From Salinisphaera sp. (lineage in GTDB: Bacteria > Pseudomonadota > Gammaproteobacteria > Nevskiales > Salinisphaeraceae): DNA of 64,000 bases. Under the pieces are notes generated by a model. The model was not told the origin of the DNA. It worked only from the letters and a program-made list of their open reading frames with translations, and ran no database searches. The DNA lies in NCBI GenBank assembly GCA_027858915.1, contig JAQIBT010000111.1:62001-126000 (forward strand), in the 5' to 3' direction. Shown here in pieces: positions 1 through 64,000 of the stretch. Within the stretch, counting starts at the first letter, position 1. Each line of letters starts with the position of its first letter. The translations under genes were made by a program, and so were the position numbers.

Positions 1-3000
1 CACGTTGACCCACGGCGCCGGCGTCTGCTGGCCGGCGCGCAGGGTGATGACATACTCGCGCCCGTTGGCCGCAAAGCCGCCCAGCGCGGTGCCCAGAATA
101 AGCTTGTCGCGCGGCGCCTCGGCCGCCGCTGGCACCACTGGTATCGCTTCGCTCGAGGCACCACGCACGCTGCGGGCGGACACCAGCCGGTCGCCGCGCC
201 TGGCCACGAACGGCCGCCGCGCGACTTGATCGGCCAGGCTGCCACGGCCGTCGGTGATGATCACCCGTGCCACCGCCTGCAGCAGGATGCGGTCCTCGTA
301 GGAGATCTGCTCGGCCAATCGTACGAAGATACCGCCCGGCCGATCGATGGACTTACCCTCGGTGCCGGTGGCGATCAGCCCCATGATCTCGTCCTGCAAG
401 CGCTGGCGATAGCCGACGTGATCCTCATTCCAGATCACCAGATCGACCATCAGGCCTTTCAGCCGCCAGTAGGCATGGCACCGGATCACCTGTCTGGCCA
501 GTTCGATATGTTCGCTGCTGGCAATCTTGAGCAACACGATCGGCAGGTCGCCGGAGATGGCATAGCCCCAAAGCCCGGGCTGGCCGCGCCGATTCTGGGC
601 CAGCAGGCCGGCATCGGCGCGTAGGCGGGCATTGGCATAGATCACCGAGCCGGCCAGCCGGCGATAGAGCTGGGCATCGATCTCGCTGGCATTGATCTGG
701 CGCAGGGTTACACCGCTGTGGGTAACCGCGATATCGTGCACCCGATCGGCGAAATGCCGATCCTGATATTTACCCACCAGCGTCATGCAGGCCGCGCGAT
801 CGTCGGCCGCGCCGCTGATGATATCGATGGTCGCCGACTGCTCGGAGGCGAGAGTGACCCGACAGCGGATAGCCACGATTGGATCGAGCACCGAGCCATC
901 GGTGCCCGACAACGGCCCGGATTCATCCAGCACCGCGGGTGCGGCTAGACTCCGCCCGCGGCCGATGAAGCGCATACGATCGGTCTCGCAGGAAACCCTG
1001 CCCAGGGCCGTACCGTTGGCCGCCATCAGATGGAACATCCAGGGCGTAGCCTCGTCGGGCGCGCGCGGGCGCCGGGTACACAGGATGGCGCGATGGGATG
1101 CCAGGATCTCGGTCTGCACAAACAGATTGCCGAAGGCCGGCTGGGTCATGTCGGACGCCTGGGACGCCAGCACCACCTCGGCATAACTGGTGATCTCGAT
1201 CGTACGCGGCATGGGCGAGCCGTTGGTGAGACGGATCCGGCGCAACTCGATATCGTCCTCCGGCGAGACTACGATCTCGGTGTAGGTCTCGATCGAATGA
1301 TCGCGACGACGGTATTCGGCCCGGCCTTCCGAGAACATCGCCTGATACTCGCTCGCGATGGCCCGCGTCGGCTGGTGGGCGGCCGACCAGACTGCGCCGC
1401 TGTCGACATCGCGTAGATAGATGAAGGTGCCCCAGTCGTCGCAGGTCACGTCCTCGCGCCAGCGGCTGACGGCGAAATCCTTCCAACGGCTGTAGCCGCC
1501 GCCGGCGTTGGTCACCATCACCTGATAGCGGCCGTTCGATAACAGTTGTACCTCCGGCGCCGGCGTATGCGCGCCGATCGGCGTGCGTACAGGGGTGCCG
1601 GCTGCGTCTTCGAGCACGTCGGGGCGCGCTAGCTCGGCAACATGGGTATGCACCACTGGGGTCTTGGGGATGCGTTCCTGCAGCAGCAGCAGCGTCGCCT
1701 GGCACAGCGGATCGGATTCGAAGCGCTGCTGCATACGCGGTCCCAGCAGCAGTGAACCCAGCGCCAGCAGGCTCATGCCCTGGTGATGGGCCATGAACGA
1801 GCGCACGATCACGCTGGATTGGCCGGCGATCAGCCGGGTCGGCGTGTAATCGATGGCCTCGTAGAAACCGTAGCGACCTTCCATACCCTCGGTGGCCAAC
1901 CGCTGCAGATTGGCGCAGGCCGCTTCCGGGGCGACCAGCAACGCCAGCGCCGAGGCATAGGGGGCGACCACGGCATCCTCGGCCAGGCCGCGCTTGAGAC
2001 CAAGACCTGGCACGCCGAAGGCCTGATAGCAATAGTTCTGGGCCGCATCCAGCCGATCGTAGCCGGACTCCGACACCCCCCAGGGAATCGAACGCTGCTT
2101 GCCGTAGGCGATCTGGCGGGCGACCGCCGCCCGGCAGGTCTGGTCGAGCAGCGTGCCCTCATAGGCCGGCATTACCAGCAGCGGCATCAGGTACTCGAAC
2201 ATCGAGCCGGTCCAGGACAATAGCACCGGCGCGCCGGCAGCGGTGGTCAGCAGCCGGCCGAGCGCAAACCATGCTTCCTGCGGCAGCTGGCCCTGGGCGA
2301 TTCCCACGAAGCAGCACAGGCGGGCTTCCGAGGCCAGCAAGTCATAGACGCTGGCATCGCATCGAAAACCATCGACGTTGTAGCCGATCGCCAGCAGATG
2401 GCGGGTACGATCGTAGAGAAAGGCATAGCTCATGGTGGCAAAGCCGGTCGCCTGCTGGGCGAGCTGTTCGCAGAGCGCGATGCGCTCGGCCGCGCGTTCG
2501 CCGGCCGTCTCGATCGTGGCCCGCAGATCCCCTAGCCATACCTGTGTGTCTACCGTATCGCCCGGGTCGGGCGCATCGAGCCGTGCGTCGAGGATAGCGG
2601 TCAGCGCCGTACGACGGGCGGCCAGCTCGGCCAGACTCGGCACCGCGTCGAGGTCGATGAAACCGCGCAATGGCTCGGGCATCGCCGGCAGACCCAGCCA
2701 GGGCGCGAAGTACTCCAGTTCAGCGAGCACGGCACGCGTGTGCTTCGCGAGTGCCGCCAGTGCCGCTTGCCTCTCGTCAGCGCTATCCTCGAATCGTGCC
2801 TGCAACTCCTCAGTGGCCCGGTCGAAGAGATGCAGTCGATCCCAGATCCCGGTAAAGGATGCCGGCCGCAGACGGCCGTTCGGCTCCAGCAACGACTCCA
2901 GCCAGGCAATATCGTCCTGCTGGCGCTCTGGCGTCACGCTGCCGAGCACAGCCAGCGTATCCGCCAGGCCGTCAAACAGGCGCGGGCCGATGACCGGGGC

Positions 3001-6000
3001 ATCCGACAAATCAAGCAGACCGGCACGCAGGGTTAGCAGATGGCCGGCCAGATTGCCGCTATCGACCGACGATACATAGCGCGGCGGCAACGGCTGCAGC
3101 GACTGGGTGTCATACCAGTTGTAGAAATGCCCCTGGTAGCGCTCCAGTTGGGTCAGCGTATCGAAGGTATGGCCGGTGCGCTCGAGCAGCGTGGCCACGG
3201 TGATGAAGCCGAAATCGCAGGCCGACAGATTGGCCAGCAGCGCCAGACCGATATTGGTCGGCGAGGTGCGGTGGGCAACTACCGGGCCCGGCGCTTCCTG
3301 GAAATTGTCTGGCGGCAGCCAGTGCTCATCAGCGGTGACGAACTGCTCGAAAAAAGACCAGGTCTTGCGCGCGGTGCGGTGCAGGAATAGCCGCTGGTCG
3401 TCGCTCAGCTGGGCATCGCCGCGTCGCAACGGCTGGCTGGCCCACCAGGCCAGCGCGGGCCCAGCGGCCCACAGCAGCAACACCGGCGCGGCCACGAGCA
3501 GCGCCCACGGCTGCGACAGGAGGATACCGAACACCGCGATCACGCAGATCGCCGGGCCGGCCCACATGCAGCGATAGGTCGCCAGTACATCGTGTTCGGC
3601 CGCGGTATCGGGTTCGGACGAGGCCCGCCATTCCAGCAGCCCGCGATGGCTGATCGTCATTCGCCACAGGCTGCGGGCGATGGCATCGAGACTGAACCAG
3701 GCTTCATACGGCAAACAGGCAATAGTGAACCCGGCCTGGGCGACACTCTGGCGGGTCGAGACCAGTACCGCCTGCAGATGCTGGCGCCAAGGCACATCCC
3801 TGGGCCGGCGCAGGGCCGCTACAGCGGCGACCAGCGTCGGCGGCAGCAGCACGATCGCCAGCACGGCCAGCGTCCACCAGCCGGCCTGGCCCACCCACCA
3901 CCAACCGAGCAGCCACAGCAGCACCAGAGCCGCCGGGGCAACGCTGCGGCGCAGATTGTCGGCGATCTTCCAGCGCGACAGCGAGGGCAGCGGATTACGC
4001 TGAAAGCCGCCGCTCGCGCGCGGTACCCAGGGCAGCAGCCACTGCAGAATCTGCCAGTCGCCGCGAATCCAGCGCGCGCGGCGGCCGACATCGGCCGCGT
4101 ACCGGGTTGGATGGCTCTCGTAGAGATGCACGTCGCTGATCAGTCCGCAACGCGCGTGACAGCCTTCCAGCAGATCGTGGCTGAGAATGCGGTTGTGGGG
4201 GAACCGGCCCTTGAGCGTCGCCTCAAAGGCGTCGACCTCGTAGATGCCCTTACCGATGAACGAGCCTTCGCCGAATAAATCCTGATAGACGTCGGAGACC
4301 GAGCGCGTATACGGATCGATGCCTGGCTCGCTGCCGAACAGCCGCGCGTAATGCGAACGGGCCGACCCAGACAGGCTGGCCGCCATGCGCGGCTGCAGGA
4401 TGCCGTAGCCGGCGTCGACACGCTGGCCGCCCGTTGCATAGCGTGGCCGATTGAGCGGATGGGCCATGGTGCCGACCAGCTCGCGGGCGGCATCGCGCGG
4501 CAGCTGGGTATCGGTATCCAGGGTGATCACGTAGCGCACGTCCGCGAGTACCGCGACATCGCCGACGACACAGGAAAAACTCGCCCAGCCGCCGCCGCGC
4601 AGGGCGGCGTTGAGATCCGCCAGCTTGCCGCGCTTGCGTTCGCGCCCCATCCAGCAGCGCTCGGCGGCGTTCCACTGGCGCGGGCGATGCAGCAGAAAGA
4701 AATGATCGCAGCCCATGCCCGGATACTTGGCATTCAGCGCCTGGATGCCGGCCTCGGCCTGGGCCAGCCGCGCTGCGTCATCGTCGCGCCGCTCGGTATC
4801 GGCGTCTGGCGGGTCGGTGAGCAGGCCAAAATGCACCAGCGGATCGCGATTGCCCAGAAACCGAACTTCCAGCGCCTCGAGTAGCGCCTCGACGCCCTCG
4901 GCACTGCCGAGCAGGCTCGGTACCACCACCAGCGTTCTCAAGCCTTCTGCAACCCCGGCCGAGAAATCCAGCCGTGGCAGGCGTCGCGGCGTAACCCAGG
5001 CGGTCGCCACCCAATTGGCCAGCGCCGTGGCCAGTTGGCTGGCGGCCAGCACCGCGACCACGCCAAACAGCACCAGCAGGCCAGCCCCGAGGCGGTCGCG
5101 ATCAGCCAGTGCAAGCAGGCCGGCAGTGAAAACCAGCGTCATCAGGCCGATCGCGCCCAGATAGAACGGTAGTACGGCACGCCTGGCTACGCGGCGCATC
5201 CGATCCAAGGTCGTGCGGCGCACCTTGATCGCGTCTTCCAGCCGTGCAATACCGCGATCGACGAGATAGAAACCGACATGCGAGGTCACTGAGTCTGCGC
5301 CCGGCCTGCCGGCCTTTGCTGTAGCAAGACCGATGGCGGCACGGGCGACCTCCGCTTCGGGCCGATCAGCGCGCTTGGCCAGGCGATCAACTACCTGACG
5401 GTAGCGGTCGCGGGTGGCGAAATCCATCGTCGGATAACAGCCGGCCGGATCCGTGACGAGAATCTCCTCGACCACGCTGTGGGTTTCGACAAAGGTCCGC
5501 CAATCCTGGGCGCCCAGAAAACGCAGGCTGGTGATGGTGTTGCTGATCGTGACCTGGTCACCGGCCAGCTGCTGATTCTCGGCCCGCACCAGCCGTTCGA
5601 TGGTCTGGCTGGATTCCGCCAGGCGCTGCTCGATCCAGGTCAGCGGCAGCGCAAGCGCCGGTCCGTGGCCCTGCAGGCAGCGCACCAGCTCGGCCACGAA
5701 GGGACTGGTCATGGGCGGGTTCGAGCGCGCCATATCGGCAATCACCAGCACCAGGCTCTTGGGGTCGCGCTCGGCGACCGCCATCATCTGGTCGGCCCAG
5801 GCCCGGGCCTGGTCGAGATGCAGACGGGCGGCGGTGATACGCGCGCCTACCCGGCGCAGGTTCTCGATCAACGCCAGCCGCAGCGTAATCGGGATGGCCC
5901 ACAGCTCGCCGAGCGTCAGCGGGGTCACTGTCTGGTAGGCCGCCACGAAACCGCCGAGGATGTCGGCATCCACACGGCCGTCGCCGTGCGCAATCACCTC

Positions 6001-6432
6001 CAGCGCCAGATCGTAGACCCGCGGCAAGCCCTTCGAGTTACCCTGAGCCAGACGCGGCAGTTCCCGACTGTAGTTGTGCGGCAGATGCTTGCGGGCGGTA
6101 CGGATCTGCTCCTCGATCAGATACAGATTGTCGAGCAGCCACTCACCGGCAGGCGCAATCCGCAGCCGGGCAGCCGTCGCCGTGGCGAGCACACTGCAGG
6201 TGGCAATCAGCACCCGTTCGTTGTCGTCCAGGCGCCGCAGCAAGGGGTCCGTCAGAGTGCCATCTCCGAGTACATGAGAGCGTGCCAGAGCCTGGCCGTG
6301 CCGGGCCATCTGTTCAACGCTGAACAGTTCCGCGCGCAGCGGCGTGGCATCGACATCCGGGCCTTCGCTAGTGACGCCGCTGCGACTACCGACTGCCCCG
6401 AACAAGAGTGTGAATGGGCGCATGCGAATCAT
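1..6432 (-). CDS. ndvB: cyclic beta-1,2-glucan synthase (NdvB/ChvB/Cgs-like; GT84 plus glycoamylase/GH94-type regions), C-terminus off the window
   Basis: Minus-frame translation starts MRPFTLLFGAVG...ELFSVEQMARHGQALARSHVLGDG and includes RYVITLDTDTQLPRDAARELVGTMAHPLNRPRY and NGREYVITLRAGQQTPAPWVNV at the window edge. The start (6432 or 6423) lies just downstream of an in-frame stop. Absent from the ORF track because no stop falls inside the window. Confidence 0.92.
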   Translation of the reverse strand, partial: MIRMRPFTLLFGAVGSRSGVTSEGPDVDATPLRAELFSVEQMARHGQALARSHVLGDGTLTDPLLRRLDDNERVLIATCSVLATATAARLRIAPAGEWLLDNLYLIEEQIRTARKHLPHNYSRELPRLAQGNSKGLPRVYDLALEVIAHGDGRVDADILGGFVAAYQTVTPLTLGELWAIPITLRLALIENLRRVGARITAARLHLDQARAWADQMMAVAERDPKSLVLVIADMARSNPPMTSPFVAELVRCLQGHGPALALPLTWIEQRLAESSQTIERLVRAENQQLAGDQVTISNTITSLRFLGAQDWRTFVETHSVVEEILVTDPAGCYPTMDFATRDRYRQVVDRLAKRADRPEAEVARAAIGLATAKAGRPGADSVTSHVGFYLVDRGIARLEDAIKVRRTTLDRMRRVARRAVLPFYLGAIGLMTLVFTAGLLALADRDRLGAGLLVLFGVVAVLAASQLATALANWVATAWVTPRRLPRLDFSAGVAEGLRTLVVVPSLLGSAEGVEALLEALEVRFLGNRDPLVHFGLLTDPPDADTERRDDDAARLAQAEAGIQALNAKYPGMGCDHFFLLHRPRQWNAAERCWMGRERKRGKLADLNAALRGGGWASFSCVVGDVAVLADVRYVITLDTDTQLPRDAARELVGTMAHPLNRPRYATGGQRVDAGYGILQPRMAASLSGSARSHYARLFGSEPGIDPYTRSVSDVYQDLFGEGSFIGKGIYEVDAFEATLKGRFPHNRILSHDLLEGCHARCGLISDVHLYESHPTRYAADVGRRARWIRGDWQILQWLLPWVPRASGGFQRNPLPSLSRWKIADNLRRSVAPAALVLLWLLGWWWVGQAGWWTLAVLAIVLLPPTLVAAVAALRRPRDVPWRQHLQAVLVSTRQSVAQAGFTIACLPYEAWFSLDAIARSLWRMTISHRGLLEWRASSEPDTAAEHDVLATYRCMWAGPAICVIAVFGILLSQPWALLVAAPVLLLWAAGPALAWWASQPLRRGDAQLSDDQRLFLHRTARKTWSFFEQFVTADEHWLPPDNFQEAPGPVVAHRTSPTNIGLALLANLSACDFGFITVATLLERTGHTFDTLTQLERYQGHFYNWYDTQSLQPLPPRYVSSVDSGNLAGHLLTLRAGLLDLSDAPVIGPRLFDGLADTLAVLGSVTPERQQDDIAWLESLLEPNGRLRPASFTGIWDRLHLFDRATEELQARFEDSADERQAALAALAKHTRAVLAELEYFAPWLGLPAMPEPLRGFIDLDAVPSLAELAARRTALTAILDARLDAPDPGDTVDTQVWLGDLRATIETAGERAAERIALCEQLAQQATGFATMSYAFLYDRTRHLLAIGYNVDGFRCDASVYDLLASEARLCCFVGIAQGQLPQEAWFALGRLLTTAAGAPVLLSWTGSMFEYLMPLLVMPAYEGTLLDQTCRAAVARQIAYGKQRSIPWGVSESGYDRLDAAQNYCYQAFGVPGLGLKRGLAEDAVVAPYASALALLVAPEAACANLQRLATEGMEGRYGFYEAIDYTPTRLIAGQSSVIVRSFMAHHQGMSLLALGSLLLGPRMQQRFESDPLCQATLLLLQERIPKTPVVHTHVAELARPDVLEDAAGTPVRTPIGAHTPAPEVQLLSNGRYQVMVTNAGGGYSRWKDFAVSRWREDVTCDDWGTFIYLRDVDSGAVWSAAHQPTRAIASEYQAMFSEGRAEYRRRDHSIETYTEIVVSPEDDIELRRIRLTNGSPMPRTIEITSYAEVVLASQASDMTQPAFGNLFVQTEILASHRAILCTRRPRAPDEATPWMFHLMAANGTALGRVSCETDRMRFIGRGRSLAAPAVLDESGPLSGTDGSVLDPIVAIRCRVTLASEQSATIDIISGAADDRAACMTLVGKYQDRHFADRVHDIAVTHSGVTLRQINASEIDAQLYRRLAGSVIYANARLRADAGLLAQNRRGQPGLWGYAISGDLPIVLLKIASSEHIELARQVIRCHAYWRLKGLMVDLVIWNEDHVGYRQRLQDEIMGLIATGTEGKSIDRPGGIFVRLAEQISYEDRILLQAVARVIITDGRGSLADQVARRPFVARRGDRLVSARSVRGASSEAIPVVPAAAEAPRDKLILGTALGGFAANGREYVITLRAGQQTPAPWVNV

Positions 6433-7392
6433 TCGATCCGTCCGACGACAAGCGCATCGCACTTACGAAGAACGGCACGACACCGGCCACTCTGCCCGCT
6501 CTGAGAGCACGCCTTGCGATTATCCATGGCCGTCACTCGTTTTGTGTTGTCGAACCCTAAGCAGCTACTCCCCCGCACCGAATCAGGTGCGGGCCCTCGG
6601 CGCGGAACAATTTATCTGCCGCTAGCTCCGGGCTCGGTGTCGCACGCCACCACCGCGCCGCGCACCTGCCTATTCGCCAGCCGGTTCAGCAGCGGCTCTT
6701 CGCAAACAGTACCTGGTCGCTACGCCATAGATACACGGCGGCGCAAACGCCATCTGTCTGTTAACGCACATACGATCGATGTGCGATGCGTTCTGGATAA
6801 CCGGCACGACCTGGACGTATGGTCTACAACTACCACACCGGTCAGCCGATCGGAGGCAGTGTCATTTCGTACGCCGCTGACAACAAAAAGTGTGTGCCGG
6901 TTGCCTCACGTATGAATTTGCCGTTCGGTTGGACGCGTAAGAGCGGCCTCGCGAAGATCGTGATATTTGCCGCGCCCTGAATCAATCCCAATTTGTTACA
7001 TGCGAGATGAAGCCTGTCCACATGAATTGCGACGACGCCTGGCTGCGAATGCAAGCGCCAACGTAGCGAGCGTGGATGGGCTCAGGAGAGACTGGGAGAG
7101 TACTCGGGACTATCTCAAGTTTATTTCAGAGGCTCATGAGACCCTGACGGGCGGGTGCGGCCATTAGCTACACGAGATTCGGCCATACAGCCAGAGGAGA
7201 GGGTCCGGCCGCGGGGAACGGACAACTCAACAACCAAGTTCTTGATTTCCCGTTTCGGAATTGAACACTTTTACTTGCTCGCCCATCCAAGTCGACTCTC
7301 TACGCGATACGCTGGATTGGCTCGAGCCTACTGGCTTGCGGTCGCTGCATGTGACACGCTGAGCTTAGCCTGTTTTTCTACCGTGTCACGAT

Positions 7393-7704
7393 ATGAGCAA
7401 CGCTGCGGGTTTTATTGTCATCGCCGAATTCCACATCAAGCCTGATGAGGTGAACGCCTTCCTTGCTCTGGCGCATGAGGATTCAGCACAGTCGCTGGCC
7501 AACGAACCCGGTTGTCACCAGTTCGACGTGCTGACGAGCGACAGCGACGAAACGTTGGTGGTTCTCCACGAGGCCTATACCGACCGCGCGGCGTTCGATG
7601 CGCATATGCAAATGCCCCATTACGCGCCGTTCAAGGAAAGCTCGGCACCTCTGCTCACTGGTGAGCCGTTTGTGCGCTTCTTCCAGGTAAACATCGTTGT
7701 TTGA
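7393..7704 (+). CDS. antibiotic biosynthesis monooxygenase (ABM) domain protein, putative quinol monooxygenase
   Basis: 103 aa: FIVIAEFHIKPDEVNAFLALAHEDSAQSLANEPGCHQFDV...HEAYTDRAAFDAHMQMPHYAPF, typical ABM fold motifs. Confidence 0.85.
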   Translation: MSNAAGFIVIAEFHIKPDEVNAFLALAHEDSAQSLANEPGCHQFDVLTSDSDETLVVLHEAYTDRAAFDAHMQMPHYAPFKESSAPLLTGEPFVRFFQVNIVV

Positions 7705-7763
7705 TGCGATTTTGGATCGCAGCGCGGCGTCGTATGGAACGGCCACACGTCTTGTTTAGCGCC

Positions 7764-7871
7764 AAAAAAAAGACGGCGCCCGAGGGTGCCGCCTAAATAT
7801 TGCACGTGGGATCATGCTTGAATAGAGCCGTTCAGCATTGATATGAACAGCCACTATGTGATGGCTGTTCA
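7764..7871 (-). ncRNA. candidate intergenic small RNA (own promoter, 5' hairpin, intrinsic terminator)
   Basis: Minus strand: TTGACA (7902-7907), 18-nt spacer, ATTAAT (7878-7883), then a perfect 9-bp hairpin TGAACAGCC/GGCTGTTCA (7844-7852/7863-7871), ending in AGGCGGCACC-CTCG-GGCGCCGTCT plus T8 (7764-7793). No good ORF on this strand. Confidence 0.5.
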
Positions 7872-8061
7872 GGCAAGATTAATGCCATTAATTAATCGTT
7901 CTGTCAATGAACGCCTAGCCCTACAATATTATCGTGCGCTATCGAATTGAGCGGCTGTTGCCGGCGATTTTTTGCTGAACGAACCCGATATAAGGCTGGG
8001 CGTAAGGTTTGGCGACTGGCAAAGGTGCAAGTATTTATTGTGCCCTGTTCTGGAGATATTG

Positions 8062-8553
8062 ATGTCAGGATTTCGCATTCAGGCGCCCGCATCTGGCGAT
8101 CGGCGAGATTGGCAGCGTCTTTACGCCGGTTACGCCGAGTTCTACCAGACAACGCTTACCAACGAGATGGCAGACCGAGTCTGGCAGTGGCTGTTGGACC
8201 CCGCGCACGTCATAGAAGGTTTGCTGGTGCGCGATTCGCAAGCTGTGCTCGTTGGCTTGCTCCACGTTCGCGCCTGCCCTCACCCGTTGTCCGGCAGCGT
8301 CATTGGTTTCGTCGACGATATGTATGTTGCGGAGCACGCGCGCGGTACGGGGGCTGCTAGCGCGCTGATCGACGCACTGGCCCGTCTGGCCGAACAACGA
8401 CAATGGCCCCGATTGCGCTGGGTGACGCAGGACCACAATGCCCATGCAAGAGCGGTTTATGATCGGATTACCGGCGGGCCGAGTGAGTTCATCATGTATA
8501 ACTGGAGCGAACCGGCCGCCAATCGCCCCCGATCCGAGCATCCGGTGGCGTGA
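8062..8553 (+). CDS. GNAT family N-acetyltransferase
   Basis: MSGFRIQAPASGDRRDWQRLYAGYAEFY...GFVDDMYVAEHARGTGAASALIDALARLAEQRQWPRLRWVTQDHNAHARAVYDRI; acetyl-CoA loop ARGTGAAS. The ORF track start at 7972 is probably too far upstream. Confidence 0.9.
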   Translation: MSGFRIQAPASGDRRDWQRLYAGYAEFYQTTLTNEMADRVWQWLLDPAHVIEGLLVRDSQAVLVGLLHVRACPHPLSGSVIGFVDDMYVAEHARGTGAASALIDALARLAEQRQWPRLRWVTQDHNAHARAVYDRITGGPSEFIMYNWSEPAANRPRSEHPVA

Positions 8554-8725
8554 GGACATACACCGATCAACTCAGCGCACTCTCAGCCGAATGCGATTGC
8601 CCGAAAGCACTGCCGACCGGCTTGATGCCGATCAGTCACTATCTTAAGAACTCGCCTGTTGCCGTTTCATACGACGCCGGGGCCATATGAAACGGCGACG
8701 GGTCATAGCAACAGGAGCCGAACTG

Positions 8726-9193
8726 ATGCAGGGAAAACCGCCGCTGCCGCCTTTTACGCTTGAAGACGCGCTCAAGAAAGTTCGCGCCGCCGAAAACGCC
8801 TGGAATACCCGAGACGCCCATCGCGTTGCGCTTGCCTACACACCGGATAGCCGCTGGCGTAATCGTCGCGAGGTCTTTCACGGGCGTGAGGCCATTGAAG
8901 CGTTTCTGGTCCGCAAATGGGACAAGGAGCATGAGTATCGGCTGATCAAGGAGCTGTGGACATATTCGGCAGATCGTATTGCCGTGCGCTTTCAATACGA
9001 ATGGCACGACAACGACGGCGCATGGTTTCGTGCACACGGCAACGAGCTATGGGCATTTGCCGCTGATGGGCTGATGGCCAGACGTGAGGCCAGCATCAAT
9101 GATATTGCGATCCGAGAAGACGAACGATTATTTCATTGGCCGTTGGGGCCCAGGCCAGATGATCACCCCGGCCTTACCGAGCTGGGCCTGTGA
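8726..9193 (+). CDS. DUF1348 / NTF2-like (SnoaL-type) family protein
   Basis: [71 protein letters not shown]...[17 protein letters not shown], typical of the family. Start may be 8687 or 8726. Confidence 0.85.
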
Positions 9194-9249
9194 AGACCGG
9201 TTAGACAGCAACACCTTCAAACACCCCACAACCAGAGAGCGACCAGACA

Positions 9250-9885
9250 ATGATTTCTGCGTCACAAGCCTTGCAACGACTCAAGGACGGTAATCGAAAG
9301 TTCGTCGAACACGTATCGTCGTCGGACAACCTGGCCGGACTCGGCCCGTCCGCGCAACTGATTCAGGATCAGGAGCCCTGTGCGATCATCCTGGGTTGTT
9401 CCGATGCGCGCGTTCCGGCAGAAATTGTTTTTAACCAGGGGCTTGGCGATCTGTTCGTGATCCGCGTGGCCGGGAATATCGTGGCGCCCTCGCAGATCGG
9501 CAGTATAGAATTCGCAGCAGCCAAGTTCGGCACGCGGCTGGTGGTGGTGCTCGGCCATACCAAATGCGGCGCCGTACAGACCACGCTGGACGAGTTGCAG
9601 CAGCCGACTGAGCATCAGTCTCCCAACCTGAAGGCCATCGTCGATCGCGTGCGTCCTTCGGTTGAGGTGTTGCTGCAGACGGATTTGCGCCACGACCACA
9701 AGGCGCTGGCGGCCGCGGCTGTGCGTGCCAACGTCGAAAAATCCGTAGCGCAACTTCGTAGCGGCAGCGATATTTTGCGTAATCTGATAGACAACGACGG
9801 TTTACAGATCGTTGGCGCGGAATACGCGGTTGAAACAGGCACCGTCGAGTTCTTCGACAGTTTTAGCGCTGCGCCCTGCCCATGA
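9250..9885 (+). CDS. beta-class carbonic anhydrase
   Basis: CAIILGCSDARVPAEIVFNQGLGDLFVIRVAGNIV...VLGHTKCGAV: beta-CA zinc-ligand motifs CSDAR and HxxC. Confidence 0.95.
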   Translation: MISASQALQRLKDGNRKFVEHVSSSDNLAGLGPSAQLIQDQEPCAIILGCSDARVPAEIVFNQGLGDLFVIRVAGNIVAPSQIGSIEFAAAKFGTRLVVVLGHTKCGAVQTTLDELQQPTEHQSPNLKAIVDRVRPSVEVLLQTDLRHDHKALAAAAVRANVEKSVAQLRSGSDILRNLIDNDGLQIVGAEYAVETGTVEFFDSFSAAPCP

Positions 9886-10454
9886 ATCTGCTCGCCCATC
9901 TCTGGCTGGCCGATCGAACGGCTACCTCGGCTGCCGGGCAAATCCTGGGTGATATGGTCAAGGGACGGCTGGACGCGCCCCGTTTCGATCCCGCTACCGA
10001 CTACGGCATACGCCTGCATCGGCAGATCGACAGCCGCTGCGATGCGCATGCGGCACATACGCTGCTGCGCGATCGGTTTTCGCCGCCGCTGCGTCGTTAT
10101 GCTGGCATTATCGTGGACATCGGTTTTGATCACGCGCTGGCGCGTTGCTGGCCAGACTTCCACGATATGCCGTTGCCCGTATTCGCCCAGCAAATAGAGC
10201 AGCAGGTGCTCGACGAGTGGCCAAGCGATGCGCCATTCGCGGCACAACGTATGCGTGGACTCGGCCATACGCTTGCCAGATATGAAACGCCGGCCGGTAT
10301 TCAGCGGGCGTTGACATCGGTATCGCGCCGCCTGCGCCGAGCCAACCCCCTGCAGGATGCCCTACCGCCGCTGCTGGCGGAGCGGGATTTATTCGAGCGC
10401 AATGTGGCCGAGCTACTATCGGCGCTTGAGGGCCATCTGCAGAGCATTCGTTGA
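9882..10454 (+). CDS. acpH: acyl carrier protein phosphodiesterase (AcpH-like)
   Basis: MNLLAHLWLADRTATSAAGQILGDMVKGRLD...GIRLHRQIDSRCDAHAAHTLLRDRF...RRYAGIIVDIGFDHALARCW, a characteristic AcpH pattern. Overlaps the carbonic anhydrase stop by 4 nt. Confidence 0.85.
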   Translation: MNLLAHLWLADRTATSAAGQILGDMVKGRLDAPRFDPATDYGIRLHRQIDSRCDAHAAHTLLRDRFSPPLRRYAGIIVDIGFDHALARCWPDFHDMPLPVFAQQIEQQVLDEWPSDAPFAAQRMRGLGHTLARYETPAGIQRALTSVSRRLRRANPLQDALPPLLAERDLFERNVAELLSALEGHLQSIR

Positions 10455-10528
10455 CCCGGTCACGGCCTGTTGTCACTTCATGCGGTCCCGCGCCGGCGGC
10501 CACTGAGTGTGTAACCAGGGAAGTTGCG

Positions 10529-10558
10529 AAAAAACCGGCCGCGTTACAGCGGCCGGTT
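10529..10558 (-). terminator. Rho-independent terminator downstream of the IalB-like gene
   Basis: 10-bp perfect stem AACCGGCCGC-GTTACA-GCGGCCGGTT (10533-10558) followed on the minus strand by a T run. Confidence 0.85.
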
Positions 10559-10575
10559 CGAACGCCAACGTTGGC

Positions 10576-11124
10576 TTAGGAAGAGATCTTGTTGCTCGCG
10601 TCCGTGAAGCCAGACAGTGAGATCTTTAAATTGATCTTCTCGCCTTTCGGGCCGACGATCGTGACGATGGCGTTCTGACCTTTCTTGAGTTGGTTGAGCA
10701 GATCCTGCTTGATGGGATAGTCGGCGCGACAGCCCTGCTGGAGACAGATCTGGAACGGGAACCGCACCTTCTGCCCTCCATCGACTCCGAACTGTACGCC
10801 GGGCGCCAGGCGAGTTCCCAGAGGGAGAATGAAGATCATCGCAGCAGAATCGATCTGTGGCGGATAGCCCATGACCACGCGCATGATCGGCTTGCCGTTG
10901 TCTGGGCTTTTAACAAGCTGCGTCATTTCGCAGTCGCCCTTGTTCTTGCCTGACTTCGGACAGCGAACTTCCCAATCGTTGTAGTGCGTCACGTCGACGT
11001 TCTGATCGGGATTGTTGTTTGCTCCACTCGACCCGTTTGAATTCTGGGCAAAGGCTACGGTCCCGATGCTGCATAGGGCGATGACGCACATCGCGTTGAA
11101 AACGAAACGGAAAGTTCTGGTCAT
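10576..11124 (-). CDS. invasion-associated locus B (IalB)-like secreted protein
   Basis: Signal peptide MTRTFRFVFNAMCVIALCSIGTVAFAQ followed by VTHYNDWEVRCPKSGKNKGDCEMTQLVKS...MRVVMGYPPQ...LPLGTRLAPGVQFGVDGG, typical of IalB. Confidence 0.85.
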   Translation of the reverse strand: MTRTFRFVFNAMCVIALCSIGTVAFAQNSNGSSGANNNPDQNVDVTHYNDWEVRCPKSGKNKGDCEMTQLVKSPDNGKPIMRVVMGYPPQIDSAAMIFILPLGTRLAPGVQFGVDGGQKVRFPFQICLQQGCRADYPIKQDLLNQLKKGQNAIVTIVGPKGEKINLKISLSGFTDASNKISS

Positions 11125-11534
11125 GATGTTTAAATCCCCTGTGATTCGATAAATTGCTTCGGCCGAGTCGATTCAGCGTGCCAGGAGGCTGTCGGGCCCA
11201 AGATCAATATGGCGAGTCCGCCTATGAACAGCCGCTGTTGATGATTTGAGCCAAAGCATCGCACACAACAAGTGGGTAGCTGCCACACAGCGCAACCGAA
11301 CGCGCACGGTGACTGTAAATGCCGCCCCGGCCTTGTGCAATACGGCGCCGCCTCGTTCGACCGGCTACAGCCCATATCGGAGCGCGCAAAGCTCTTTGAC
11401 GCGACTGCGGCGATTCAATCCGAAGTCACTCGATGGGGCAGCCGTACGATCAGCGTTTTGAATGCCGTCTTCAGCAGACGACATTCAACGCTACGACCAC
11501 AAGTTATCGTATTCGAGGGGCGGCCCCGCCCGAT

Positions 11535-12227
11535 TCACGCGATCAGTAAATCCCGAAGCGCCTCGCCGACACGTGTGGCCGACTGCGGGTTCTGGCCAGT
11601 GACCAGGCGCCCGTCAACGACCGTCTGCACCGACCAGTCGTCCGCGGGCTGATGATCTGCGCCGCGCTCGCCGAGTCGGCTGGCCAGCAGAAACGGTACC
11701 ACGTCTTCCAGCCCGACGGCCCGTTCTTCCGAGTCCGTGAACGCGCTGATTTTCTTCCCGGCGACCAGGTAATCGCCGTTGCTGAGTTTGACGTTCACCA
11801 GCGCTGCCGGGCCGTGACATACCGCGCCGACGATGCCGCCGGATTCGTAGATCGCCCGGGTGGTGTCGGCAACCGCCTGACTGTTGGGCAGATCCCACAT
11901 GGCGCCGTGACCACCGGCAAAAAAGATCGCTGCGTAATCGGCCGGATTGACGTCGGCGAGTTTCTGGGTGCTGCGGATGGCCGCACGAAATGCGTGATTG
12001 TTCCAGTAGCGCGCATTCGTCTCGTCGTCCAGATCCATGCCGTCTACCGGTGGTTCGCCGCCGTCGATGGAGGCAAACGCGACCGGAATATCCGCCGCCT
12101 CGAGCACAGCCATGGGATGCGTGACCTCGCCCAGGAAAAAGCCGGTCGGGTCACCGCCCTCGCCTTTCGTCGCGTGGCTGGTGAGGACGATGAGTACGGG
12201 CTTGCGAGTGTCTGACTGATCTGACAT
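11535..12227 (-). CDS. DJ-1/PfpI family type 1 glutamine amidotransferase domain protein
   Basis: PVLIVLTSHATKGEGGDPTGFFLGEVTHP...AIFFAGGHGAMWDLPNSQ...GGIVGAVCHGPAALVNVKLSNGDYLVAGKKISAFTDSEE; nucleophile elbow AVCHGP. Confidence 0.92.
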   Translation of the reverse strand: MSDQSDTRKPVLIVLTSHATKGEGGDPTGFFLGEVTHPMAVLEAADIPVAFASIDGGEPPVDGMDLDDETNARYWNNHAFRAAIRSTQKLADVNPADYAAIFFAGGHGAMWDLPNSQAVADTTRAIYESGGIVGAVCHGPAALVNVKLSNGDYLVAGKKISAFTDSEERAVGLEDVVPFLLASRLGERGADHQPADDWSVQTVVDGRLVTGQNPQSATRVGEALRDLLIA

Positions 12228-12467
12228 AGGAATCTCCAGTAGTGCCATTGCGCAAGACGACTGTAAGACGAAGCCTCAACGCAGGATATCGAATTGCCTG
12301 TAGCAATAACTGATGACGAACTCGCCGACACACAAGGCCGGATTTGTTTTTCGTGACTGAACCGTGCTGGCTTTAGATACCATCTTCATCTTGCCGCGCC
12401 AGGTCATTTCAGTTTCTTCTCGCGCCCAGATCACTCCCGCCGAGGCGTCTTCTGCGTGTTGAGACAG

Positions 12468-13616
12468 CTACCACTCGGCAAAGCTACCGTCTGCATGGCG
12501 CCAGATTGGATTACGCCAGCGATGCCCGGTTTTTGCACGCTCGCGCACGTATTCCTCGTTGATCTTCACCCCCAGTCCCGGCCGGTCCGGAATGGTCACG
12601 AAACCATCTTCATAGGCGAAGACTTCGGGGTTGGTAATGTAGTCGAGAATATCGTTCGACTGGTTGTAGTGAATACCCAGGCTCTGTTCCTGAATAAAGG
12701 CGTTGTAGCAGACCGCGTCCAGTTGCAGATTTACCGCCAGTGCGATTGGGCCAAGCGGACAGTGCAGGGCCACCGCGACGTCGTAGGCCTCCGCCATGGC
12801 CGCGATCTTTCGGGTCTCGGTGATGCCGCCTGAGTGCGACGGGTCGGGCTGGATGATATCTACGTGGCCGGCGGCGAGGATCGGCTTGAAGTCCCAACGC
12901 GAATACAGACGCTCGCCGAGCGCAATCGGCGTGCTGGTCAGCGGCGCCAGTTCTGCCAATGCTTCGTGGTTTTCCGACAGCACCGGCTCTTCGATGAACA
13001 TCAGCGAATACGGTTCCAGCTCGCGCATGAGCACCTTGGCCATGGGTTTATGCACGCGGCCATGAAAATCCACGCCGATGCCGAAATCCTTGCCGACGGC
13101 CTCGCGGATAGCTGCTACGTTTTCCAGTACGCCGTCGACCTTGGCGTGGCTGTCGATGAACTGCATCTCTTCCGAGGCGTTCATCTTGATGGCGGTAAAA
13201 CCCAGATCTGCCCGTTCACGAGCCATGTGCGCAGTGTCACCCGGCCGATCACCGCCGATCCACGAGTACACCTTGATGCGATCGCGCAGCTTGCCGCCGA
13301 GCAGTTCATGCACCGGTACGCCGAGTGCCTTGCCCTTGATATCCCAAAGCGCCTGGTCGATGCCAGCCAGCGCGCTCATATGAATCGGCCCGCCGCGATA
13401 GAACCCACCGCGATAGAGCACGGTCCAGTGGTCTTCGATCAGGCGCGGATCCTTGCCAATCAGATAATCCGCGAGTTCGTCGACCATGGCGGCCACTGCC
13501 TGCGCGCGCCCTTCGACCACCGGCTCACCCCAGCCGATAATCCCTTCGTCTGTTGAAATCTTGAGAAAACACCAGCGCGGTGGCACCAGGAAGGTTTCGA
13601 GTTGGGTGATTTTCAT
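12468..13616 (-). CDS. dgoD: D-galactonate dehydratase
   Basis: [38 protein letters not shown]...[40 protein letters not shown]; mandelate racemase/enolase superfamily, DgoD-like over its length. Confidence 0.95.
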
Positions 13617-13644
13617 GGACTGCTCGGATTTATGAGGTGGTATG

Positions 13645-13694
13645 AGAGCCTGTTCATGATCCTCACGCCGCCGTGAGGATCATGAACAGGCTCT
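13645..13694. repeat. 23-bp perfect inverted repeat with 4-nt loop in the dgoA-dgoD intergenic region
   Basis: AGAGCCTGTTCATGATCCTCACG-CCGC-CGTGAGGATCATGAACAGGCTCT; arms 13645-13667 and 13672-13694 are exact reverse complements. Confidence 0.97.
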
Positions 13695-13721
13695 GAGGAC
13701 CGCTTGCGCAATATGCGTCGC

Positions 13722-14354
13722 TCAGGTGGGTGAGTCGGCCAGCCGCTGCCAGCTTTGCGCGAAAGCCGCCGCGTTGGCGGCAACGGTTCGGGCGTCCATG
13801 CCGGCCTGGTAGAGGGCCGAGCCCAGACCAAAGCCGCTGGCGCCGGCTTCGACAAAAGCCTGCATGTTGTCCGGCGTGATGCCGCCGACCGGCATCAACG
13901 GCACCGAAGCGGGCACCACGGCACGCCATGCCTTGACGACTTTCGGCCCGATGGATTCGGCCGGGAAGAGCTTGAGGGCATGGGCGCCGGCATCCAACGA
14001 GGCAAAGCCTTCAGTTGGTGTGGCGACACCCGGGGCGCTGGCGAGTCCGGTACGCACGGTCGCTTCGATGACCTGGATATTCGCGTTGGGCGAGACGATG
14101 AGGCGCCCGCCCGCATCGGCTACCTGGCGTACCTGCGGGGGCGCCAGGACCGTGCCCGCGCCTACCAGGGCCTCTTCGCCGAGTGATTTAACCAGCCGTT
14201 CGATGCTGGTGAACGGATCCGGCGAATTCAGCGGAATTTCGATAATCCGGAAACCTGCGTCGAACAACGCATGGCCTATCGCCTCGATCTCGTCAGGCGT
14301 GACGCCGCGCAGGATCGCAATCAAAGGCAGTTTTTTCAGGTAACGTTCGAGCAT
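13722..14354 (-). CDS. dgoA: 2-dehydro-3-deoxy-6-phosphogalactonate aldolase
   Basis: LPLIAILRGVTPDEIEAIGHALFDAGFRIIEIPLNSPDPFTSIERLV...LVGAGTVL...GRLIVSPNAN...LKLFPAE; KDPG/KDPGal aldolase motifs; clustered with dgoK and dgoD. Confidence 0.95.
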   Translation of the reverse strand: MLERYLKKLPLIAILRGVTPDEIEAIGHALFDAGFRIIEIPLNSPDPFTSIERLVKSLGEEALVGAGTVLAPPQVRQVADAGGRLIVSPNANIQVIEATVRTGLASAPGVATPTEGFASLDAGAHALKLFPAESIGPKVVKAWRAVVPASVPLMPVGGITPDNMQAFVEAGASGFGLGSALYQAGMDARTVAANAAAFAQSWQRLADSPT

Positions 14355-14414
14355 ATTGATTTATCCTTCAGGCCCATCGGGTGGCGCATCCACCATGCCA
14401 TCGTCGGCATCGAT

Positions 14415-15371
14415 TCAGGATGCGGTTGGTATCAATCCGGCGGCTGTTGCGATCTGCCAGAGGCCATGCCGAGCGGCGTCTTCAATAACGCTGACTTCGG
14501 TGACATCAAAACGAGCCAGCGCACGTTGATATCGATGACAAAGAGCCGGGTCGCCGATCAGCCGCAACGGCACATGCGCATCGTCCCTGCCCAGGGCACT
14601 GCGCAGTTCGTCGCCAATCAATAGCCCTGAGAGATAGTCGAGAGACGCTTCGGCTTCAAGCTCGCCGGCCATGACGCGACTGCGCGTCGAGAAAAGCGCC
14701 GCGCCAATACCGACGCAACCCATCCCACGCGCCGTATCCACGCCCTGAATGAAGGCCGCCTCGCTGTTTCGGGGCTCGGATGCGCGCGCTGGGCGCCCAA
14801 GAATCGAATGCTGGCGCAGGACCGCGAACAGCTCGCCGGTCATATAGGTCGTGAATTCGGTCAGACGGCCCTGGTCAATCGTCACCCACTTGCAGTGGGT
14901 GCCCGGCATGATCAAGCGGCCGTGGTCGGCCAACTCCGCTGCCGCCGACAGGGCGCCCAGTGCCTGGGTTTCCTCACCGCGCATGACGTTGGCCAGACGA
15001 TTGCCGCCAGTGTGCTGGATGACACCGGGCACGATGTAAAACGGCGCCGGTGGCGTATTGACGGCCTGCAGATGGCGAGCGAGTTCGCTGAGGTCGGCCG
15101 GGCACTCGACATACGCGGTCTCAGACCAGCCGCCACGGCTGCCGATCATGCCGCAGGCCACGACTGGCAAGGCGCCGTATTCGTCGGTCCAGTCGCCGAT
15201 AAGCTCACGATAGACGGTTTCGAACCCGCCCGACTCGATCTGCATGATCCCCTGCTCGGCGCTGCGTGAGTCGACCACGTCGTGCTCATTGGCCATCAGC
15301 CAGGCGCGTAGCGACGACGTGCCCCAGTCGATGGCGATCAGGCGGGGGGATGGATCCGGATGGTTGCTCAT
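14415..15371 (-). CDS. dgoK: 2-dehydro-3-deoxygalactonokinase
   Basis: PRLIAIDWGTSSLRAWLMANEHDVVDSRSAEQGIMQI...VACGMIGSRGGWSETAYVECPADL...MPGTHCKWVTIDQGRLTEFTTYMTGELFAVLRQHSILGR. Confidence 0.95.
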   Translation of the reverse strand: MSNHPDPSPRLIAIDWGTSSLRAWLMANEHDVVDSRSAEQGIMQIESGGFETVYRELIGDWTDEYGALPVVACGMIGSRGGWSETAYVECPADLSELARHLQAVNTPPAPFYIVPGVIQHTGGNRLANVMRGEETQALGALSAAAELADHGRLIMPGTHCKWVTIDQGRLTEFTTYMTGELFAVLRQHSILGRPARASEPRNSEAAFIQGVDTARGMGCVGIGAALFSTRSRVMAGELEAEASLDYLSGLLIGDELRSALGRDDAHVPLRLIGDPALCHRYQRALARFDVTEVSVIEDAARHGLWQIATAAGLIPTAS

Positions 15372-15490
15372 CTGCGCATTCTAATGCCTGCGACGTATTG
15401 AGCTACCATTGATCGTATGTTTTCCGTCCGCGGTTACCTGCCAGCGCCGTTGGCCCGGCGGCAGTCCGCTTTTCTACGAGATGCTCATCA

Positions 15491-17503
15491 ATGGCTGCTG
15501 ATACCCAGGACCCGTCCGACGATCAAGACGCCAACAAGGCACCTGAGGGCCGCGAGGAGCAGGAACAGATTGCCCAGCCGGAAACACCGGAGGAGCAGGC
15601 TGAAAGCGGCGAGAAGGAAGAAAAACCGGTTGCCACCAAGCGACTGCTGGCGCTGTCGCTCGGCGCGTTGGGCGTGTCTTACGGCGATATCGGCACGTCG
15701 CCGCTGTACGCCCTGCGCGAGTGTTTCAAGGGTTCAAGTACGCTCCAGCCGACCGATGCCAACGTCATGGGCATTCTGTCGCTGATTTTCTGGGCGTTGA
15801 TCCTGGTGGTGTCGATCAAGTACATGATGTTCATCACCAAGGCCAACAACAACGGCGAAGGCGGTATGTTGGCGTTGGTGGCGTTGCTCAATCCGTGGCG
15901 CAAGGACGCCGGACGCCACTCGCATCGACTGCTCAAACTCGGCGTATTCGGTACTGCCCTGCTGTACGGCAGTTTCATGCTGACGCCGGCGATATCCGTG
16001 AGCAGTGCCGTTGAAGGGCTGAATGTGGCGACGACCGCCTTCGAGTCGTACGTCATACCGATCACGATTGCGATTCTCATCGGTCTGTTCGCGATTCAGA
16101 GCCGCGGCACGGCGGCCGTGGGCGTTGTGTTCGGGCCGGTCATGATTATCTGGTTTACCTGTCTGGGCGGGCTGGGTATCTACGGGATCGTGCAGGAACC
16201 GTCGGTGCTTGCCGCGATCAATCCATGGCATGCGGTGGATTTCTTCATCCGCAACCGCTGGACCGGCTTTGTGGTGCTGGGTGCGGTGTTTCTGGTGATG
16301 ACCGGCGGCGAAGCCATGTATGCGGACATGGGACATTTCGGCCGTCGGCCCATTCGACTGGCCTGGTTCTGTCTGGTGTTGCCGGCCTTGCTGCTCAACT
16401 ATTACGGCCAGGGTGCGATGCTCTTGCATACCCAGGGCGCAGCGGCGAATCAGCCGTTCTATCTGCTGGCACCGGGCTGGGCGCTTTACCCGCTGGTAGT
16501 TTTGGCGACCTGTGCCACCGTCATTGCCTCGCAGGCGGTGATATCGGGCGCGTTCTCCCTGACGCGCCAGGCAGTGCAGCTTGGCCAATTGCCGCCCATG
16601 CGCCTGTTTCAGACCTCATCGGAAGAATTCGGGCAGATCTATGTGCCCACGCTCAACTGGCTGTTGATGATCGCCACCATCGGGCTGGTCATCGGGTTCG
16701 GCAGCTCCACTGCCCTCGCCTGGGCGTATGGGGTGGGTATCTCGTTTGCCATGACCATCACCTCGATCATGGCGTATTTTGTGATGCGTGAACGCTGGGA
16801 CTGGTCGCGCTGGATTGCCATGCCGCTGGTCGGCGCGTTCTTGCTTATCGATTTGCCTTTCTTTGGCGCCAATCTGCTCAAGATCCCGCACGGCGGCTGG
16901 TTTCCTGTGACCACCGCGATCATCGTATGCACCATCATGGCGACCTGGCGTCGCGGCCGGGAATTACTTCGTAAACGGCTGACCGATAACGAGCCGATGC
17001 CGCTGGATGAGTTGATGCGGAGCCTGCAGACCGACGAGACTATCCGTGTGGGCGGTACGGCGATCTTTTTGACCGGCAACGAAGCCGGCACCCCGCCCAT
17101 GCTGTTGCATCATCTGCAGCATAATCGTGTCCTGCACAAGCAGGTGCTGCTGATGACCGTGCGTACCGAGGACGTGCCGCGTATCCCGGCCTCGGATCGT
17201 CTCGAGATCGAGGATCTCGGCCAGGGCGTCCATCGCGTGATCGCTCGGTATGGGTTCATGCAGAATCCGAACGTGCCGGTCGCTGTGCGTCTTTGCGAGC
17301 ATTTCGGCATCGACGTCGACATGGATACCGTGACCTTCTACGTCGGCCGAGCCACGATCATTCCCACCGAGGAAGTGCCGGGCATGATGCTCTGGCGCGA
17401 GAAACTCTTTGCATTCATGTCGCGCAACGCGATTCAGCCGACCTCGTATTACAAGGTGCCGCCGGATCATGTGATCGAACTCGGTCTGCGGGTGGAAATA
17501 TGA
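15491..17503 (+). CDS. kup: Kup-family low-affinity potassium uptake protein
   Basis: LGALGVSYGDIGTSPLYALRECF and about 12 TM segments; GGEAMYADMGHFGRRPIRLAWF is diagnostic of Kup/HAK/KT. Confidence 0.97.
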   Translation: MAADTQDPSDDQDANKAPEGREEQEQIAQPETPEEQAESGEKEEKPVATKRLLALSLGALGVSYGDIGTSPLYALRECFKGSSTLQPTDANVMGILSLIFWALILVVSIKYMMFITKANNNGEGGMLALVALLNPWRKDAGRHSHRLLKLGVFGTALLYGSFMLTPAISVSSAVEGLNVATTAFESYVIPITIAILIGLFAIQSRGTAAVGVVFGPVMIIWFTCLGGLGIYGIVQEPSVLAAINPWHAVDFFIRNRWTGFVVLGAVFLVMTGGEAMYADMGHFGRRPIRLAWFCLVLPALLLNYYGQGAMLLHTQGAAANQPFYLLAPGWALYPLVVLATCATVIASQAVISGAFSLTRQAVQLGQLPPMRLFQTSSEEFGQIYVPTLNWLLMIATIGLVIGFGSSTALAWAYGVGISFAMTITSIMAYFVMRERWDWSRWIAMPLVGAFLLIDLPFFGANLLKIPHGGWFPVTTAIIVCTIMATWRRGRELLRKRLTDNEPMPLDELMRSLQTDETIRVGGTAIFLTGNEAGTPPMLLHHLQHNRVLHKQVLLMTVRTEDVPRIPASDRLEIEDLGQGVHRVIARYGFMQNPNVPVAVRLCEHFGIDVDMDTVTFYVGRATIIPTEEVPGMMLWREKLFAFMSRNAIQPTSYYKVPPDHVIELGLRVEI

Positions 17504-17578
17504 TACCCGCGACAAACGCCCATTGCCTTGCGTGGCGAAGTACTCGACGAGATTGTTCGCCCAGCGCCGAGGCAGCCG

Positions 17579-17890
17579 ATGACCGTGGATGACGGCGAGC
17601 CGACTTTCGTCGAACGCGTCTACACCGCAGTACACTGTATTCCGGAGGGGCGCGTGGCCACCTACGGCCAGATCGCCGATCTCGCCGGCCGGCCACGGGC
17701 CGCCCGCCAGGTAGGTTATGCCATGCATCGCTGCCCGGCCAATCTGCCGTGGCATCGCGTGGTCAACGCCCAGGGCCGGCTATCACTGCCCGCCGACAGC
17801 GATAGCGGCCGGATGCAGCGCCAGCGGCTGGAGTCAGAGGGCGTGGTGCTTATCGGCGGGCGAATCGACCTTTCGCTATACGGTGAGTAA
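17579..17890 (+). CDS. alkyltransferase-like protein (ATL, MGMT/Ogt-like DNA-binding fold without the acceptor Cys)
   Basis: FVERVYTAVHCIPEGRVATYGQIADLAGRPRAARQVGYAMHRCP..LPWHRVVNAQGRLSLP; PWHR in place of the methyltransferase PCHR. Confidence 0.9.
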   Translation: MTVDDGEPTFVERVYTAVHCIPEGRVATYGQIADLAGRPRAARQVGYAMHRCPANLPWHRVVNAQGRLSLPADSDSGRMQRQRLESEGVVLIGGRIDLSLYGE

Positions 17891-18008
17891 TCGCGCCGCG
17901 CGGACTCAATTGTATCCATTGACTTCAGCCGTGCGTTTAAACCTTGGACGACGCCAAACACGGCCATAACGGCTACGATACGTTTGTCCCCTACCTGCGA
18001 GTCATCCG

Positions 18009-19343
18009 ATGTTCCATTCGCGATCATTTGTCTTGCCGTTTATCCTCATTCTGGCCGGCGCGCTGCTGGCCGGCTGTGCGCACAACGCCAAACTCGACGT
18101 TGCGGCGGGCACCGGTGCCCACCCCGAGCTACCGGCACCCAATCCCTCACTGATCCCGACCGTGCACTACGCCCGGGCAATCCACTGGGCGGCCGGCGCC
18201 AAGCCTGTCGCCGCACAGGGCCTGAGCGTACAGGCCTTTGCGCGTTATCTTGATCATCCTCGCTGGGTTTATGTGCTGCCGAATGGTGATGTGCTGGTGG
18301 CCGAGAGCAACGGCCCGACCCGGCCAAAGGATGCGACCGGCATCCGCGGCTGGGTGATGAAGAAAGCCATGGCCCGCGCCGGCGCGGGGGTGCCCAGCCC
18401 GAACAAGATTATCCTGCTGCGCGATACCAACGGGGACGGCGTGGCCGACGAGCGGCATGTGTTTCTGGCCGGTTTGCACTCACCGTTCGGCATGACGCTG
18501 GTGAACCACACGCTCTATGTCGCCGATACGGATGCGCTGCTCGCTTTTCATTACAAGTCCGGCGAAACGCAGATCACGAGCGCGCCCCGCAAGATCGTCG
18601 ATCTGCCGGCGGGCCCCATCGATCATCACTGGACCAAGAACGTCATTGCCAGCCCGAACGACAAGCTGCTCTACGTGACCGTGGGTTCCAACAGCAACGA
18701 GGGCGAAAATGGTATGACCGCGGAACGCGGACGTGCGGCGATCTGGCAGATCGACCCGGCCACCGGGCGACACGAAATCTATGCCTCGGGCCTGCGCAAC
18801 CCCAACGGCATGGCCTGGGTTGCCCAGCCCGACGGCGGCCGGCAGCTATGGACGGTGGTCAACGAACGGGACGAGCTCGGTGGTGATCTGGTGCCCGACT
18901 ATATGACGTCGGTCAAGAAAGGCGGCTTCTACGGGTGGCCGTACAGCTATTTCGGCCAACACATCGACAAGCGGGCCCCTGGCAGCGCCCCCAAACTGGT
19001 CGCCCGCGCAATTGTGCCGGACTATGCGCTCGGGCCGCATACAGCGTCGCTTGGGCTGGCTTACAGTGCCGGTAATGCGCTGGGCAGCGATTTCGCGCCC
19101 GGTATGTTTGTCGGCCAGCACGGCTCGTGGAATCGCAAGCCGCGCAGCGGGTACAAGGTAGTCTTCGTGCCGTTTGCCCATGGCCAGCCAGACGGCAAGC
19201 CCATAGACGTGCTCACCGGCTTTCTCAACAGCAAAGGCCAGGCACAGGGCCGCCCGGTTGGCGTGACGTTCGACAAGCACGGCGATCTGCTGGTGGCTGA
19301 CGACGTAGGGAACGCCATATGGCGAGTCAGTGCTCGACACTGA
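18009..19343 (+). CDS. PQQ-dependent sugar dehydrogenase family protein (L-sorbosone dehydrogenase-like), lipoprotein-type signal
   Basis: Signal with lipobox LLAGCAH; VYVLPNGDVLVAES..., NKIILLRDTNGDGVADERHVFLAGLHSPFGMTLV, ASGLRNPNGMAW, GFYGWPYSYFGQH: beta-propeller GDH/SNDH motifs. Confidence 0.92.
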   Translation: MFHSRSFVLPFILILAGALLAGCAHNAKLDVAAGTGAHPELPAPNPSLIPTVHYARAIHWAAGAKPVAAQGLSVQAFARYLDHPRWVYVLPNGDVLVAESNGPTRPKDATGIRGWVMKKAMARAGAGVPSPNKIILLRDTNGDGVADERHVFLAGLHSPFGMTLVNHTLYVADTDALLAFHYKSGETQITSAPRKIVDLPAGPIDHHWTKNVIASPNDKLLYVTVGSNSNEGENGMTAERGRAAIWQIDPATGRHEIYASGLRNPNGMAWVAQPDGGRQLWTVVNERDELGGDLVPDYMTSVKKGGFYGWPYSYFGQHIDKRAPGSAPKLVARAIVPDYALGPHTASLGLAYSAGNALGSDFAPGMFVGQHGSWNRKPRSGYKVVFVPFAHGQPDGKPIDVLTGFLNSKGQAQGRPVGVTFDKHGDLLVADDVGNAIWRVSARH

Positions 19344-19556
19344 AGCATCGCTTATTCGGTACCAAACTCAGCAAGCTTGGCTGGGCCACATTGTCCGGCA
19401 AATCAGTCGGCCTAAACATTTTCTCCGATCCGGGCTGAGGAGTCGTGCGGCAGGCGCGAAACCTCGGCATGGTTCGATGGTAACGTTCAGAGGAATCGGC
19501 CGGCTGGGCAATATGGCCCGACCGGGCTTGCTGAGTTTGATAGATAATCAAGAAGC
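19342..19556. repeat. ~200-bp imperfect palindromic repeat element
   Basis: Left arm ACCAAACTCAGCAAGCTTGGCTGGGCCACATTGTCCGGC (from about 19361) matches the reverse complement of the right arm ATCAAACTCAGCAAGCCCGGTCGGGCCATATTGCCCAGC (about 19503-19542). Overlapping + and - ORFs give the similar peptides RYQTQQAWLGHI and IYQTQQARSGHI. Confidence 0.8.
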
Positions 19557-19561
19557 ACCGT

Positions 19562-20521
19562 ATGAGCACGCACCGCGAATTGTATCCGGCCATCGAACCG
19601 TTCGATCAATGCCGCCTGGAAGTCTCCGGCCAGCATAACCTCTATTACGAGCAGTGCGGCAACCCCAAGGGCAAGCCCGTCGTTTTCCTCCACGGCGGGC
19701 CCGGTGGAGGTTGTGCGCCGACCAGTCGGCGGTTCTTCAACCCCGCGCTTTATCGCATCGTGTTGTTTGATCAACGCGGCTGTGGCCGGTCTACGCCGCA
19801 TGCGGACCTGGTCGACAACACGACCTGGGATCTGGTCGCCGATATCGAGCGGCTGCGGGTGCATCTTGGGATCGACCGCTGGCAGGTTTTCGGCGGCTCG
19901 TGGGGAGCCACGCTGGCGTTGACCTATGCACAAACGCATCCAGACTGTGTGACCGAACTGGTATTGCGCGGCATCTTCACGCTCCGGCGCGCCGAGATGC
20001 TGTGGTTCTATCAACACGGCGCCCACGCGCTGTTCCCCGATGCGTTCGAGCCCTATCGTGATTTCATACCGGACGGCGAACGCGGCGACATGATGAGCGC
20101 CTACTACCGGCGTCTGACATCGGACGACAAGGACATCCAGATCGCCGCGGCGCGCACCTGGAGCCGCTGGGAAGGGGCAGCGAGCTTTATCGCCCCGTCA
20201 ACGAACAATGGCGCGTCGTCGGCCGCCGGCGACCAGTTCGCGCTCGCTTTTGCGCGTATCGAGTGTCACTACTTCGTGCACGGCGGATTCTTCGAGCGGG
20301 ATGACCAGATTCTGGCCAACGTCGATACCATCCGTCATATCCCCGCTGTTATCGTGCACGGGCGATACGACGTCGTCTGTCCGCTGGTCAACGCCTGGGA
20401 CCTGCATCGAGCCTGGCCAGAAGCCGATCTGCGGATCACCCCAGATGCCGGACACTCGGCCTATGATCCCGGCAATCGCCAGGCATTGCTGGAAGCGACC
20501 GACCGTTTTGCCAGCGCCTGA
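19562..20521 (+). CDS. pip: prolyl aminopeptidase (proline iminopeptidase)
   Basis: YPAIEPFDQCRLEVSGQHNLYYEQCGNPKGKPVVFLHGGPGGGCAPTSRRFFNPALYRIVLFDQRGCGRSTPHADLVDNTTWDLV...GGSWGATLALTYAQTHP. Confidence 0.97.
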   Translation: MSTHRELYPAIEPFDQCRLEVSGQHNLYYEQCGNPKGKPVVFLHGGPGGGCAPTSRRFFNPALYRIVLFDQRGCGRSTPHADLVDNTTWDLVADIERLRVHLGIDRWQVFGGSWGATLALTYAQTHPDCVTELVLRGIFTLRRAEMLWFYQHGAHALFPDAFEPYRDFIPDGERGDMMSAYYRRLTSDDKDIQIAAARTWSRWEGAASFIAPSTNNGASSAAGDQFALAFARIECHYFVHGGFFERDDQILANVDTIRHIPAVIVHGRYDVVCPLVNAWDLHRAWPEADLRITPDAGHSAYDPGNRQALLEATDRFASA

Positions 20522-20604
20522 TGAGCCGGCCGTAGCGATTCGTGGCGTCTTTGAATAGACCACGTTAATCTGATGGGCCAAGTGATCAAACCCGTGAGCT
20601 AACC

Positions 20605-20970
20605 ATGGCTGAGTTGAACGATTTCGGCGTGTCCTTCGCCCCCTACTTCAATGTGCCCGCCGGTCGAATGAGCGAGTTTCGTGAACTGGCCGATCGATTC
20701 ATGGCAGCGACTTCTGGTGAGCAGGGCTGTCTCTACTACGGTTTCTGTTTCAACGGACACAAGGCGTTGTGCCGCGAGGGCTATCAGGATGCCGATGCGT
20801 TTCTCGTGCACCTGAACAACGTCGGCGAGCTGTTTGCCGAAGCACAGCAGATCGCGACCATCGAACGGATGGAAATGCACGGCCCTGCAGACGAGCTGGA
20901 CAAATTACGCAAGCCGCTGGCGGATCTCGATATCGAGTACTTCGTGCTCGAGACGGGATTTCGGCGCTAG
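20605..20970 (+). CDS. ABM-domain small protein, putative monooxygenase-like
   Basis: FGVSFAPYFNVPAGRMSEFRELADRFMAATSGEQGCLYYGFCFNGHKALCREGYQDADAFLVHLNNVGELFAEA; dimeric alpha-beta-barrel pattern. Confidence 0.75.
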   Translation: MAELNDFGVSFAPYFNVPAGRMSEFRELADRFMAATSGEQGCLYYGFCFNGHKALCREGYQDADAFLVHLNNVGELFAEAQQIATIERMEMHGPADELDKLRKPLADLDIEYFVLETGFRR

Positions 20971-21010
20971 GAGGCTGTCGCCTCGCGCACGTCAATGTTG
21001 CCGGGCCGAT

Positions 21011-23641
21011 TTATTCGACCACCATTGTTCGCGTCACGGTCTGCCCGCTAAGCAAGTCGTGGACCGTGACCTGCCATGGGCCCTTGGCGTCGTTGAGCGC
21101 CAGGGGAAACTGCTTGCTGCCCTCGCCCGAAGGCGCGATGACGTTGCCCGAGTAGTCGAGCATGCGCTTGCCTTCGGGGTTGCGCACGTCGATATGGAAC
21201 ACGCTGACGTCGGCAGGCGTCGACGCGGCGTGTATTCCGATCGTCACGATCCGGCCGCGTCTTGCACGCCTGGGCGCATCGACTTGCAAGACGGGCAGCG
21301 GCGTATCGCTTGCCGCCAGCAGCGTGGGTTCATAAGGATCGACGGTGAGCGAGAGCTGATGACGTCGGCCCAACGATTGGCGGGTAAGCACGTCATAGAG
21401 ATACATGGCATGCGGTAGATGCAGATCTACCTTGAACGGCTTGTCGAAGCGCTTGTTGGATTGAAAATCCGGTGGCCCCAGTTCGTCGACACGAAGCTGC
21501 GGATTGGTCTGTAGCGAGATGATGCGTACCCCACCGTTGGCGAATACGTGGGTATCGATTCCCACCACCGCGTGCCCGTTGTGGTCTTCTACCGCGAAGC
21601 GTAGACGAATATCGTTGTTTCGCAGCAGCGTTTCCAGCATTTGGTGGACCGGTTTCTCATCCCCGGTGAGCCGGCTCTGCAGATAATCGGCGATATCCGT
21701 AGTGAGCAGGATCGCCTTGCCCTTGCCGATTCGGCGAACCTGCAGCTTCGACGCGCCCCGGCCAATAGCTGCGGCCGGCACAACGCGCGTCTGGCCCGGG
21801 CCGAATAGATCCAACAGCGCAGGTTGTGCGCGCTGGCGGCTGTGCTCGTCGTAGGTGCCGGGCATGCCGCTGGCAATAGCGATGCCGCCTGTCTTGACAA
21901 ACTGGCGGATCGCATCGATCTCGGCTGCTGACAGTGAGCTGGATTGCGGCAGCACCAGCACTTGATAACCGTGCTGGCGCAAGTCGCCGCGCGCCAGCTG
22001 CTGGTAAGAGATGAAATGGTCCGCAAACCCCTGATCCTCGATCAGGTTGCTCCAGGATTCGCGCAGCCGCATGAAATGGTTGTGGGTGCGCTCATAAGTC
22101 GCGCTGCGGTGCATCCACGCGGTGTCGCTGCCGTGGGCGCGGCGCGCCAGCAGCCACTGGGTGCGCAGGCTGGGCTGCGAGTAGTGAATCGCGATGGGCG
22201 TATCAGTCGCGTGGCTGTTGATGATCAGCGCGCCGGCGCCGTCGCGGATCTCATGGTAATAGCGCGCGGCATACTGCCCTTTCTTCGTGGGCTGACCGTC
22301 GGGATCTACATAGCTTCGATCCGGATCCCACAGAATCAAGCCGCGATTGCCGTGCAGCAGCTCATGCCACACTTGGCGCTTTTGCGATTTCCCCGAGACA
22401 AACGCGGTGCCGAGGATCGGGATCGCTGGATTCAGCGAGTGCACGACGTCGACGCTGCGGCCAATATCGTAGACCTCGATTGCGGTAACGGCTTTGGTCA
22501 GGCGCGCATAGTCGTAGCCGCCCCAGCCCGGCTTCTGTGCGCCGCCAATGCCGACGAATGCCTGCGGATCGCCTTCTCGCACCGCATCCGCGCCCATCTT
22601 GAGCGCACCGGCAAACGAGACATCCATCCAGGCCTTGAAGTCTGCCCAGGCCGCAAAATTCTGATCGTGCCGGTCGATCGCCTGCCGAGTGGTCATTGGC
22701 ATGACCTGGTCCCATGCAGAGAACTGGGTGCCCCATTCGGCGTTGAGCGCTGCCAGGCTGGCGTACTGACCGCGCAGCCAGCGACGCATGCCGGCCAGCG
22801 AATATGTCGAGAAATCAAAATCCCACTGCGCGCCGAGCTCGGCGATCCCCGGCTCGTCCGACAGGCTGTAGAAATACGGCCGATACGGTGCATAGCGCTG
22901 CGCGATAGCCAGGCTAAGATCATGCACGCGCTGACGCCAGGCCGGATCTTCGAGGCTTGGGTGACGCTTGAAGGCTGCGAGACTGTCTCGGTTGTGCTTG
23001 TATTGCTGCTTGGCCGCAAGGAAGGATGCGTTCTTGGGTTGGTCGGACCGCCAGCGATGGTATTCGGCGTAAAACGCCGGCGCGAGGCTTTCCACATACC
23101 AGCGCATGTTCTGGTCGATGAGGAAATCGGGCAGAGCCTTGCTGCGCCCGGAATACTCGCCCGCGTCGATACCCAGTTGCTCGAGCGTCGGTAGCAAGCA
23201 CGCTGGGTAGCGGTGCCACATCATGATTTGATAGTCGTTCCAGCCCGTGAACGGCGGACGCGCAATGAAATCAGCCTCGGCAGTGTCCTGTTCGTCTGCT
23301 ATCGCCACCTCGCCGCGGCGTCCGCTCAACTCGGCGTCCACCCGCAGATGATTCTTCATGGCCAGCGCATGTGCCATGTCGATCTTGAAGGAAATGCCTC
23401 TCTTGCCGGCTACATTGACAGACATCGCCTGTTCGTCGACCAGCCGACCCAGGCTGTCGGTCCAGTGCAGGTGCAGCGAGATGTGGCCGGTGAAAGGCTC
23501 AGTCATTTCATAGGCCACTGTCACCGTGCCCTCGCGCGCCATCACCGCCGCGGGCAGCCGCAATTCGTCGGCCGAAGCGATGCCAGCCGCAAGCAGTGGA
23601 GATACCAGACCCAGGATGATGCCAGCCGTGATCCAATGCAT
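21011..23641 (-). CDS. secreted GH42-like (beta-galactosidase trimerisation-domain type) glycoside hydrolase family protein
   Basis: 876 aa with N-terminal signal peptide; PYFYSLSDEPGIAELGAQWDFDFSTYSLAGMRRWLRGQYASLAALNAEWGTQFSAWDQV resembles GH42 A-domain sequence; later region resembles a trimerisation/GATase-like domain (QVLVLPQSSSLSAAEIDAIRQFVKTGGIAIA). Confidence 0.75.
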   Translation of the reverse strand: MHWITAGIILGLVSPLLAAGIASADELRLPAAVMAREGTVTVAYEMTEPFTGHISLHLHWTDSLGRLVDEQAMSVNVAGKRGISFKIDMAHALAMKNHLRVDAELSGRRGEVAIADEQDTAEADFIARPPFTGWNDYQIMMWHRYPACLLPTLEQLGIDAGEYSGRSKALPDFLIDQNMRWYVESLAPAFYAEYHRWRSDQPKNASFLAAKQQYKHNRDSLAAFKRHPSLEDPAWRQRVHDLSLAIAQRYAPYRPYFYSLSDEPGIAELGAQWDFDFSTYSLAGMRRWLRGQYASLAALNAEWGTQFSAWDQVMPMTTRQAIDRHDQNFAAWADFKAWMDVSFAGALKMGADAVREGDPQAFVGIGGAQKPGWGGYDYARLTKAVTAIEVYDIGRSVDVVHSLNPAIPILGTAFVSGKSQKRQVWHELLHGNRGLILWDPDRSYVDPDGQPTKKGQYAARYYHEIRDGAGALIINSHATDTPIAIHYSQPSLRTQWLLARRAHGSDTAWMHRSATYERTHNHFMRLRESWSNLIEDQGFADHFISYQQLARGDLRQHGYQVLVLPQSSSLSAAEIDAIRQFVKTGGIAIASGMPGTYDEHSRQRAQPALLDLFGPGQTRVVPAAAIGRGASKLQVRRIGKGKAILLTTDIADYLQSRLTGDEKPVHQMLETLLRNNDIRLRFAVEDHNGHAVVGIDTHVFANGGVRIISLQTNPQLRVDELGPPDFQSNKRFDKPFKVDLHLPHAMYLYDVLTRQSLGRRHQLSLTVDPYEPTLLAASDTPLPVLQVDAPRRARRGRIVTIGIHAASTPADVSVFHIDVRNPEGKRMLDYSGNVIAPSGEGSKQFPLALNDAKGPWQVTVHDLLSGQTVTRTMVVE

Positions 23642-23799
23642 TGCTGCCCTGTACTCCTACGTCTACAGCACGTCCCACGCCTGAACACCTTATCGTGTCA
23701 TTATCGATAGCGCGAGAGATAGTCAAGTTTACGAGTTGATCGCGCGGCGTCGCGCATCCGCGCGCGGCATAAAGGACCATTTATTCAGAGGCAACGCGT

Positions 23800-26700
23800 A
23801 TGGCACGCGACGACGACAAGCTGCTCGACCCAGTGCCACCCTCTTCGAGCGCGCGGCTTCTGATCGTTGGGGTCGGCGCGTCTGCAGGCGGACTGGAGGC
23901 GTTCAGCCGTTTTCTGGCCAATGTCCCGGCGCACAGCGGGTTGGCGTTTGTGCTGGTCCAGCATCTGGATCCGGAGCATCAGAGCATGCTGGTGGAACTG
24001 TTGGGCCGGCATACGGCCATGCCGGTCACCGAAGCCAAAGACGGAATCAAACTCGCCGCCGATCAGGTGGTCGTGATTCCCCCCAACGCCACGCTTACGA
24101 TCGCCGAAGGTCGTCTCCACGTCACGCGCCCGGCCCCGCCGCGTGCCCATCGCCGCCCCATCGACACGTTCTTCGAATCGCTGGCGACCGATCAGGGCGA
24201 GAACGCGGTCTGTGTTGTGTTGTCGGGCACCGGGTCGGACGGCGCGGCCGGCACAAAAGCCATCAAGGCCAGGGGCGGCCTGGCGATCGCACAAGCCGAA
24301 TCAGGCCATACCGCCATGAGCGGCATGCCACAAAGCGCAGTCGCTACCGGGCAGGTAGATTATGTGCTCCCGGTCGAGGATATCCCGGCACAACTGGTCG
24401 ACTACCAACAGCACATGCACGTCGTCGCACGGCACAAGGACAGCAACGGCGACCGCCGCGATGCAGCCGATCGTCTCGACGAGATCAGCGAGCTGATCAG
24501 GGTACGTACCGGCCATGATTTTTCCGGCTACAAGGACAACACTCGCGTCCGAAGGGTCCAGCGCCGTATGCAGGTATTGCAGATCGATCACGTCGAAGAC
24601 TACGTCGAACGGCTGCGGGCCGAGCCCGCCGAACGCGATACCCTGTTTCACGAGTTGCTGATCAGTGTCACCCAGTTCTTTCGCGATCCGAAAGCCTGGC
24701 AGGCTCTCGAAACCCGGGTGATTCCGGCGCTGGTGGAAAACCGTCACGCGGGCGAGAGCGTGCGCGTCTGGGTCGCCGGCTGCGGCACCGGGGAAGAAGC
24801 CTATTCAATCGCTATTCTGCTCGCGGAGGCGCTCTCCGAACGGGACATCGCCCCATCGCTGCAGGTGTTTGGCACCGACCTCGACGCCGAGGCGATACAG
24901 GTCGCCCGCAGCGGCTGGTATGCGCCGTCGATGGGCGGGCTGTCGGCGGCCCATATCAAGCGCTGGTTTGTGCCTCAGCGCAACGGTTATACGCCGATAA
25001 AGGCTCTGCGCGAAACTTGTATCTTTTCCGAGCACAATCTTGACCAGGACCCACCGTTTTCAAAGCTGGACCTCATTATCTGCCGCAACGTGCTGATTTA
25101 CATGGGCCGCGATCTGCAGGATCGGGTGCTGCGCAAATTTCACTACGGGCTTCGAGCGCAAGGCACATTGTTTCTCGGCCAGTCCGAAAATGTGTCCAGT
25201 CATTCGACCCTGTTCGACACCGTCGACAAGACCTGCCGGTTGTTTCAGCGTCGCGACGCCCATCCGCCGATGCCGGTAGACGTGTCGACGCGCGTCACAC
25301 CGCCGAACGCGTCGGCGCATTCGGCCCCGGCCGATAAGCCAGCAGACGTAGACGCGTTGGATCATGCGGTAAGGCGCGTCATGGAGCCCTACGCCCCGGC
25401 GTATCTGGTGATCGATCGACAGTACGAAATCCAGCGCTTTTCCGGCGGCACGGCGGGCCACTATCTGGAGCCCGCCAGCGGGGCCGCGAGTCTGCAACTG
25501 TTCGATCTGGTCAAGAAAGCGCTGCGTCCAGCGGTGCGCGAGGCTGTCCAGCGAGCGTTTGCCAATCGCCACACGGTCCAGCAAGACGACCTGGCCGTAC
25601 GGGTCGATGGCCGTGGGCGTGCCGTGACCCTGATCGTGGAACCACTGGCGGCCCATTCGGGCCACGGCGAGTGCTGCGTCGTCGCGTTTCGCGACGCCGG
25701 ACCGCTAACCGGCCAGCGGCCGCCCGAGCCGTCGCGCGAGGCGGACGGCCAGACCAGCGCGCTTGAACAGGAACTGCAGGTCACCCGGACACAACTGCGG
25801 GCGGCATCCGCCGAGTTGGACCGGGCACAGGAGGAAACTCGTTCGGTAACCGAGGAATATCAGTCGGTCAATGAAGAGCTGCAGGCATCAAACGAGGAAC
25901 TGGAAACCTCGAAAGAAGAAATGCAGTCGATCAACGAAGAGCTGGAGACCGTCAACACTGAATTGAGCGACAAGAACCAGCGCCTGGCCACGCTCAACAG
26001 CGACCTGCGCAACCTGCTCGAAAGCACACAGGTCGCTACTATTTTTCTCGACAACGACCTGAGGATCAAGAATTTCACGCCGGGCATAACCGAGCTGTTT
26101 CACCTGCGCGAGACCGATTACGGCCGGCCGATCACCGATCTGGTGAGTCGCCTGAACTACCATGAGCTGGCCGATGACGTGGCCACGGTGCAACGCAAGC
26201 TGACCGTCGTCGAACGCGAGGTGGCGCTGAGCGACGGTACGACCTACGTCCTGCATATCCGGCTCTACCGGACGGTGGCCAACGTGATTGAAGGCGTGGT
26301 GCTCACGTTCTTCGACATCACCGAACGCAAGCGCTTCGAAGCGCAACGCGCCTGGCTGGCGTCGATCGTGGATTCCTCGGTCGACGCCATCATCAGCCAG
26401 GATCAGAACGCTTGCATCACGAGCTGGAACGCCGCGGCCGAGCGGATCTTCGGCTTGAACGCGCAGGAGGCGATCGGTAGCACGCTTGCCGAGCAGCTTG
26501 GGCCTTATATCGACCCGTCTACGCGCAACCACATAGACCAGCGGCTGGGCGGCTTCAAGCCATGGGAGACGGAAATGCAGTGGCGCCGGGATCAAAACAC
26601 GATCACGCTGGCGCTTTCTGCCTCCCCTATCACTGACAACGCCGATCGCGTGGTCGCGACCTCGATCATCGCGCGCGATATCTCTGGGCGCGTCGCCCAG

Positions 26701-27330
26701 GCACAACAGCGCGAACTGCTGCTGCAGGAGCTCAATCACCGGGTAAAGAATGTGCTGGCGACGGTGCAATCGATCATGATGCAGACCCAGCATAAGGCGC
26801 CGGCAGAGTTTCGCGACGCGTTCGCGAAACGCATCCAGGCGCTGGCGCAGACCCATAACCTGCTGACCCGCAGCCAATGGCGCGGCGTGTCGCTACGCGA
26901 GTTGCTGGAAGCCGAACTGCGGCCGTATGGCGACGAAGACAATCCCCGCTGGCATCTGTCGGGCGAGGCCGTCGCGCTGGGGCCGGATGAGGCCGTGGCA
27001 CTAGGCCTGGCTTTTCACGAGCTGACCACCAATGCGGCCAAATACGGCGCGCTGGCCACCCAGACCGGCCGCCTGGTCGTGCACTGGCACGTGACCGAGG
27101 GCAGCGAGGGTCATACGCTGAACGTGGCCTGGCTCGAGCGTGGCGGGCCGGCCGCACACACGCCCCGCAGACAAGGCTTTGGCTTGCGCCTGATTCAGGA
27201 AGGCTTGGCGCATGAGCTGGAAGCCCAGGTGCAGCTCGATTTCGAACCGGAGGGCCTGCGCTGTGCACTTGGCGTACCCTTGCGCCACCCGGATGAACCA
27301 GAGTCTGCGTATGACAACCCGACCTACTGA
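23800..27330 (+). CDS. hybrid CheB methylesterase - CheR methyltransferase - coiled coil - PAS - HWE-type histidine kinase
   Basis: CheB: GVGASAGGLEAF, LVQHLDPEHQS, LSGTGSDGAAG. CheR: RVWVAGCGTGEEAYSIAILLAE, KLDLIICRNVLIYM. Glu-rich coiled coil EELQASNEELETSKEEMQSINEELETVNTEL. Two PAS regions. HWE motif LLLQELNHRVKNVLATVQSI. Confidence 0.95.
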   Translation: MARDDDKLLDPVPPSSSARLLIVGVGASAGGLEAFSRFLANVPAHSGLAFVLVQHLDPEHQSMLVELLGRHTAMPVTEAKDGIKLAADQVVVIPPNATLTIAEGRLHVTRPAPPRAHRRPIDTFFESLATDQGENAVCVVLSGTGSDGAAGTKAIKARGGLAIAQAESGHTAMSGMPQSAVATGQVDYVLPVEDIPAQLVDYQQHMHVVARHKDSNGDRRDAADRLDEISELIRVRTGHDFSGYKDNTRVRRVQRRMQVLQIDHVEDYVERLRAEPAERDTLFHELLISVTQFFRDPKAWQALETRVIPALVENRHAGESVRVWVAGCGTGEEAYSIAILLAEALSERDIAPSLQVFGTDLDAEAIQVARSGWYAPSMGGLSAAHIKRWFVPQRNGYTPIKALRETCIFSEHNLDQDPPFSKLDLIICRNVLIYMGRDLQDRVLRKFHYGLRAQGTLFLGQSENVSSHSTLFDTVDKTCRLFQRRDAHPPMPVDVSTRVTPPNASAHSAPADKPADVDALDHAVRRVMEPYAPAYLVIDRQYEIQRFSGGTAGHYLEPASGAASLQLFDLVKKALRPAVREAVQRAFANRHTVQQDDLAVRVDGRGRAVTLIVEPLAAHSGHGECCVVAFRDAGPLTGQRPPEPSREADGQTSALEQELQVTRTQLRAASAELDRAQEETRSVTEEYQSVNEELQASNEELETSKEEMQSINEELETVNTELSDKNQRLATLNSDLRNLLESTQVATIFLDNDLRIKNFTPGITELFHLRETDYGRPITDLVSRLNYHELADDVATVQRKLTVVEREVALSDGTTYVLHIRLYRTVANVIEGVVLTFFDITERKRFEAQRAWLASIVDSSVDAIISQDQNACITSWNAAAERIFGLNAQEAIGSTLAEQLGPYIDPSTRNHIDQRLGGFKPWETEMQWRRDQNTITLALSASPITDNADRVVATSIIARDISGRVAQAQQRELLLQELNHRVKNVLATVQSIMMQTQHKAPAEFRDAFAKRIQALAQTHNLLTRSQWRGVSLRELLEAELRPYGDEDNPRWHLSGEAVALGPDEAVALGLAFHELTTNAAKYGALATQTGRLVVHWHVTEGSEGHTLNVAWLERGGPAAHTPRRQGFGLRLIQEGLAHELEAQVQLDFEPEGLRCALGVPLRHPDEPESAYDNPTY

Positions 27331-27694
27331 CCCGTCATCTTCGCTACAGGGCCGGCACCTGCTGCTAGTCGAGGACGAGATGATCGTCGCCATGTCGTTG
27401 GAAGACCTGATCACGCTTGAGGGCTGTCGGGTGACCAAGGCCGGTCGGCTATCCAGAGCGCTGGAACTCGCCGGAACCGAGACGCTCCACGGGGCGCTGC
27501 TGGACGTCAATCTACGCGGCGAAAAGGTCTTCCCGGTCGCCGACGTACTTGACCGACGCGATATCCCTTTCATCTTTCTGACCGGCTACGGTGCGGATTA
27601 TTTGGATCCGCCGTGGCGGGAGCGACCGGTGCTGGAAAAACCCTATGACCCAGAGGCGCTTCTGGAGCTGATTATCACAACCTTCGCTGCGTGA
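27311..27694 (+). CDS. single-domain response regulator
   Basis: GRHLLLVEDEMIVAMSLEDLITLEGCRV...GALLDVNLRGEKVFPVADVLDRRDIPFIFLTGYG...PVLEKPYD; overlaps the kinase 3' end by 20 nt. Confidence 0.9.
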   Translation: MTTRPTDPSSSLQGRHLLLVEDEMIVAMSLEDLITLEGCRVTKAGRLSRALELAGTETLHGALLDVNLRGEKVFPVADVLDRRDIPFIFLTGYGADYLDPPWRERPVLEKPYDPEALLELIITTFAA

Positions 27695-27854
27695 ACCCAG
27701 GCCAGCCGAAGCACCGTTGCGGGCAGCACAGTGGTCAGTCAACTGCAGCAACGGCTTGAGTGCACCGAACGTCGCCTGGAACTCCGAGACGACGCCTGAA
27801 CCTGACGCGAGCGCCTGAGAGTCTGCCAACGGACAGGAGATACCTCGGTGGCAA

Positions 27855-28238
27855 TCAGTTGTCGCGGTATAACGCAATCAATCGCTGCGCTATCTTTTCG
27901 GGCGCGGCAGTTTTCTCGAATACCGGCCGACAACACCAGGCTTCAGGCAGGTTTTGAGCGCTGAAACCGGTGAGAAAAACAAACGGAATGGCCTGGGCCG
28001 CGAGCGCTTCTGCAGCCGGGTAGACCGGGCCGTCGGCAAGCGTGACGTCGAGTAGAGCGATGTCAAACGCCTGTATTTTCAGCAACGTCAGAATTTGCTC
28101 GCAGCGGGCTGCCTTGAACACGCGACAACCGTAGCTCTCGAGAAAAAAAGTAAGCGCTCCACTAATCGCCATACTGTCCTCGGCCAGGAGAAGCCGACAG
28201 CCCTTGAGCGCGTCAATATCGGACGGCGGTCGAATCAT
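27855..28238 (-). CDS. single-domain response regulator
   Basis: CRLLLAEDSMAISGALTFFLESYGCRVFKA...DIALLDVTLADGPVYPAAEALAAQAIPFVFLTGFS...PVFEKTAAPEKIAQRL. Confidence 0.88.
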   Translation of the reverse strand: MIRPPSDIDALKGCRLLLAEDSMAISGALTFFLESYGCRVFKAARCEQILTLLKIQAFDIALLDVTLADGPVYPAAEALAAQAIPFVFLTGFSAQNLPEAWCCRPVFEKTAAPEKIAQRLIALYRDN

Positions 28239-28476
28239 ACATTTCTACACTCCGCGACTGCGTATGGCCGCGCCATCAACGCACTATGGGCCAGTATGCC
28301 CCTTGATTGTCAAATCACCTGCACGTACCGCGGGCCGGCCGTCGAGAAACAGGTGGCGGTCGAGGTTCTCAACTCCCCTGCGGTTCAATCGCGCATCCCC
28401 TGGGCTACCGAGTGCGTGCTAGATTCGCGAATACATATGCTATAGAACACCCGCGTCACCCCCGGGACCTGCCAAA

Positions 28477-29523
28477 ATGGAAAAACTATCTGGCCGACAA
28501 ACATTCGAAGCGACCGCGACGCGGGGCATGCTCGCCCTGCCCGCGGCGATGCTGCGTATCCTGGCAGGCCAGCCGGTGGTTCGCGACGGGCTGACGCTCG
28601 ACGTGCAGTGTCAGATGTTGTTGAAGATGATGCGGATGCGCGGCGTATCTCTGGGCGGCACCGATGTGGCGACCGAGCGTCGTCGGATGAACGCTCAGTC
28701 GCGCACGCTTGAACCGCGGGCCCAGCACGAGCTGCGGGTAGAGTCGCTGACTGTGGCGGGAGGCGCCGGTTCGATTCCGGCTCGACGTTACACCCCTGCC
28801 CGATGCCCTACGCCCGCTCCGGCGGTCGTGTTCTATCACGGCGGCGGATTCGTCATCGGATCGTTGGATTCACACGATGGCATCTGCCGGGCGCTGGCCG
28901 AACAGGCGCAATGCGTTGTGATTGCGGTGGATTATCGTCTTGCGCCCGAACATCCGGCGCCGGCAGCATCGGACGACGCGATCGCGGCATTCCGGGACAT
29001 CGTCGTACGGGCAGACGAACTGGGGATCGATGCGGCACGTGTCGCGGTAGCCGGCGATAGCGCTGGCGGCAATCTGGCGGCGGTAGTGTCCCAGCAAACG
29101 CTAACTGATGCGCGACCGCCCTGCTATCAAGTACTGTTTTATCCAGCGGTTGATTTTGCCGATGACAAGCCGTCGAAGGATATTTTTGCGCGCGGTTTTC
29201 TGTTGGAGAAAGCGTCCATGGACTGGTTTCAGGCGCATTATCTGGCGGACGGATTCGACGACCGCGACCCGCGCGTATCACCGCTGTACGGCGACGTGGC
29301 GGACGTAGCACCCGCGTTGATTATCACCGCCGGGTTCGACCCTCTGCGCGACGAAGGCGAAGCTTATGCTCAAAAACTGGAGGCCGCCGGCGTTGCCGTG
29401 ATCCATCGGCGCGAGTCGGGGCTTATCCATGGTTTCCTGAATTTTTCCGGCGGCGTGGAGCGCGGCGATCAGGCGCTCGATGAGGCGGCCAGCGATCTGC
29501 GAAAGGCTTTCAGAATCGACTGA
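28477..29523 (+). CDS. alpha/beta hydrolase (HSL-type esterase/lipase)
   Basis: VVFYHGGGFVIGSLDSHDGICRALAEQAQCVVIAVDYRLAPEHPAPAASDD...VAVAGDSAGGNLAAVV; HGGG oxyanion hole and GDSAG. Confidence 0.95.
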   Translation: MEKLSGRQTFEATATRGMLALPAAMLRILAGQPVVRDGLTLDVQCQMLLKMMRMRGVSLGGTDVATERRRMNAQSRTLEPRAQHELRVESLTVAGGAGSIPARRYTPARCPTPAPAVVFYHGGGFVIGSLDSHDGICRALAEQAQCVVIAVDYRLAPEHPAPAASDDAIAAFRDIVVRADELGIDAARVAVAGDSAGGNLAAVVSQQTLTDARPPCYQVLFYPAVDFADDKPSKDIFARGFLLEKASMDWFQAHYLADGFDDRDPRVSPLYGDVADVAPALIITAGFDPLRDEGEAYAQKLEAAGVAVIHRRESGLIHGFLNFSGGVERGDQALDEAASDLRKAFRID

Positions 29524-29534
29524 CTGGCGCCCAA

Positions 29535-29975
29535 TTACTGGCTGGGCGGTGCCACCGCTGACTGGAGCTCCTTGGCATCGAGCATCCCGTCGTGGTTGGT
29601 GTCCAGCCGATCGAAATACGGAGCCATGGCGGCCAGATACTCGCTTTTCGACACCTGGCCGTTGCCGTCCTTGTCCATATTCGAAAACCAGCGGTGAATG
29701 GCTGATTTTCGACGCGCCAGCTCGTTGGGTTTGGCCCCCTTCGGCGCCGGCGGCTGCGAGGCAGCAAACTCCTGTTCGCTCAGTGCGTGATCGTGATTCT
29801 TGTCGATACGGTCAAAAGCCCTGCTCTGGGCCTGCCTGGCCTCCTTGCGGCTGACCTTGCCATCGTGATTCGCATCCAGGCCGTTCAGATTGCTTGACGC
29901 AGCCAGCGCCGGCAGCGACAAGCCCAGGCTCAGCAGAGCCGCGACGGCGGCAACGGAAAGTACAGTCCTCGACAT
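29535..29975 (-). CDS. EF-hand domain secreted protein
   Basis: Signal peptide plus four EF-hand loops: DANHDGKVSRKE, DKNHDHALSEQE, DKDGNGQVSKSE, DTNHDGMLDAKE. Confidence 0.93.
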   Translation of the reverse strand: MSRTVLSVAAVAALLSLGLSLPALAASSNLNGLDANHDGKVSRKEARQAQSRAFDRIDKNHDHALSEQEFAASQPPAPKGAKPNELARRKSAIHRWFSNMDKDGNGQVSKSEYLAAMAPYFDRLDTNHDGMLDAKELQSAVAPPSQ

Positions 29976-30005
29976 GACATCAGCCTGTAAGAAAGTAAGG
30001 GGTTG

Positions 30006-30227
30006 CTAGGCGTCGTCGCGCAGCTCCAGCCGCTGTTCGATACGCTTGATGCGATCTTCCTGCGTTTCCAGCTTCTGACTGTAATGCACGAAGTCGTAGC
30101 GCATTCCGGCGACCTGTTGTTCGATACTGCCGAGCCGGTGTCTTACGTCATCGAACATCTCATCGTGTCGCTTGAGAAGTGCTTGAATCGCTTTCAGGTG
30201 TTCCAGAATCAAACTGTCTTCAGACAT
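30006..30227 (-). CDS. small coiled-coil hypothetical protein
   Basis: 73 aa, MSEDSLILEHLKAIQALLKRHDEMFDDVRHRLGSIEQQVAGMRYDFVHYSQKLETQEDRIKRIEQRLEL; heptad-like, probable RBS upstream. Confidence 0.7.
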   Translation of the reverse strand: MSEDSLILEHLKAIQALLKRHDEMFDDVRHRLGSIEQQVAGMRYDFVHYSQKLETQEDRIKRIEQRLELRDDA

Positions 30228-30327
30228 ATCGCGCTCCTGGCGTTTTGTTCAGTTTAGCCCAACAGGCCCTAGCGTCAGGGATTGGACGGCCCGAGCAGCT
30301 GGTCGTTCCCTGCGGTCGTGTCGGCGG

Positions 30328-32271
30328 TCAGGTCTCGCGATCGCCTCGCTGGTCGAAATAGGTGTCAACGTCGTTGGCCCCGAGCTGCAAGATTTCGATC
30401 GGCTGGCCCTGGTCGTTGAATCGCACATAGCCGATACCGGCATTGTTGACCAGGCGGCGGCTGGTAGCAGAATCGCGGGGATTGCGCGGCGCGACGCGCA
30501 GGCGGCGGCGCTTGGTGAACCAGTTCAGCGGCGAGTGCGGCGAGTACAGCCAGCGGTTGAGCCGGTCGAACCAGACCAGCAACGTTTCGGGAAATTCGTT
30601 CTTGACGCCGGAGCTGGTGATCTGCCAGATCTTCTGCTGTGTCCGTCCCAATCGCAGCGTGACGTCGTAGACGAACGAGTAATGCACGTCGCCCGACAAT
30701 ACGGTGAAGTTCTGCGGCGTGTTGCGGTGGCTGAGAATCTGCAGCATCGCCGTAGCCGCACCACGATGTGCCATCCAGTTCTCGGCATCGACCATCAGCG
30801 GCTTGCCGAACCAGGTGAAGATACGCTGGATATTCTCGATCAGTTTGACGCCGAAGATCGGCGCGGCTGACACAATCACGGCACTGCGACGCCCCATCAT
30901 ATCTATCTGCACCTGGGTAAGTGCTTCCCAGTTCATCAGTCCCGACGGCTGCGAGGGCTTATGCTCGCGGCGCCAGCGATGCATGCGTGTATCGAGTACC
31001 AGTATGGGGGGGTCGCTTTCGATCATGAAATGCCACTGATCGAACTCGAGTAGCGTATCGATCAGCGTATCATGCGTTTGTAGTGTTGGCTGTTGGGCGT
31101 ACTCACGGATCACATCGCCGAGGCGCGCGCGGAACACGTCCGGCCGATTGCCCCAGCCCTGGCATAGCGTATAGGCGATCAGCGCGTTGCCGATGATGCG
31201 GCGCGAAAACGGATGGCCATACACAGAATCCTCCCAATCCGCGGTGAGGTTCCAGTCGTCGGTGACATCGTGATCGTCGAAGATCATGGCGGTCGGTGTA
31301 TTCGCCATCACGCGGCGTGTGGATGCCAGCTCGCTACGGAAGCGATCGATGACCGCCTGTTCCTCGTCGTAGCGTTTGATCAGCGCCTTGTCCTCAAGCC
31401 GGGGGGCTGTTGTCTCGAGCCCGCGCCACGGCGCATCCGACCAGGTCAGCAGGTACATGGCAATCCCCTCGGCGAAGGTGATCAGATGATTGCCAGAGCA
31501 GGCCGAGGTGAAGACCGGTTTGCGGGTACCGCCGAAGAATCGCTCGCGCAGCGCGGTATTCTGTTTCTCCTTCGGCAGTAAATCGTCGCGCAGATAGTAG
31601 GTCTTGTCGCTGGCATAGAGCGCGTCGCTGTCGTCGACCGTAGCGCCGGTCAGATCCTCGGGCCATAGCCCAAGCCGCTCGATCAGCACATGGATCGCCC
31701 GCAGCATCGGGCCGGCCACATCGTCGGCGTATATCTGATCCCCGGTCAGCAGCAGTTGGCCCGGCCATTGCGACGGCGTATGGCGACGGCTGGCGACCCA
31801 GCGATCGGCCCGTGCCATACCGTCACCCGAGGGATGGTGCGGCCGACGGCAGGAGCCGTGCAGCAGATGCTCGAGCGTCGGCCGCAGCACAAAGCGCGGT
31901 CGCCGCTCGTCGGCATAGCGCAGTCCTGGTTCATCATCGGCCAGCGATCGTTGATTTTCGCCGTAGAACAGGTCGTATCCGATCGGCTGATCGGCCACGA
32001 ACGGGGGCCGATCAGCGGCCTCAAGATCGACATCGATCATGACGATCCAGGCGCGCTCACCCACCGGTACGTCGAACCGATGTGCAGCGAGAGCGATCAG
32101 ATCGTCGGGCGTATCAGCGCTGCCATCGTCGTCTCGATACAGGCCGAGCATCAAATCCAGCGGTTCGCTGGTACACAGCCACAGGCTTAGGTGGCGCGAA
32201 TCCATACGTCGGAGAATCGGGCCGGCAAGCACCGGGACGGAATTGGGCGCGGCGGGGACTGCATCGCTCAT
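30328..32271 (-). CDS. PhoD-like/alkaline phosphatase D family metallophosphatase
   Basis: MSDAVPAAPNSVPVLAGPILRRMDSRHLSLWLCTSEPLDL...WPGQLLLTGDQIYADDVAGPML...PTAMIFDDHDVTDDWNL...FTVLSGDVHYSFVYDV: PhoD-family metal-binding motifs. Confidence 0.9.
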   Translation of the reverse strand: MSDAVPAAPNSVPVLAGPILRRMDSRHLSLWLCTSEPLDLMLGLYRDDDGSADTPDDLIALAAHRFDVPVGERAWIVMIDVDLEAADRPPFVADQPIGYDLFYGENQRSLADDEPGLRYADERRPRFVLRPTLEHLLHGSCRRPHHPSGDGMARADRWVASRRHTPSQWPGQLLLTGDQIYADDVAGPMLRAIHVLIERLGLWPEDLTGATVDDSDALYASDKTYYLRDDLLPKEKQNTALRERFFGGTRKPVFTSACSGNHLITFAEGIAMYLLTWSDAPWRGLETTAPRLEDKALIKRYDEEQAVIDRFRSELASTRRVMANTPTAMIFDDHDVTDDWNLTADWEDSVYGHPFSRRIIGNALIAYTLCQGWGNRPDVFRARLGDVIREYAQQPTLQTHDTLIDTLLEFDQWHFMIESDPPILVLDTRMHRWRREHKPSQPSGLMNWEALTQVQIDMMGRRSAVIVSAAPIFGVKLIENIQRIFTWFGKPLMVDAENWMAHRGAATAMLQILSHRNTPQNFTVLSGDVHYSFVYDVTLRLGRTQQKIWQITSSGVKNEFPETLLVWFDRLNRWLYSPHSPLNWFTKRRRLRVAPRNPRDSATSRRLVNNAGIGYVRFNDQGQPIEILQLGANDVDTYFDQRGDRET

Positions 32272-32311
32272 GCAGCGGATTATAGCGGTCTTTTGTTTGA
32301 TCCGTCCGACC

Positions 32312-33538
32312 TCAAGGCCCTGCCGGAGCACGGTCCAATAGCGACAAACGGATGGTGACGAGCAGTCCAAAGAGGAGCACAAGCGCAATCATCGCGGTCA
32401 CGCCGGCCCAGGCATGGCTGGTCCAGAACACACCGCCCAAGGAGCCGATCACGCTGGAGCCCAGATAATAGCCCAGCAGATACAGGCCGGCTGCATGGCC
32501 CTTGCCGCGCTCGGCCAGCAGGCCAACCCAGCCGCTGGCGGTTGAATGGCCAGCGAAAAAGCCGATGGTGACCAGCGCCATACCGGGCACCACGGCCCAT
32601 AGCGTATCGGGCCACATCACGGCAAGACCAATCGCCATCAGCACGATTGCGAAGATCAGAACCGGCGGACGGCCACTGCGATCAGCAATACGTCCGGCAA
32701 TCGGCGACGTGATGATGCCAAGCATGTAGATGATGAACACCGAGCCGATCGCGCCCTGGCTGAGCGAAAACGGGGCCGCCGACAAGCGATAGCTGATGTA
32801 GTTGTAGACACTGACGAACGAGCCCATCAGCAGAAAGCCACTGAAGAACACCCAGGGCAAGGCCCGATGGCGTATATGTTCGATCACGGGGCCGGCGTGC
32901 TCGCGGATCGACAGGCCGCGGCGTGCGATGAAGTTTTGCGAACGGGGCAACAGCCAGATGAAGATCACCGTAGCCAGTAGACCCAGCGCACCGATGGTCG
33001 CGATGGCCACCCGCCAGCCGGCCAGGTCAGCCACAAACCCGGCAATCACGCGCCCGCTCATGCCGCCGACCGCGGTACCGCCGATATAAAGACCGGTGGC
33101 GGCCCCCAGATCACCGGGTTTGATTTCCTCGGACAGATAGGCAATTGCCAGCGCAGGCACGCCGCCTAGTGCTACACCTTCGAGTGCCCGAGCAATCAGC
33201 AGGGTGCCCCACCCGGGTGCGGCGGCCGCCACGATCGACAGCACAGCCGAGGCGATCAACGAGCCCATCATGATCTGCTTGCGATCGATCGCATCCGACA
33301 TCAGGCCGGCGATGAACAACGTAAACGCCAGCACGCCCGTAGTCACCGACAGCGATAGACTGCTGGTGGCCGCGCTCAGGCCGAACTGCGCCGAGAACAG
33401 CGGCATTAGCGGTTGTACAGCGTACATGGACGAGAACGTTGCGAAACCAGCCGAGAACAGCGCCAGGTTTGCCCGTAGGTAAGACGCTGTGCCGCGTTCC
33501 AGATAGGCTGGCTCGCGAATCGAAGACGATGGGTCCAT
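32312..33538 (-). CDS. MFS transporter (YnfM/arabinose-efflux-like)
   Basis: 12-TM pattern; FATFSSMYAVQPLMPLFSAQFGLSAATSSLSLSVTTGVLAFTLFIAGLMSDAIDRKQIM...ALEGVALGGVPALAIAYLSEEIKPGDLGAATGLYIGGTAVGGMSGRV. Confidence 0.93.
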   Translation of the reverse strand: MDPSSSIREPAYLERGTASYLRANLALFSAGFATFSSMYAVQPLMPLFSAQFGLSAATSSLSLSVTTGVLAFTLFIAGLMSDAIDRKQIMMGSLIASAVLSIVAAAAPGWGTLLIARALEGVALGGVPALAIAYLSEEIKPGDLGAATGLYIGGTAVGGMSGRVIAGFVADLAGWRVAIATIGALGLLATVIFIWLLPRSQNFIARRGLSIREHAGPVIEHIRHRALPWVFFSGFLLMGSFVSVYNYISYRLSAAPFSLSQGAIGSVFIIYMLGIITSPIAGRIADRSGRPPVLIFAIVLMAIGLAVMWPDTLWAVVPGMALVTIGFFAGHSTASGWVGLLAERGKGHAAGLYLLGYYLGSSVIGSLGGVFWTSHAWAGVTAMIALVLLFGLLVTIRLSLLDRAPAGP

Positions 33539-33639
33539 GCAACTATTGTCGCATCCTGAAGACCGCACAAGTCAGACCGTGATCAATCTTTTTCCAGACC
33601 GTCGAGAGGCGCCGCGCTGAGCAGCGCCGGCCGGAGGGG

Positions 33640-33715
33640 ATTATCAACCATGGGTGTGCCAGCAAAGCGGACCCAACCGGACTTGCTGAGTTCGATACGT
33701 AATCAAGCCCGACTT
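33640..33715. repeat. half-copy of the 19.4-kb palindromic repeat
   Basis: GGACCCAACCGGACTTGCTGAGTTCGATACGTAATCAAG (33669-33707) matches GGCCCGACCGGGCTTGCTGAGTTTGATAGATAATCAAG of the right arm at 19515-19552. Confidence 0.7.
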
Positions 33716-33783
33716 TGGTACTAGCCGGGAGCCGCTCTATGGCGGATAATGCCGCGTTTTCGCAACCCCGGATAACCCAGTTC

Positions 33784-35616
<1,833 letters not shown>

Positions 35617-35681
35617 AAACCGCGGCTGAAAAACGACGCGCTGACGGCGTCGTTCGTTAGAATCAATGAACACGGCCGGGC

Positions 35682-35705
35682 CATCATGCCCGGCTTTTTG
35701 TTTCA
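35682..35705 (+). terminator. Rho-independent terminator downstream of typA
   Basis: GCCGGGC-CATCAT-GCCCGGC followed by TTTTTG, after an additional hairpin AACGACGC...GCGTCGTT. Confidence 0.8.
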
Positions 35706-35714
35706 GGAGTTGTC

Positions 35715-37343
35715 ATGCCAACCCAGAAAAGCCGCTCACGACTGATCGTGCGCGCTGCCCGGCTGTCGGATATTCCCGCCATCAATCGCGTGGTGCAGCG
35801 TGCCTATCCGCGCCTGGACGACTATGCGTTCGACGAGCTGCGCGGTCAGATCAACAACTTTCCACAAGGCCAGTTGGTCGCGGTATACGAAGACGATGTG
35901 GTCGGATACTGCGCCACCATCTGCCTGCCGGAAGCGCAGGTCATGCGCAGCCATACCTGGGACGAGATCACCGGCAACGGCTACGGTTCTACGCACGATA
36001 TCGACGGCGACTATCTCTACGGCTATGAAGTCTGCGTGGATCCGGACGCTCGCGGCCTGCGCATCGGTCGTCGTCTGTATCGCGAGCGCGAAGCGCTGTG
36101 CGTCAAACTCGGTCTCAAGGGCATCGTATTCTCGGGGCGCCTGCCCGGCCTGAAACGACGGTTCAAGCAGTTCGGCAGCGCCGAGGCCTATATCGAAGCC
36201 GTCAGCGACAAACGTATTCGCGACTCGGTACTGTCTTTCCAGCTCTCGCAGGGCTATGAACTATTGGGCGTGATGCCCAATTACCTGCCCGATGACACCG
36301 CCTCGATGGGCTATGCGGCGCATCTGATCTGGCGTAATCCGGAATACAAGTATCGGGAGGATGTAGTCGGCGATTCGCATGTCCATCTGCAGCGGCGTAA
36401 TTCCGTGCGCATTGCAACCGTGCAATACATGCAGCGAGCGGTCGATTCGTTCGACGAGTTCGCCCAGATCGTGACCTACTTCGTTCGCGAGACCGCCGAC
36501 GCCAAATCCGACTTCGTGGTGTTCCCGGAATTGTTCACGGTCCAGCTGCTATCGATCAAGAACGAGGAACTGCGCCATCGGGCAGCGATCTGGCGCCTGA
36601 CCGACTTTCTGGACCAATACCGCGAGCTGATGGCCGATCTGGCAGTCCGCTTCAATATCAACATCATCGCCGGCTCGCACCCCACACAGGTCGGTGAGGA
36701 TCTGCAGAACATCGGGTACGTCTATCTGCGCGATGGCTCCGAGCATATGCAGCCCAAGATCCATCCAACGCCCGGCGAGCGTCATTACTGGAACATTGTG
36801 GGCGGCGATACGCTGGACGCGATCGAAACCGACTGTGGGCCCATCGGCGTGCTGGTTTGTTACGACAGCGAGTTCCCCGAGCTGTCGCGACATCTGGCCG
36901 ACCAGGGCATCAATATCTTGTTCGTACCGTTTTCCACCGAGGATCGCGCGGGATACCTGCGCGTTCGTTATTCAGCCCAGGCGCGCGCGGTGGAGAACCA
37001 GATCTATGTGGCGACGTCCGGCAACACCGGCAATCTGCCTCGTATCCATGCCATGGACATGCACTATGCGCAGTCCTCGATCCTGACGCCCTGCGATTTC
37101 GCCTTCGCGCGCGACGGTATTGCGGCCGACACTACGCCCAACGCGGAGATGGTAGCGATCGCCGATGTACGGCTCGATATCCTTCAGGAGGCCCGCACAT
37201 CTGGCTCGGTCCAGAACATGCTGGATCGCAGACACGATCTGTATCGAGTGCAGTGGAAGCCGCGGCGTCGTGTCCACGCGAAACGCAACGCCAGCGCTGC
37301 CGAGGCCAACCGGGACAGCGCGCGATCGACGTTCGAGTCGTAG
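35715..37343 (+). CDS. bifunctional GNAT N-acetyltransferase / carbon-nitrogen hydrolase (nitrilase superfamily)
   Basis: N-terminal GNAT (VDPDARGLRIGRRLYREREALC) fused to nitrilase-like domain (FVVFPELFTVQLL, IHPTPGERHYWNIVGG, IGVLVCYDSEFPELSRHLADQGINILFVPFSTEDRAGY): Glu-Lys-Cys catalytic pattern. Confidence 0.93.
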   Translation: MPTQKSRSRLIVRAARLSDIPAINRVVQRAYPRLDDYAFDELRGQINNFPQGQLVAVYEDDVVGYCATICLPEAQVMRSHTWDEITGNGYGSTHDIDGDYLYGYEVCVDPDARGLRIGRRLYREREALCVKLGLKGIVFSGRLPGLKRRFKQFGSAEAYIEAVSDKRIRDSVLSFQLSQGYELLGVMPNYLPDDTASMGYAAHLIWRNPEYKYREDVVGDSHVHLQRRNSVRIATVQYMQRAVDSFDEFAQIVTYFVRETADAKSDFVVFPELFTVQLLSIKNEELRHRAAIWRLTDFLDQYRELMADLAVRFNINIIAGSHPTQVGEDLQNIGYVYLRDGSEHMQPKIHPTPGERHYWNIVGGDTLDAIETDCGPIGVLVCYDSEFPELSRHLADQGINILFVPFSTEDRAGYLRVRYSAQARAVENQIYVATSGNTGNLPRIHAMDMHYAQSSILTPCDFAFARDGIAADTTPNAEMVAIADVRLDILQEARTSGSVQNMLDRRHDLYRVQWKPRRRVHAKRNASAAEANRDSARSTFES

Positions 37344-37403
37344 CGGGGATTTTCAGTACCCGATTGACGCGCTCAGCCAGTTCCCCGCCGGCCGTCAGCC
37401 GCG

Positions 37404-38092
37404 TCAACCATTGCGGCTGGTTCTCGGGCTTGCCGGTTTCGGGCACCCGAAGAAGAACAGCGCAAACGCGACCAGCGCAACCGCAGCCAGGAAGAAAAAA
37501 CCGCCGGCATAGCCGATCGCATCCACCACGAAGCCGGCCACGATATTCGATAGCGCAGCGCCAGTGGCGATCGCGGTCGCCACGATGCCTTGAGTAATAT
37601 TATACCGACCGGTGCCGCGCGTTAAGTCAGCAATGATGAGCACGTTGATGACGCCAAAAATACCGTTCGAAATCCCGTCCAGGATTTCGACCGAGACCAG
37701 GTAGTATGGGTTACCGCCCAGCGCGAACAGCACACCACGCAGCGGCAAAAAAGCCAGCGCGATCAGAAACACTGTTTTGCGCCCCCAGTGCACCGAAAAC
37801 CGCCCGGAAAACGCAGCCATCGGGATCATCACGATCTGATACCGGCCATCAAATGACGTTTCCAGTCGACGCGGTCGATCAACGCGCCGGCCGGTGTCTG
37901 GAAAAAAATCGTGGCAATACCCGCGGCTGACAGCGCAATGCCAATCATGCCCGGTTGCCAGTCCAGCGACGTTCGCAGGTAGATCGACAGAAACGGTGCG
38001 ATGCCGCCCTGCACGCCGGCCAGCAGAAAGTTGGTTCCATCCAGGGCAAGCAGGCTGCGACGGGACGGATTGCGGCCCTTCGTTGAGGGCAT
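37404..38092 (-). pseudogene. MFS transporter remnant with internal deletion and frameshift
   Basis: N-terminal TM1-2 in one frame (MPSTKGRNPSRRSLLALDGTNFLLAGVQGGIAPFLSIYLRTSLDWQPGMIGIALSAAGIATIFFQTPAGALIDRVDWKRHLMAG) joins C-terminal TMs in another frame (YQIVMIPMAAFSGRFSVHWGRKTVFLIALAFLPLRGVLFALG...) at about 37840. Total about 230 codons versus about 400 for a complete MFS. Confidence 0.8.
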
Positions 38093-38197
38093 CGGGGATT
38101 TCCTTGCTGCCTGAAAACGCTGATGTATGGCAAAAAAATGGCTTGGGCCGCGACTGCTGTGGCGCATTATTCGCAGTCGCTCGACACATCGGACTAG

Positions 38198-38470
38198 GGC
38201 CTGTTGCCGTTTCGTGCGCGACCGCGCCAAGGGCTGTTTTTCGGCAAGACGAGGCGCCAGCAAGTGCCGCGTAGTCATTCTACGCCAGCGCGCTGCAACG
38301 CTGTATTGCCGCATATCGTTATTTTTTGGGCCCTTGTCCCGAAGGGTTGGGCCTCAAATGGCCTCAGACGGCGTTGCAAGTCTTGATCGTCAAGCCACGA
38401 CCGGCGACTCGCGCCTTGCCCGCACGATTACACAGCGCAGACATCGCCATAGGAACTCGACGCTGTGTTG
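38198..38470. other. hairpin-rich noncoding block (candidate structured RNA or non-autonomous repeat)
   Basis: Contains GCGTAG-TCATT-CTACGC (38269-38285), nested GGCCC...CCC-GAA-GGG...GGGCC (38329-38353) and CTTGA-TCG-TCAAG (38382-38394). Overlapping ORFs show no convincing protein character. Confidence 0.4.
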
Positions 38471-38613
38471 GGAGGTCGATAACATCCATTGGCGATTGAG
38501 GACAGAACAGCAAGCTGGAATCGGCGCGTTCATATCCGGTGGCGTTTTGACCGTGCAGGCTTAGACGCTTTCGTTTTCATAAAACGGCCACCACGAAGGC
38601 CACCGAGGAACAG

Positions 38614-39375
38614 ATGACCACACGTGTAGTGTTCAATCAGAAAGGGGGCGTCGGCAAGACCACCCTGCTGTGCAATCTGGCAGCGATCGCGGCCGCGCGC
38701 GGCAAGCGGACGCTGGTGATCGATCTCGACGCCCAGTGCAATGCCAGCCAGTATCTATTGTCGTCGGGAGACCGACAGGCCGACAGCGGCAGCGCCGACT
38801 TTTTCGAGGCGACGCTCGAACGCAGCAGCCGCGCGAAATTCGCCGACTACATCACGCCGACGCCGTTCGATAATCTATCGATCGCCGCGGCACATCCCGA
38901 TCTGGAAGGTATTCGAGTCAGGCTCGAGGCGCGACACAAGATCTACAAGCTCAAGCAGGCCTTGCTCAAGCTCGAGGGTTTCGATGCTGTCTTCATTGAT
39001 ACACCGCCGGCTCTGAATTTCTATTCACAGTCGGCGTTGATTGCCGCGCATCGCTGTCTGGTGCCCTTCGACTGCGATGACTTCGCCCGTCAGGCCTTGT
39101 ATTCGCTGTTCGAAAACATCCATGAGATTCAGGAAGACCACAATCCGGATCTCGTCATCGACGGTATCGTAGTCAACCAGTTCCAGCCACGCGCCAGACT
39201 GCCACAGCGCATGCTGTCGGAGCTGCGTGCCGAAGGCCATCCCATCATCGACAGCCACATCACGTCTTCGGTCAAGGTGCGCGAATCGCACGATGCCTCG
39301 ATTCCACTGATTCACTACGCCCCAACACACAAGATCACTCAACAACTGGTGGCGCTCTACGAGCATCTGGGTTGA
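38614..39375 (+). CDS. ParA-family ATPase
   Basis: MTTRVVFNQKGGVGKTTLLCNLAAIAAARGKRTLVIDLDAQCNASQYLL: deviant Walker A, DLDAQ, and VFIDTPPALNFYSQSAL. Confidence 0.93.
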   Translation: MTTRVVFNQKGGVGKTTLLCNLAAIAAARGKRTLVIDLDAQCNASQYLLSSGDRQADSGSADFFEATLERSSRAKFADYITPTPFDNLSIAAAHPDLEGIRVRLEARHKIYKLKQALLKLEGFDAVFIDTPPALNFYSQSALIAAHRCLVPFDCDDFARQALYSLFENIHEIQEDHNPDLVIDGIVVNQFQPRARLPQRMLSELRAEGHPIIDSHITSSVKVRESHDASIPLIHYAPTHKITQQLVALYEHLG

Positions 39376-39461
39376 ACTGAGGATCAATGCCTAGCGAGGT
39401 AGCTGACAAAATTCGCAAATCCGGCTGAGGTTCGGCGGCATCGGAAACGACGCGTGATACG

Positions 39462-41021
39462 TTGTTACTTAATATGAGCCGTTCGCCACATCGTCAGCCG
39501 TCAGACACGAATCGCTGCAGCGTGAGGTGTCTGCTTGTGTTTTGTGTGGTCGCCCTGTTTCTGACTGCGGGACGCGGCCTGGCCCAGAGCGGCAACGGCA
39601 AGCCGCACGTCAGCCAAGGCACAGCCGCCGCCTGGTCGATTCCTATCGATGGTGCTATCGGTCCGGCGATCAGTACATTTGTGGTCAACGAGATTCACGG
39701 CGCGGCAAAAGCCGATGTGCCAGTCATTATTCTCCGGCTGGATACACCGGGTGGGCTGTCGAGTGCCATGCGTGACATCATCAAGGCGGTCCTGGCCTCG
39801 CCCGTGCCAATCGTCGGCTATGTCGGCCCTTCGGGAGCGCGTGCGGCCAGTGCGGGAACCTATATTCTCTACAGCACATCCATCGCGGCCATGGCGCCGG
39901 CAACCAACCTGGGCGCGGCGACGCCTGTCCAGATCGGCGGGGGCAACGAGCCCACGACGCCAAACCCCAAATCGTCCGACTCTTCTAGTCACAAGGATGG
40001 CAACGATGCGTCGAATGCCAAGTCATCCGACAAGCCAGGCCAGAACTCGACTTCCGACCAGAAGTCGAACGACAATCTGGATCTGGGTAACGGCGCGACA
40101 GAGCGCCGCAAGGCAGTCAACGATGCGGTGGCTTATATCCGCAGTCTGGCCGAACGCAGCGGCCGCAACGCCGACTGGGCCGAGAAAGCGGTGCACTCTG
40201 CTGCCAGCCTCACCGCCAAGGAAGCGCTGCGCAAGAACGTCATCAACCTGATTGCAGCCAACCAGGCAGACCTGCTCAAACAGGTTGACGGCCGCGATAT
40301 TCAGACGGCGAATGGCTCGGTGACGCTGCATACGCGCGATCTGTCGATCGAACAGCGTCAGCCGGACTGGCGGACCCAGTTTCTTGCATTGGTGACCGAC
40401 CCAACCGTCGCTTATCTATTGTTCATGGTCGGGATTGTCGGGCTGGCCGCCGAGGCGTTGAATCCCGGTGCAGTATTGCCCGGCGTGGTGGGCGGCATCG
40501 CGTTGCTGACGGCGCTGTTCGCTTTTCAGGTGCTGCCGATCAATTACAGCGGCTTGCTTCTGATCCTGCTCGGTCTGGCGCTGGTGGTAGCCGAAGCGTT
40601 CGTGCCGAGTTTTGGCGCGCTCGGCCTTGGTGGCATCGCGGCTTTCGTATTCGGTTCGATCATGCTCATGGATAACGATCTGGCAGGCTACGATATCTCC
40701 ATTGGAATAATTATCGGTATCGCACTGGGCGCGATCGCCATTCTGGGGATGCTGCTCTGGATGTTCGCGCGCTCGCGAAAAGCGCATGTAGAAACCGGCC
40801 ACGCCGGTTTGATTGGCCGACCCTGTGTCGCGTTACGTGATTTCGAACGGGAGGGCCGCGTCTGGCTGCATGGCGAATCCTGGCTTGCCGTGAGCGAAGT
40901 GCCCGTGCTTAGCAACCAGCCATTGATCGTGACCGGCGCACGGGGACTCACCGTCTTCGTGCGGCCCGACACCGATACCTCGCAACCCCACCCCGTCGGC
41001 AGCCCGCCGACACGGAGCTGA
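39462..41021 (+). CDS. NfeD-family membrane serine protease (NfeD1b-like, ClpP-class domain)
   Basis: VPVIILRLDTPGGLSSAMRDIIKAVLASPVPIVGYVGPSGARAASAGTYILYSTSIAAMAPATNLGAATPVQIGG and C-terminal NfeD beta-barrel; next to a stomatin/SPFH gene. Confidence 0.93.
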   Translation: MLLNMSRSPHRQPSDTNRCSVRCLLVFCVVALFLTAGRGLAQSGNGKPHVSQGTAAAWSIPIDGAIGPAISTFVVNEIHGAAKADVPVIILRLDTPGGLSSAMRDIIKAVLASPVPIVGYVGPSGARAASAGTYILYSTSIAAMAPATNLGAATPVQIGGGNEPTTPNPKSSDSSSHKDGNDASNAKSSDKPGQNSTSDQKSNDNLDLGNGATERRKAVNDAVAYIRSLAERSGRNADWAEKAVHSAASLTAKEALRKNVINLIAANQADLLKQVDGRDIQTANGSVTLHTRDLSIEQRQPDWRTQFLALVTDPTVAYLLFMVGIVGLAAEALNPGAVLPGVVGGIALLTALFAFQVLPINYSGLLLILLGLALVVAEAFVPSFGALGLGGIAAFVFGSIMLMDNDLAGYDISIGIIIGIALGAIAILGMLLWMFARSRKAHVETGHAGLIGRPCVALRDFEREGRVWLHGESWLAVSEVPVLSNQPLIVTGARGLTVFVRPDTDTSQPHPVGSPPTRS

Positions 41022-41023
41022 CC

Positions 41024-41797
41024 ATGTTGATCAATATCCTGATCGCCGCGATTGTTGTCATCGTGATTTTCATCTTTGCCTCGATCAAGATCCTGCCGGA
41101 ATACGAGCGCGGTGTGATGTTCACGCTGGGCCGGATGACGGGCGTGAAAGGGCCGGGGCTTTTCATTGTCGTGCCGTTCGTCCAGAAGATGATCAAGGTC
41201 GACATGCGCGTGACCGTGATGGACGTGCCCACGCAGGACGTGATTTCGCGCGACAACGTGTCCGTGCACGTCAACGCGGTGGTCTATTTCCGCGTGATCG
41301 AGGCACAGAAAGCAATCGTGGAGGTAGAGAATTTCTATAACGCCATCAGTCAGCTGTCGCAGACCACCCTGCGCAGCGTGCTTGGCCAGCACGAGCTGGA
41401 CGACATGCTGGCCGCGCGCGACAAGCTTAACGCCGATATCGAGAATATCCTCGACTCGCAGACCGACGCCTGGGGCATCAAGGTCGCGAACGTCGAGATC
41501 AAGCAGGTTGAGCTGGATGAGAGCATGACTCGTGCGATTGCACGCCAAGCCGAAGCCGAGCGCTCGCGCCGGGCCAAGATCATCAACGCCGAGGGCGAAG
41601 TGCAGGCTGCCGAAAACCTGCGCAAGGCAGCGCACGAATTATCCCGCGAGCCACAGGCCATGCAGCTACGCTACCTGCAGACCCTGCTCGATATGGGTTC
41701 CAACGAGAACTCGACGATCGTATTCCCCCTCCCCATGGACCTCATCGAGCCCTTGCTGAAGGCATCCAAGCGCTGGGCCAAGGATGATGAAGAGTAG
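41024..41797 (+). CDS. slipin/stomatin SPFH-domain protein
   Basis: IKILPEYERGVMFTLGRMTGVKGPGLFIVVPFVQKMIKVDMRVTVMDVPTQDVISRDNVSVHVNAVVYFRVIEAQKAIVEVENFYNAISQLSQTTLRSVLGQHELDDML. Confidence 0.97.
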   Translation: MLINILIAAIVVIVIFIFASIKILPEYERGVMFTLGRMTGVKGPGLFIVVPFVQKMIKVDMRVTVMDVPTQDVISRDNVSVHVNAVVYFRVIEAQKAIVEVENFYNAISQLSQTTLRSVLGQHELDDMLAARDKLNADIENILDSQTDAWGIKVANVEIKQVELDESMTRAIARQAEAERSRRAKIINAEGEVQAAENLRKAAHELSREPQAMQLRYLQTLLDMGSNENSTIVFPLPMDLIEPLLKASKRWAKDDEE

Positions 41798-41809
41798 CGG
41801 CGCGATGGC

Positions 41810-42484
41810 TTATTCGGGCTCGCGGACCGGCGGTTCGAACCGCTCGCCACGCGCCAAGGCCACGCGTTGGGCGAGACCGAGCAGCATACCGGCGGTCGCG
41901 CCCCAGATATGGTCATCACCGAAGTCAATGGCGTAGATATAATAGTCGAGGCCGTTGCGATGGACCGAGCGCGCACTGTAGTGCGCGGCATTCATCGCAT
42001 ACACCAGCGGCACCGGGAACAGGCGCGCCACTTCCCGCTGGTCAGGCTGCAACACAGCGCCCGGCGTGACCCAGCCGACAAACGGGCTGATCGCAAATCC
42101 GGTCACCGTGCTGTAGACAGGTAGTCTTCCCAGCAGACTGACCGTCGCGGGATCGAGTCCGATCTCTTCGCGGGCTTCGCGCAGCGCGGCAGCCGCGGCG
42201 TTGTCGTCGAACAGCTCTACGCGGCCGCCCGGGAAACTGATCTGGCCGGGGTGATGACGCAGTGAATGACTGCGCTCGGTGAACCAGACAAACGGCTCAT
42301 CGTCTGCCACCACAGCGACCAGCACGCTGGCTTGTCGGCGGTTGACTTCAGACATCGACTCGCGGCGTGCCGGCAAGACCTGCTTTTCTGGCACCCTCAA
42401 CGTCAATGCTTCCACCAGCAGCTGCCGCCAATCCGTATCCTGGCGATGCGCGTATCGATGATCGCTTGCGCTGGATTCAGTCAC
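41810..42484 (-). CDS. nudL: NUDIX hydrolase, CoA pyrophosphatase (NudL-like)
   Basis: LRHHPGQISFPGGRVELFDDNAAAAALREAREEIGLDPATVSLLGRLPVYSTVTGFAISPFVGWV; Nudix box plus the NudL upstream motif HxGQISFPGG. Confidence 0.92.
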   Translation of the reverse strand: MTESSASDHRYAHRQDTDWRQLLVEALTLRVPEKQVLPARRESMSEVNRRQASVLVAVVADDEPFVWFTERSHSLRHHPGQISFPGGRVELFDDNAAAAALREAREEIGLDPATVSLLGRLPVYSTVTGFAISPFVGWVTPGAVLQPDQREVARLFPVPLVYAMNAAHYSARSVHRNGLDYYIYAIDFGDDHIWGATAGMLLGLAQRVALARGERFEPPVREPE

Positions 42485-42806
42485 CCGATGACAGTTTCTC
42501 TGCGTGTGCCTTGGTCAGCGACTGGAAGCGCGGCGTCAGCCCAGTGTCTGCATACATTGGATCCCCGAGTTCGTCGTAGGCCGCCACCTCGCTGCCAGGT
42601 TCGTAAACGAACGACGTCGTCAGCTCGTCAAGCGCGCTGGCGAGCAGATCAGTTATCACCCGGTCTCGCGTAAGCCCGGGGAACATTTCGGTCAACGCTT
42701 CGATCTTGGCCGCATCGTATAAAGGCAGACGAACGTTGTAGCTGTGGTCAGTTCGCGGCTCGCTCGCCGTATCCTGCCATTGCGATACCAGTTCACCGAT
42801 TTTCAT
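42477..42806 (-). CDS. conserved hypothetical protein
   Basis: MKIGELVSQWQDTASEPRTDHSYNVRLPLYDAAKIEALTEMFPGLTRDRVITDLLASALDELTTSFVYEPGSEVAAYDELGDPMYADTGLTPRFQSLTKAHAEKL; overlaps nudL by 8 nt. Confidence 0.75.
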   Translation of the reverse strand: MKIGELVSQWQDTASEPRTDHSYNVRLPLYDAAKIEALTEMFPGLTRDRVITDLLASALDELTTSFVYEPGSEVAAYDELGDPMYADTGLTPRFQSLTKAHAEKLSSGD

Positions 42807-42974
42807 GATCGAACAACTCCTGTTTTTCACTGCGACAACATCCGTAAGATAAATGAATATCGATACTCTCTTCTATGCGGCTTTCGGCTTCCTTAAGAGA
42901 ACCTATCCCAGCCGTTGACCGGACGCCGGGCGGCTGCTAGCTTTGCGCCTGTTTTCACGACGGATGGCACGGCG

Positions 42975-43241
42975 ATGGCGAAGGCGAAGGCAGAAAAGAC
43001 CTGGAGCCTGAAGGAAATCGACAGCGCGCGCGGTGACAGCAAGGGCACGGCCTTTCTGGCATTCAAGGAGCTCAAGGATAGTTTCGACGAAGGCCGTGAC
43101 TTCTATTATCTGAATTCGGCACACGACGGCCGTGAAATCGAGAAGCTGCGCGCTGCCGGCCGGATCTATGAGACCACGGTGAACGCCATCCTCCTGACCG
43201 AGGCAGGCTATTCTTCTATCGTCGATTATCTTGACGGCTGA
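42975..43241 (+). CDS. hypothetical protein
   Basis: MAKAKAEKTWSLKEIDSARGDSKGTAFLAFKELKDSFDEGRDFYYLNSAHDGREIEKLRAAGRIYETTVNAILLTEAGYSSIVDYLDG; coding-like composition. Confidence 0.7.
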   Translation: MAKAKAEKTWSLKEIDSARGDSKGTAFLAFKELKDSFDEGRDFYYLNSAHDGREIEKLRAAGRIYETTVNAILLTEAGYSSIVDYLDG

Positions 43242-43340
43242 GTCGCCCGCATTCGCATTGCTGTGTTGCATACTGCGTCCGGTATTCACCGGCCTGCACG
43301 AATCCGCGTTTAGAACGCGTCGACCCAAGATTTTTTTCTC

Positions 43341-43664
43341 ATGACCGACGCGCGCGATCTTTTGCTCCGAATGCCAACCTGTTTCAAACCGGATACCGCT
43401 GGCGATCTGTCGATGACCGCGCAGTATCTGATCAGCCAGCCGGTGTATCTCACCATCGCCAACGGTCACTGCGAAGCACACGAAGGCCGTGCGGACTCGC
43501 CGGATGTGACTATCCGGGTACGTGACGAGCATTTGATCCAAATGATGAGCGGCCGGATGCGCGGTTTCACGGCGTTCATCACCGGCCGAGTCAAGGTCGA
43601 AGGAAACTACGCGCTGGCCCAGAAACTGCAATCCCTGTTCGAGCCGAGGAAGTTATTCCGGTGA
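43341..43664 (+). CDS. SCP2 sterol-binding domain protein
   Basis: YLTIANGHCEAHEGRADSPDVTIRVRDEHLIQMMSGRMRGFTAFITGRVKVEGNYALAQKLQSLF. Confidence 0.9.
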   Translation: MTDARDLLLRMPTCFKPDTAGDLSMTAQYLISQPVYLTIANGHCEAHEGRADSPDVTIRVRDEHLIQMMSGRMRGFTAFITGRVKVEGNYALAQKLQSLFEPRKLFR

Positions 43665-44425
43665 ACGCCAGGGTCGCGTGGCTGACCGAGCACGCTGAAG
43701 ATCAAGCCGCGGTACTCGCGCATACGCTGGGCCTGGCGATCGTTACCGCGCCGCCGGATCACGGCTACTACCTGCAGCAGGAACCCGACGGGTTAACGCT
43801 GCATCACGCCACGGCTGCGGCAACTGACAACGGCCTGCGACTCGATTTCCTCGGCAACCAACAACAGCGGCGCGCGGCCGGCGGCCGACAGTCCTTGCTT
43901 GCAAAGGCCTTTGGCCTGCATCGTCATCCGCCCTGCTCGGTTATCGATACGACCTGTGGCATGGGCCGTGACAGTCTGATGCTGGCTACGCTGGGTTGCC
44001 CGGTTCGTTCACTCGAGCGTCACCCGGCGTTGTATGCACTGCTGGCCGACGCCCGAGCGCGTGCCGAGCAGGCCGATTCTCGTCCGGACTGGCTGGCACG
44101 CTGGGCTGCACCGATATTCGCCGATGCCCAGACCTGGCTTGATGAGAACGCACAGACGTTTACGCCCGACGCAATCTATATCGACCCCATGTTTGCCGGC
44201 GGCCGGCGCAAGGCCCAGCCACAGAAAGCACTGGCCTGGCTGAGCGAAATCGCCGGCGCAGACACGGACGCCGCAGAACTGCTGGCCTGTGCGACGCAAC
44301 ACGCCCGCCGTCGGGTCGTGGTCAAGCAGCACCATCGCAGCGCACCGCTCGCGCCGCCCGACAATCAGATCGTTGGCAAGGCCGTGCGCTTCGATATTTA
44401 TCTGAAGGCACCGGCCCAAGGCTGA
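43661..44425 (+). CDS. rsmJ: 16S rRNA (guanine1516-N2)-methyltransferase
   Basis: SLLAKAFGLHRHPPCSVIDTTCGMGRDSLMLATLGCPVRSLERHPALYALLADA...PDAIYIDPMFAGGRRKAQPQKAL; diagnostic of RsmJ. Confidence 0.93.
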   Translation: MNARVAWLTEHAEDQAAVLAHTLGLAIVTAPPDHGYYLQQEPDGLTLHHATAAATDNGLRLDFLGNQQQRRAAGGRQSLLAKAFGLHRHPPCSVIDTTCGMGRDSLMLATLGCPVRSLERHPALYALLADARARAEQADSRPDWLARWAAPIFADAQTWLDENAQTFTPDAIYIDPMFAGGRRKAQPQKALAWLSEIAGADTDAAELLACATQHARRRVVVKQHHRSAPLAPPDNQIVGKAVRFDIYLKAPAQG

Positions 44426-44572
44426 CACCCTCCACCAACAAAGCGCGACACGCCAGCAAAAGCCGGCAATCGCCGGATAAATGCCTTCCGTATTCACCCC
44501 GCACATGAATGTCCATGCGCGAACGATATTCCCGTCTTTACGGGCAGTCATTCATGATTCTGGTATGACCAT

Positions 44573-45103
44573 CTATACGTCGAGTGGGCGCAATCCAGCC
44601 CGAAAACGCCGCCCGTTATCGACGTAGTGATCGGCGGAGCGTGTCAGCCCGGCAATCTCCTCGTCGCTCAGCTCGCGTTTCACCCGGCCGGGCACGCCGA
44701 TCACCAGACAATTGTCGGGAATTGTCTTGCCTTCGGGGATCAGAGCGCCGGCGCCGATCAGGCAGTTCCTGCCAATCGTGGCGCCGTTGAGTATCACCGC
44801 CTGAATGCCAACGAGGCTGTTATCACCGATAGTGCAGCCGTGCAGCATGGCCTGATGGCCTACCGTCACGCCACGTCCCAGCGTCAGCGGATATCCCGGA
44901 TCGGTATGCAGCACGCAACCGTCCTGCACGTTACTGCGCTCACCGACGATAATGAGTTCCTGATCACCGCGCAGTGTCGCACCAAACCAGACGCTGCTGG
45001 CGGTCATCAGCCGAATACGCCCTACCACCGTCGCATTCCCGGCGACGAAGTAGTCGTGGTCGGCTGGCACTTCCGGACGATGATCTTCCAGTTCGTGCAA
45101 CAT
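44573..45103 (-). CDS. gamma-carbonic anhydrase family (YrdA-like) hexapeptide protein
   Basis: [91 protein letters not shown]; left-handed beta-helix repeats with His ligands. Confidence 0.95.
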
Positions 45104-45117
45104 GTTTTTCTCCTCAG

Positions 45118-45816
45118 CTATGAGCCGGCAGCCGCCGGCGCGGTGGGCCTGCGAGCCACATCGTCTCGGACATAGACCGGTTGGGCCTGGGCTGGCGAAA
45201 CAGCCGCGCCGTGCTCTATCAGGGGTATCGCCAGCCGCGCCATATCCAGCGCGTGCGGAAATACACAGCCGGCAGCTACGACCTGTGCCTCGATTGCCTC
45301 GTCGACAAACGACCAGCCGTTGCCGGCGTAGGCGATGTCCGCTGCGGCGTCGCGCCAGTCCAGCAACGCAGGGCGAATGACGCGCTCGGGCTCAAGCAGG
45401 CGGGGCATGGATCGGTCGCGCGCCCATTCTGCCGTATAGATTTCGCCCATGCGCGCGTCGGTCACTACTCTGGCGCGCTGCGCATGCGAGTCGATCGAGA
45501 GCGCACGCGACGCCAGCGATTGCAGCGTCGATACCGGCACCACGACGCAGCCAGCGCCGGCCGCCAGCCCCTGGACCAGGCCGGCGGCTATGCGCAGGCC
45601 GGTAAAAGCTCCCGGACCGCGCCCGAAGGCAATCGCCGTCAGATTAGCCAGCCGGAGCCCCTGTTCGGCGAGTAGCGCCTGTACCACGGGCAACAACCGG
45701 CTTGCATGGGCTCGCGGCGCGATTTCGAAATGCTCGCGCGCCTGGTCAGGCTGTTCGCTATCCAGAAAAGCGACCGACAGAGCTTCGGTGGAGGCATCCA
45801 GTGCCAGGATTTTCAT
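45118..45816 (-). CDS. tsaB: tRNA threonylcarbamoyladenosine biosynthesis protein TsaB
   Basis: [18 protein letters not shown]...[49 protein letters not shown]. Confidence 0.96.
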
Positions 45817-45835
45817 GCCGCGCCTCGCCTGCGTT

Positions 45836-47746
45836 TCATACAGCCCCTATGGCATCGACAAAGGCACAGGCTGCACTGCGCTGGCGGGTAATCGGCATGG
45901 GCGGCAGACTGGCGCGGATCACGCTGCCGTAGCGCGCGGTAAACAGGCGTGGATCACAGATGGCCAGCACGCCGCGATCCTCGGCGTCACGAATCAGCCG
46001 GCCGACGCCCTGCTTGAGTGCAATCACGGCCTGCGGCAGCTGATAGTCCATGAAAGGATTGGCCCCGGCCGACTTCATGGCCGTGAAACGCGCGGCCAGC
46101 ACCGGATCGGCAGGCGAGGCAAACGGCAGCTTGTCGATAATCACCAGACGTAGCGCACGCCCGCGAACATCAACGCCCTCCCAGAAGCTGCTGGTCGCGA
46201 CCAGAATCGCGTTCTCGTCGCTGCGAAACCGATCCAACAGGCTGGCACGCGGCGCGTGGCCCTGCATCAGCGGATCGAAACCGGCTTCTATCAGCGCGTC
46301 GCCGTAACGCGCCACCGCGCGGTAACTGGTACACAACAAAAAAGTGCCGCCCTCGGCCGCCGTGATCAGCGCAATGGCTTCGGAGATGACGGCGTCGTCG
46401 AAATCGGGGGCAGATGGATTGGGCATATGCTGCGGCGCATAGAGCAGCGCGTTCTTTTCATAGTCGAAAGGACTTGGCAACACCTGTTGCTTGATATCCA
46501 CCAGACCCAATCGGTCGCAGAAATACGCCAGATCGTTCTTTACCGCCAGCGTGGCCGAAGTGAAGATCCATGCCCCCGGCGTGGTGTCGATTGCGCGCGC
46601 GAAGGGTGTTGCCACATCCAGCGGCGTGCTGTGCCATATCCAACTCGACCCACGCTGTTCGAGCCAGCTGACCCGCTCCCCGTCTTCGGCGATCACCACG
46701 TCTAGTCGCTCGCGAATCTCGCGCGTACGGCGTGCCAGCGATTTGAGCCCTTCGCTTCTGGCGACTACGGGTTCCAGCGCAGACTCGATGGTGTGCAAGG
46801 ACTCAGCGAGCGCGTCACGTGCGACTTCGCGATCCGGCGTTGCCGTCGCTCGCCAGTCCTGACTGGCCGAACCGTCCTGCCCGATCGCGTCAGAGAACTG
46901 TCGTTCAACCGTTGTCAGATCACCGAACACCGCAGCGATTTCCGGCATGTCCCCGCCGAGCTGCTCCAGTTCCGCGCGGCCGTCACGGTCCAGATCGCGC
47001 AGCTGCCGGGAAGACACGGCCTGGCCAAAGAACCGGCCGGCGATATCGGCCAGCTTGTGGGCTTCGTCCAACACGATCGCATCGGCGCCCGGCAGCACCT
47101 CGCCAAAGCCGGATTCGCGCAGCGTCAGATCGGCAAACAGCAGGTAGTGATTGGCAATGACTATATCGGCCGCCTGCGCCTCCCGGCGCGCGGCCAGCAC
47201 CCAGCATTGGTCATAGAGCGGGCATTCTGTACCCAGACAGTTGTCCGTGGTCGATGTGATCCGAGGCCAGAGCGCATCGCCATCGCCCGGATCGCCGAAC
47301 TCCGCGATATCGCCGGTCCGGGTCGAACGCGCCCATTCGCGAACCCGACGCAGGCTGGAGGCGAGATACAGATCGCCGCTGTTCTCGGTCATTTCCAGGC
47401 GATGCAAGCACAAATAATTGCCGCGGCCCTTGAGCACTGCGGCGTGCACGCTGCGTCCAAGGACGCTTTGAGCCAGCGGTATGTCCTTGTCCAATAACTG
47501 GGTCTGCAGATAGCGCGTCGCGGTCGATACGATCACCTTGCGACGCGACGCCAATGCCGGCAGCAGATAAGCCAGCGTCTTGCCGGTACCGGTGCCTGCC
47601 TCGACCACGAGCCGGCCGCCCTGATCGATGGCCTCAGCGACCGCGGCCGCCATTTCTGCCTGACCGCCGCGCGGTCGATAGCCCGGCAACGCTGCGCGCA
47701 GCGCAGCGTCGTCTTCGAACAATGCGGCGCCGGCCGCCGCGGTCAC
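45836..47746 (-). CDS. yoaA: ATP-dependent helicase, YoaA/DinG (XPD-like) family
   Basis: YRPRGGQAEMAAAVAEAIDQGGRLVVEAGTGTGKTLAYLLPALASRRKVIVSTATRYLQTQLLDKDIP...NYLCLHRLE...VIANHYLLFADL...IVLDEAHKL...ATSSFWEGVDVRGRALRLVIIDKLPFASPADP. Confidence 0.95.
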   Translation of the reverse strand: MTAAAGAALFEDDAALRAALPGYRPRGGQAEMAAAVAEAIDQGGRLVVEAGTGTGKTLAYLLPALASRRKVIVSTATRYLQTQLLDKDIPLAQSVLGRSVHAAVLKGRGNYLCLHRLEMTENSGDLYLASSLRRVREWARSTRTGDIAEFGDPGDGDALWPRITSTTDNCLGTECPLYDQCWVLAARREAQAADIVIANHYLLFADLTLRESGFGEVLPGADAIVLDEAHKLADIAGRFFGQAVSSRQLRDLDRDGRAELEQLGGDMPEIAAVFGDLTTVERQFSDAIGQDGSASQDWRATATPDREVARDALAESLHTIESALEPVVARSEGLKSLARRTREIRERLDVVIAEDGERVSWLEQRGSSWIWHSTPLDVATPFARAIDTTPGAWIFTSATLAVKNDLAYFCDRLGLVDIKQQVLPSPFDYEKNALLYAPQHMPNPSAPDFDDAVISEAIALITAAEGGTFLLCTSYRAVARYGDALIEAGFDPLMQGHAPRASLLDRFRSDENAILVATSSFWEGVDVRGRALRLVIIDKLPFASPADPVLAARFTAMKSAGANPFMDYQLPQAVIALKQGVGRLIRDAEDRGVLAICDPRLFTARYGSVIRASLPPMPITRQRSAACAFVDAIGAV

Positions 47747-48360
47747 TGGCTGTACTGCGACGCCGCGTCGCTGAAGTTCGCCGCGCGCGCACTGGCCTGA
47801 CTGGCACCCTGGCTGTCACCGGACGAACGACGTGCTTCGGCAATCATGCGCCAGTTGCCGGCCTCGACGAACGGATTGTTGTTCGAGAGGCTGTTCGACT
47901 TCATCGCCATCTGCTCGGCCTGTCCGGTCTGGCCTTGGGCCAGGCGCACGGCTGCCAGCCGCTGGTAGATAAACGGGTTGCGCGGCGCGATATCAAGCGC
48001 GCGTTCCAGCGTCGCCGCCGAAGCATCCATGTGGCCGGCCTTGGCGAGCGTATCGGCGCTGCCCAGCAACGACATCACCGCTGGACTGCTGATCTGCGAG
48101 GCCTGTTTGGGCGGCACCTTGACCGGCGCCGGCTGGCCGTTTGACTGCGTTGGGTTGGAAGACTGGCTACCCGAGGCGTTCGGCTGGCCGGTATTAGGCT
48201 GTGCCGGCGGCATGCCAGCCCCCGGTTGTGTCCCGTAGACGTGGCCAGGCTGGCCTTGTTCGGTACCGGGCGCCGGGCGATTGATGTTCTGACTGGCACA
48301 GCCGGCCAGAATAGATATCGCAGCGATCGTCGCCATACGCCCAATGACTTGCTTGTTCAT
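47743..48360 (-). CDS. TPR-type lipoprotein
   Basis: MNKQVIGRMATIAAISILAGCASQ lipobox; Pro/Gln/Asn-rich linker; C-terminal TPR-like region SADTLAKAGHMDASAATLERALDIAPRNPFIYQRLAAVRLAQGQTGQAEQMAMKSNSL. Confidence 0.88.
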   Translation of the reverse strand: MNKQVIGRMATIAAISILAGCASQNINRPAPGTEQGQPGHVYGTQPGAGMPPAQPNTGQPNASGSQSSNPTQSNGQPAPVKVPPKQASQISSPAVMSLLGSADTLAKAGHMDASAATLERALDIAPRNPFIYQRLAAVRLAQGQTGQAEQMAMKSNSLSNNNPFVEAGNWRMIAEARRSSGDSQGASQASARAANFSDAASQYSQ

Positions 48361-48445
48361 GTATCTCAACACTCTCTGGCGGCCAGCGGAGTCGATATTT
48401 TACACGGCTCGTCCGGCGAGGAGCAGCCGTGTGCCCTGCGGACCT

Positions 48446-50887
48446 CTAGAACAACCGCTGGAACCAGCTGCCCTTGTCCTCCTGCTTGTTTTCCTGGTCC
48501 CGATGCTGCGTGTTTGCACGCATGATATCGGTGTCACACGGTGACAGGCCCTGCGGTACGAAGCCCTTCATGAAAGGCACCTTCGCCGCGTCGCCGCAAC
48601 TTTGCCCGTACTGATAGAGCCCTTGGATATCGCCGGCACCGTCGTTTGGCTTGGAAGGGTCGAACACCATGCGCAGCGGCACCTGGACCACGCTGTCCGG
48701 CGGCGTGTTGACGATACCGTGCACGTTGATGTCGTTCATTATGTGTGCCCAGATCGGTAAGGCACCGGTTGCGCCGGTCAGCTTTGCACTCTGATTGTCA
48801 TCCCGACCGACCCACACCACGCCAACCCGGTTGGCGCCGAATCCGGCAAACCAGCTGTCCACCAGATTATTGGTGGTACCGGTCTTTCCTGCCAGGGTCT
48901 TGCTGGAAGGCAACACGTCATACATGCCCGCGCCGGTGCCGTGGCGTGCCACGCGCTCCATCAGCCACTGGGTGATATACGCTGGCCCGGGTTTGATCAC
49001 TCGATTAATCTTGAGTGGGTAACGATTGAGCGGTTTACCCTCACGCGTCGTAACGTCGCGGATCGCACGCAAGGGCGTGTAGTAGCCGCCGGTCGCCAGC
49101 GTGTTGTAGACCTGTGCGACTTCGAGCGGCGTCATGTCGACTGCCCCCAAAGCCAGGGCCGGCACGGCCAGCGGGTCGCCGCGGTAACCTAGCTTGTGCA
49201 AGGTCTTGATGATGTTGGGAATACCGGCAGTCAGCGAAAGTCGCGAACTGGCAATGTTAAGGCTGTGCTCAATGGCGTAATAGAGCGGCACTGCCGTCCC
49301 GTGATTGCGATGCGAATAATTATCGGGGCGCCAGGTCTTGCCGTTCGCCAGTTTGACAGCCAACGGCGAATCGTCGAGCGGCGTGATCGCGTTGAACTGC
49401 GACGGATCCTCCAGCGCGGTGAGATAGTCCACCGGTTTCATCAGTGAGCCGATCGAGCGATGCGCGTCCAGCGCGCGGTTGAAGCCCGCGAATCCCGCGT
49501 CGCGGCCACCGACCAGGGCCAGCACGTTGCCGCCCTCGACGCTGGTGATGATCGCCGCAGCCTGTAGCGAATCCGCCTTGATTCCTCCATGGGCTTTCTC
49601 GGCGCGTTTGAGGCCCTGGGCCACCTCTTTCTCGGCGTCTTGCTGGATGGTCGGATCCAGCGTCGTGAATATTCTCAGGCCCTCGCCGGTCAGATCGCTG
49701 TCCTTGTACTGGCCGTGGAGTTGCCGGCGCACCAGATCGATGAACGCCGGGTATTGCGTGTTGCCACGCGCCGAATGCTCGGAGACGCCCAGTGGCGCCT
49801 GCTCGGCCTTGTGCCACGCCTTGTCGCCCAGAAAACCGGCGTGGTGCCACATGTTAAGGACGAGATTTCGCCGGCGAGTGGCGCGTTTGGGGTTGCGCCG
49901 CGGGTTGTAATAGTTGGGGCCCTTGACCATGGCCACGAGCAGTGCGATCTGGCTGGGCTGCAACTCCTGGATCGGCCGCTGGAAATAGAAATAGCTGGCC
50001 AGCCCGAAGCCGTGGATCGCCCGCCCGCCGTCCTGGCCGAGATAGACCTCGTTGAGATACGCCTCGAGAATTTCGTCCTTGGAATAGTGGGCGTACAGCA
50101 GGATCGCCATCAGGGCTTCCTTGCCCTTGCGCGCTAGTGTCTGTTTATCGCTGAGGTAGAAGTTCTTGACCAGCTGCTGAGTGATGGTCGAGCCGCCCTG
50201 CACGATGCGACCGGCCCGTATATCGGCGATCGCCGCTCGCAGTATGCCTTTGGGAGAGATGCCCCAGTTGTGCATGAAATCACGATCTTCGACCGTGATC
50301 AGGCCGGCAGGCAACATCGGCGGTACGTCGCCCAATTTGACCAGAATACGGTCGGTGCCGTGGCTGGGATAGATACTGCCGATCATCAGCGGATCGAGCC
50401 GGATCAACGGCACAGCTGCCTTGCCGTCCAGCGCTTTGATCCCGCTGATACCGGTGCTGTTGAAATCGACCTCGATACGACGATCGGGCTGTGTGCCGTC
50501 CCAGAACTGAAAACGGCGGGTATGAATCGACAGACTGGAGCTTGCACTATCAAACGTGCCCTGCTGCGATAGGTCGCTGGTCTCTCGATAACCCTGGCGT
50601 TCGAGTTTCGACTCCAGGCTTTTTTCCGACAGATCCAGGCCAGCATACAACTGCAGAGGGCTGGCGTAGATCTTCGCCGGAAGCTTCCAGCGCGTGCCCT
50701 CGAACTTGGTACGTACCTCGCCGTCCAGGTGGACCATGTATATGGCGAGCGCCGCGAGCGCCGCACAGATCAGCAACAGCAGATAAGGCAACAGGCGGCG
50801 TGTGAAACTGCGCCGGGGCTTGTTCGATGCGCGCGAACGGCGCTTGGGTTTGCTATTTTTCGAGGCCAACAGGTTCATCCACGCCAA
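48446..50887 (-). CDS. mrcB: bifunctional penicillin-binding protein 1B
   Basis: Transglycosylase EDRDFMHNWGISPKGILRAAIADIRAGRIVQGGSTITQQLVKNFYL; transpeptidase RSIGSLMKPVDYLTAL, KTGTTNNLVDSWFAGFG; UvrB-interaction-like N-terminal region (FEGTRWKLPAKIYASPLQLYAGLDLS). Confidence 0.97.
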   Translation of the reverse strand: MAWMNLLASKNSKPKRRSRASNKPRRSFTRRLLPYLLLLICAALAALAIYMVHLDGEVRTKFEGTRWKLPAKIYASPLQLYAGLDLSEKSLESKLERQGYRETSDLSQQGTFDSASSSLSIHTRRFQFWDGTQPDRRIEVDFNSTGISGIKALDGKAAVPLIRLDPLMIGSIYPSHGTDRILVKLGDVPPMLPAGLITVEDRDFMHNWGISPKGILRAAIADIRAGRIVQGGSTITQQLVKNFYLSDKQTLARKGKEALMAILLYAHYSKDEILEAYLNEVYLGQDGGRAIHGFGLASYFYFQRPIQELQPSQIALLVAMVKGPNYYNPRRNPKRATRRRNLVLNMWHHAGFLGDKAWHKAEQAPLGVSEHSARGNTQYPAFIDLVRRQLHGQYKDSDLTGEGLRIFTTLDPTIQQDAEKEVAQGLKRAEKAHGGIKADSLQAAAIITSVEGGNVLALVGGRDAGFAGFNRALDAHRSIGSLMKPVDYLTALEDPSQFNAITPLDDSPLAVKLANGKTWRPDNYSHRNHGTAVPLYYAIEHSLNIASSRLSLTAGIPNIIKTLHKLGYRGDPLAVPALALGAVDMTPLEVAQVYNTLATGGYYTPLRAIRDVTTREGKPLNRYPLKINRVIKPGPAYITQWLMERVARHGTGAGMYDVLPSSKTLAGKTGTTNNLVDSWFAGFGANRVGVVWVGRDDNQSAKLTGATGALPIWAHIMNDINVHGIVNTPPDSVVQVPLRMVFDPSKPNDGAGDIQGLYQYGQSCGDAAKVPFMKGFVPQGLSPCDTDIMRANTQHRDQENKQEDKGSWFQRLF

Positions 50888-50935
50888 GGACCAGCGGCGA
50901 TAGTATCAAGGAAGATCGCGATGCGTTATATCGAC

Positions 50936-51449
50936 CTAGCAGCCTGTCGGACTTGAGGTCACAGCAACAGCGATCCGCACGCCAGCAAGGAAAAGTGCAC
51001 CGTCTGGGTGCATTCACAGGGTTTCTAGCGGCGGCTTTCGTCGAAACGAACGGATTCCCGGCCGTTTCAGGCCCTCTGGACGGATTTCGGGCGCAGCATG
51101 GCCATACGTTTGAAGTTCCACGCCAGACACACCAGGGTCCATTCGTGGCTAACGTGCGCCAGCCCGCGCAGCAGGAATTGGCGGAACTTCAACAACGCCG
51201 GATGGTAGGCGTCGCTGCCGCGACCGGCATAAGCGCCCTTGATCGCTGAAAGGTCCAGCCCTTCCACCACATCCACCACCTAGCACGCCAAGTGCGCCAA
51301 GTGCGACTCCGGTAGCCAGTCCTGCACGGACGGCGGCAACAAATAGTCGGTCTCGCGGTCGATCAGTCGAAATCTGCGCATGCCATCGGTCGTGGTCGAG
51401 GATGGCCCATTTTAGCCGAGGAGGACGGGTAAATCCGACAGGCTGCTAG
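50936..51449 (-). mobile_element. internally deleted IS1182-like element (non-autonomous remnant)
   Basis: Near-perfect terminal IRs CTAGCAGCCTGTCGGACTT / AAATCCGACAGGCTGCTAG. Minus frame: MRRFRLIDRETDYLLPPSVQDWLPESHLAHLAC*VVDVVEGLDLSAIKGAYAGRGSDAYHPALL fused to KFRQFLLRGLAHVSHEWTLVCLAWNFKRMAMLRPKS, i.e. transposase N- and C-termini with the catalytic core missing and one internal TAG. Confidence 0.88.
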
Positions 51450-51590
51450 TTGGCGCGTTCGTAGCCGCATGTGTTGCGGCCCGGGCTCCGATGGCCCGCT
51501 CCAGTGTCAAGGTTTTGACAAAAATCTTCTGAGCCTCGCTTATCGGATTACGCAATAGAAAAAGGCACCAAACAGCAAACCGATCCTTCC

Positions 51591-51608
51591 TTGTCATCAA
51601 AACATCAT
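51591..51608 (+). promoter_or_regulatory. putative Pho box upstream of the second pstS
   Basis: TTGTCAT-CAAA-ACATCAT, 7-4-7 arrangement like CTGTCAT-N4-CTGTCAT; about 73 bp upstream of the pstS start. Confidence 0.6.
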
Positions 51609-51680
51609 AAACGTAGTGCACGTTAAAGCTCCCGATTTCGCCTCGAAAGCGCGCTGTCTTATTCGCCAGGAGCACAAAAT

Positions 51681-52751
51681 ATGTTGTCGAAAAATTGTTC
51701 TTATCGCCGCTCGATGAAAGTGATCGCGGGCGCCGCGCTTGCTGCCTCGTCCATATGTGCGGCTTCCGCTGCAACGACGCTCAACGAGACCGGATCGAGT
51801 CTTGTGTATCCGTTATTCAATCTGTGGGTGCCTGCCTACACTCAGATGCATCAGGATTTGCGGATCAACACGGCGTCGACCGGCAGCGGTACCGGTATCG
51901 CCCAGTCAACCCAGGGCATTGTGCAGATGGGTGCGTCCGACGCTTATCTTAGCGGCGCTCAGATGAAGAAGCATCCGCAAATGCTTAATATTCCGGTAGC
52001 GATCTCGTCGCAGATGATCACCTACAACGTGCCGAGTGCCAATGACGAACATCTGAAGCTGAGTGGACCGGTACTGGCTGCTATCTACAACGGCAAGATT
52101 CGTTATTGGAACAACCCAACGATCGAGTCGATGAATCAGGGCGTGAAGCTGCCGCACAAGCGCATTGTGCCGATTCACCGAGCCGACGGCAGCGGCGATA
52201 CTTTCCTGTTCACTCAGTTTCTGCACAAGTCGGCTGCCAATACCTGGAAGACCGGCTATGGAACGACCGTGAGCTGGCCGAACGTGCAGGGTGGGATTGG
52301 TGCCACCGGCAATTCAGGCATGGTGACGGCGCTCGGCAACAATCCTTATTCGATCGCCTACATCGGCGTGAGCTACAAGGACCAGATCAAAAAAGCCGGC
52401 CTTGGCGAAGCGAAGCTCAAGAACAAGTCAGGTCATTATGTTTTGCCCAACAAGCAGACGGTACCAGCAGCTGCGGCGAAGATGGTGCCCAAAACGCCCA
52501 AGAGCGAGCGAATCAGCCTGATCTTTGCGCCGGGCAAACAGTCGTATCCGATCATCAACTACGAGTACGTCCTGGTGCAGGCGAAGCAGTCTGACGAGCA
52601 GACGGCAGACTCACTGAAGAAGTTCCTGACCTGGGCGGTCAGCGAAGATGGCGGCAACAGCATGCAATACCTGAACCAGGTCCACTTCATGCCGCTGCCG
52701 AAAAAGGCGCGCAAGTTGACGGAAACTCAAATCGGCAAAATTCACAGCTAG
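51681..52751 (+). CDS. pstS: phosphate ABC transporter substrate-binding protein, second copy (PstS-like)
   Basis: Signal peptide plus TLNETGSSLVYPLFNLWVPAYTQMHQDLRINTASTGSGTGIAQSTQGIVQMGASDAYL...IVPIHRADGSGDTFLFTQFL. Confidence 0.93.
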   Translation: MLSKNCSYRRSMKVIAGAALAASSICAASAATTLNETGSSLVYPLFNLWVPAYTQMHQDLRINTASTGSGTGIAQSTQGIVQMGASDAYLSGAQMKKHPQMLNIPVAISSQMITYNVPSANDEHLKLSGPVLAAIYNGKIRYWNNPTIESMNQGVKLPHKRIVPIHRADGSGDTFLFTQFLHKSAANTWKTGYGTTVSWPNVQGGIGATGNSGMVTALGNNPYSIAYIGVSYKDQIKKAGLGEAKLKNKSGHYVLPNKQTVPAAAAKMVPKTPKSERISLIFAPGKQSYPIINYEYVLVQAKQSDEQTADSLKKFLTWAVSEDGGNSMQYLNQVHFMPLPKKARKLTETQIGKIHS

Positions 52752-52761
52752 CTTTCGATTC

Positions 52762-52826
52762 GAGTTGCCGGATGGCGTTGGCGTTGATTTAACGCCGGCG
52801 CTATCCGGCTTTTGCGTTTTTCTCGA
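52762..52826 (+). terminator. intercistronic hairpin/terminator between the second pstS and pstC
   Basis: GCCGGATGGCG...CGCTATCCGGC stem followed by TTTTGCGTTTTT, with inner GCGTTGATTTAACGC. Confidence 0.75.
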
Positions 52827-53846
52827 AACCGAGGATTCGTTATGTCGGCTGCGGTGATCAGGACTGTGAACCAGCGATCTCGGGCCGCGCGTTCTTTCAA
52901 ACGCACGGCCTTCAGTGTGTTGCTGCGTGGTTTTTCACTGATATTACCGATCACGCTTGTCGGGCTTTTTGTATTCCTGATCTGGGGCTCTTGGCCGGTA
53001 CTGCAGTTCAACGGCTTGGGCTTTCTTGTCAGCAACGATTGGAATCTGGGCAGTCAATATGGCACGCCGACGACGGTTGGCGGCCATATGGTGCTACCGG
53101 GCGCGAGCTACGGCGTTTTGTTTCTTATTTTTGGCACTGTCGCCAGCTCGGTTCTGGCGCTGTTGTTTGCAGTGCCGGTTGGCGTAATGGCCGCCATGTT
53201 CGTCGCCGAAATTATTCCCGAGGGCATTCGAGACATGGTGGCGGCGATTGTCGAGCTGCTTGCGGCAGTGCCGAGCGTGGTATTCGGCCTGTGGGGCTAT
53301 GTCGTCGTTATCCCGGTGTTCTCTCATTATGTTTATCCGGTTATGGCCAACGTACTGGGGTTTATCCCGGGGTTTGGGCAGCCGGTGGGCGCGGGCTACG
53401 GGCTGATGACAGCCGGCATTGTGCTCGCCTTGATGGTCGTGCCGATTATTACCGCTAATGTTCGAGAGGCTATTAGTGCAGTGTCGCGAGGCGACGTGGA
53501 GGCCGGCTTTGCCCTGGGCGCCACCCGATTTGAAGTGACCCGGAAGATAATCCTGCCGCAAACCCATCGCGCGATCATTGGCGTGACGATTCTCGGACTG
53601 GGCCGAGCGCTTGGCGAGACCATGGCCGTGCTCATGGTGTGCGGCAACGCGTTGAATATTCCGGGCAACATCTATAGCCCGGTGTCGACGATGGCGGCGT
53701 TCATCGTGTCGCAGTTGGATAGTGCGCTGCAGGATCCCACCGGCATGGCGGTGGCCAGCCTCACCGAAATCGGTCTGATTCTTTTGATCGTTGGGCTGGT
53801 TGTCAACGCCGCCGCCCGACTTTTGTTATGGCAGGTACGCGAATGA
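52812..53846 (+). CDS. pstC: phosphate ABC transporter permease, second copy (PstC-like); start likely 52842
   Basis: VAEIIPEGIRDMVAAIVELLAAVPSVVFGLWGYVVVIPVF...REAISAVSRGDVEAGFALGATRFEVTRKIILPQTHRAIIGVTILGLGRALGETMAVLMVCGN. Confidence 0.93.
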   Translation: MRFSRNRGFVMSAAVIRTVNQRSRAARSFKRTAFSVLLRGFSLILPITLVGLFVFLIWGSWPVLQFNGLGFLVSNDWNLGSQYGTPTTVGGHMVLPGASYGVLFLIFGTVASSVLALLFAVPVGVMAAMFVAEIIPEGIRDMVAAIVELLAAVPSVVFGLWGYVVVIPVFSHYVYPVMANVLGFIPGFGQPVGAGYGLMTAGIVLALMVVPIITANVREAISAVSRGDVEAGFALGATRFEVTRKIILPQTHRAIIGVTILGLGRALGETMAVLMVCGNALNIPGNIYSPVSTMAAFIVSQLDSALQDPTGMAVASLTEIGLILLIVGLVVNAAARLLLWQVRE

Positions 53847-54739
53847 TGTCCATGGATTCCGCTTCGAGCAACACCGGCTTTGCAGTCCCCGACGGCTTGC
53901 GCGGCAGGTATCGACGCAGGCGTGTCTACAGCGCGCTGGGCTGGCTGATCTGCGGCACAAGTTTCGTGGTTCTGGGTCTGGCGTTACTCGATATTCTTTT
54001 TTCGATTGCGGCCGGTGGCTTTCCGGCTCTGAGCACGAAGCTGTTCACGCAACCCACTCAGGGCGTGTCCGGCGGTCTGCTCAACGCCATTGAAGGCACG
54101 CTGATACTGACGCTCGGTTCGGTGCTGATTTCCGGCCCAATCGGTATTGGCGTGGGTATCTACACCTCAGAAAAACGCGATCATTTTTTCGCCCGCGTGG
54201 TCCGCTTCATGAGCGACGTGCTGGTGGGCGTGCCGTCGATCGTGCTTGGCCTGTTCGGTTACATCACCATGGTCGTCGGCCTGGGCTGGCATTTCTCTGC
54301 GCTGGCGGGCGCGATCACGCTGTCGGTGATGGTCACGCCGTATATAGCGCGCACCACGGAACTGGCGTTGATTGCGCTACCCGGTAGCCTGCGCGAGTCG
54401 GCCTATGCGCTGGGCGCGTCCGAGGCCAGCGTTGTATTCCGCGTGCTGTTGCCGAGCTGCACCGGGCGGGTTCTGACCGGCCTGTTGCTTGCAATGGCTC
54501 TCTCGATGGGCGAAACCGCGCCGTTGATCTACACCGTCGGTTGGTCGAACTACACCTGGGACGGTCATCTGACGCATGAACCGCTGGGCTATCTGACGTA
54601 TGTAATCTGGTCGTTCATCAACGAGCCGTTCCAGTCCGCGCATGAATTGGCTTTCGCCGCCGCATTGCTGATCACCGCTTTCGCGCTGGCGATCACACTA
54701 AGTTCGCGCCTGATCTTTCGGTATCTGGACAAGCGCTAA
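53828..54739 (+). CDS. pstA: phosphate ABC transporter permease, second copy (PstA-like); start may be 53843
   Basis: GPIGIGVGIYTSEKRDHFFARVVRFMSDVLVGVPSIVLGLFGYITMVVGLGWHFSALAGAITLSVMVTPYIARTTELAL...LRESAYALGASEASVVFRVLLPSCTGRVLTGLLLAMALSMGETAPLIYTVGWSN. Confidence 0.93.
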   Translation: MAGTRMMSMDSASSNTGFAVPDGLRGRYRRRRVYSALGWLICGTSFVVLGLALLDILFSIAAGGFPALSTKLFTQPTQGVSGGLLNAIEGTLILTLGSVLISGPIGIGVGIYTSEKRDHFFARVVRFMSDVLVGVPSIVLGLFGYITMVVGLGWHFSALAGAITLSVMVTPYIARTTELALIALPGSLRESAYALGASEASVVFRVLLPSCTGRVLTGLLLAMALSMGETAPLIYTVGWSNYTWDGHLTHEPLGYLTYVIWSFINEPFQSAHELAFAAALLITAFALAITLSSRLIFRYLDKR

Positions 54740-54798
54740 AACTCATGTGTTGGCTTGCTCGACCGACGAGGGCTGGGTTGTACCCATGCGCTTCTCGT

Positions 54799-55533
54799 CT
54801 ATGCCTTGCTGTGGTGCTGGCTGACGTGCTTTTCCATTTCCTCGACCCCGATATGGCGCACATCCTTGCCGCCAACCAGATACACCACGTATTCGCCGAT
54901 ATTGGTGGAGTGATCGCCGATACGCTCCAGCGCCTTGACCGCCCACATGACATCCAGCATGTGCCGGATCGTGCGTGGATCCTCCATCATGAACGTAATG
55001 CACTGGCGCATCGCACCTTCGTATTCTCGATCGACCTCGATGTCAGCCTGTGCGACCTTGAGCGCGGTTTCCGGATCCATGCGCGCGAACGAATCGAGCG
55101 CATCACGGATCATCTGGCGCACGTGCTTGCCGAGTGCGTCGATCTGGTGGAACGCGCTGGCTGGGCGCTCTTGGCCAGCCAGCTGTACCGCCATACGTCC
55201 GATCTTCTCGGCCTCGTCACCGATACGCTCGAGATCGGTAATCGTCTTGGCGATCGCCAGCACCAGCCTCAGGTCACCAGCTTGAGGTTGGCGACGTGCC
55301 AATATCCGGGTGCAGTCCTCGTCGATTTCGACTTCCATCCGGTTGATCACGTAATCGCTGCGAGCAACTTCCTCGCCCAGGGCGCCGTCGCCTTCGACCA
55401 GCGCGCGGACGCCGTTGGCAATCTGTTGCTCCACCAGCCCGCCCATGGTGAGGACGCTTTCGCGTATGTCCTCCAGTTCGACGTCAAACTGCTTGGAGGT
55501 ATGCTTGTCGATGCCGGTCTTTTCTAAATCCAT
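54799..55533 (-). CDS. phoU: phosphate transport system regulator PhoU
   Basis: HTSKQFDVELEDIRESVLTMGGLVEQQIANGVRALVEGD...VDEDCTRILARRQPQAGDLRLVLAIAKTITDLERIGDEAEKIGRMA. Confidence 0.97.
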   Translation of the reverse strand: MDLEKTGIDKHTSKQFDVELEDIRESVLTMGGLVEQQIANGVRALVEGDGALGEEVARSDYVINRMEVEIDEDCTRILARRQPQAGDLRLVLAIAKTITDLERIGDEAEKIGRMAVQLAGQERPASAFHQIDALGKHVRQMIRDALDSFARMDPETALKVAQADIEVDREYEGAMRQCITFMMEDPRTIRHMLDVMWAVKALERIGDHSTNIGEYVVYLVGGKDVRHIGVEEMEKHVSQHHSKA

Positions 55534-55576
55534 GGTTCGCCTTATTTAGTCCGTTGCGGCTAGTCAGCTAAATGGG

Positions 55577-56497
55577 TCAGCCGTAGCGGCCGGTAATGTA
55601 ATCTTCGGTGCGCTTCTCGCGCGGGTTGGTGAACAGCGTATCGGTATCGCTGTATTCCACCACCTCGCCAAGATGGAAGAAGGCCGTATAACCGGCAACC
55701 CGCGCTGCCTGTTGCATGTTGTGAGTCACCACCACGATCGTATATTCCTCACGTAGTTCGTGGACCAACTCCTCGATCTTGAGTGTCGCGACGGGATCCA
55801 ACGCCGAAGCCGGTTCGTCCAGTAACAGCACTTCAGGCTGCACGGCTACCGCCCGTGCAATACACAATCGTTGCTGCTGGCCACCGGACAACGCCGAGCC
55901 GTTCTGCCGCAGCTTGTCCTTGACCTCGTCCCAGAGTGCGGCCTTGCGCAGCGACCATTCCACGCGCGCGTCCATTTCATGGCGTTTGAGTTTTTCATAC
56001 AGACGCACACCAAAAGCGATGTTGTCGTAGATGCTCATTGGGAACGGCGTGGGTTTCTGGAACACCATGCCGATCTTGGAACGAAGCACGTTCAGATCCA
56101 CGCTCTTGTCGAGCAGGTTCATGCCATCCATCTCGATTGAACCCGACGCCCGGTGCCCCGGATAGAGCTCGAAGATACGGTTGAAGCAGCGCAGCAAGGT
56201 GGATTTTCCACAGCCCGACGGACCGATGAAAGCGGTGACTTCGTTGTCGACGATATCCAGGCTGATGTCTTTCAGCGCCTGGAAATTGCCGTAGTGGAAG
56301 TTCAGATCACTCACCGCAATCTTGGTTGGATTATCTTTCGCGACGACGCCGCTCGTCGATTTTTTCATGGGCTCGCTGCGGTCAGAGGCCTCGTCTCGCG
56401 CCAGTGTACTGGCGAGCCCGGAGGTTGCCGATTGTCCGGTATCCCGGTTGGCGGTCGTTGCACCCGCCGGCGATAGGGATTGTGTTGTGGAGTTCAT
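55577..56497 (-). CDS. pstB: phosphate ABC transporter ATP-binding protein PstB (start 56497 or 56368)
   Basis: [67 protein letters not shown]...[46 protein letters not shown]. Confidence 0.97.
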
Positions 56498-56501
56498 GAA
56501 A

Positions 56502-57341
56502 TTACCCCGACTTGCTCGGACGCAGAACGACGCGCGCGAGAATATTGAGTGCCAGAATGGCAAAGGTGATCAGGAACGCGCCTACCCAGGCCAGATGATG
56601 CCAGTCCTCGTAGGGGCTGAGCGCGTACTGGAATATCACCATCGGCAGATTCGCGATGGGGGCGAACAGGTCGTAGCTCGAAAACTGATTGTTGAGCGCG
56701 GTGAACAGCAATGGCGCGGTTTCACCGCTGATGCGAGCGATGCCTAGAATGACGCCGGTAATGATGCCGGACAGCGCCGCGCGATAGACGATCCGCGTGA
56801 TAACCAGCCAGCGCGGAATACCGAGCGCTGCCGCCGCTTCGCGCATCTGATCGGAGACCAGCCGCATCATGTTTTCGGTAATCCGCAGCGTCAGCGGGAT
56901 GACAATCAGCGACAGCGCGATCCCGCCGGCCAGCGCCGAGAAATGTCCCATGCTGACAACCACGATCTCGTAGACAAACAGGCCGAGGATGATCGACGGC
57001 GCCGATAGCAGCACGTCGTTAAAAAAACGCACGACCGAGGCAATCTTGTGGCCGCGTCCGTACTCGGCGAGATAGGTGCCGGCAAAAATGCCGATCGGCG
57101 CGCCGATCAGCGTACCGACTCCGGTCACGATAAGACTGCCGACGATCGCGTTCGACAATCCGCCGCTGTTGCCAGGCGCCGGCGTGGGCTGGGTGAATAC
57201 CGCCAGGTCGATATGGCCGGCGCCATTGATTATTAGCGTCCAGAGTAGCCAGACCAGCCAGAACAGGCCGAAGAGCGTGGTCGCGACTGACGCGCCCATG
57301 TTGAACCGGTTGATCAGTTTTCGCTTCTGGTAACGCGTCAT
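56502..57341 (-). CDS. pstA: phosphate ABC transporter permease PstA
   Basis: [141 protein letters not shown]. Confidence 0.97.
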
Positions 57342-57343
57342 GG

Positions 57344-58321
57344 CTACTTCCCTTCCTGCGCGCTCAAGCGCATCAGCAACAGGCGCGCAAGGCTCAGCAC
57401 GATCAGCGTAATGACAAATAACACCAGACCGAGTGCGATCAATGCCGAGGTATACATCTGGCCGTCGGCTTCAGTGAATTCATTGGCCAGCGTGGCCGCA
57501 ATACTGTTGCCCGGGTAGAACAGACCGAGATTGATGTTGTGCGAATTGCCGATCACAAAGGTGACTGCCATCGTCTCGCCCAGCGCGCGCCCCAGACCCA
57601 ACATGATGCCGCCAACCACGCCCGTCTTGGTGTAAGGAAGAATCACGCTGCGTACAACCTCCCAGGTGGTGGCGCCAAGCGCATAGGAGGATTCCTTGAG
57701 CACGCCGGGGACCACCTCGAAGGTATCGCGCATCACGGCCGTAATGAACGGAATCACCATGATGGCCAGTATCAGGCCGGCGGTAAACACGCCAATACCG
57801 ATCGGCGGACCGGCAATCAGCGAGCCGAGCAACGGTACGTGTTCGAATGTATCCAGCAGCCATGGCTGCACATAATTCGACATGAACGGAGCAAAAACGA
57901 ACAGGCCCCACATGCCATAGATGATGCTCGGGATCGCGGCCAGCAGTTCAATGGCGGTACTGATCGGTCGGCGCAGCCAGCGCGGTGACAGCTCCGTGAC
58001 AAACAGAGCGATGCCGAAACTGACCGGGACTGCAATCAGCATCGCAATTAAAGAGGTCACCAGCGTGCCGTAGATCGCCACCAGCGCACCGTAGTCATTG
58101 GTCACTGGATTCCACGAATCGCTGGTCAGAAAACCCAGCCCGAATTTCATCAGCGCAGGCCAAGCGCCGATCAGGAGCGAAATGGCGATTCCAATAATAA
58201 CCGCGAGCACCAGGATCGCGGAAAGTCCGGTGATGCCATGAAACAGGCGGTCGCCCAAAGCGCCGGCCCGACGTCGTACGACGTGTAATGGGCTACCTGC
58301 CTCGGCTGGAATATCACTCAA
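57344..58321 (-). CDS. pstC: phosphate ABC transporter permease PstC
   Basis: FGLGFLTSDSWNPVTNDYGALVAIYGTLVTSLIAMLIAVPVSFGIALFVTELSPRWLRRPISTAIELLAAIPSIIYGMWGLFVFAPFM. Confidence 0.97.
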   Translation of the reverse strand: MSDIPAEAGSPLHVVRRRAGALGDRLFHGITGLSAILVLAVIIGIAISLLIGAWPALMKFGLGFLTSDSWNPVTNDYGALVAIYGTLVTSLIAMLIAVPVSFGIALFVTELSPRWLRRPISTAIELLAAIPSIIYGMWGLFVFAPFMSNYVQPWLLDTFEHVPLLGSLIAGPPIGIGVFTAGLILAIMVIPFITAVMRDTFEVVPGVLKESSYALGATTWEVVRSVILPYTKTGVVGGIMLGLGRALGETMAVTFVIGNSHNINLGLFYPGNSIAATLANEFTEADGQMYTSALIALGLVLFVITLIVLSLARLLLMRLSAQEGK

Positions 58322-58372
58322 ACTGAAACTCCAATGGATTGTACGGATGACGATTCACCCGAACGAACCGGC

Positions 58373-58390
58373 CGGCGCCTAAAGGCGCCG
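58373..58390 (-). terminator. intercistronic hairpin between pstS and pstC
   Basis: CGGCGCC-TAAA-GGCGCCG (58373-58379/58384-58390); no long T tract, so stabiliser or attenuator rather than a strong terminator. Confidence 0.55.
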
Positions 58391-58410
58391 ACCAGAACGT
58401 AACAAACGCC

Positions 58411-59463
58411 TTACTTGGCCGGCCAGAGCGGGCCATTCTTGCCCTTGATCTCCTGGGACCAGGTCTTCTCAACCAGCTCGACCACGTTATCCGGCATCGG
58501 TACGTAGTCCAGATCTTCTGCCATCTTGTCGCCGTTCGCGTATGACCAGTCAAAGAACTTCAGCGCGGCCTGAGCGGCCTCGGGATTCTTTGCATCCTTG
58601 TACATCAGGATAAAGCTGGCACCGGTAATCGGCCAGCTCTTGGCACCCGGCTGATCGGTCAATACTTCATAGAAACCCGGCGCGTTTTTCCAGTCTGCAT
58701 TGGCTGCCGCCGCCTGGAAATTCTCAGACGTCGGCTGCACGAAGTTTCCGTCCTTGTTCTTGAGGGAGACGTAGGTCATGTGGTTCTGCAGCGCGTAGGC
58801 GTATTCTACATAGCCGATCGAGTTCTTGATCCGACCCACGTAGGAAGCGACGCCCTGGTTGCCCTTGCCACCCACGCCGACCGGCCATGCGACCGCCTTG
58901 GCGTGGCCGACCTTGGACTTCCACTGGTCGCTGATCTTAGACAGATAGCTGGTAAATATCCAGGTGGTGCCCGAGCCGTCCGAACGATGCACCACCGTGA
59001 TCTTGGAATCGGGCAGATCCATGCCTGGGTTGAGCTTTTGGATAGCCGGGTCGTTCCAGCTCGTGATCTCACCCATGTAGATCTTGGCGAACGTCGGTCC
59101 GTCAAGCTTCAACTTGCCGGGTTCGATGCCTTTAACGTTGACTACTGGGACCACGCCACCCATCACCATCGGAAACTGCATCAGCCCGTGCTTGTCGAGC
59201 TCCTTGGCCTTGAGCGGCGCATCGGACGCACCGAAGTCGACCGTGCGGGCTTCGATCTGCTTGATCCCGCCACCAGAACCGATCGCCTGATAATTGAGCT
59301 TTACGCCTGTCTTGTCCTTGTAGGCAGACGCCCACTTGGAATACGCGGGGTACGGAAAAGTGGCCCCGGCGCCGTTGATCTGGGATACCGCAGCAGAAGC
59401 CGAACCACAGATCGCGAGAGCCGCGAGTCCGGTTAGCAGGGCTTTGTTGAATGTTATTCGCAC
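58411..59463 (-). CDS. pstS: phosphate ABC transporter substrate-binding protein PstS
   Basis: AVSQINGAGATFPYPAYSKWASAYKDKTGVKLNYQAIGSGGGIKQIEARTVDFGASDAPLKAKELDKHGLMQFPMVMGGVVPVVNVKGI...VVHRSDGSGTTWIFTSYLS. Confidence 0.98.
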   Translation of the reverse strand: MRITFNKALLTGLAALAICGSASAAVSQINGAGATFPYPAYSKWASAYKDKTGVKLNYQAIGSGGGIKQIEARTVDFGASDAPLKAKELDKHGLMQFPMVMGGVVPVVNVKGIEPGKLKLDGPTFAKIYMGEITSWNDPAIQKLNPGMDLPDSKITVVHRSDGSGTTWIFTSYLSKISDQWKSKVGHAKAVAWPVGVGGKGNQGVASYVGRIKNSIGYVEYAYALQNHMTYVSLKNKDGNFVQPTSENFQAAAANADWKNAPGFYEVLTDQPGAKSWPITGASFILMYKDAKNPEAAQAALKFFDWSYANGDKMAEDLDYVPMPDNVVELVEKTWSQEIKGKNGPLWPAK

Positions 59464-59544
59464 AAAATTCTCCTTATATATTCATTAGCGTTGCGACGGC
59501 CACCCTTGCAGCCCCGTCTGGGAATAAGACACTAGTTTCAAAAC

Positions 59545-59562
59545 ATGACAGCCCAGTGACGA
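59545..59562 (-). promoter_or_regulatory. Pho box upstream of pstS
   Basis: Minus strand TCGTCAC-TGGG-CTGTCAT, PhoB-type 7-4-7 direct repeat, about 80 bp upstream of the pstS start. Confidence 0.8.
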
Positions 59563-59780
59563 TTTCAATGTCTTGTATCGCGACAGCCTCCTGGATCAAC
59601 AGACTCGAAAAGCGACCCAGACAATGACCGAGCAATCAACGACTGTTTCCTGATGGTGCCATCGGGCTAAACGCATTTCGAACGGGCCGATCATATGTCG
59701 TTTTTATGACATTTTCGTGACAGTCGATTTCCAGGTCGGAGTGCAGCCACCTTCGAGAGGGCAGCCATGCTGGGCATACT

Positions 59781-59806
59781 AAAAAAAACCCCGATAGAAT
59801 CGGGGT
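59781..59806 (-). terminator. Rho-independent terminator downstream of the OprP-like porin
   Basis: Minus strand ACCCCGAT-TCT-ATCGGGGT followed by TTTTTTT. Confidence 0.9.
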
Positions 59807-59923
59807 AGCGTCTTGGGCGCAGGGAGCACGCCGTCGGCAAAATTATTAATTGCTTGTCAAATTTGGGCACCGTGGTTTGCCAGGGCGCGGCGTCGTAACC
59901 GCAACACACCCTGGGCAATCCAT

Positions 59924-61360
59924 CTAGAAAACATACTGCGCAAATATACCGACCTCATCGTAGCTTGCGCCTCGATTAGGATATGCCGTGGCACCGATAT
60001 TGGTAGCGTTGTAGCTGGTACTGACTGGCGTTGTGCCATTCCCGGTATAACCGATAACGCCATTGCCCTGAGATATCCGATCAAACTTGTAGAGCAAGGC
60101 GAGCTTGAGTGGCTTGGTTGGGTGATACTGAACGCCGGTGGTAAAGAAGTTATCGTGCTGGCCGCTGTTGGTATCACTATGCGGCTTGACATAGTCGTAT
60201 CGACCAAACAAGGAGAACTGATTGTCGTGTACCGGGAGCGTATAGGATGCCCACGCCGAGCCGCCAAATGCCGTGTCCTTTGGCGCGTTGCCCAGCACGA
60301 TACCAGAGCTGAAATTCTTGGCATAGAAGCCATCAACGCCGATTCTGAAGACATCGCTGACCCAGGCGGCGACGGCATCAAGACGATAGGCAGTGTTGGC
60401 AGTACTGCTCTGGGGACTGCCATTCTGAGCGGCGAGCTTGCCAACCCGACCGCCAATCGCGAACGTCGCCTGTTTAACCGGGTGGAAGCCAATCCGGCCG
60501 CTGACATCCACTGAACTGCCACGGCTCACATTGTGATAGCCACCGCCGTTGACCAGTGACAACTGGTAATCGATCTTGCCATCGGCCAGCTTGCCGAGCG
60601 CATGCAAGCCCAGGTCAGCCGAGGTGCCGAAGTGGGCACGGTCGATCAACACATGTTCTACATAGCGATAGCCATACAAGCCTTCCACATACGGCACCCA
60701 CGGTAGATCCGCGACACCCGCACGCAGGGCAAAGGCGTCGCTGAACTTGGCCTGCACATACGCGTTTTTGACATACACGTTATAGACATTCGGATGCTTG
60801 GCCGAATCCCCAGTCTCGATATCGGTGCGAAAGCGCGCCGAAAACATCTTGTTGAAATTCTGGTCGATAGTCAGATAAAAGCGCTTGACATCGAATCCGT
60901 AGCCATCGTTGCCATTCTTCTGATGGCCGTTGGCGGTTTCGTGGCGTGAATTGATCCAACTGCCGTCGACATAGGTCTTGCCGGATATCGTTGTTTTTCC
61001 AAGCTTGGTGTTGACCGAATGGCCTGACGGCCGGTCATTTGTGGCTTGTCGATTGCTGATCTGCTGACCGCTTGCCCGGGGGTTGAATACCCGGCCCTTA
61101 TTCACTGATGGATTGCCGGCCGGCTGGGGCTGCTGCTGATTTTGAGCGGCCGCGGCCTGCAATTGATTGTACTGGGCATCCGTGATGCTGCCGTTGTCAC
61201 GCATCATCTTGATGAGTTTCATGGTCGTGTCGGCCGCAAAGGCCGGTGCCGCGCAAAGTGACGACGCCCCCAGAAGCGCTGGGACAAGAACACGTCCGTA
61301 TTTTCTAATCGCAGTGCGATTGGATGCACCAGAAACGAGACGGTTGTGCAAATCCTTCAT
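59924..61360 (-). CDS. phosphate-selective porin (OprP/OprO family)
   Basis: Signal peptide, FDVKRFYLTIDQNFNKMFSARFRTDIETGDSAKHPNVYNVYVKNAYVQAKFSDAFALRAGVADLPWVPYVEGLYGYRYVEH..., C-terminal aromatic residue (IFAQYVF); preceded by a Pho box. Confidence 0.88.
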   Translation of the reverse strand: MKDLHNRLVSGASNRTAIRKYGRVLVPALLGASSLCAAPAFAADTTMKLIKMMRDNGSITDAQYNQLQAAAAQNQQQPQPAGNPSVNKGRVFNPRASGQQISNRQATNDRPSGHSVNTKLGKTTISGKTYVDGSWINSRHETANGHQKNGNDGYGFDVKRFYLTIDQNFNKMFSARFRTDIETGDSAKHPNVYNVYVKNAYVQAKFSDAFALRAGVADLPWVPYVEGLYGYRYVEHVLIDRAHFGTSADLGLHALGKLADGKIDYQLSLVNGGGYHNVSRGSSVDVSGRIGFHPVKQATFAIGGRVGKLAAQNGSPQSSTANTAYRLDAVAAWVSDVFRIGVDGFYAKNFSSGIVLGNAPKDTAFGGSAWASYTLPVHDNQFSLFGRYDYVKPHSDTNSGQHDNFFTTGVQYHPTKPLKLALLYKFDRISQGNGVIGYTGNGTTPVSTSYNATNIGATAYPNRGASYDEVGIFAQYVF

Positions 61361-61443
61361 AGTTGACTCCCTGTAATTCCCTGGGGCAGACCAAAGCTGC
61401 GCCCCCGTGAGCGTGTGCTCGGGCAGGAATCTACCGAGGGTTT

Positions 61444-61461
61444 ACGACAACCCAGTGACGA
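61444..61461 (-). promoter_or_regulatory. Pho box upstream of the OprP-like porin
   Basis: Minus strand TCGTCAC-TGGG-TTGTCGT; shares TCGTCACTGGG with the pstS Pho box. Confidence 0.75.
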
Positions 61462-61486
61462 CTTGAAGAAGAATTTATGACAGCGC

Positions 61487-62809
61487 TCAGGCAGCGCGGC
61501 GCGACAATATTCGCTGGCGGGGAAACCGGCAGATGAAAGCACTGCCCTCGCCGAGCTTGCTTTCGACCTCAAGCTCGGACTCGTGATGTTCCAGACAATG
61601 CTTAACGATGGCCAGGCCCAGGCCGGTTCCACCGTCGCTTGCTTTTCGCCCCTTGTCCACGCGATAGAATCGCTCGGTCAGCCGATGCAGGTGCTCACTC
61701 GCGATACCAGGGCCGTTGTCGCGTACGGCAAGACAGGCTCCCCGATCATCCTGGCACCAGACCACGTGTATCTGGCCCGTGGCCGGCGTATAGCGCGCTG
61801 CATTGGCCACCAGGTTGGACACCACGCTCTCGATCTCGCTGTAGCGCCCGTACAGCGCCAGCGAGGTATCGATATCAAAAACAAACTCCTGGCTTGCCTC
61901 GCCGCTGTTCTGCAAGTCCTCGACCTGGCCCTCGAGCATGGCCGGAACGTCGATATACTCCTGGCGCTGGGCCAGATTTTCGCCTTCTACCTGCGCCAGA
62001 CGCAGCAGGCTGTCGATGATGCGACCCATGCGCTGGGACTGGATGTGCATTTCGGCAATCGGTTGCTGCCAGGCCGAAAGCGCTTTGCTCTGGTCGGTTT
62101 CTTCGCCCATCATTTCGAGATATCCGCGTAATACAGTCAGCGGCGTACGCAATTCATGCGACGCATTGGCGACGAAATCGCGACGGGTGATTTCCTGACG
62201 TTTCCGATTGCTGACATCGCGCGCGATCAGCAGGCGCTGGGCGTTGCCATAGGGGACGATCCGAATCAGCAAGGTGTCCTGATCGTTCGCCGGCGAGGGG
62301 ATTTCCAGTTCCGCATCGCCGCCGTGACCGGCCGCCAGAAAAGAGGAGAAGCGTGGATGACGAATCAGATTGACGATTCGCTGGCCCCGATCGGCTCTGG
62401 CCTGCAGTGTCAGCATGGCGGCAGCCGCATCGTTGAACCAGTTGATCCGGCCCCGGCGATCGAGGACCACAGCACCGTCCGGCAAGGCAGCTGTCGACGC
62501 CTGGAATTCCGAGACGATATTTTTCAGGCGTTTCTTTCGACGGCGGTTGCGCTGCTTGAGCCGGTGCAGCTCCGTATAGATATCTCGCCAGACGCCGACG
62601 CCGTCCGAAGGTTCCACACGATCGGCGGTCAACCAGCGGTGCAACTGAAATGCATACAGGAGATGACCGGCCAGATAGATTGCCAGCGCGATCAGCAACG
62701 CGAGCGTGGTGCAGCCCGCAGCCAGGCCCACCAGCGTCGCCAAAACCAGCCAGCCCACGAGACGCAGAAGTTCAGCCGTCCATACGCGCTGCAGGTCGCT
62801 GGCCGGCAC
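61487..62809 (-). CDS. phoR: phosphate regulon sensor histidine kinase PhoR
   Basis: FQASTAALPDGAVVLDRRGRINWFNDAAAAMLTLQARADRGQRIVNLIRHPRFSSFLAAG...RDFVANASHELRTPLTVLRGYLEMMGEE...VDKGRKASDGGTGLGLAIVKHCLEHH. Confidence 0.97.
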   Translation of the reverse strand: MPASDLQRVWTAELLRLVGWLVLATLVGLAAGCTTLALLIALAIYLAGHLLYAFQLHRWLTADRVEPSDGVGVWRDIYTELHRLKQRNRRRKKRLKNIVSEFQASTAALPDGAVVLDRRGRINWFNDAAAAMLTLQARADRGQRIVNLIRHPRFSSFLAAGHGGDAELEIPSPANDQDTLLIRIVPYGNAQRLLIARDVSNRKRQEITRRDFVANASHELRTPLTVLRGYLEMMGEETDQSKALSAWQQPIAEMHIQSQRMGRIIDSLLRLAQVEGENLAQRQEYIDVPAMLEGQVEDLQNSGEASQEFVFDIDTSLALYGRYSEIESVVSNLVANAARYTPATGQIHVVWCQDDRGACLAVRDNGPGIASEHLHRLTERFYRVDKGRKASDGGTGLGLAIVKHCLEHHESELEVESKLGEGSAFICRFPRQRILSRRAA

Positions 62810-62823
62810 CTCAGTGGGCTCCT

Positions 62824-63519
62824 TCAGGAGACCTTGCTCGAAAACCGATAGCCGCTACCGCGAACCGTCTGCACGAAGCCGTCAAAGCCATGTGGGGCCA
62901 GCGCTCTGCGCAGCCGCCGTATGTGTACGTCGACCGTACGTTCCTCGACATAGACGTTTTGCCCCCACACTCGATCCAGCATCTGCTCACGCGAATATAC
63001 CCGCTCGGGGTTGCTCATGAAAAAATGCAGCAGCCGATATTCGGTCGGCCCGAGCTTGACCGAGGCATCGCCCACCGAGACGCGTTGACTGGCAGCGTCG
63101 AGGTTCAGTCCGTGCCAATCGAGCGTTTCATCCTCACCGCCCGGAAGACTTCGTCGCAGCACAGCCCGTACCCGCGCCACCAGTTCCGACGAGGAGAATG
63201 GCTTGGTCACATAGTCGTCTGCCCCCAGATTCAGCCCGCGTACGCGGTCGTCCTCGTCGACGCGGGCAGTGACCAGAATAATAGGCAAATCAGCCGTGAG
63301 TTCGTCACGTCGCCATTCGCGCGCGAGTTCGGTTCCCGATACGCCCGGCAGCATCCAGTCTAGAAGCACCAGATCCGGACGCTGATCGGCGACGGCCAGG
63401 CGTGCGGTCTGGGCGTCTTCGGCTTCCGACACCGAGAAGCTTGCGCGCTCGAGCGCGAAGCGCAGCATGTCACGGATCGGCGCTTCGTCTTCGACGATCA
63501 GTACGTGTTTATTTTGCAT
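62824..63519 (-). CDS. phoB: phosphate regulon response regulator PhoB
   Basis: KHVLIVEDEAPIRDMLRFALERASFSVSEAEDAQTARLAVADQRPDLVLLDWMLPGVSGTELAREWRRDE...VYSREQMLDRVWGQNVYVEERTVDVHIRRLRRALAPHGFDGFVQTVRGSGYRF. Confidence 0.98.
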   Translation of the reverse strand: MQNKHVLIVEDEAPIRDMLRFALERASFSVSEAEDAQTARLAVADQRPDLVLLDWMLPGVSGTELAREWRRDELTADLPIILVTARVDEDDRVRGLNLGADDYVTKPFSSSELVARVRAVLRRSLPGGEDETLDWHGLNLDAASQRVSVGDASVKLGPTEYRLLHFFMSNPERVYSREQMLDRVWGQNVYVEERTVDVHIRRLRRALAPHGFDGFVQTVRGSGYRFSSKVS

Positions 63520-63567
63520 GGCGCAGTGATTCCATGGAATACGACGGCGCTACGTTATGAAATTCAT

Positions 63568-63585
63568 ATGACAGATTCGTGACGC
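63568..63585 (-). promoter_or_regulatory. Pho box upstream of phoB
   Basis: Minus strand GCGTCAC-GAAT-CTGTCAT, about 50 bp upstream of the phoB start. Confidence 0.75.
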
Positions 63586-63596
63586 GCCGCGACGCT

Positions 63597-64000
63597 TCAT
63601 AACCTCGCCAGACCAGCATTGACGATCTCACGAGTGTTATCGGACAGTGTTTCGGCGTCCAGCCGGCGCAAGGCCTCGTACATGCCGTGCGCATACGGGC
63701 TGGCGTATCGCTGCCACGGAGCGAGCAGCCCGGCCAGTGCTGCGGTGACTTGCGGGTTGAATCGGTCGATACGGCAGATTTCCTCGACCAGCAGCGCGTA
63801 ACCTGCTCCGTCCTCGCGATGAAATGCCAGCGGGTTGGCCCGGACGAACCCACCCAGCAACGCACGGATACGATTGGGATTGGTGAAATCGAAGCGGCTG
63901 TCGTCGAGCAGTGTGCGTACCTGCGCCACAGCATCACCGTGTCGGGCGCTCACCTGAAGACGCAGCCACTTGTCCATCACCAGCGGATAATCGGCAAATC
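63597..64000 (-). CDS. pepN: aminopeptidase N, C-terminal part (5' end outside the window)
   Basis: Minus frame FADYPLVMDKWLRLQVSARHGDAVAQVRTLLDDSRFDFTNPNRIRALLGGFVRANPLAFHREDGAGYALLVEEICRIDRFNPQVTAALAGLLAPWQRY, typical PepN C-terminus. Confidence 0.93.
   Translation of the reverse strand, partial: FADYPLVMDKWLRLQVSARHGDAVAQVRTLLDDSRFDFTNPNRIRALLGGFVRANPLAFHREDGAGYALLVEEICRIDRFNPQVTAALAGLLAPWQRYASPYAHGMYEALRRLDAETLSDNTREIVNAGLARL

Follow-up and report, generated by a model that had tools for sequence, protein, structure and literature searches.

A putative σ54-dependent small RNA gene in an intergenic region of Salinisphaera

The intergenic locus and its predicted transcript

The window, meaning the whole stretch of 64,000 nucleotides analyzed here, belongs to a genome of the salt-loving genus Salinisphaera and carries in succession a gene for an antibiotic biosynthesis monooxygenase (ABM), the predicted small RNA (sRNA) gene discussed below, and genes for a GNAT acetyltransferase, a DUF1348 protein and a carbonic anhydrase. 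The two flanking genes, ABM and GNAT, both lie on the plus strand, as the initial annotation had stated and as their Pfam matches bear out, and the sRNA gene is predicted on the minus strand (Table 1). Comparable elements are present in three other species of the genus, S. hydrothermalis (G005) and two species referred to here as G007 and G001. Just beyond the sRNA terminator, a 47-bp stretch (7708–7754) has an 83% copy on another contig (L002, G000:C33:108807–108853), and its core, GCGTCGTATGRAA, also lies within a 24-bp imperfect inverted repeat past the GNAT gene (8655–8702); the stretch and its recurrences are possibly a REP-like repeat.

Table 1. Genes, promoter elements and predicted RNA features at the locus
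Feature	Position	Strand	Basis or remark
ABM gene	7393–7704	+	PF03992, E 2.7e-20; convergent with the sRNA
GNAT acetyltransferase gene	ORF 7972–8553, likely ATG at 8062	+	PF00583, E 1.1e-12; divergent from the sRNA
TTGACA, −35 of the initial annotation	7902–7907	−	Not conserved
ATTAAT, −10 of the initial annotation	7878–7883	−	Inside the σ54 element; not conserved
σ54 −24/−12 promoter TGGCATTAATCTTGC	7873–7887	−	TGGCATT-N4-TTGC invariant among the four Salinisphaera species
5′ arm TGAACAGCCA of the hairpin of the initial annotation	7862–7871	−	Upstream of the predicted σ54 start; no counterpart in relatives
Predicted sRNA transcript, about 98 nt	7764–7861	−	Predicted to begin at about 7861 ± 2, from the position of the −12 element
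First hairpin AUAG.GGCUGUUCA / UGAACGGCUCUAU, 9-nt loop	7822–7857	−	Folding; 3′ arm GCUGAACGGC common to the window and G007
ACGTGC (ACGUGC in RNA) in the linker between hairpin and terminator	7802–7807	−	In all four members
Intrinsic terminator stem GGCGGCACCCTCGGGCGCCGTC	7772–7793	−	GC-rich, then T8
T8 tail of the terminator	7764–7771	−	Sequence

The predicted start was obtained by counting 12 nt from the GC of the −12 promoter element, and the resulting length of ~98 nt replaces the ~108 nt first proposed. The RNA would contain a strong first hairpin, a short AU-rich linker whose ACGUGC is a candidate seed, and an intrinsic terminator, of which both the GC-rich stem and the T8 tail (7771–7764) are present as originally described. 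Runs of at least seven T are rare in the 64-kb window, with one on the plus strand and seven on the minus strand, and in other genomes comparable stems terminate rpoH and an acs-like gene, both named by reading the ends of the translations. The minus strand from 7873 to 7757 folds with −46.1 kcal/mol (z = −5.4, with none of 200 shuffles as good), compared with z = −2.7 for the plus strand, and the predicted transcript 7861–7764 alone gives z = −3.4. The counterparts in the three relatives, with predicted lengths of 108, 110 and 100 nt, fold with z of −3.8, −4.9 and −3.2.

A hairpin of 9 bp with a 10-nt loop had been placed at the 5′ end of the RNA. The repeat TGAACAGCCA/TGGCTGTTCA exists, with 10 bp and an 8-nt loop (7871–7862 / 7853–7844), but a start at ~7861 leaves its 5′ arm ahead of the transcript and therefore probably outside the RNA. 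The second pairing option of the initial annotation, GTTCA/TGAAC, is also present and forms the core of what is likely the true first hairpin.

The transcript appears to be non-coding. An 18-codon frame opens from an ATG that overlaps the promoter, and a frame of 8 codons is contained in the predicted window transcript, as would suit a short mRNA or the leader for a small peptide; the longer frame, however, begins before the site where transcription is predicted to start, no ORF was seen to be conserved, and the transcripts of G005 and G007 contain no ATG at all. On this last ground the small-peptide reading was rejected, and we regard it as extremely improbable.

σ54 and σ70 promoter sequences

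Upstream of the predicted RNA, TGGCATTAATCTTGC presents the GG and TGC of the −24 and −12 elements at the right spacing, and is of the same −24/−12 type as Salmonella σ54 sites such as that of hypA, TGGCATAAATATTGC (PMC3844500). When both strands of the window were scored with a σ54 matrix built from 29 Salmonella sites (training scores 16.7–25.3), the top score on either strand, 14.0, fell at 7887. This score is lower than that of every training site, and chance alone would yield 1.0 site of this quality per 64 kb; the weight of the match thus comes from its position and its conservation. The elements of the relatives score 13.9 (G005), 17.6 (G007) and 18.6 (G001). Furthermore, rpoN (PF04552 above its cut-off) is found in all 14 Salinisphaera genomes, that of the window included.

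The initial annotation had instead assigned a σ70 promoter, whose TTGACA and ATTAAT boxes are indeed present on the minus strand with the 18-nt spacer described; as a promoter, however, they have no counterpart in the three relatives, in which TGGCATT-N4-TTGC is conserved instead. A real sRNA transcribed from this σ70 promoter, either alone or overlapping the σ54 promoter in a GlmY/GlmZ-like manner, would start near 7871 and keep the TGAACAGCC hairpin. The perfect TTGACA and its spacing agree with such an arrangement, as does the better folding of the long form (z −5.4 versus −3.4 for the short form), and sRNA promoters with overlapping σ54 and σ70 sites are known (PMC3844500). Yet not only the two boxes but also the upstream hairpin arm is missing from the three other species, position 2 of the −10 box is not the conserved A, and a stricter σ70 scan requiring that A gives no promoter at this site (0 against an expectation of 1.1 in 2 kb). 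TTGACA followed at 16–18 nt by a −10 box matching at 4 of 6 positions occurs twice in the window, which is not above chance, and the other match is equally good. We therefore consider transcription from the σ70 site unlikely; a perfect TTGACA can mislead where a σ54 promoter adjoins.

On the minus strand between 7877 and 7913, the perfect dyads CGTTC-N7-GAACG and GATTAAT-N7-ATTAATC overlap the TTGACA and the σ54 element; they could be operators or could have arisen by chance.

Counterparts and conservation within the genus

In all four species the element lies on one strand of a gap flanked by ABM and/or an Fe-alcohol dehydrogenase gene, and consists of TGGCATT-N4-TTGC followed by a predicted transcript of 98–110 nt that contains a strong hairpin and ends in a terminator. 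The G005 element was first found as a minus-strand terminator downstream of ABM; the sequence around it recurs with 86% identity next to ABM in G007 and matches G001 over a shorter length. The order in G005 is ABM, the sRNA (on the opposite strand), a YaaH-type acetate transporter, a multicopper oxidase, a phosphoesterase and a carbonic anhydrase; in G001 an Fe-alcohol dehydrogenase precedes the sRNA, which is followed by a short YaaH-like frame and the same oxidase, phosphoesterase and carbonic anhydrase series; in G007 the transporter, the sRNA and ABM are followed by an Fe-alcohol dehydrogenase, recognized by eye from its likeness to that of G001. The YaaH-type transporter of the window species sits on another contig (L116, G000:C117:4000–10000), not adjoining the sRNA, and there lies downstream of an acetyl-CoA synthetase-like gene (by eye).

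A detectable copy is confined to 4 of the 14 genus genomes. The ABM or YaaH loci of G013, G010, G009 and G003 have no σ54 box with a terminator at that place, and the gap in G013 is filled by another gene, by sequence a probable sodium/solute symporter. A BLAST comparison of the window element with 61 genomes returned no homologue, the matches being two short ones to terminators elsewhere and, in its own genome, the 47-bp repeat, and a comparison with plasmids likewise found none; a search of its own genome for the hairpin pattern with up to three mismatches produced no second copy, only chance matches with three mismatches. In two wider covariance searches, of 81 relatives and of 85 genomes of the order, the models were built from the four members, whose own scores are thus high by construction, and beyond these members only weak matches appeared. 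Those inspected were mostly gene-end terminators without a −24/−12 box. The best match of the 85-genome search, in G003 (E 0.001), coincides with one such gene end, L069. Since neither search gave a further convincing copy, the element is known from these four genomes. The family thus escapes an ordinary sequence search that starts with a single copy, yet is detectable through position and promoter.

The limits of the conserved unit are sharp between G005 and G007, the best pair. When their whole intergenic regions were aligned and read in 40-nt windows, identity was about 0.6–1.0 from an upstream block through the promoter and the transcript to the T run, rose to 1.0 in the linker and the terminator, and fell to about 0.3 directly past the T run and to about 0.3–0.5 further upstream. 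Judged from the two sequences, this pattern is what selection on a promoter and its transcript would look like. Another stretch, adjoining the start of the transporter gene, is conserved as well and is probably part of that gene. The upstream block itself is located within about 100 nt upstream of the σ54 promoter (L099 about 10120–10220, L100 about 9600–9697) and contains the dyads TTGGCTAATTGCCAA in G005 and TAGACGA...TCGTCTA in both species, which are candidate activator sites. No equivalent of this block was identified in the window or in G001, and no activator site common to all four members was found; TGTTAC, one of the CbrB subsites (TGTTAC/GTAACA), occurs upstream of the G001 copy and was not noticed by eye in the aligned upstream stretches.

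The window copy is diverged. A leave-one-out covariance model built from the three relatives alone placed 7892–7766 first in the 64-kb window (19.3 bits, E 0.0022, or about 1e-5 when scaled to the 360-bp gap, a rough value since the calibration was short); genome-wide the same model did not return the window element and gave instead a chance match of 19.2 bits (L101), which lacks both TGGCATT and a T run. With promoter and terminator excluded, the interior of the window element is weakly similar to those of the relatives, with local alignment p of 0.13 (G005), 0.01 (G007) and 0.17 (G001), and global p of 0.36, 0.053 and 0.068, respectively. Across the four species 91% of the cells of the inner helix are paired, with one C-G to U-A change, and sliding the pairing partners by 1–3 columns lowers pairing from 96% to 26–67%. 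The conservation of both stems had been proposed as a check on the gene: three counterparts were found, each with the σ54 promoter, but pair covariation with four sequences is not above that of shuffled controls. With interior alignments and covariation this weak, the case for homology is built on the combination of promoter, spacing, position and layout.

These comparisons also bear on whether there is a separate gene here at all. The stem and T8 might only keep antisense transcription that comes from the direction of GNAT out of ABM, or act as a weak two-way terminator of ABM, the σ54 match then being a chance occurrence or a relic. A terminator facing ABM would do so, the plus strand has A8 ahead of the stem, and the weak interior similarity agrees with such a role. 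On the plus strand, however, the stem is followed by TAAATATT, with no T run; an identical promoter in four species, at a similar distance from the terminator and in the corresponding gap, would be hard to obtain by chance; and the G005/G007 pair points to selection on the whole unit. A terminator without a gene is accordingly a quite unlikely explanation.

The minus-strand sRNA gene of the initial annotation is thus supported by the three counterparts, the sharp G005/G007 limits, the folds, the terminator, the absence of a conserved ORF and the lack of any known Rfam family. The explanation that we favor, and hold to be likely, is a stand-alone intergenic minus-strand sRNA gene under the control of σ54 and an activator, whose predicted RNA of ~98 nt would probably act by base pairing.

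Proposed function and known σ54-dependent sRNAs

σ54 RNA polymerase would bind TGGCATTAATCTTGC (7887–7873) and start transcription near 7861 once an enhancer-binding protein is active. The resulting ~98-nt transcript would comprise the strong hairpin (7857–7822), the AU-rich linker with ACGUGC, and the terminator with its U8 tail (7793–7764). An AU-rich stretch ahead of a terminator with a U8 tail, as predicted for this sRNA, would suit Hfq binding. The most likely mode of action of the sRNA would be base pairing in trans, probably together with Hfq, with mRNAs that belong to the σ54-controlled programme.

Pairing with possible cis targets was also evaluated in a crude test, using the first 66 nt of the RNA, the start regions of eight genes (six of the window species, two of G005) and shuffled-RNA controls. 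In the window species, pairing was better than that of shuffles by about 2.0 sd for ABM, 2.5 sd for DUF1348 and 1.7 sd for YaaH, values uncorrected for accessibility or multiple testing; the other starts among the eight paired no better than shuffles, and the YaaH start of G005 did not repeat the result for that of the window species. The three pairings are only a lead.

At the gathering threshold, Rfam gave no match in the window, and the scan suggested in the initial annotation thus yielded no known family; the best permissive match, sbrA, reached 21 bits against a cut-off of 45 and lay essentially over the terminator. A literature search found no sRNA of Salinisphaera. The element is a candidate regulatory RNA for this genus, with a defined promoter type.

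The predicted RNA would be a narrowly distributed new sRNA, and σ54-dependent sRNAs, which form a kind rather than a single sequence family, are already known (CrcZ, NrsZ, GlmY, Qrr). Qrr1–5 depend on σ54 and are ~100 nt long. In Vibrio they are activated by LuxO (PMC7602753), whereas the window element has no Rfam match and no luxO-like gene among the neighbors examined. CrcZ, CrcY and CrcX of Pseudomonas and Azotobacter are started by σ54 RNA polymerase with the enhancer-binding protein CbrB (PMC6296734; PMC8395346), and are likewise intergenic sRNAs with a σ54 promoter, as predicted here; CrcZ, however, is 407 nt long and serves as a decoy in carbon catabolite repression by Hfq/Crc, whereas the window RNA would be ~100 nt, and no Crc-type A-rich motif was noticed by eye in the transcripts. 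NrsZ of Pseudomonas, under NtrC and σ54, is an intergenic sRNA with a σ54 promoter that acts by base pairing (PMC8395346), but it adjoins ntrC, is ~226 nt long and is processed, and thus differs from the window element in neighborhood and length. GlmY and GlmZ of enterobacteria, under GlrR and σ54, have TGGCA-type σ54 promoters that overlap σ70 ones (PMC3844500); a σ70-like site overlaps the σ54 promoter in the window too, although it is not conserved and the element has no Rfam match.

A broader reading, which is speculative and very unlikely, is that the four elements form a fast-evolving σ54 sRNA family specific to Salinisphaera, in which promoter, position and two-hairpin layout are kept while most of the sequence turns over, and which would link σ54 signaling to the surrounding acetate transporter, Fe-alcohol dehydrogenase and carbonic anhydrase genes. 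In the window species, the overlapping σ70 promoter could then give a longer 5′ form with the TGAACAGCC/GGCTGTTCA hairpin, that is, a promoter-dependent structural switch.

Elsewhere in the window, the minus strand of 1–6462 holds an open frame that continues past the left edge, is at least 2154 aa long and by eye resembles cyclic beta-1,2-glucan synthetase. At 13645–13694, a perfect inverted repeat of 23 bp around a 4-nt loop (AGAGCCTGTTCATGATCCTCACG...) lies between two minus-strand ORFs that by eye resemble a 2-keto-3-deoxy-phosphogalactonate aldolase (13722–14354) and a galactonate-type dehydratase (12468–13616).
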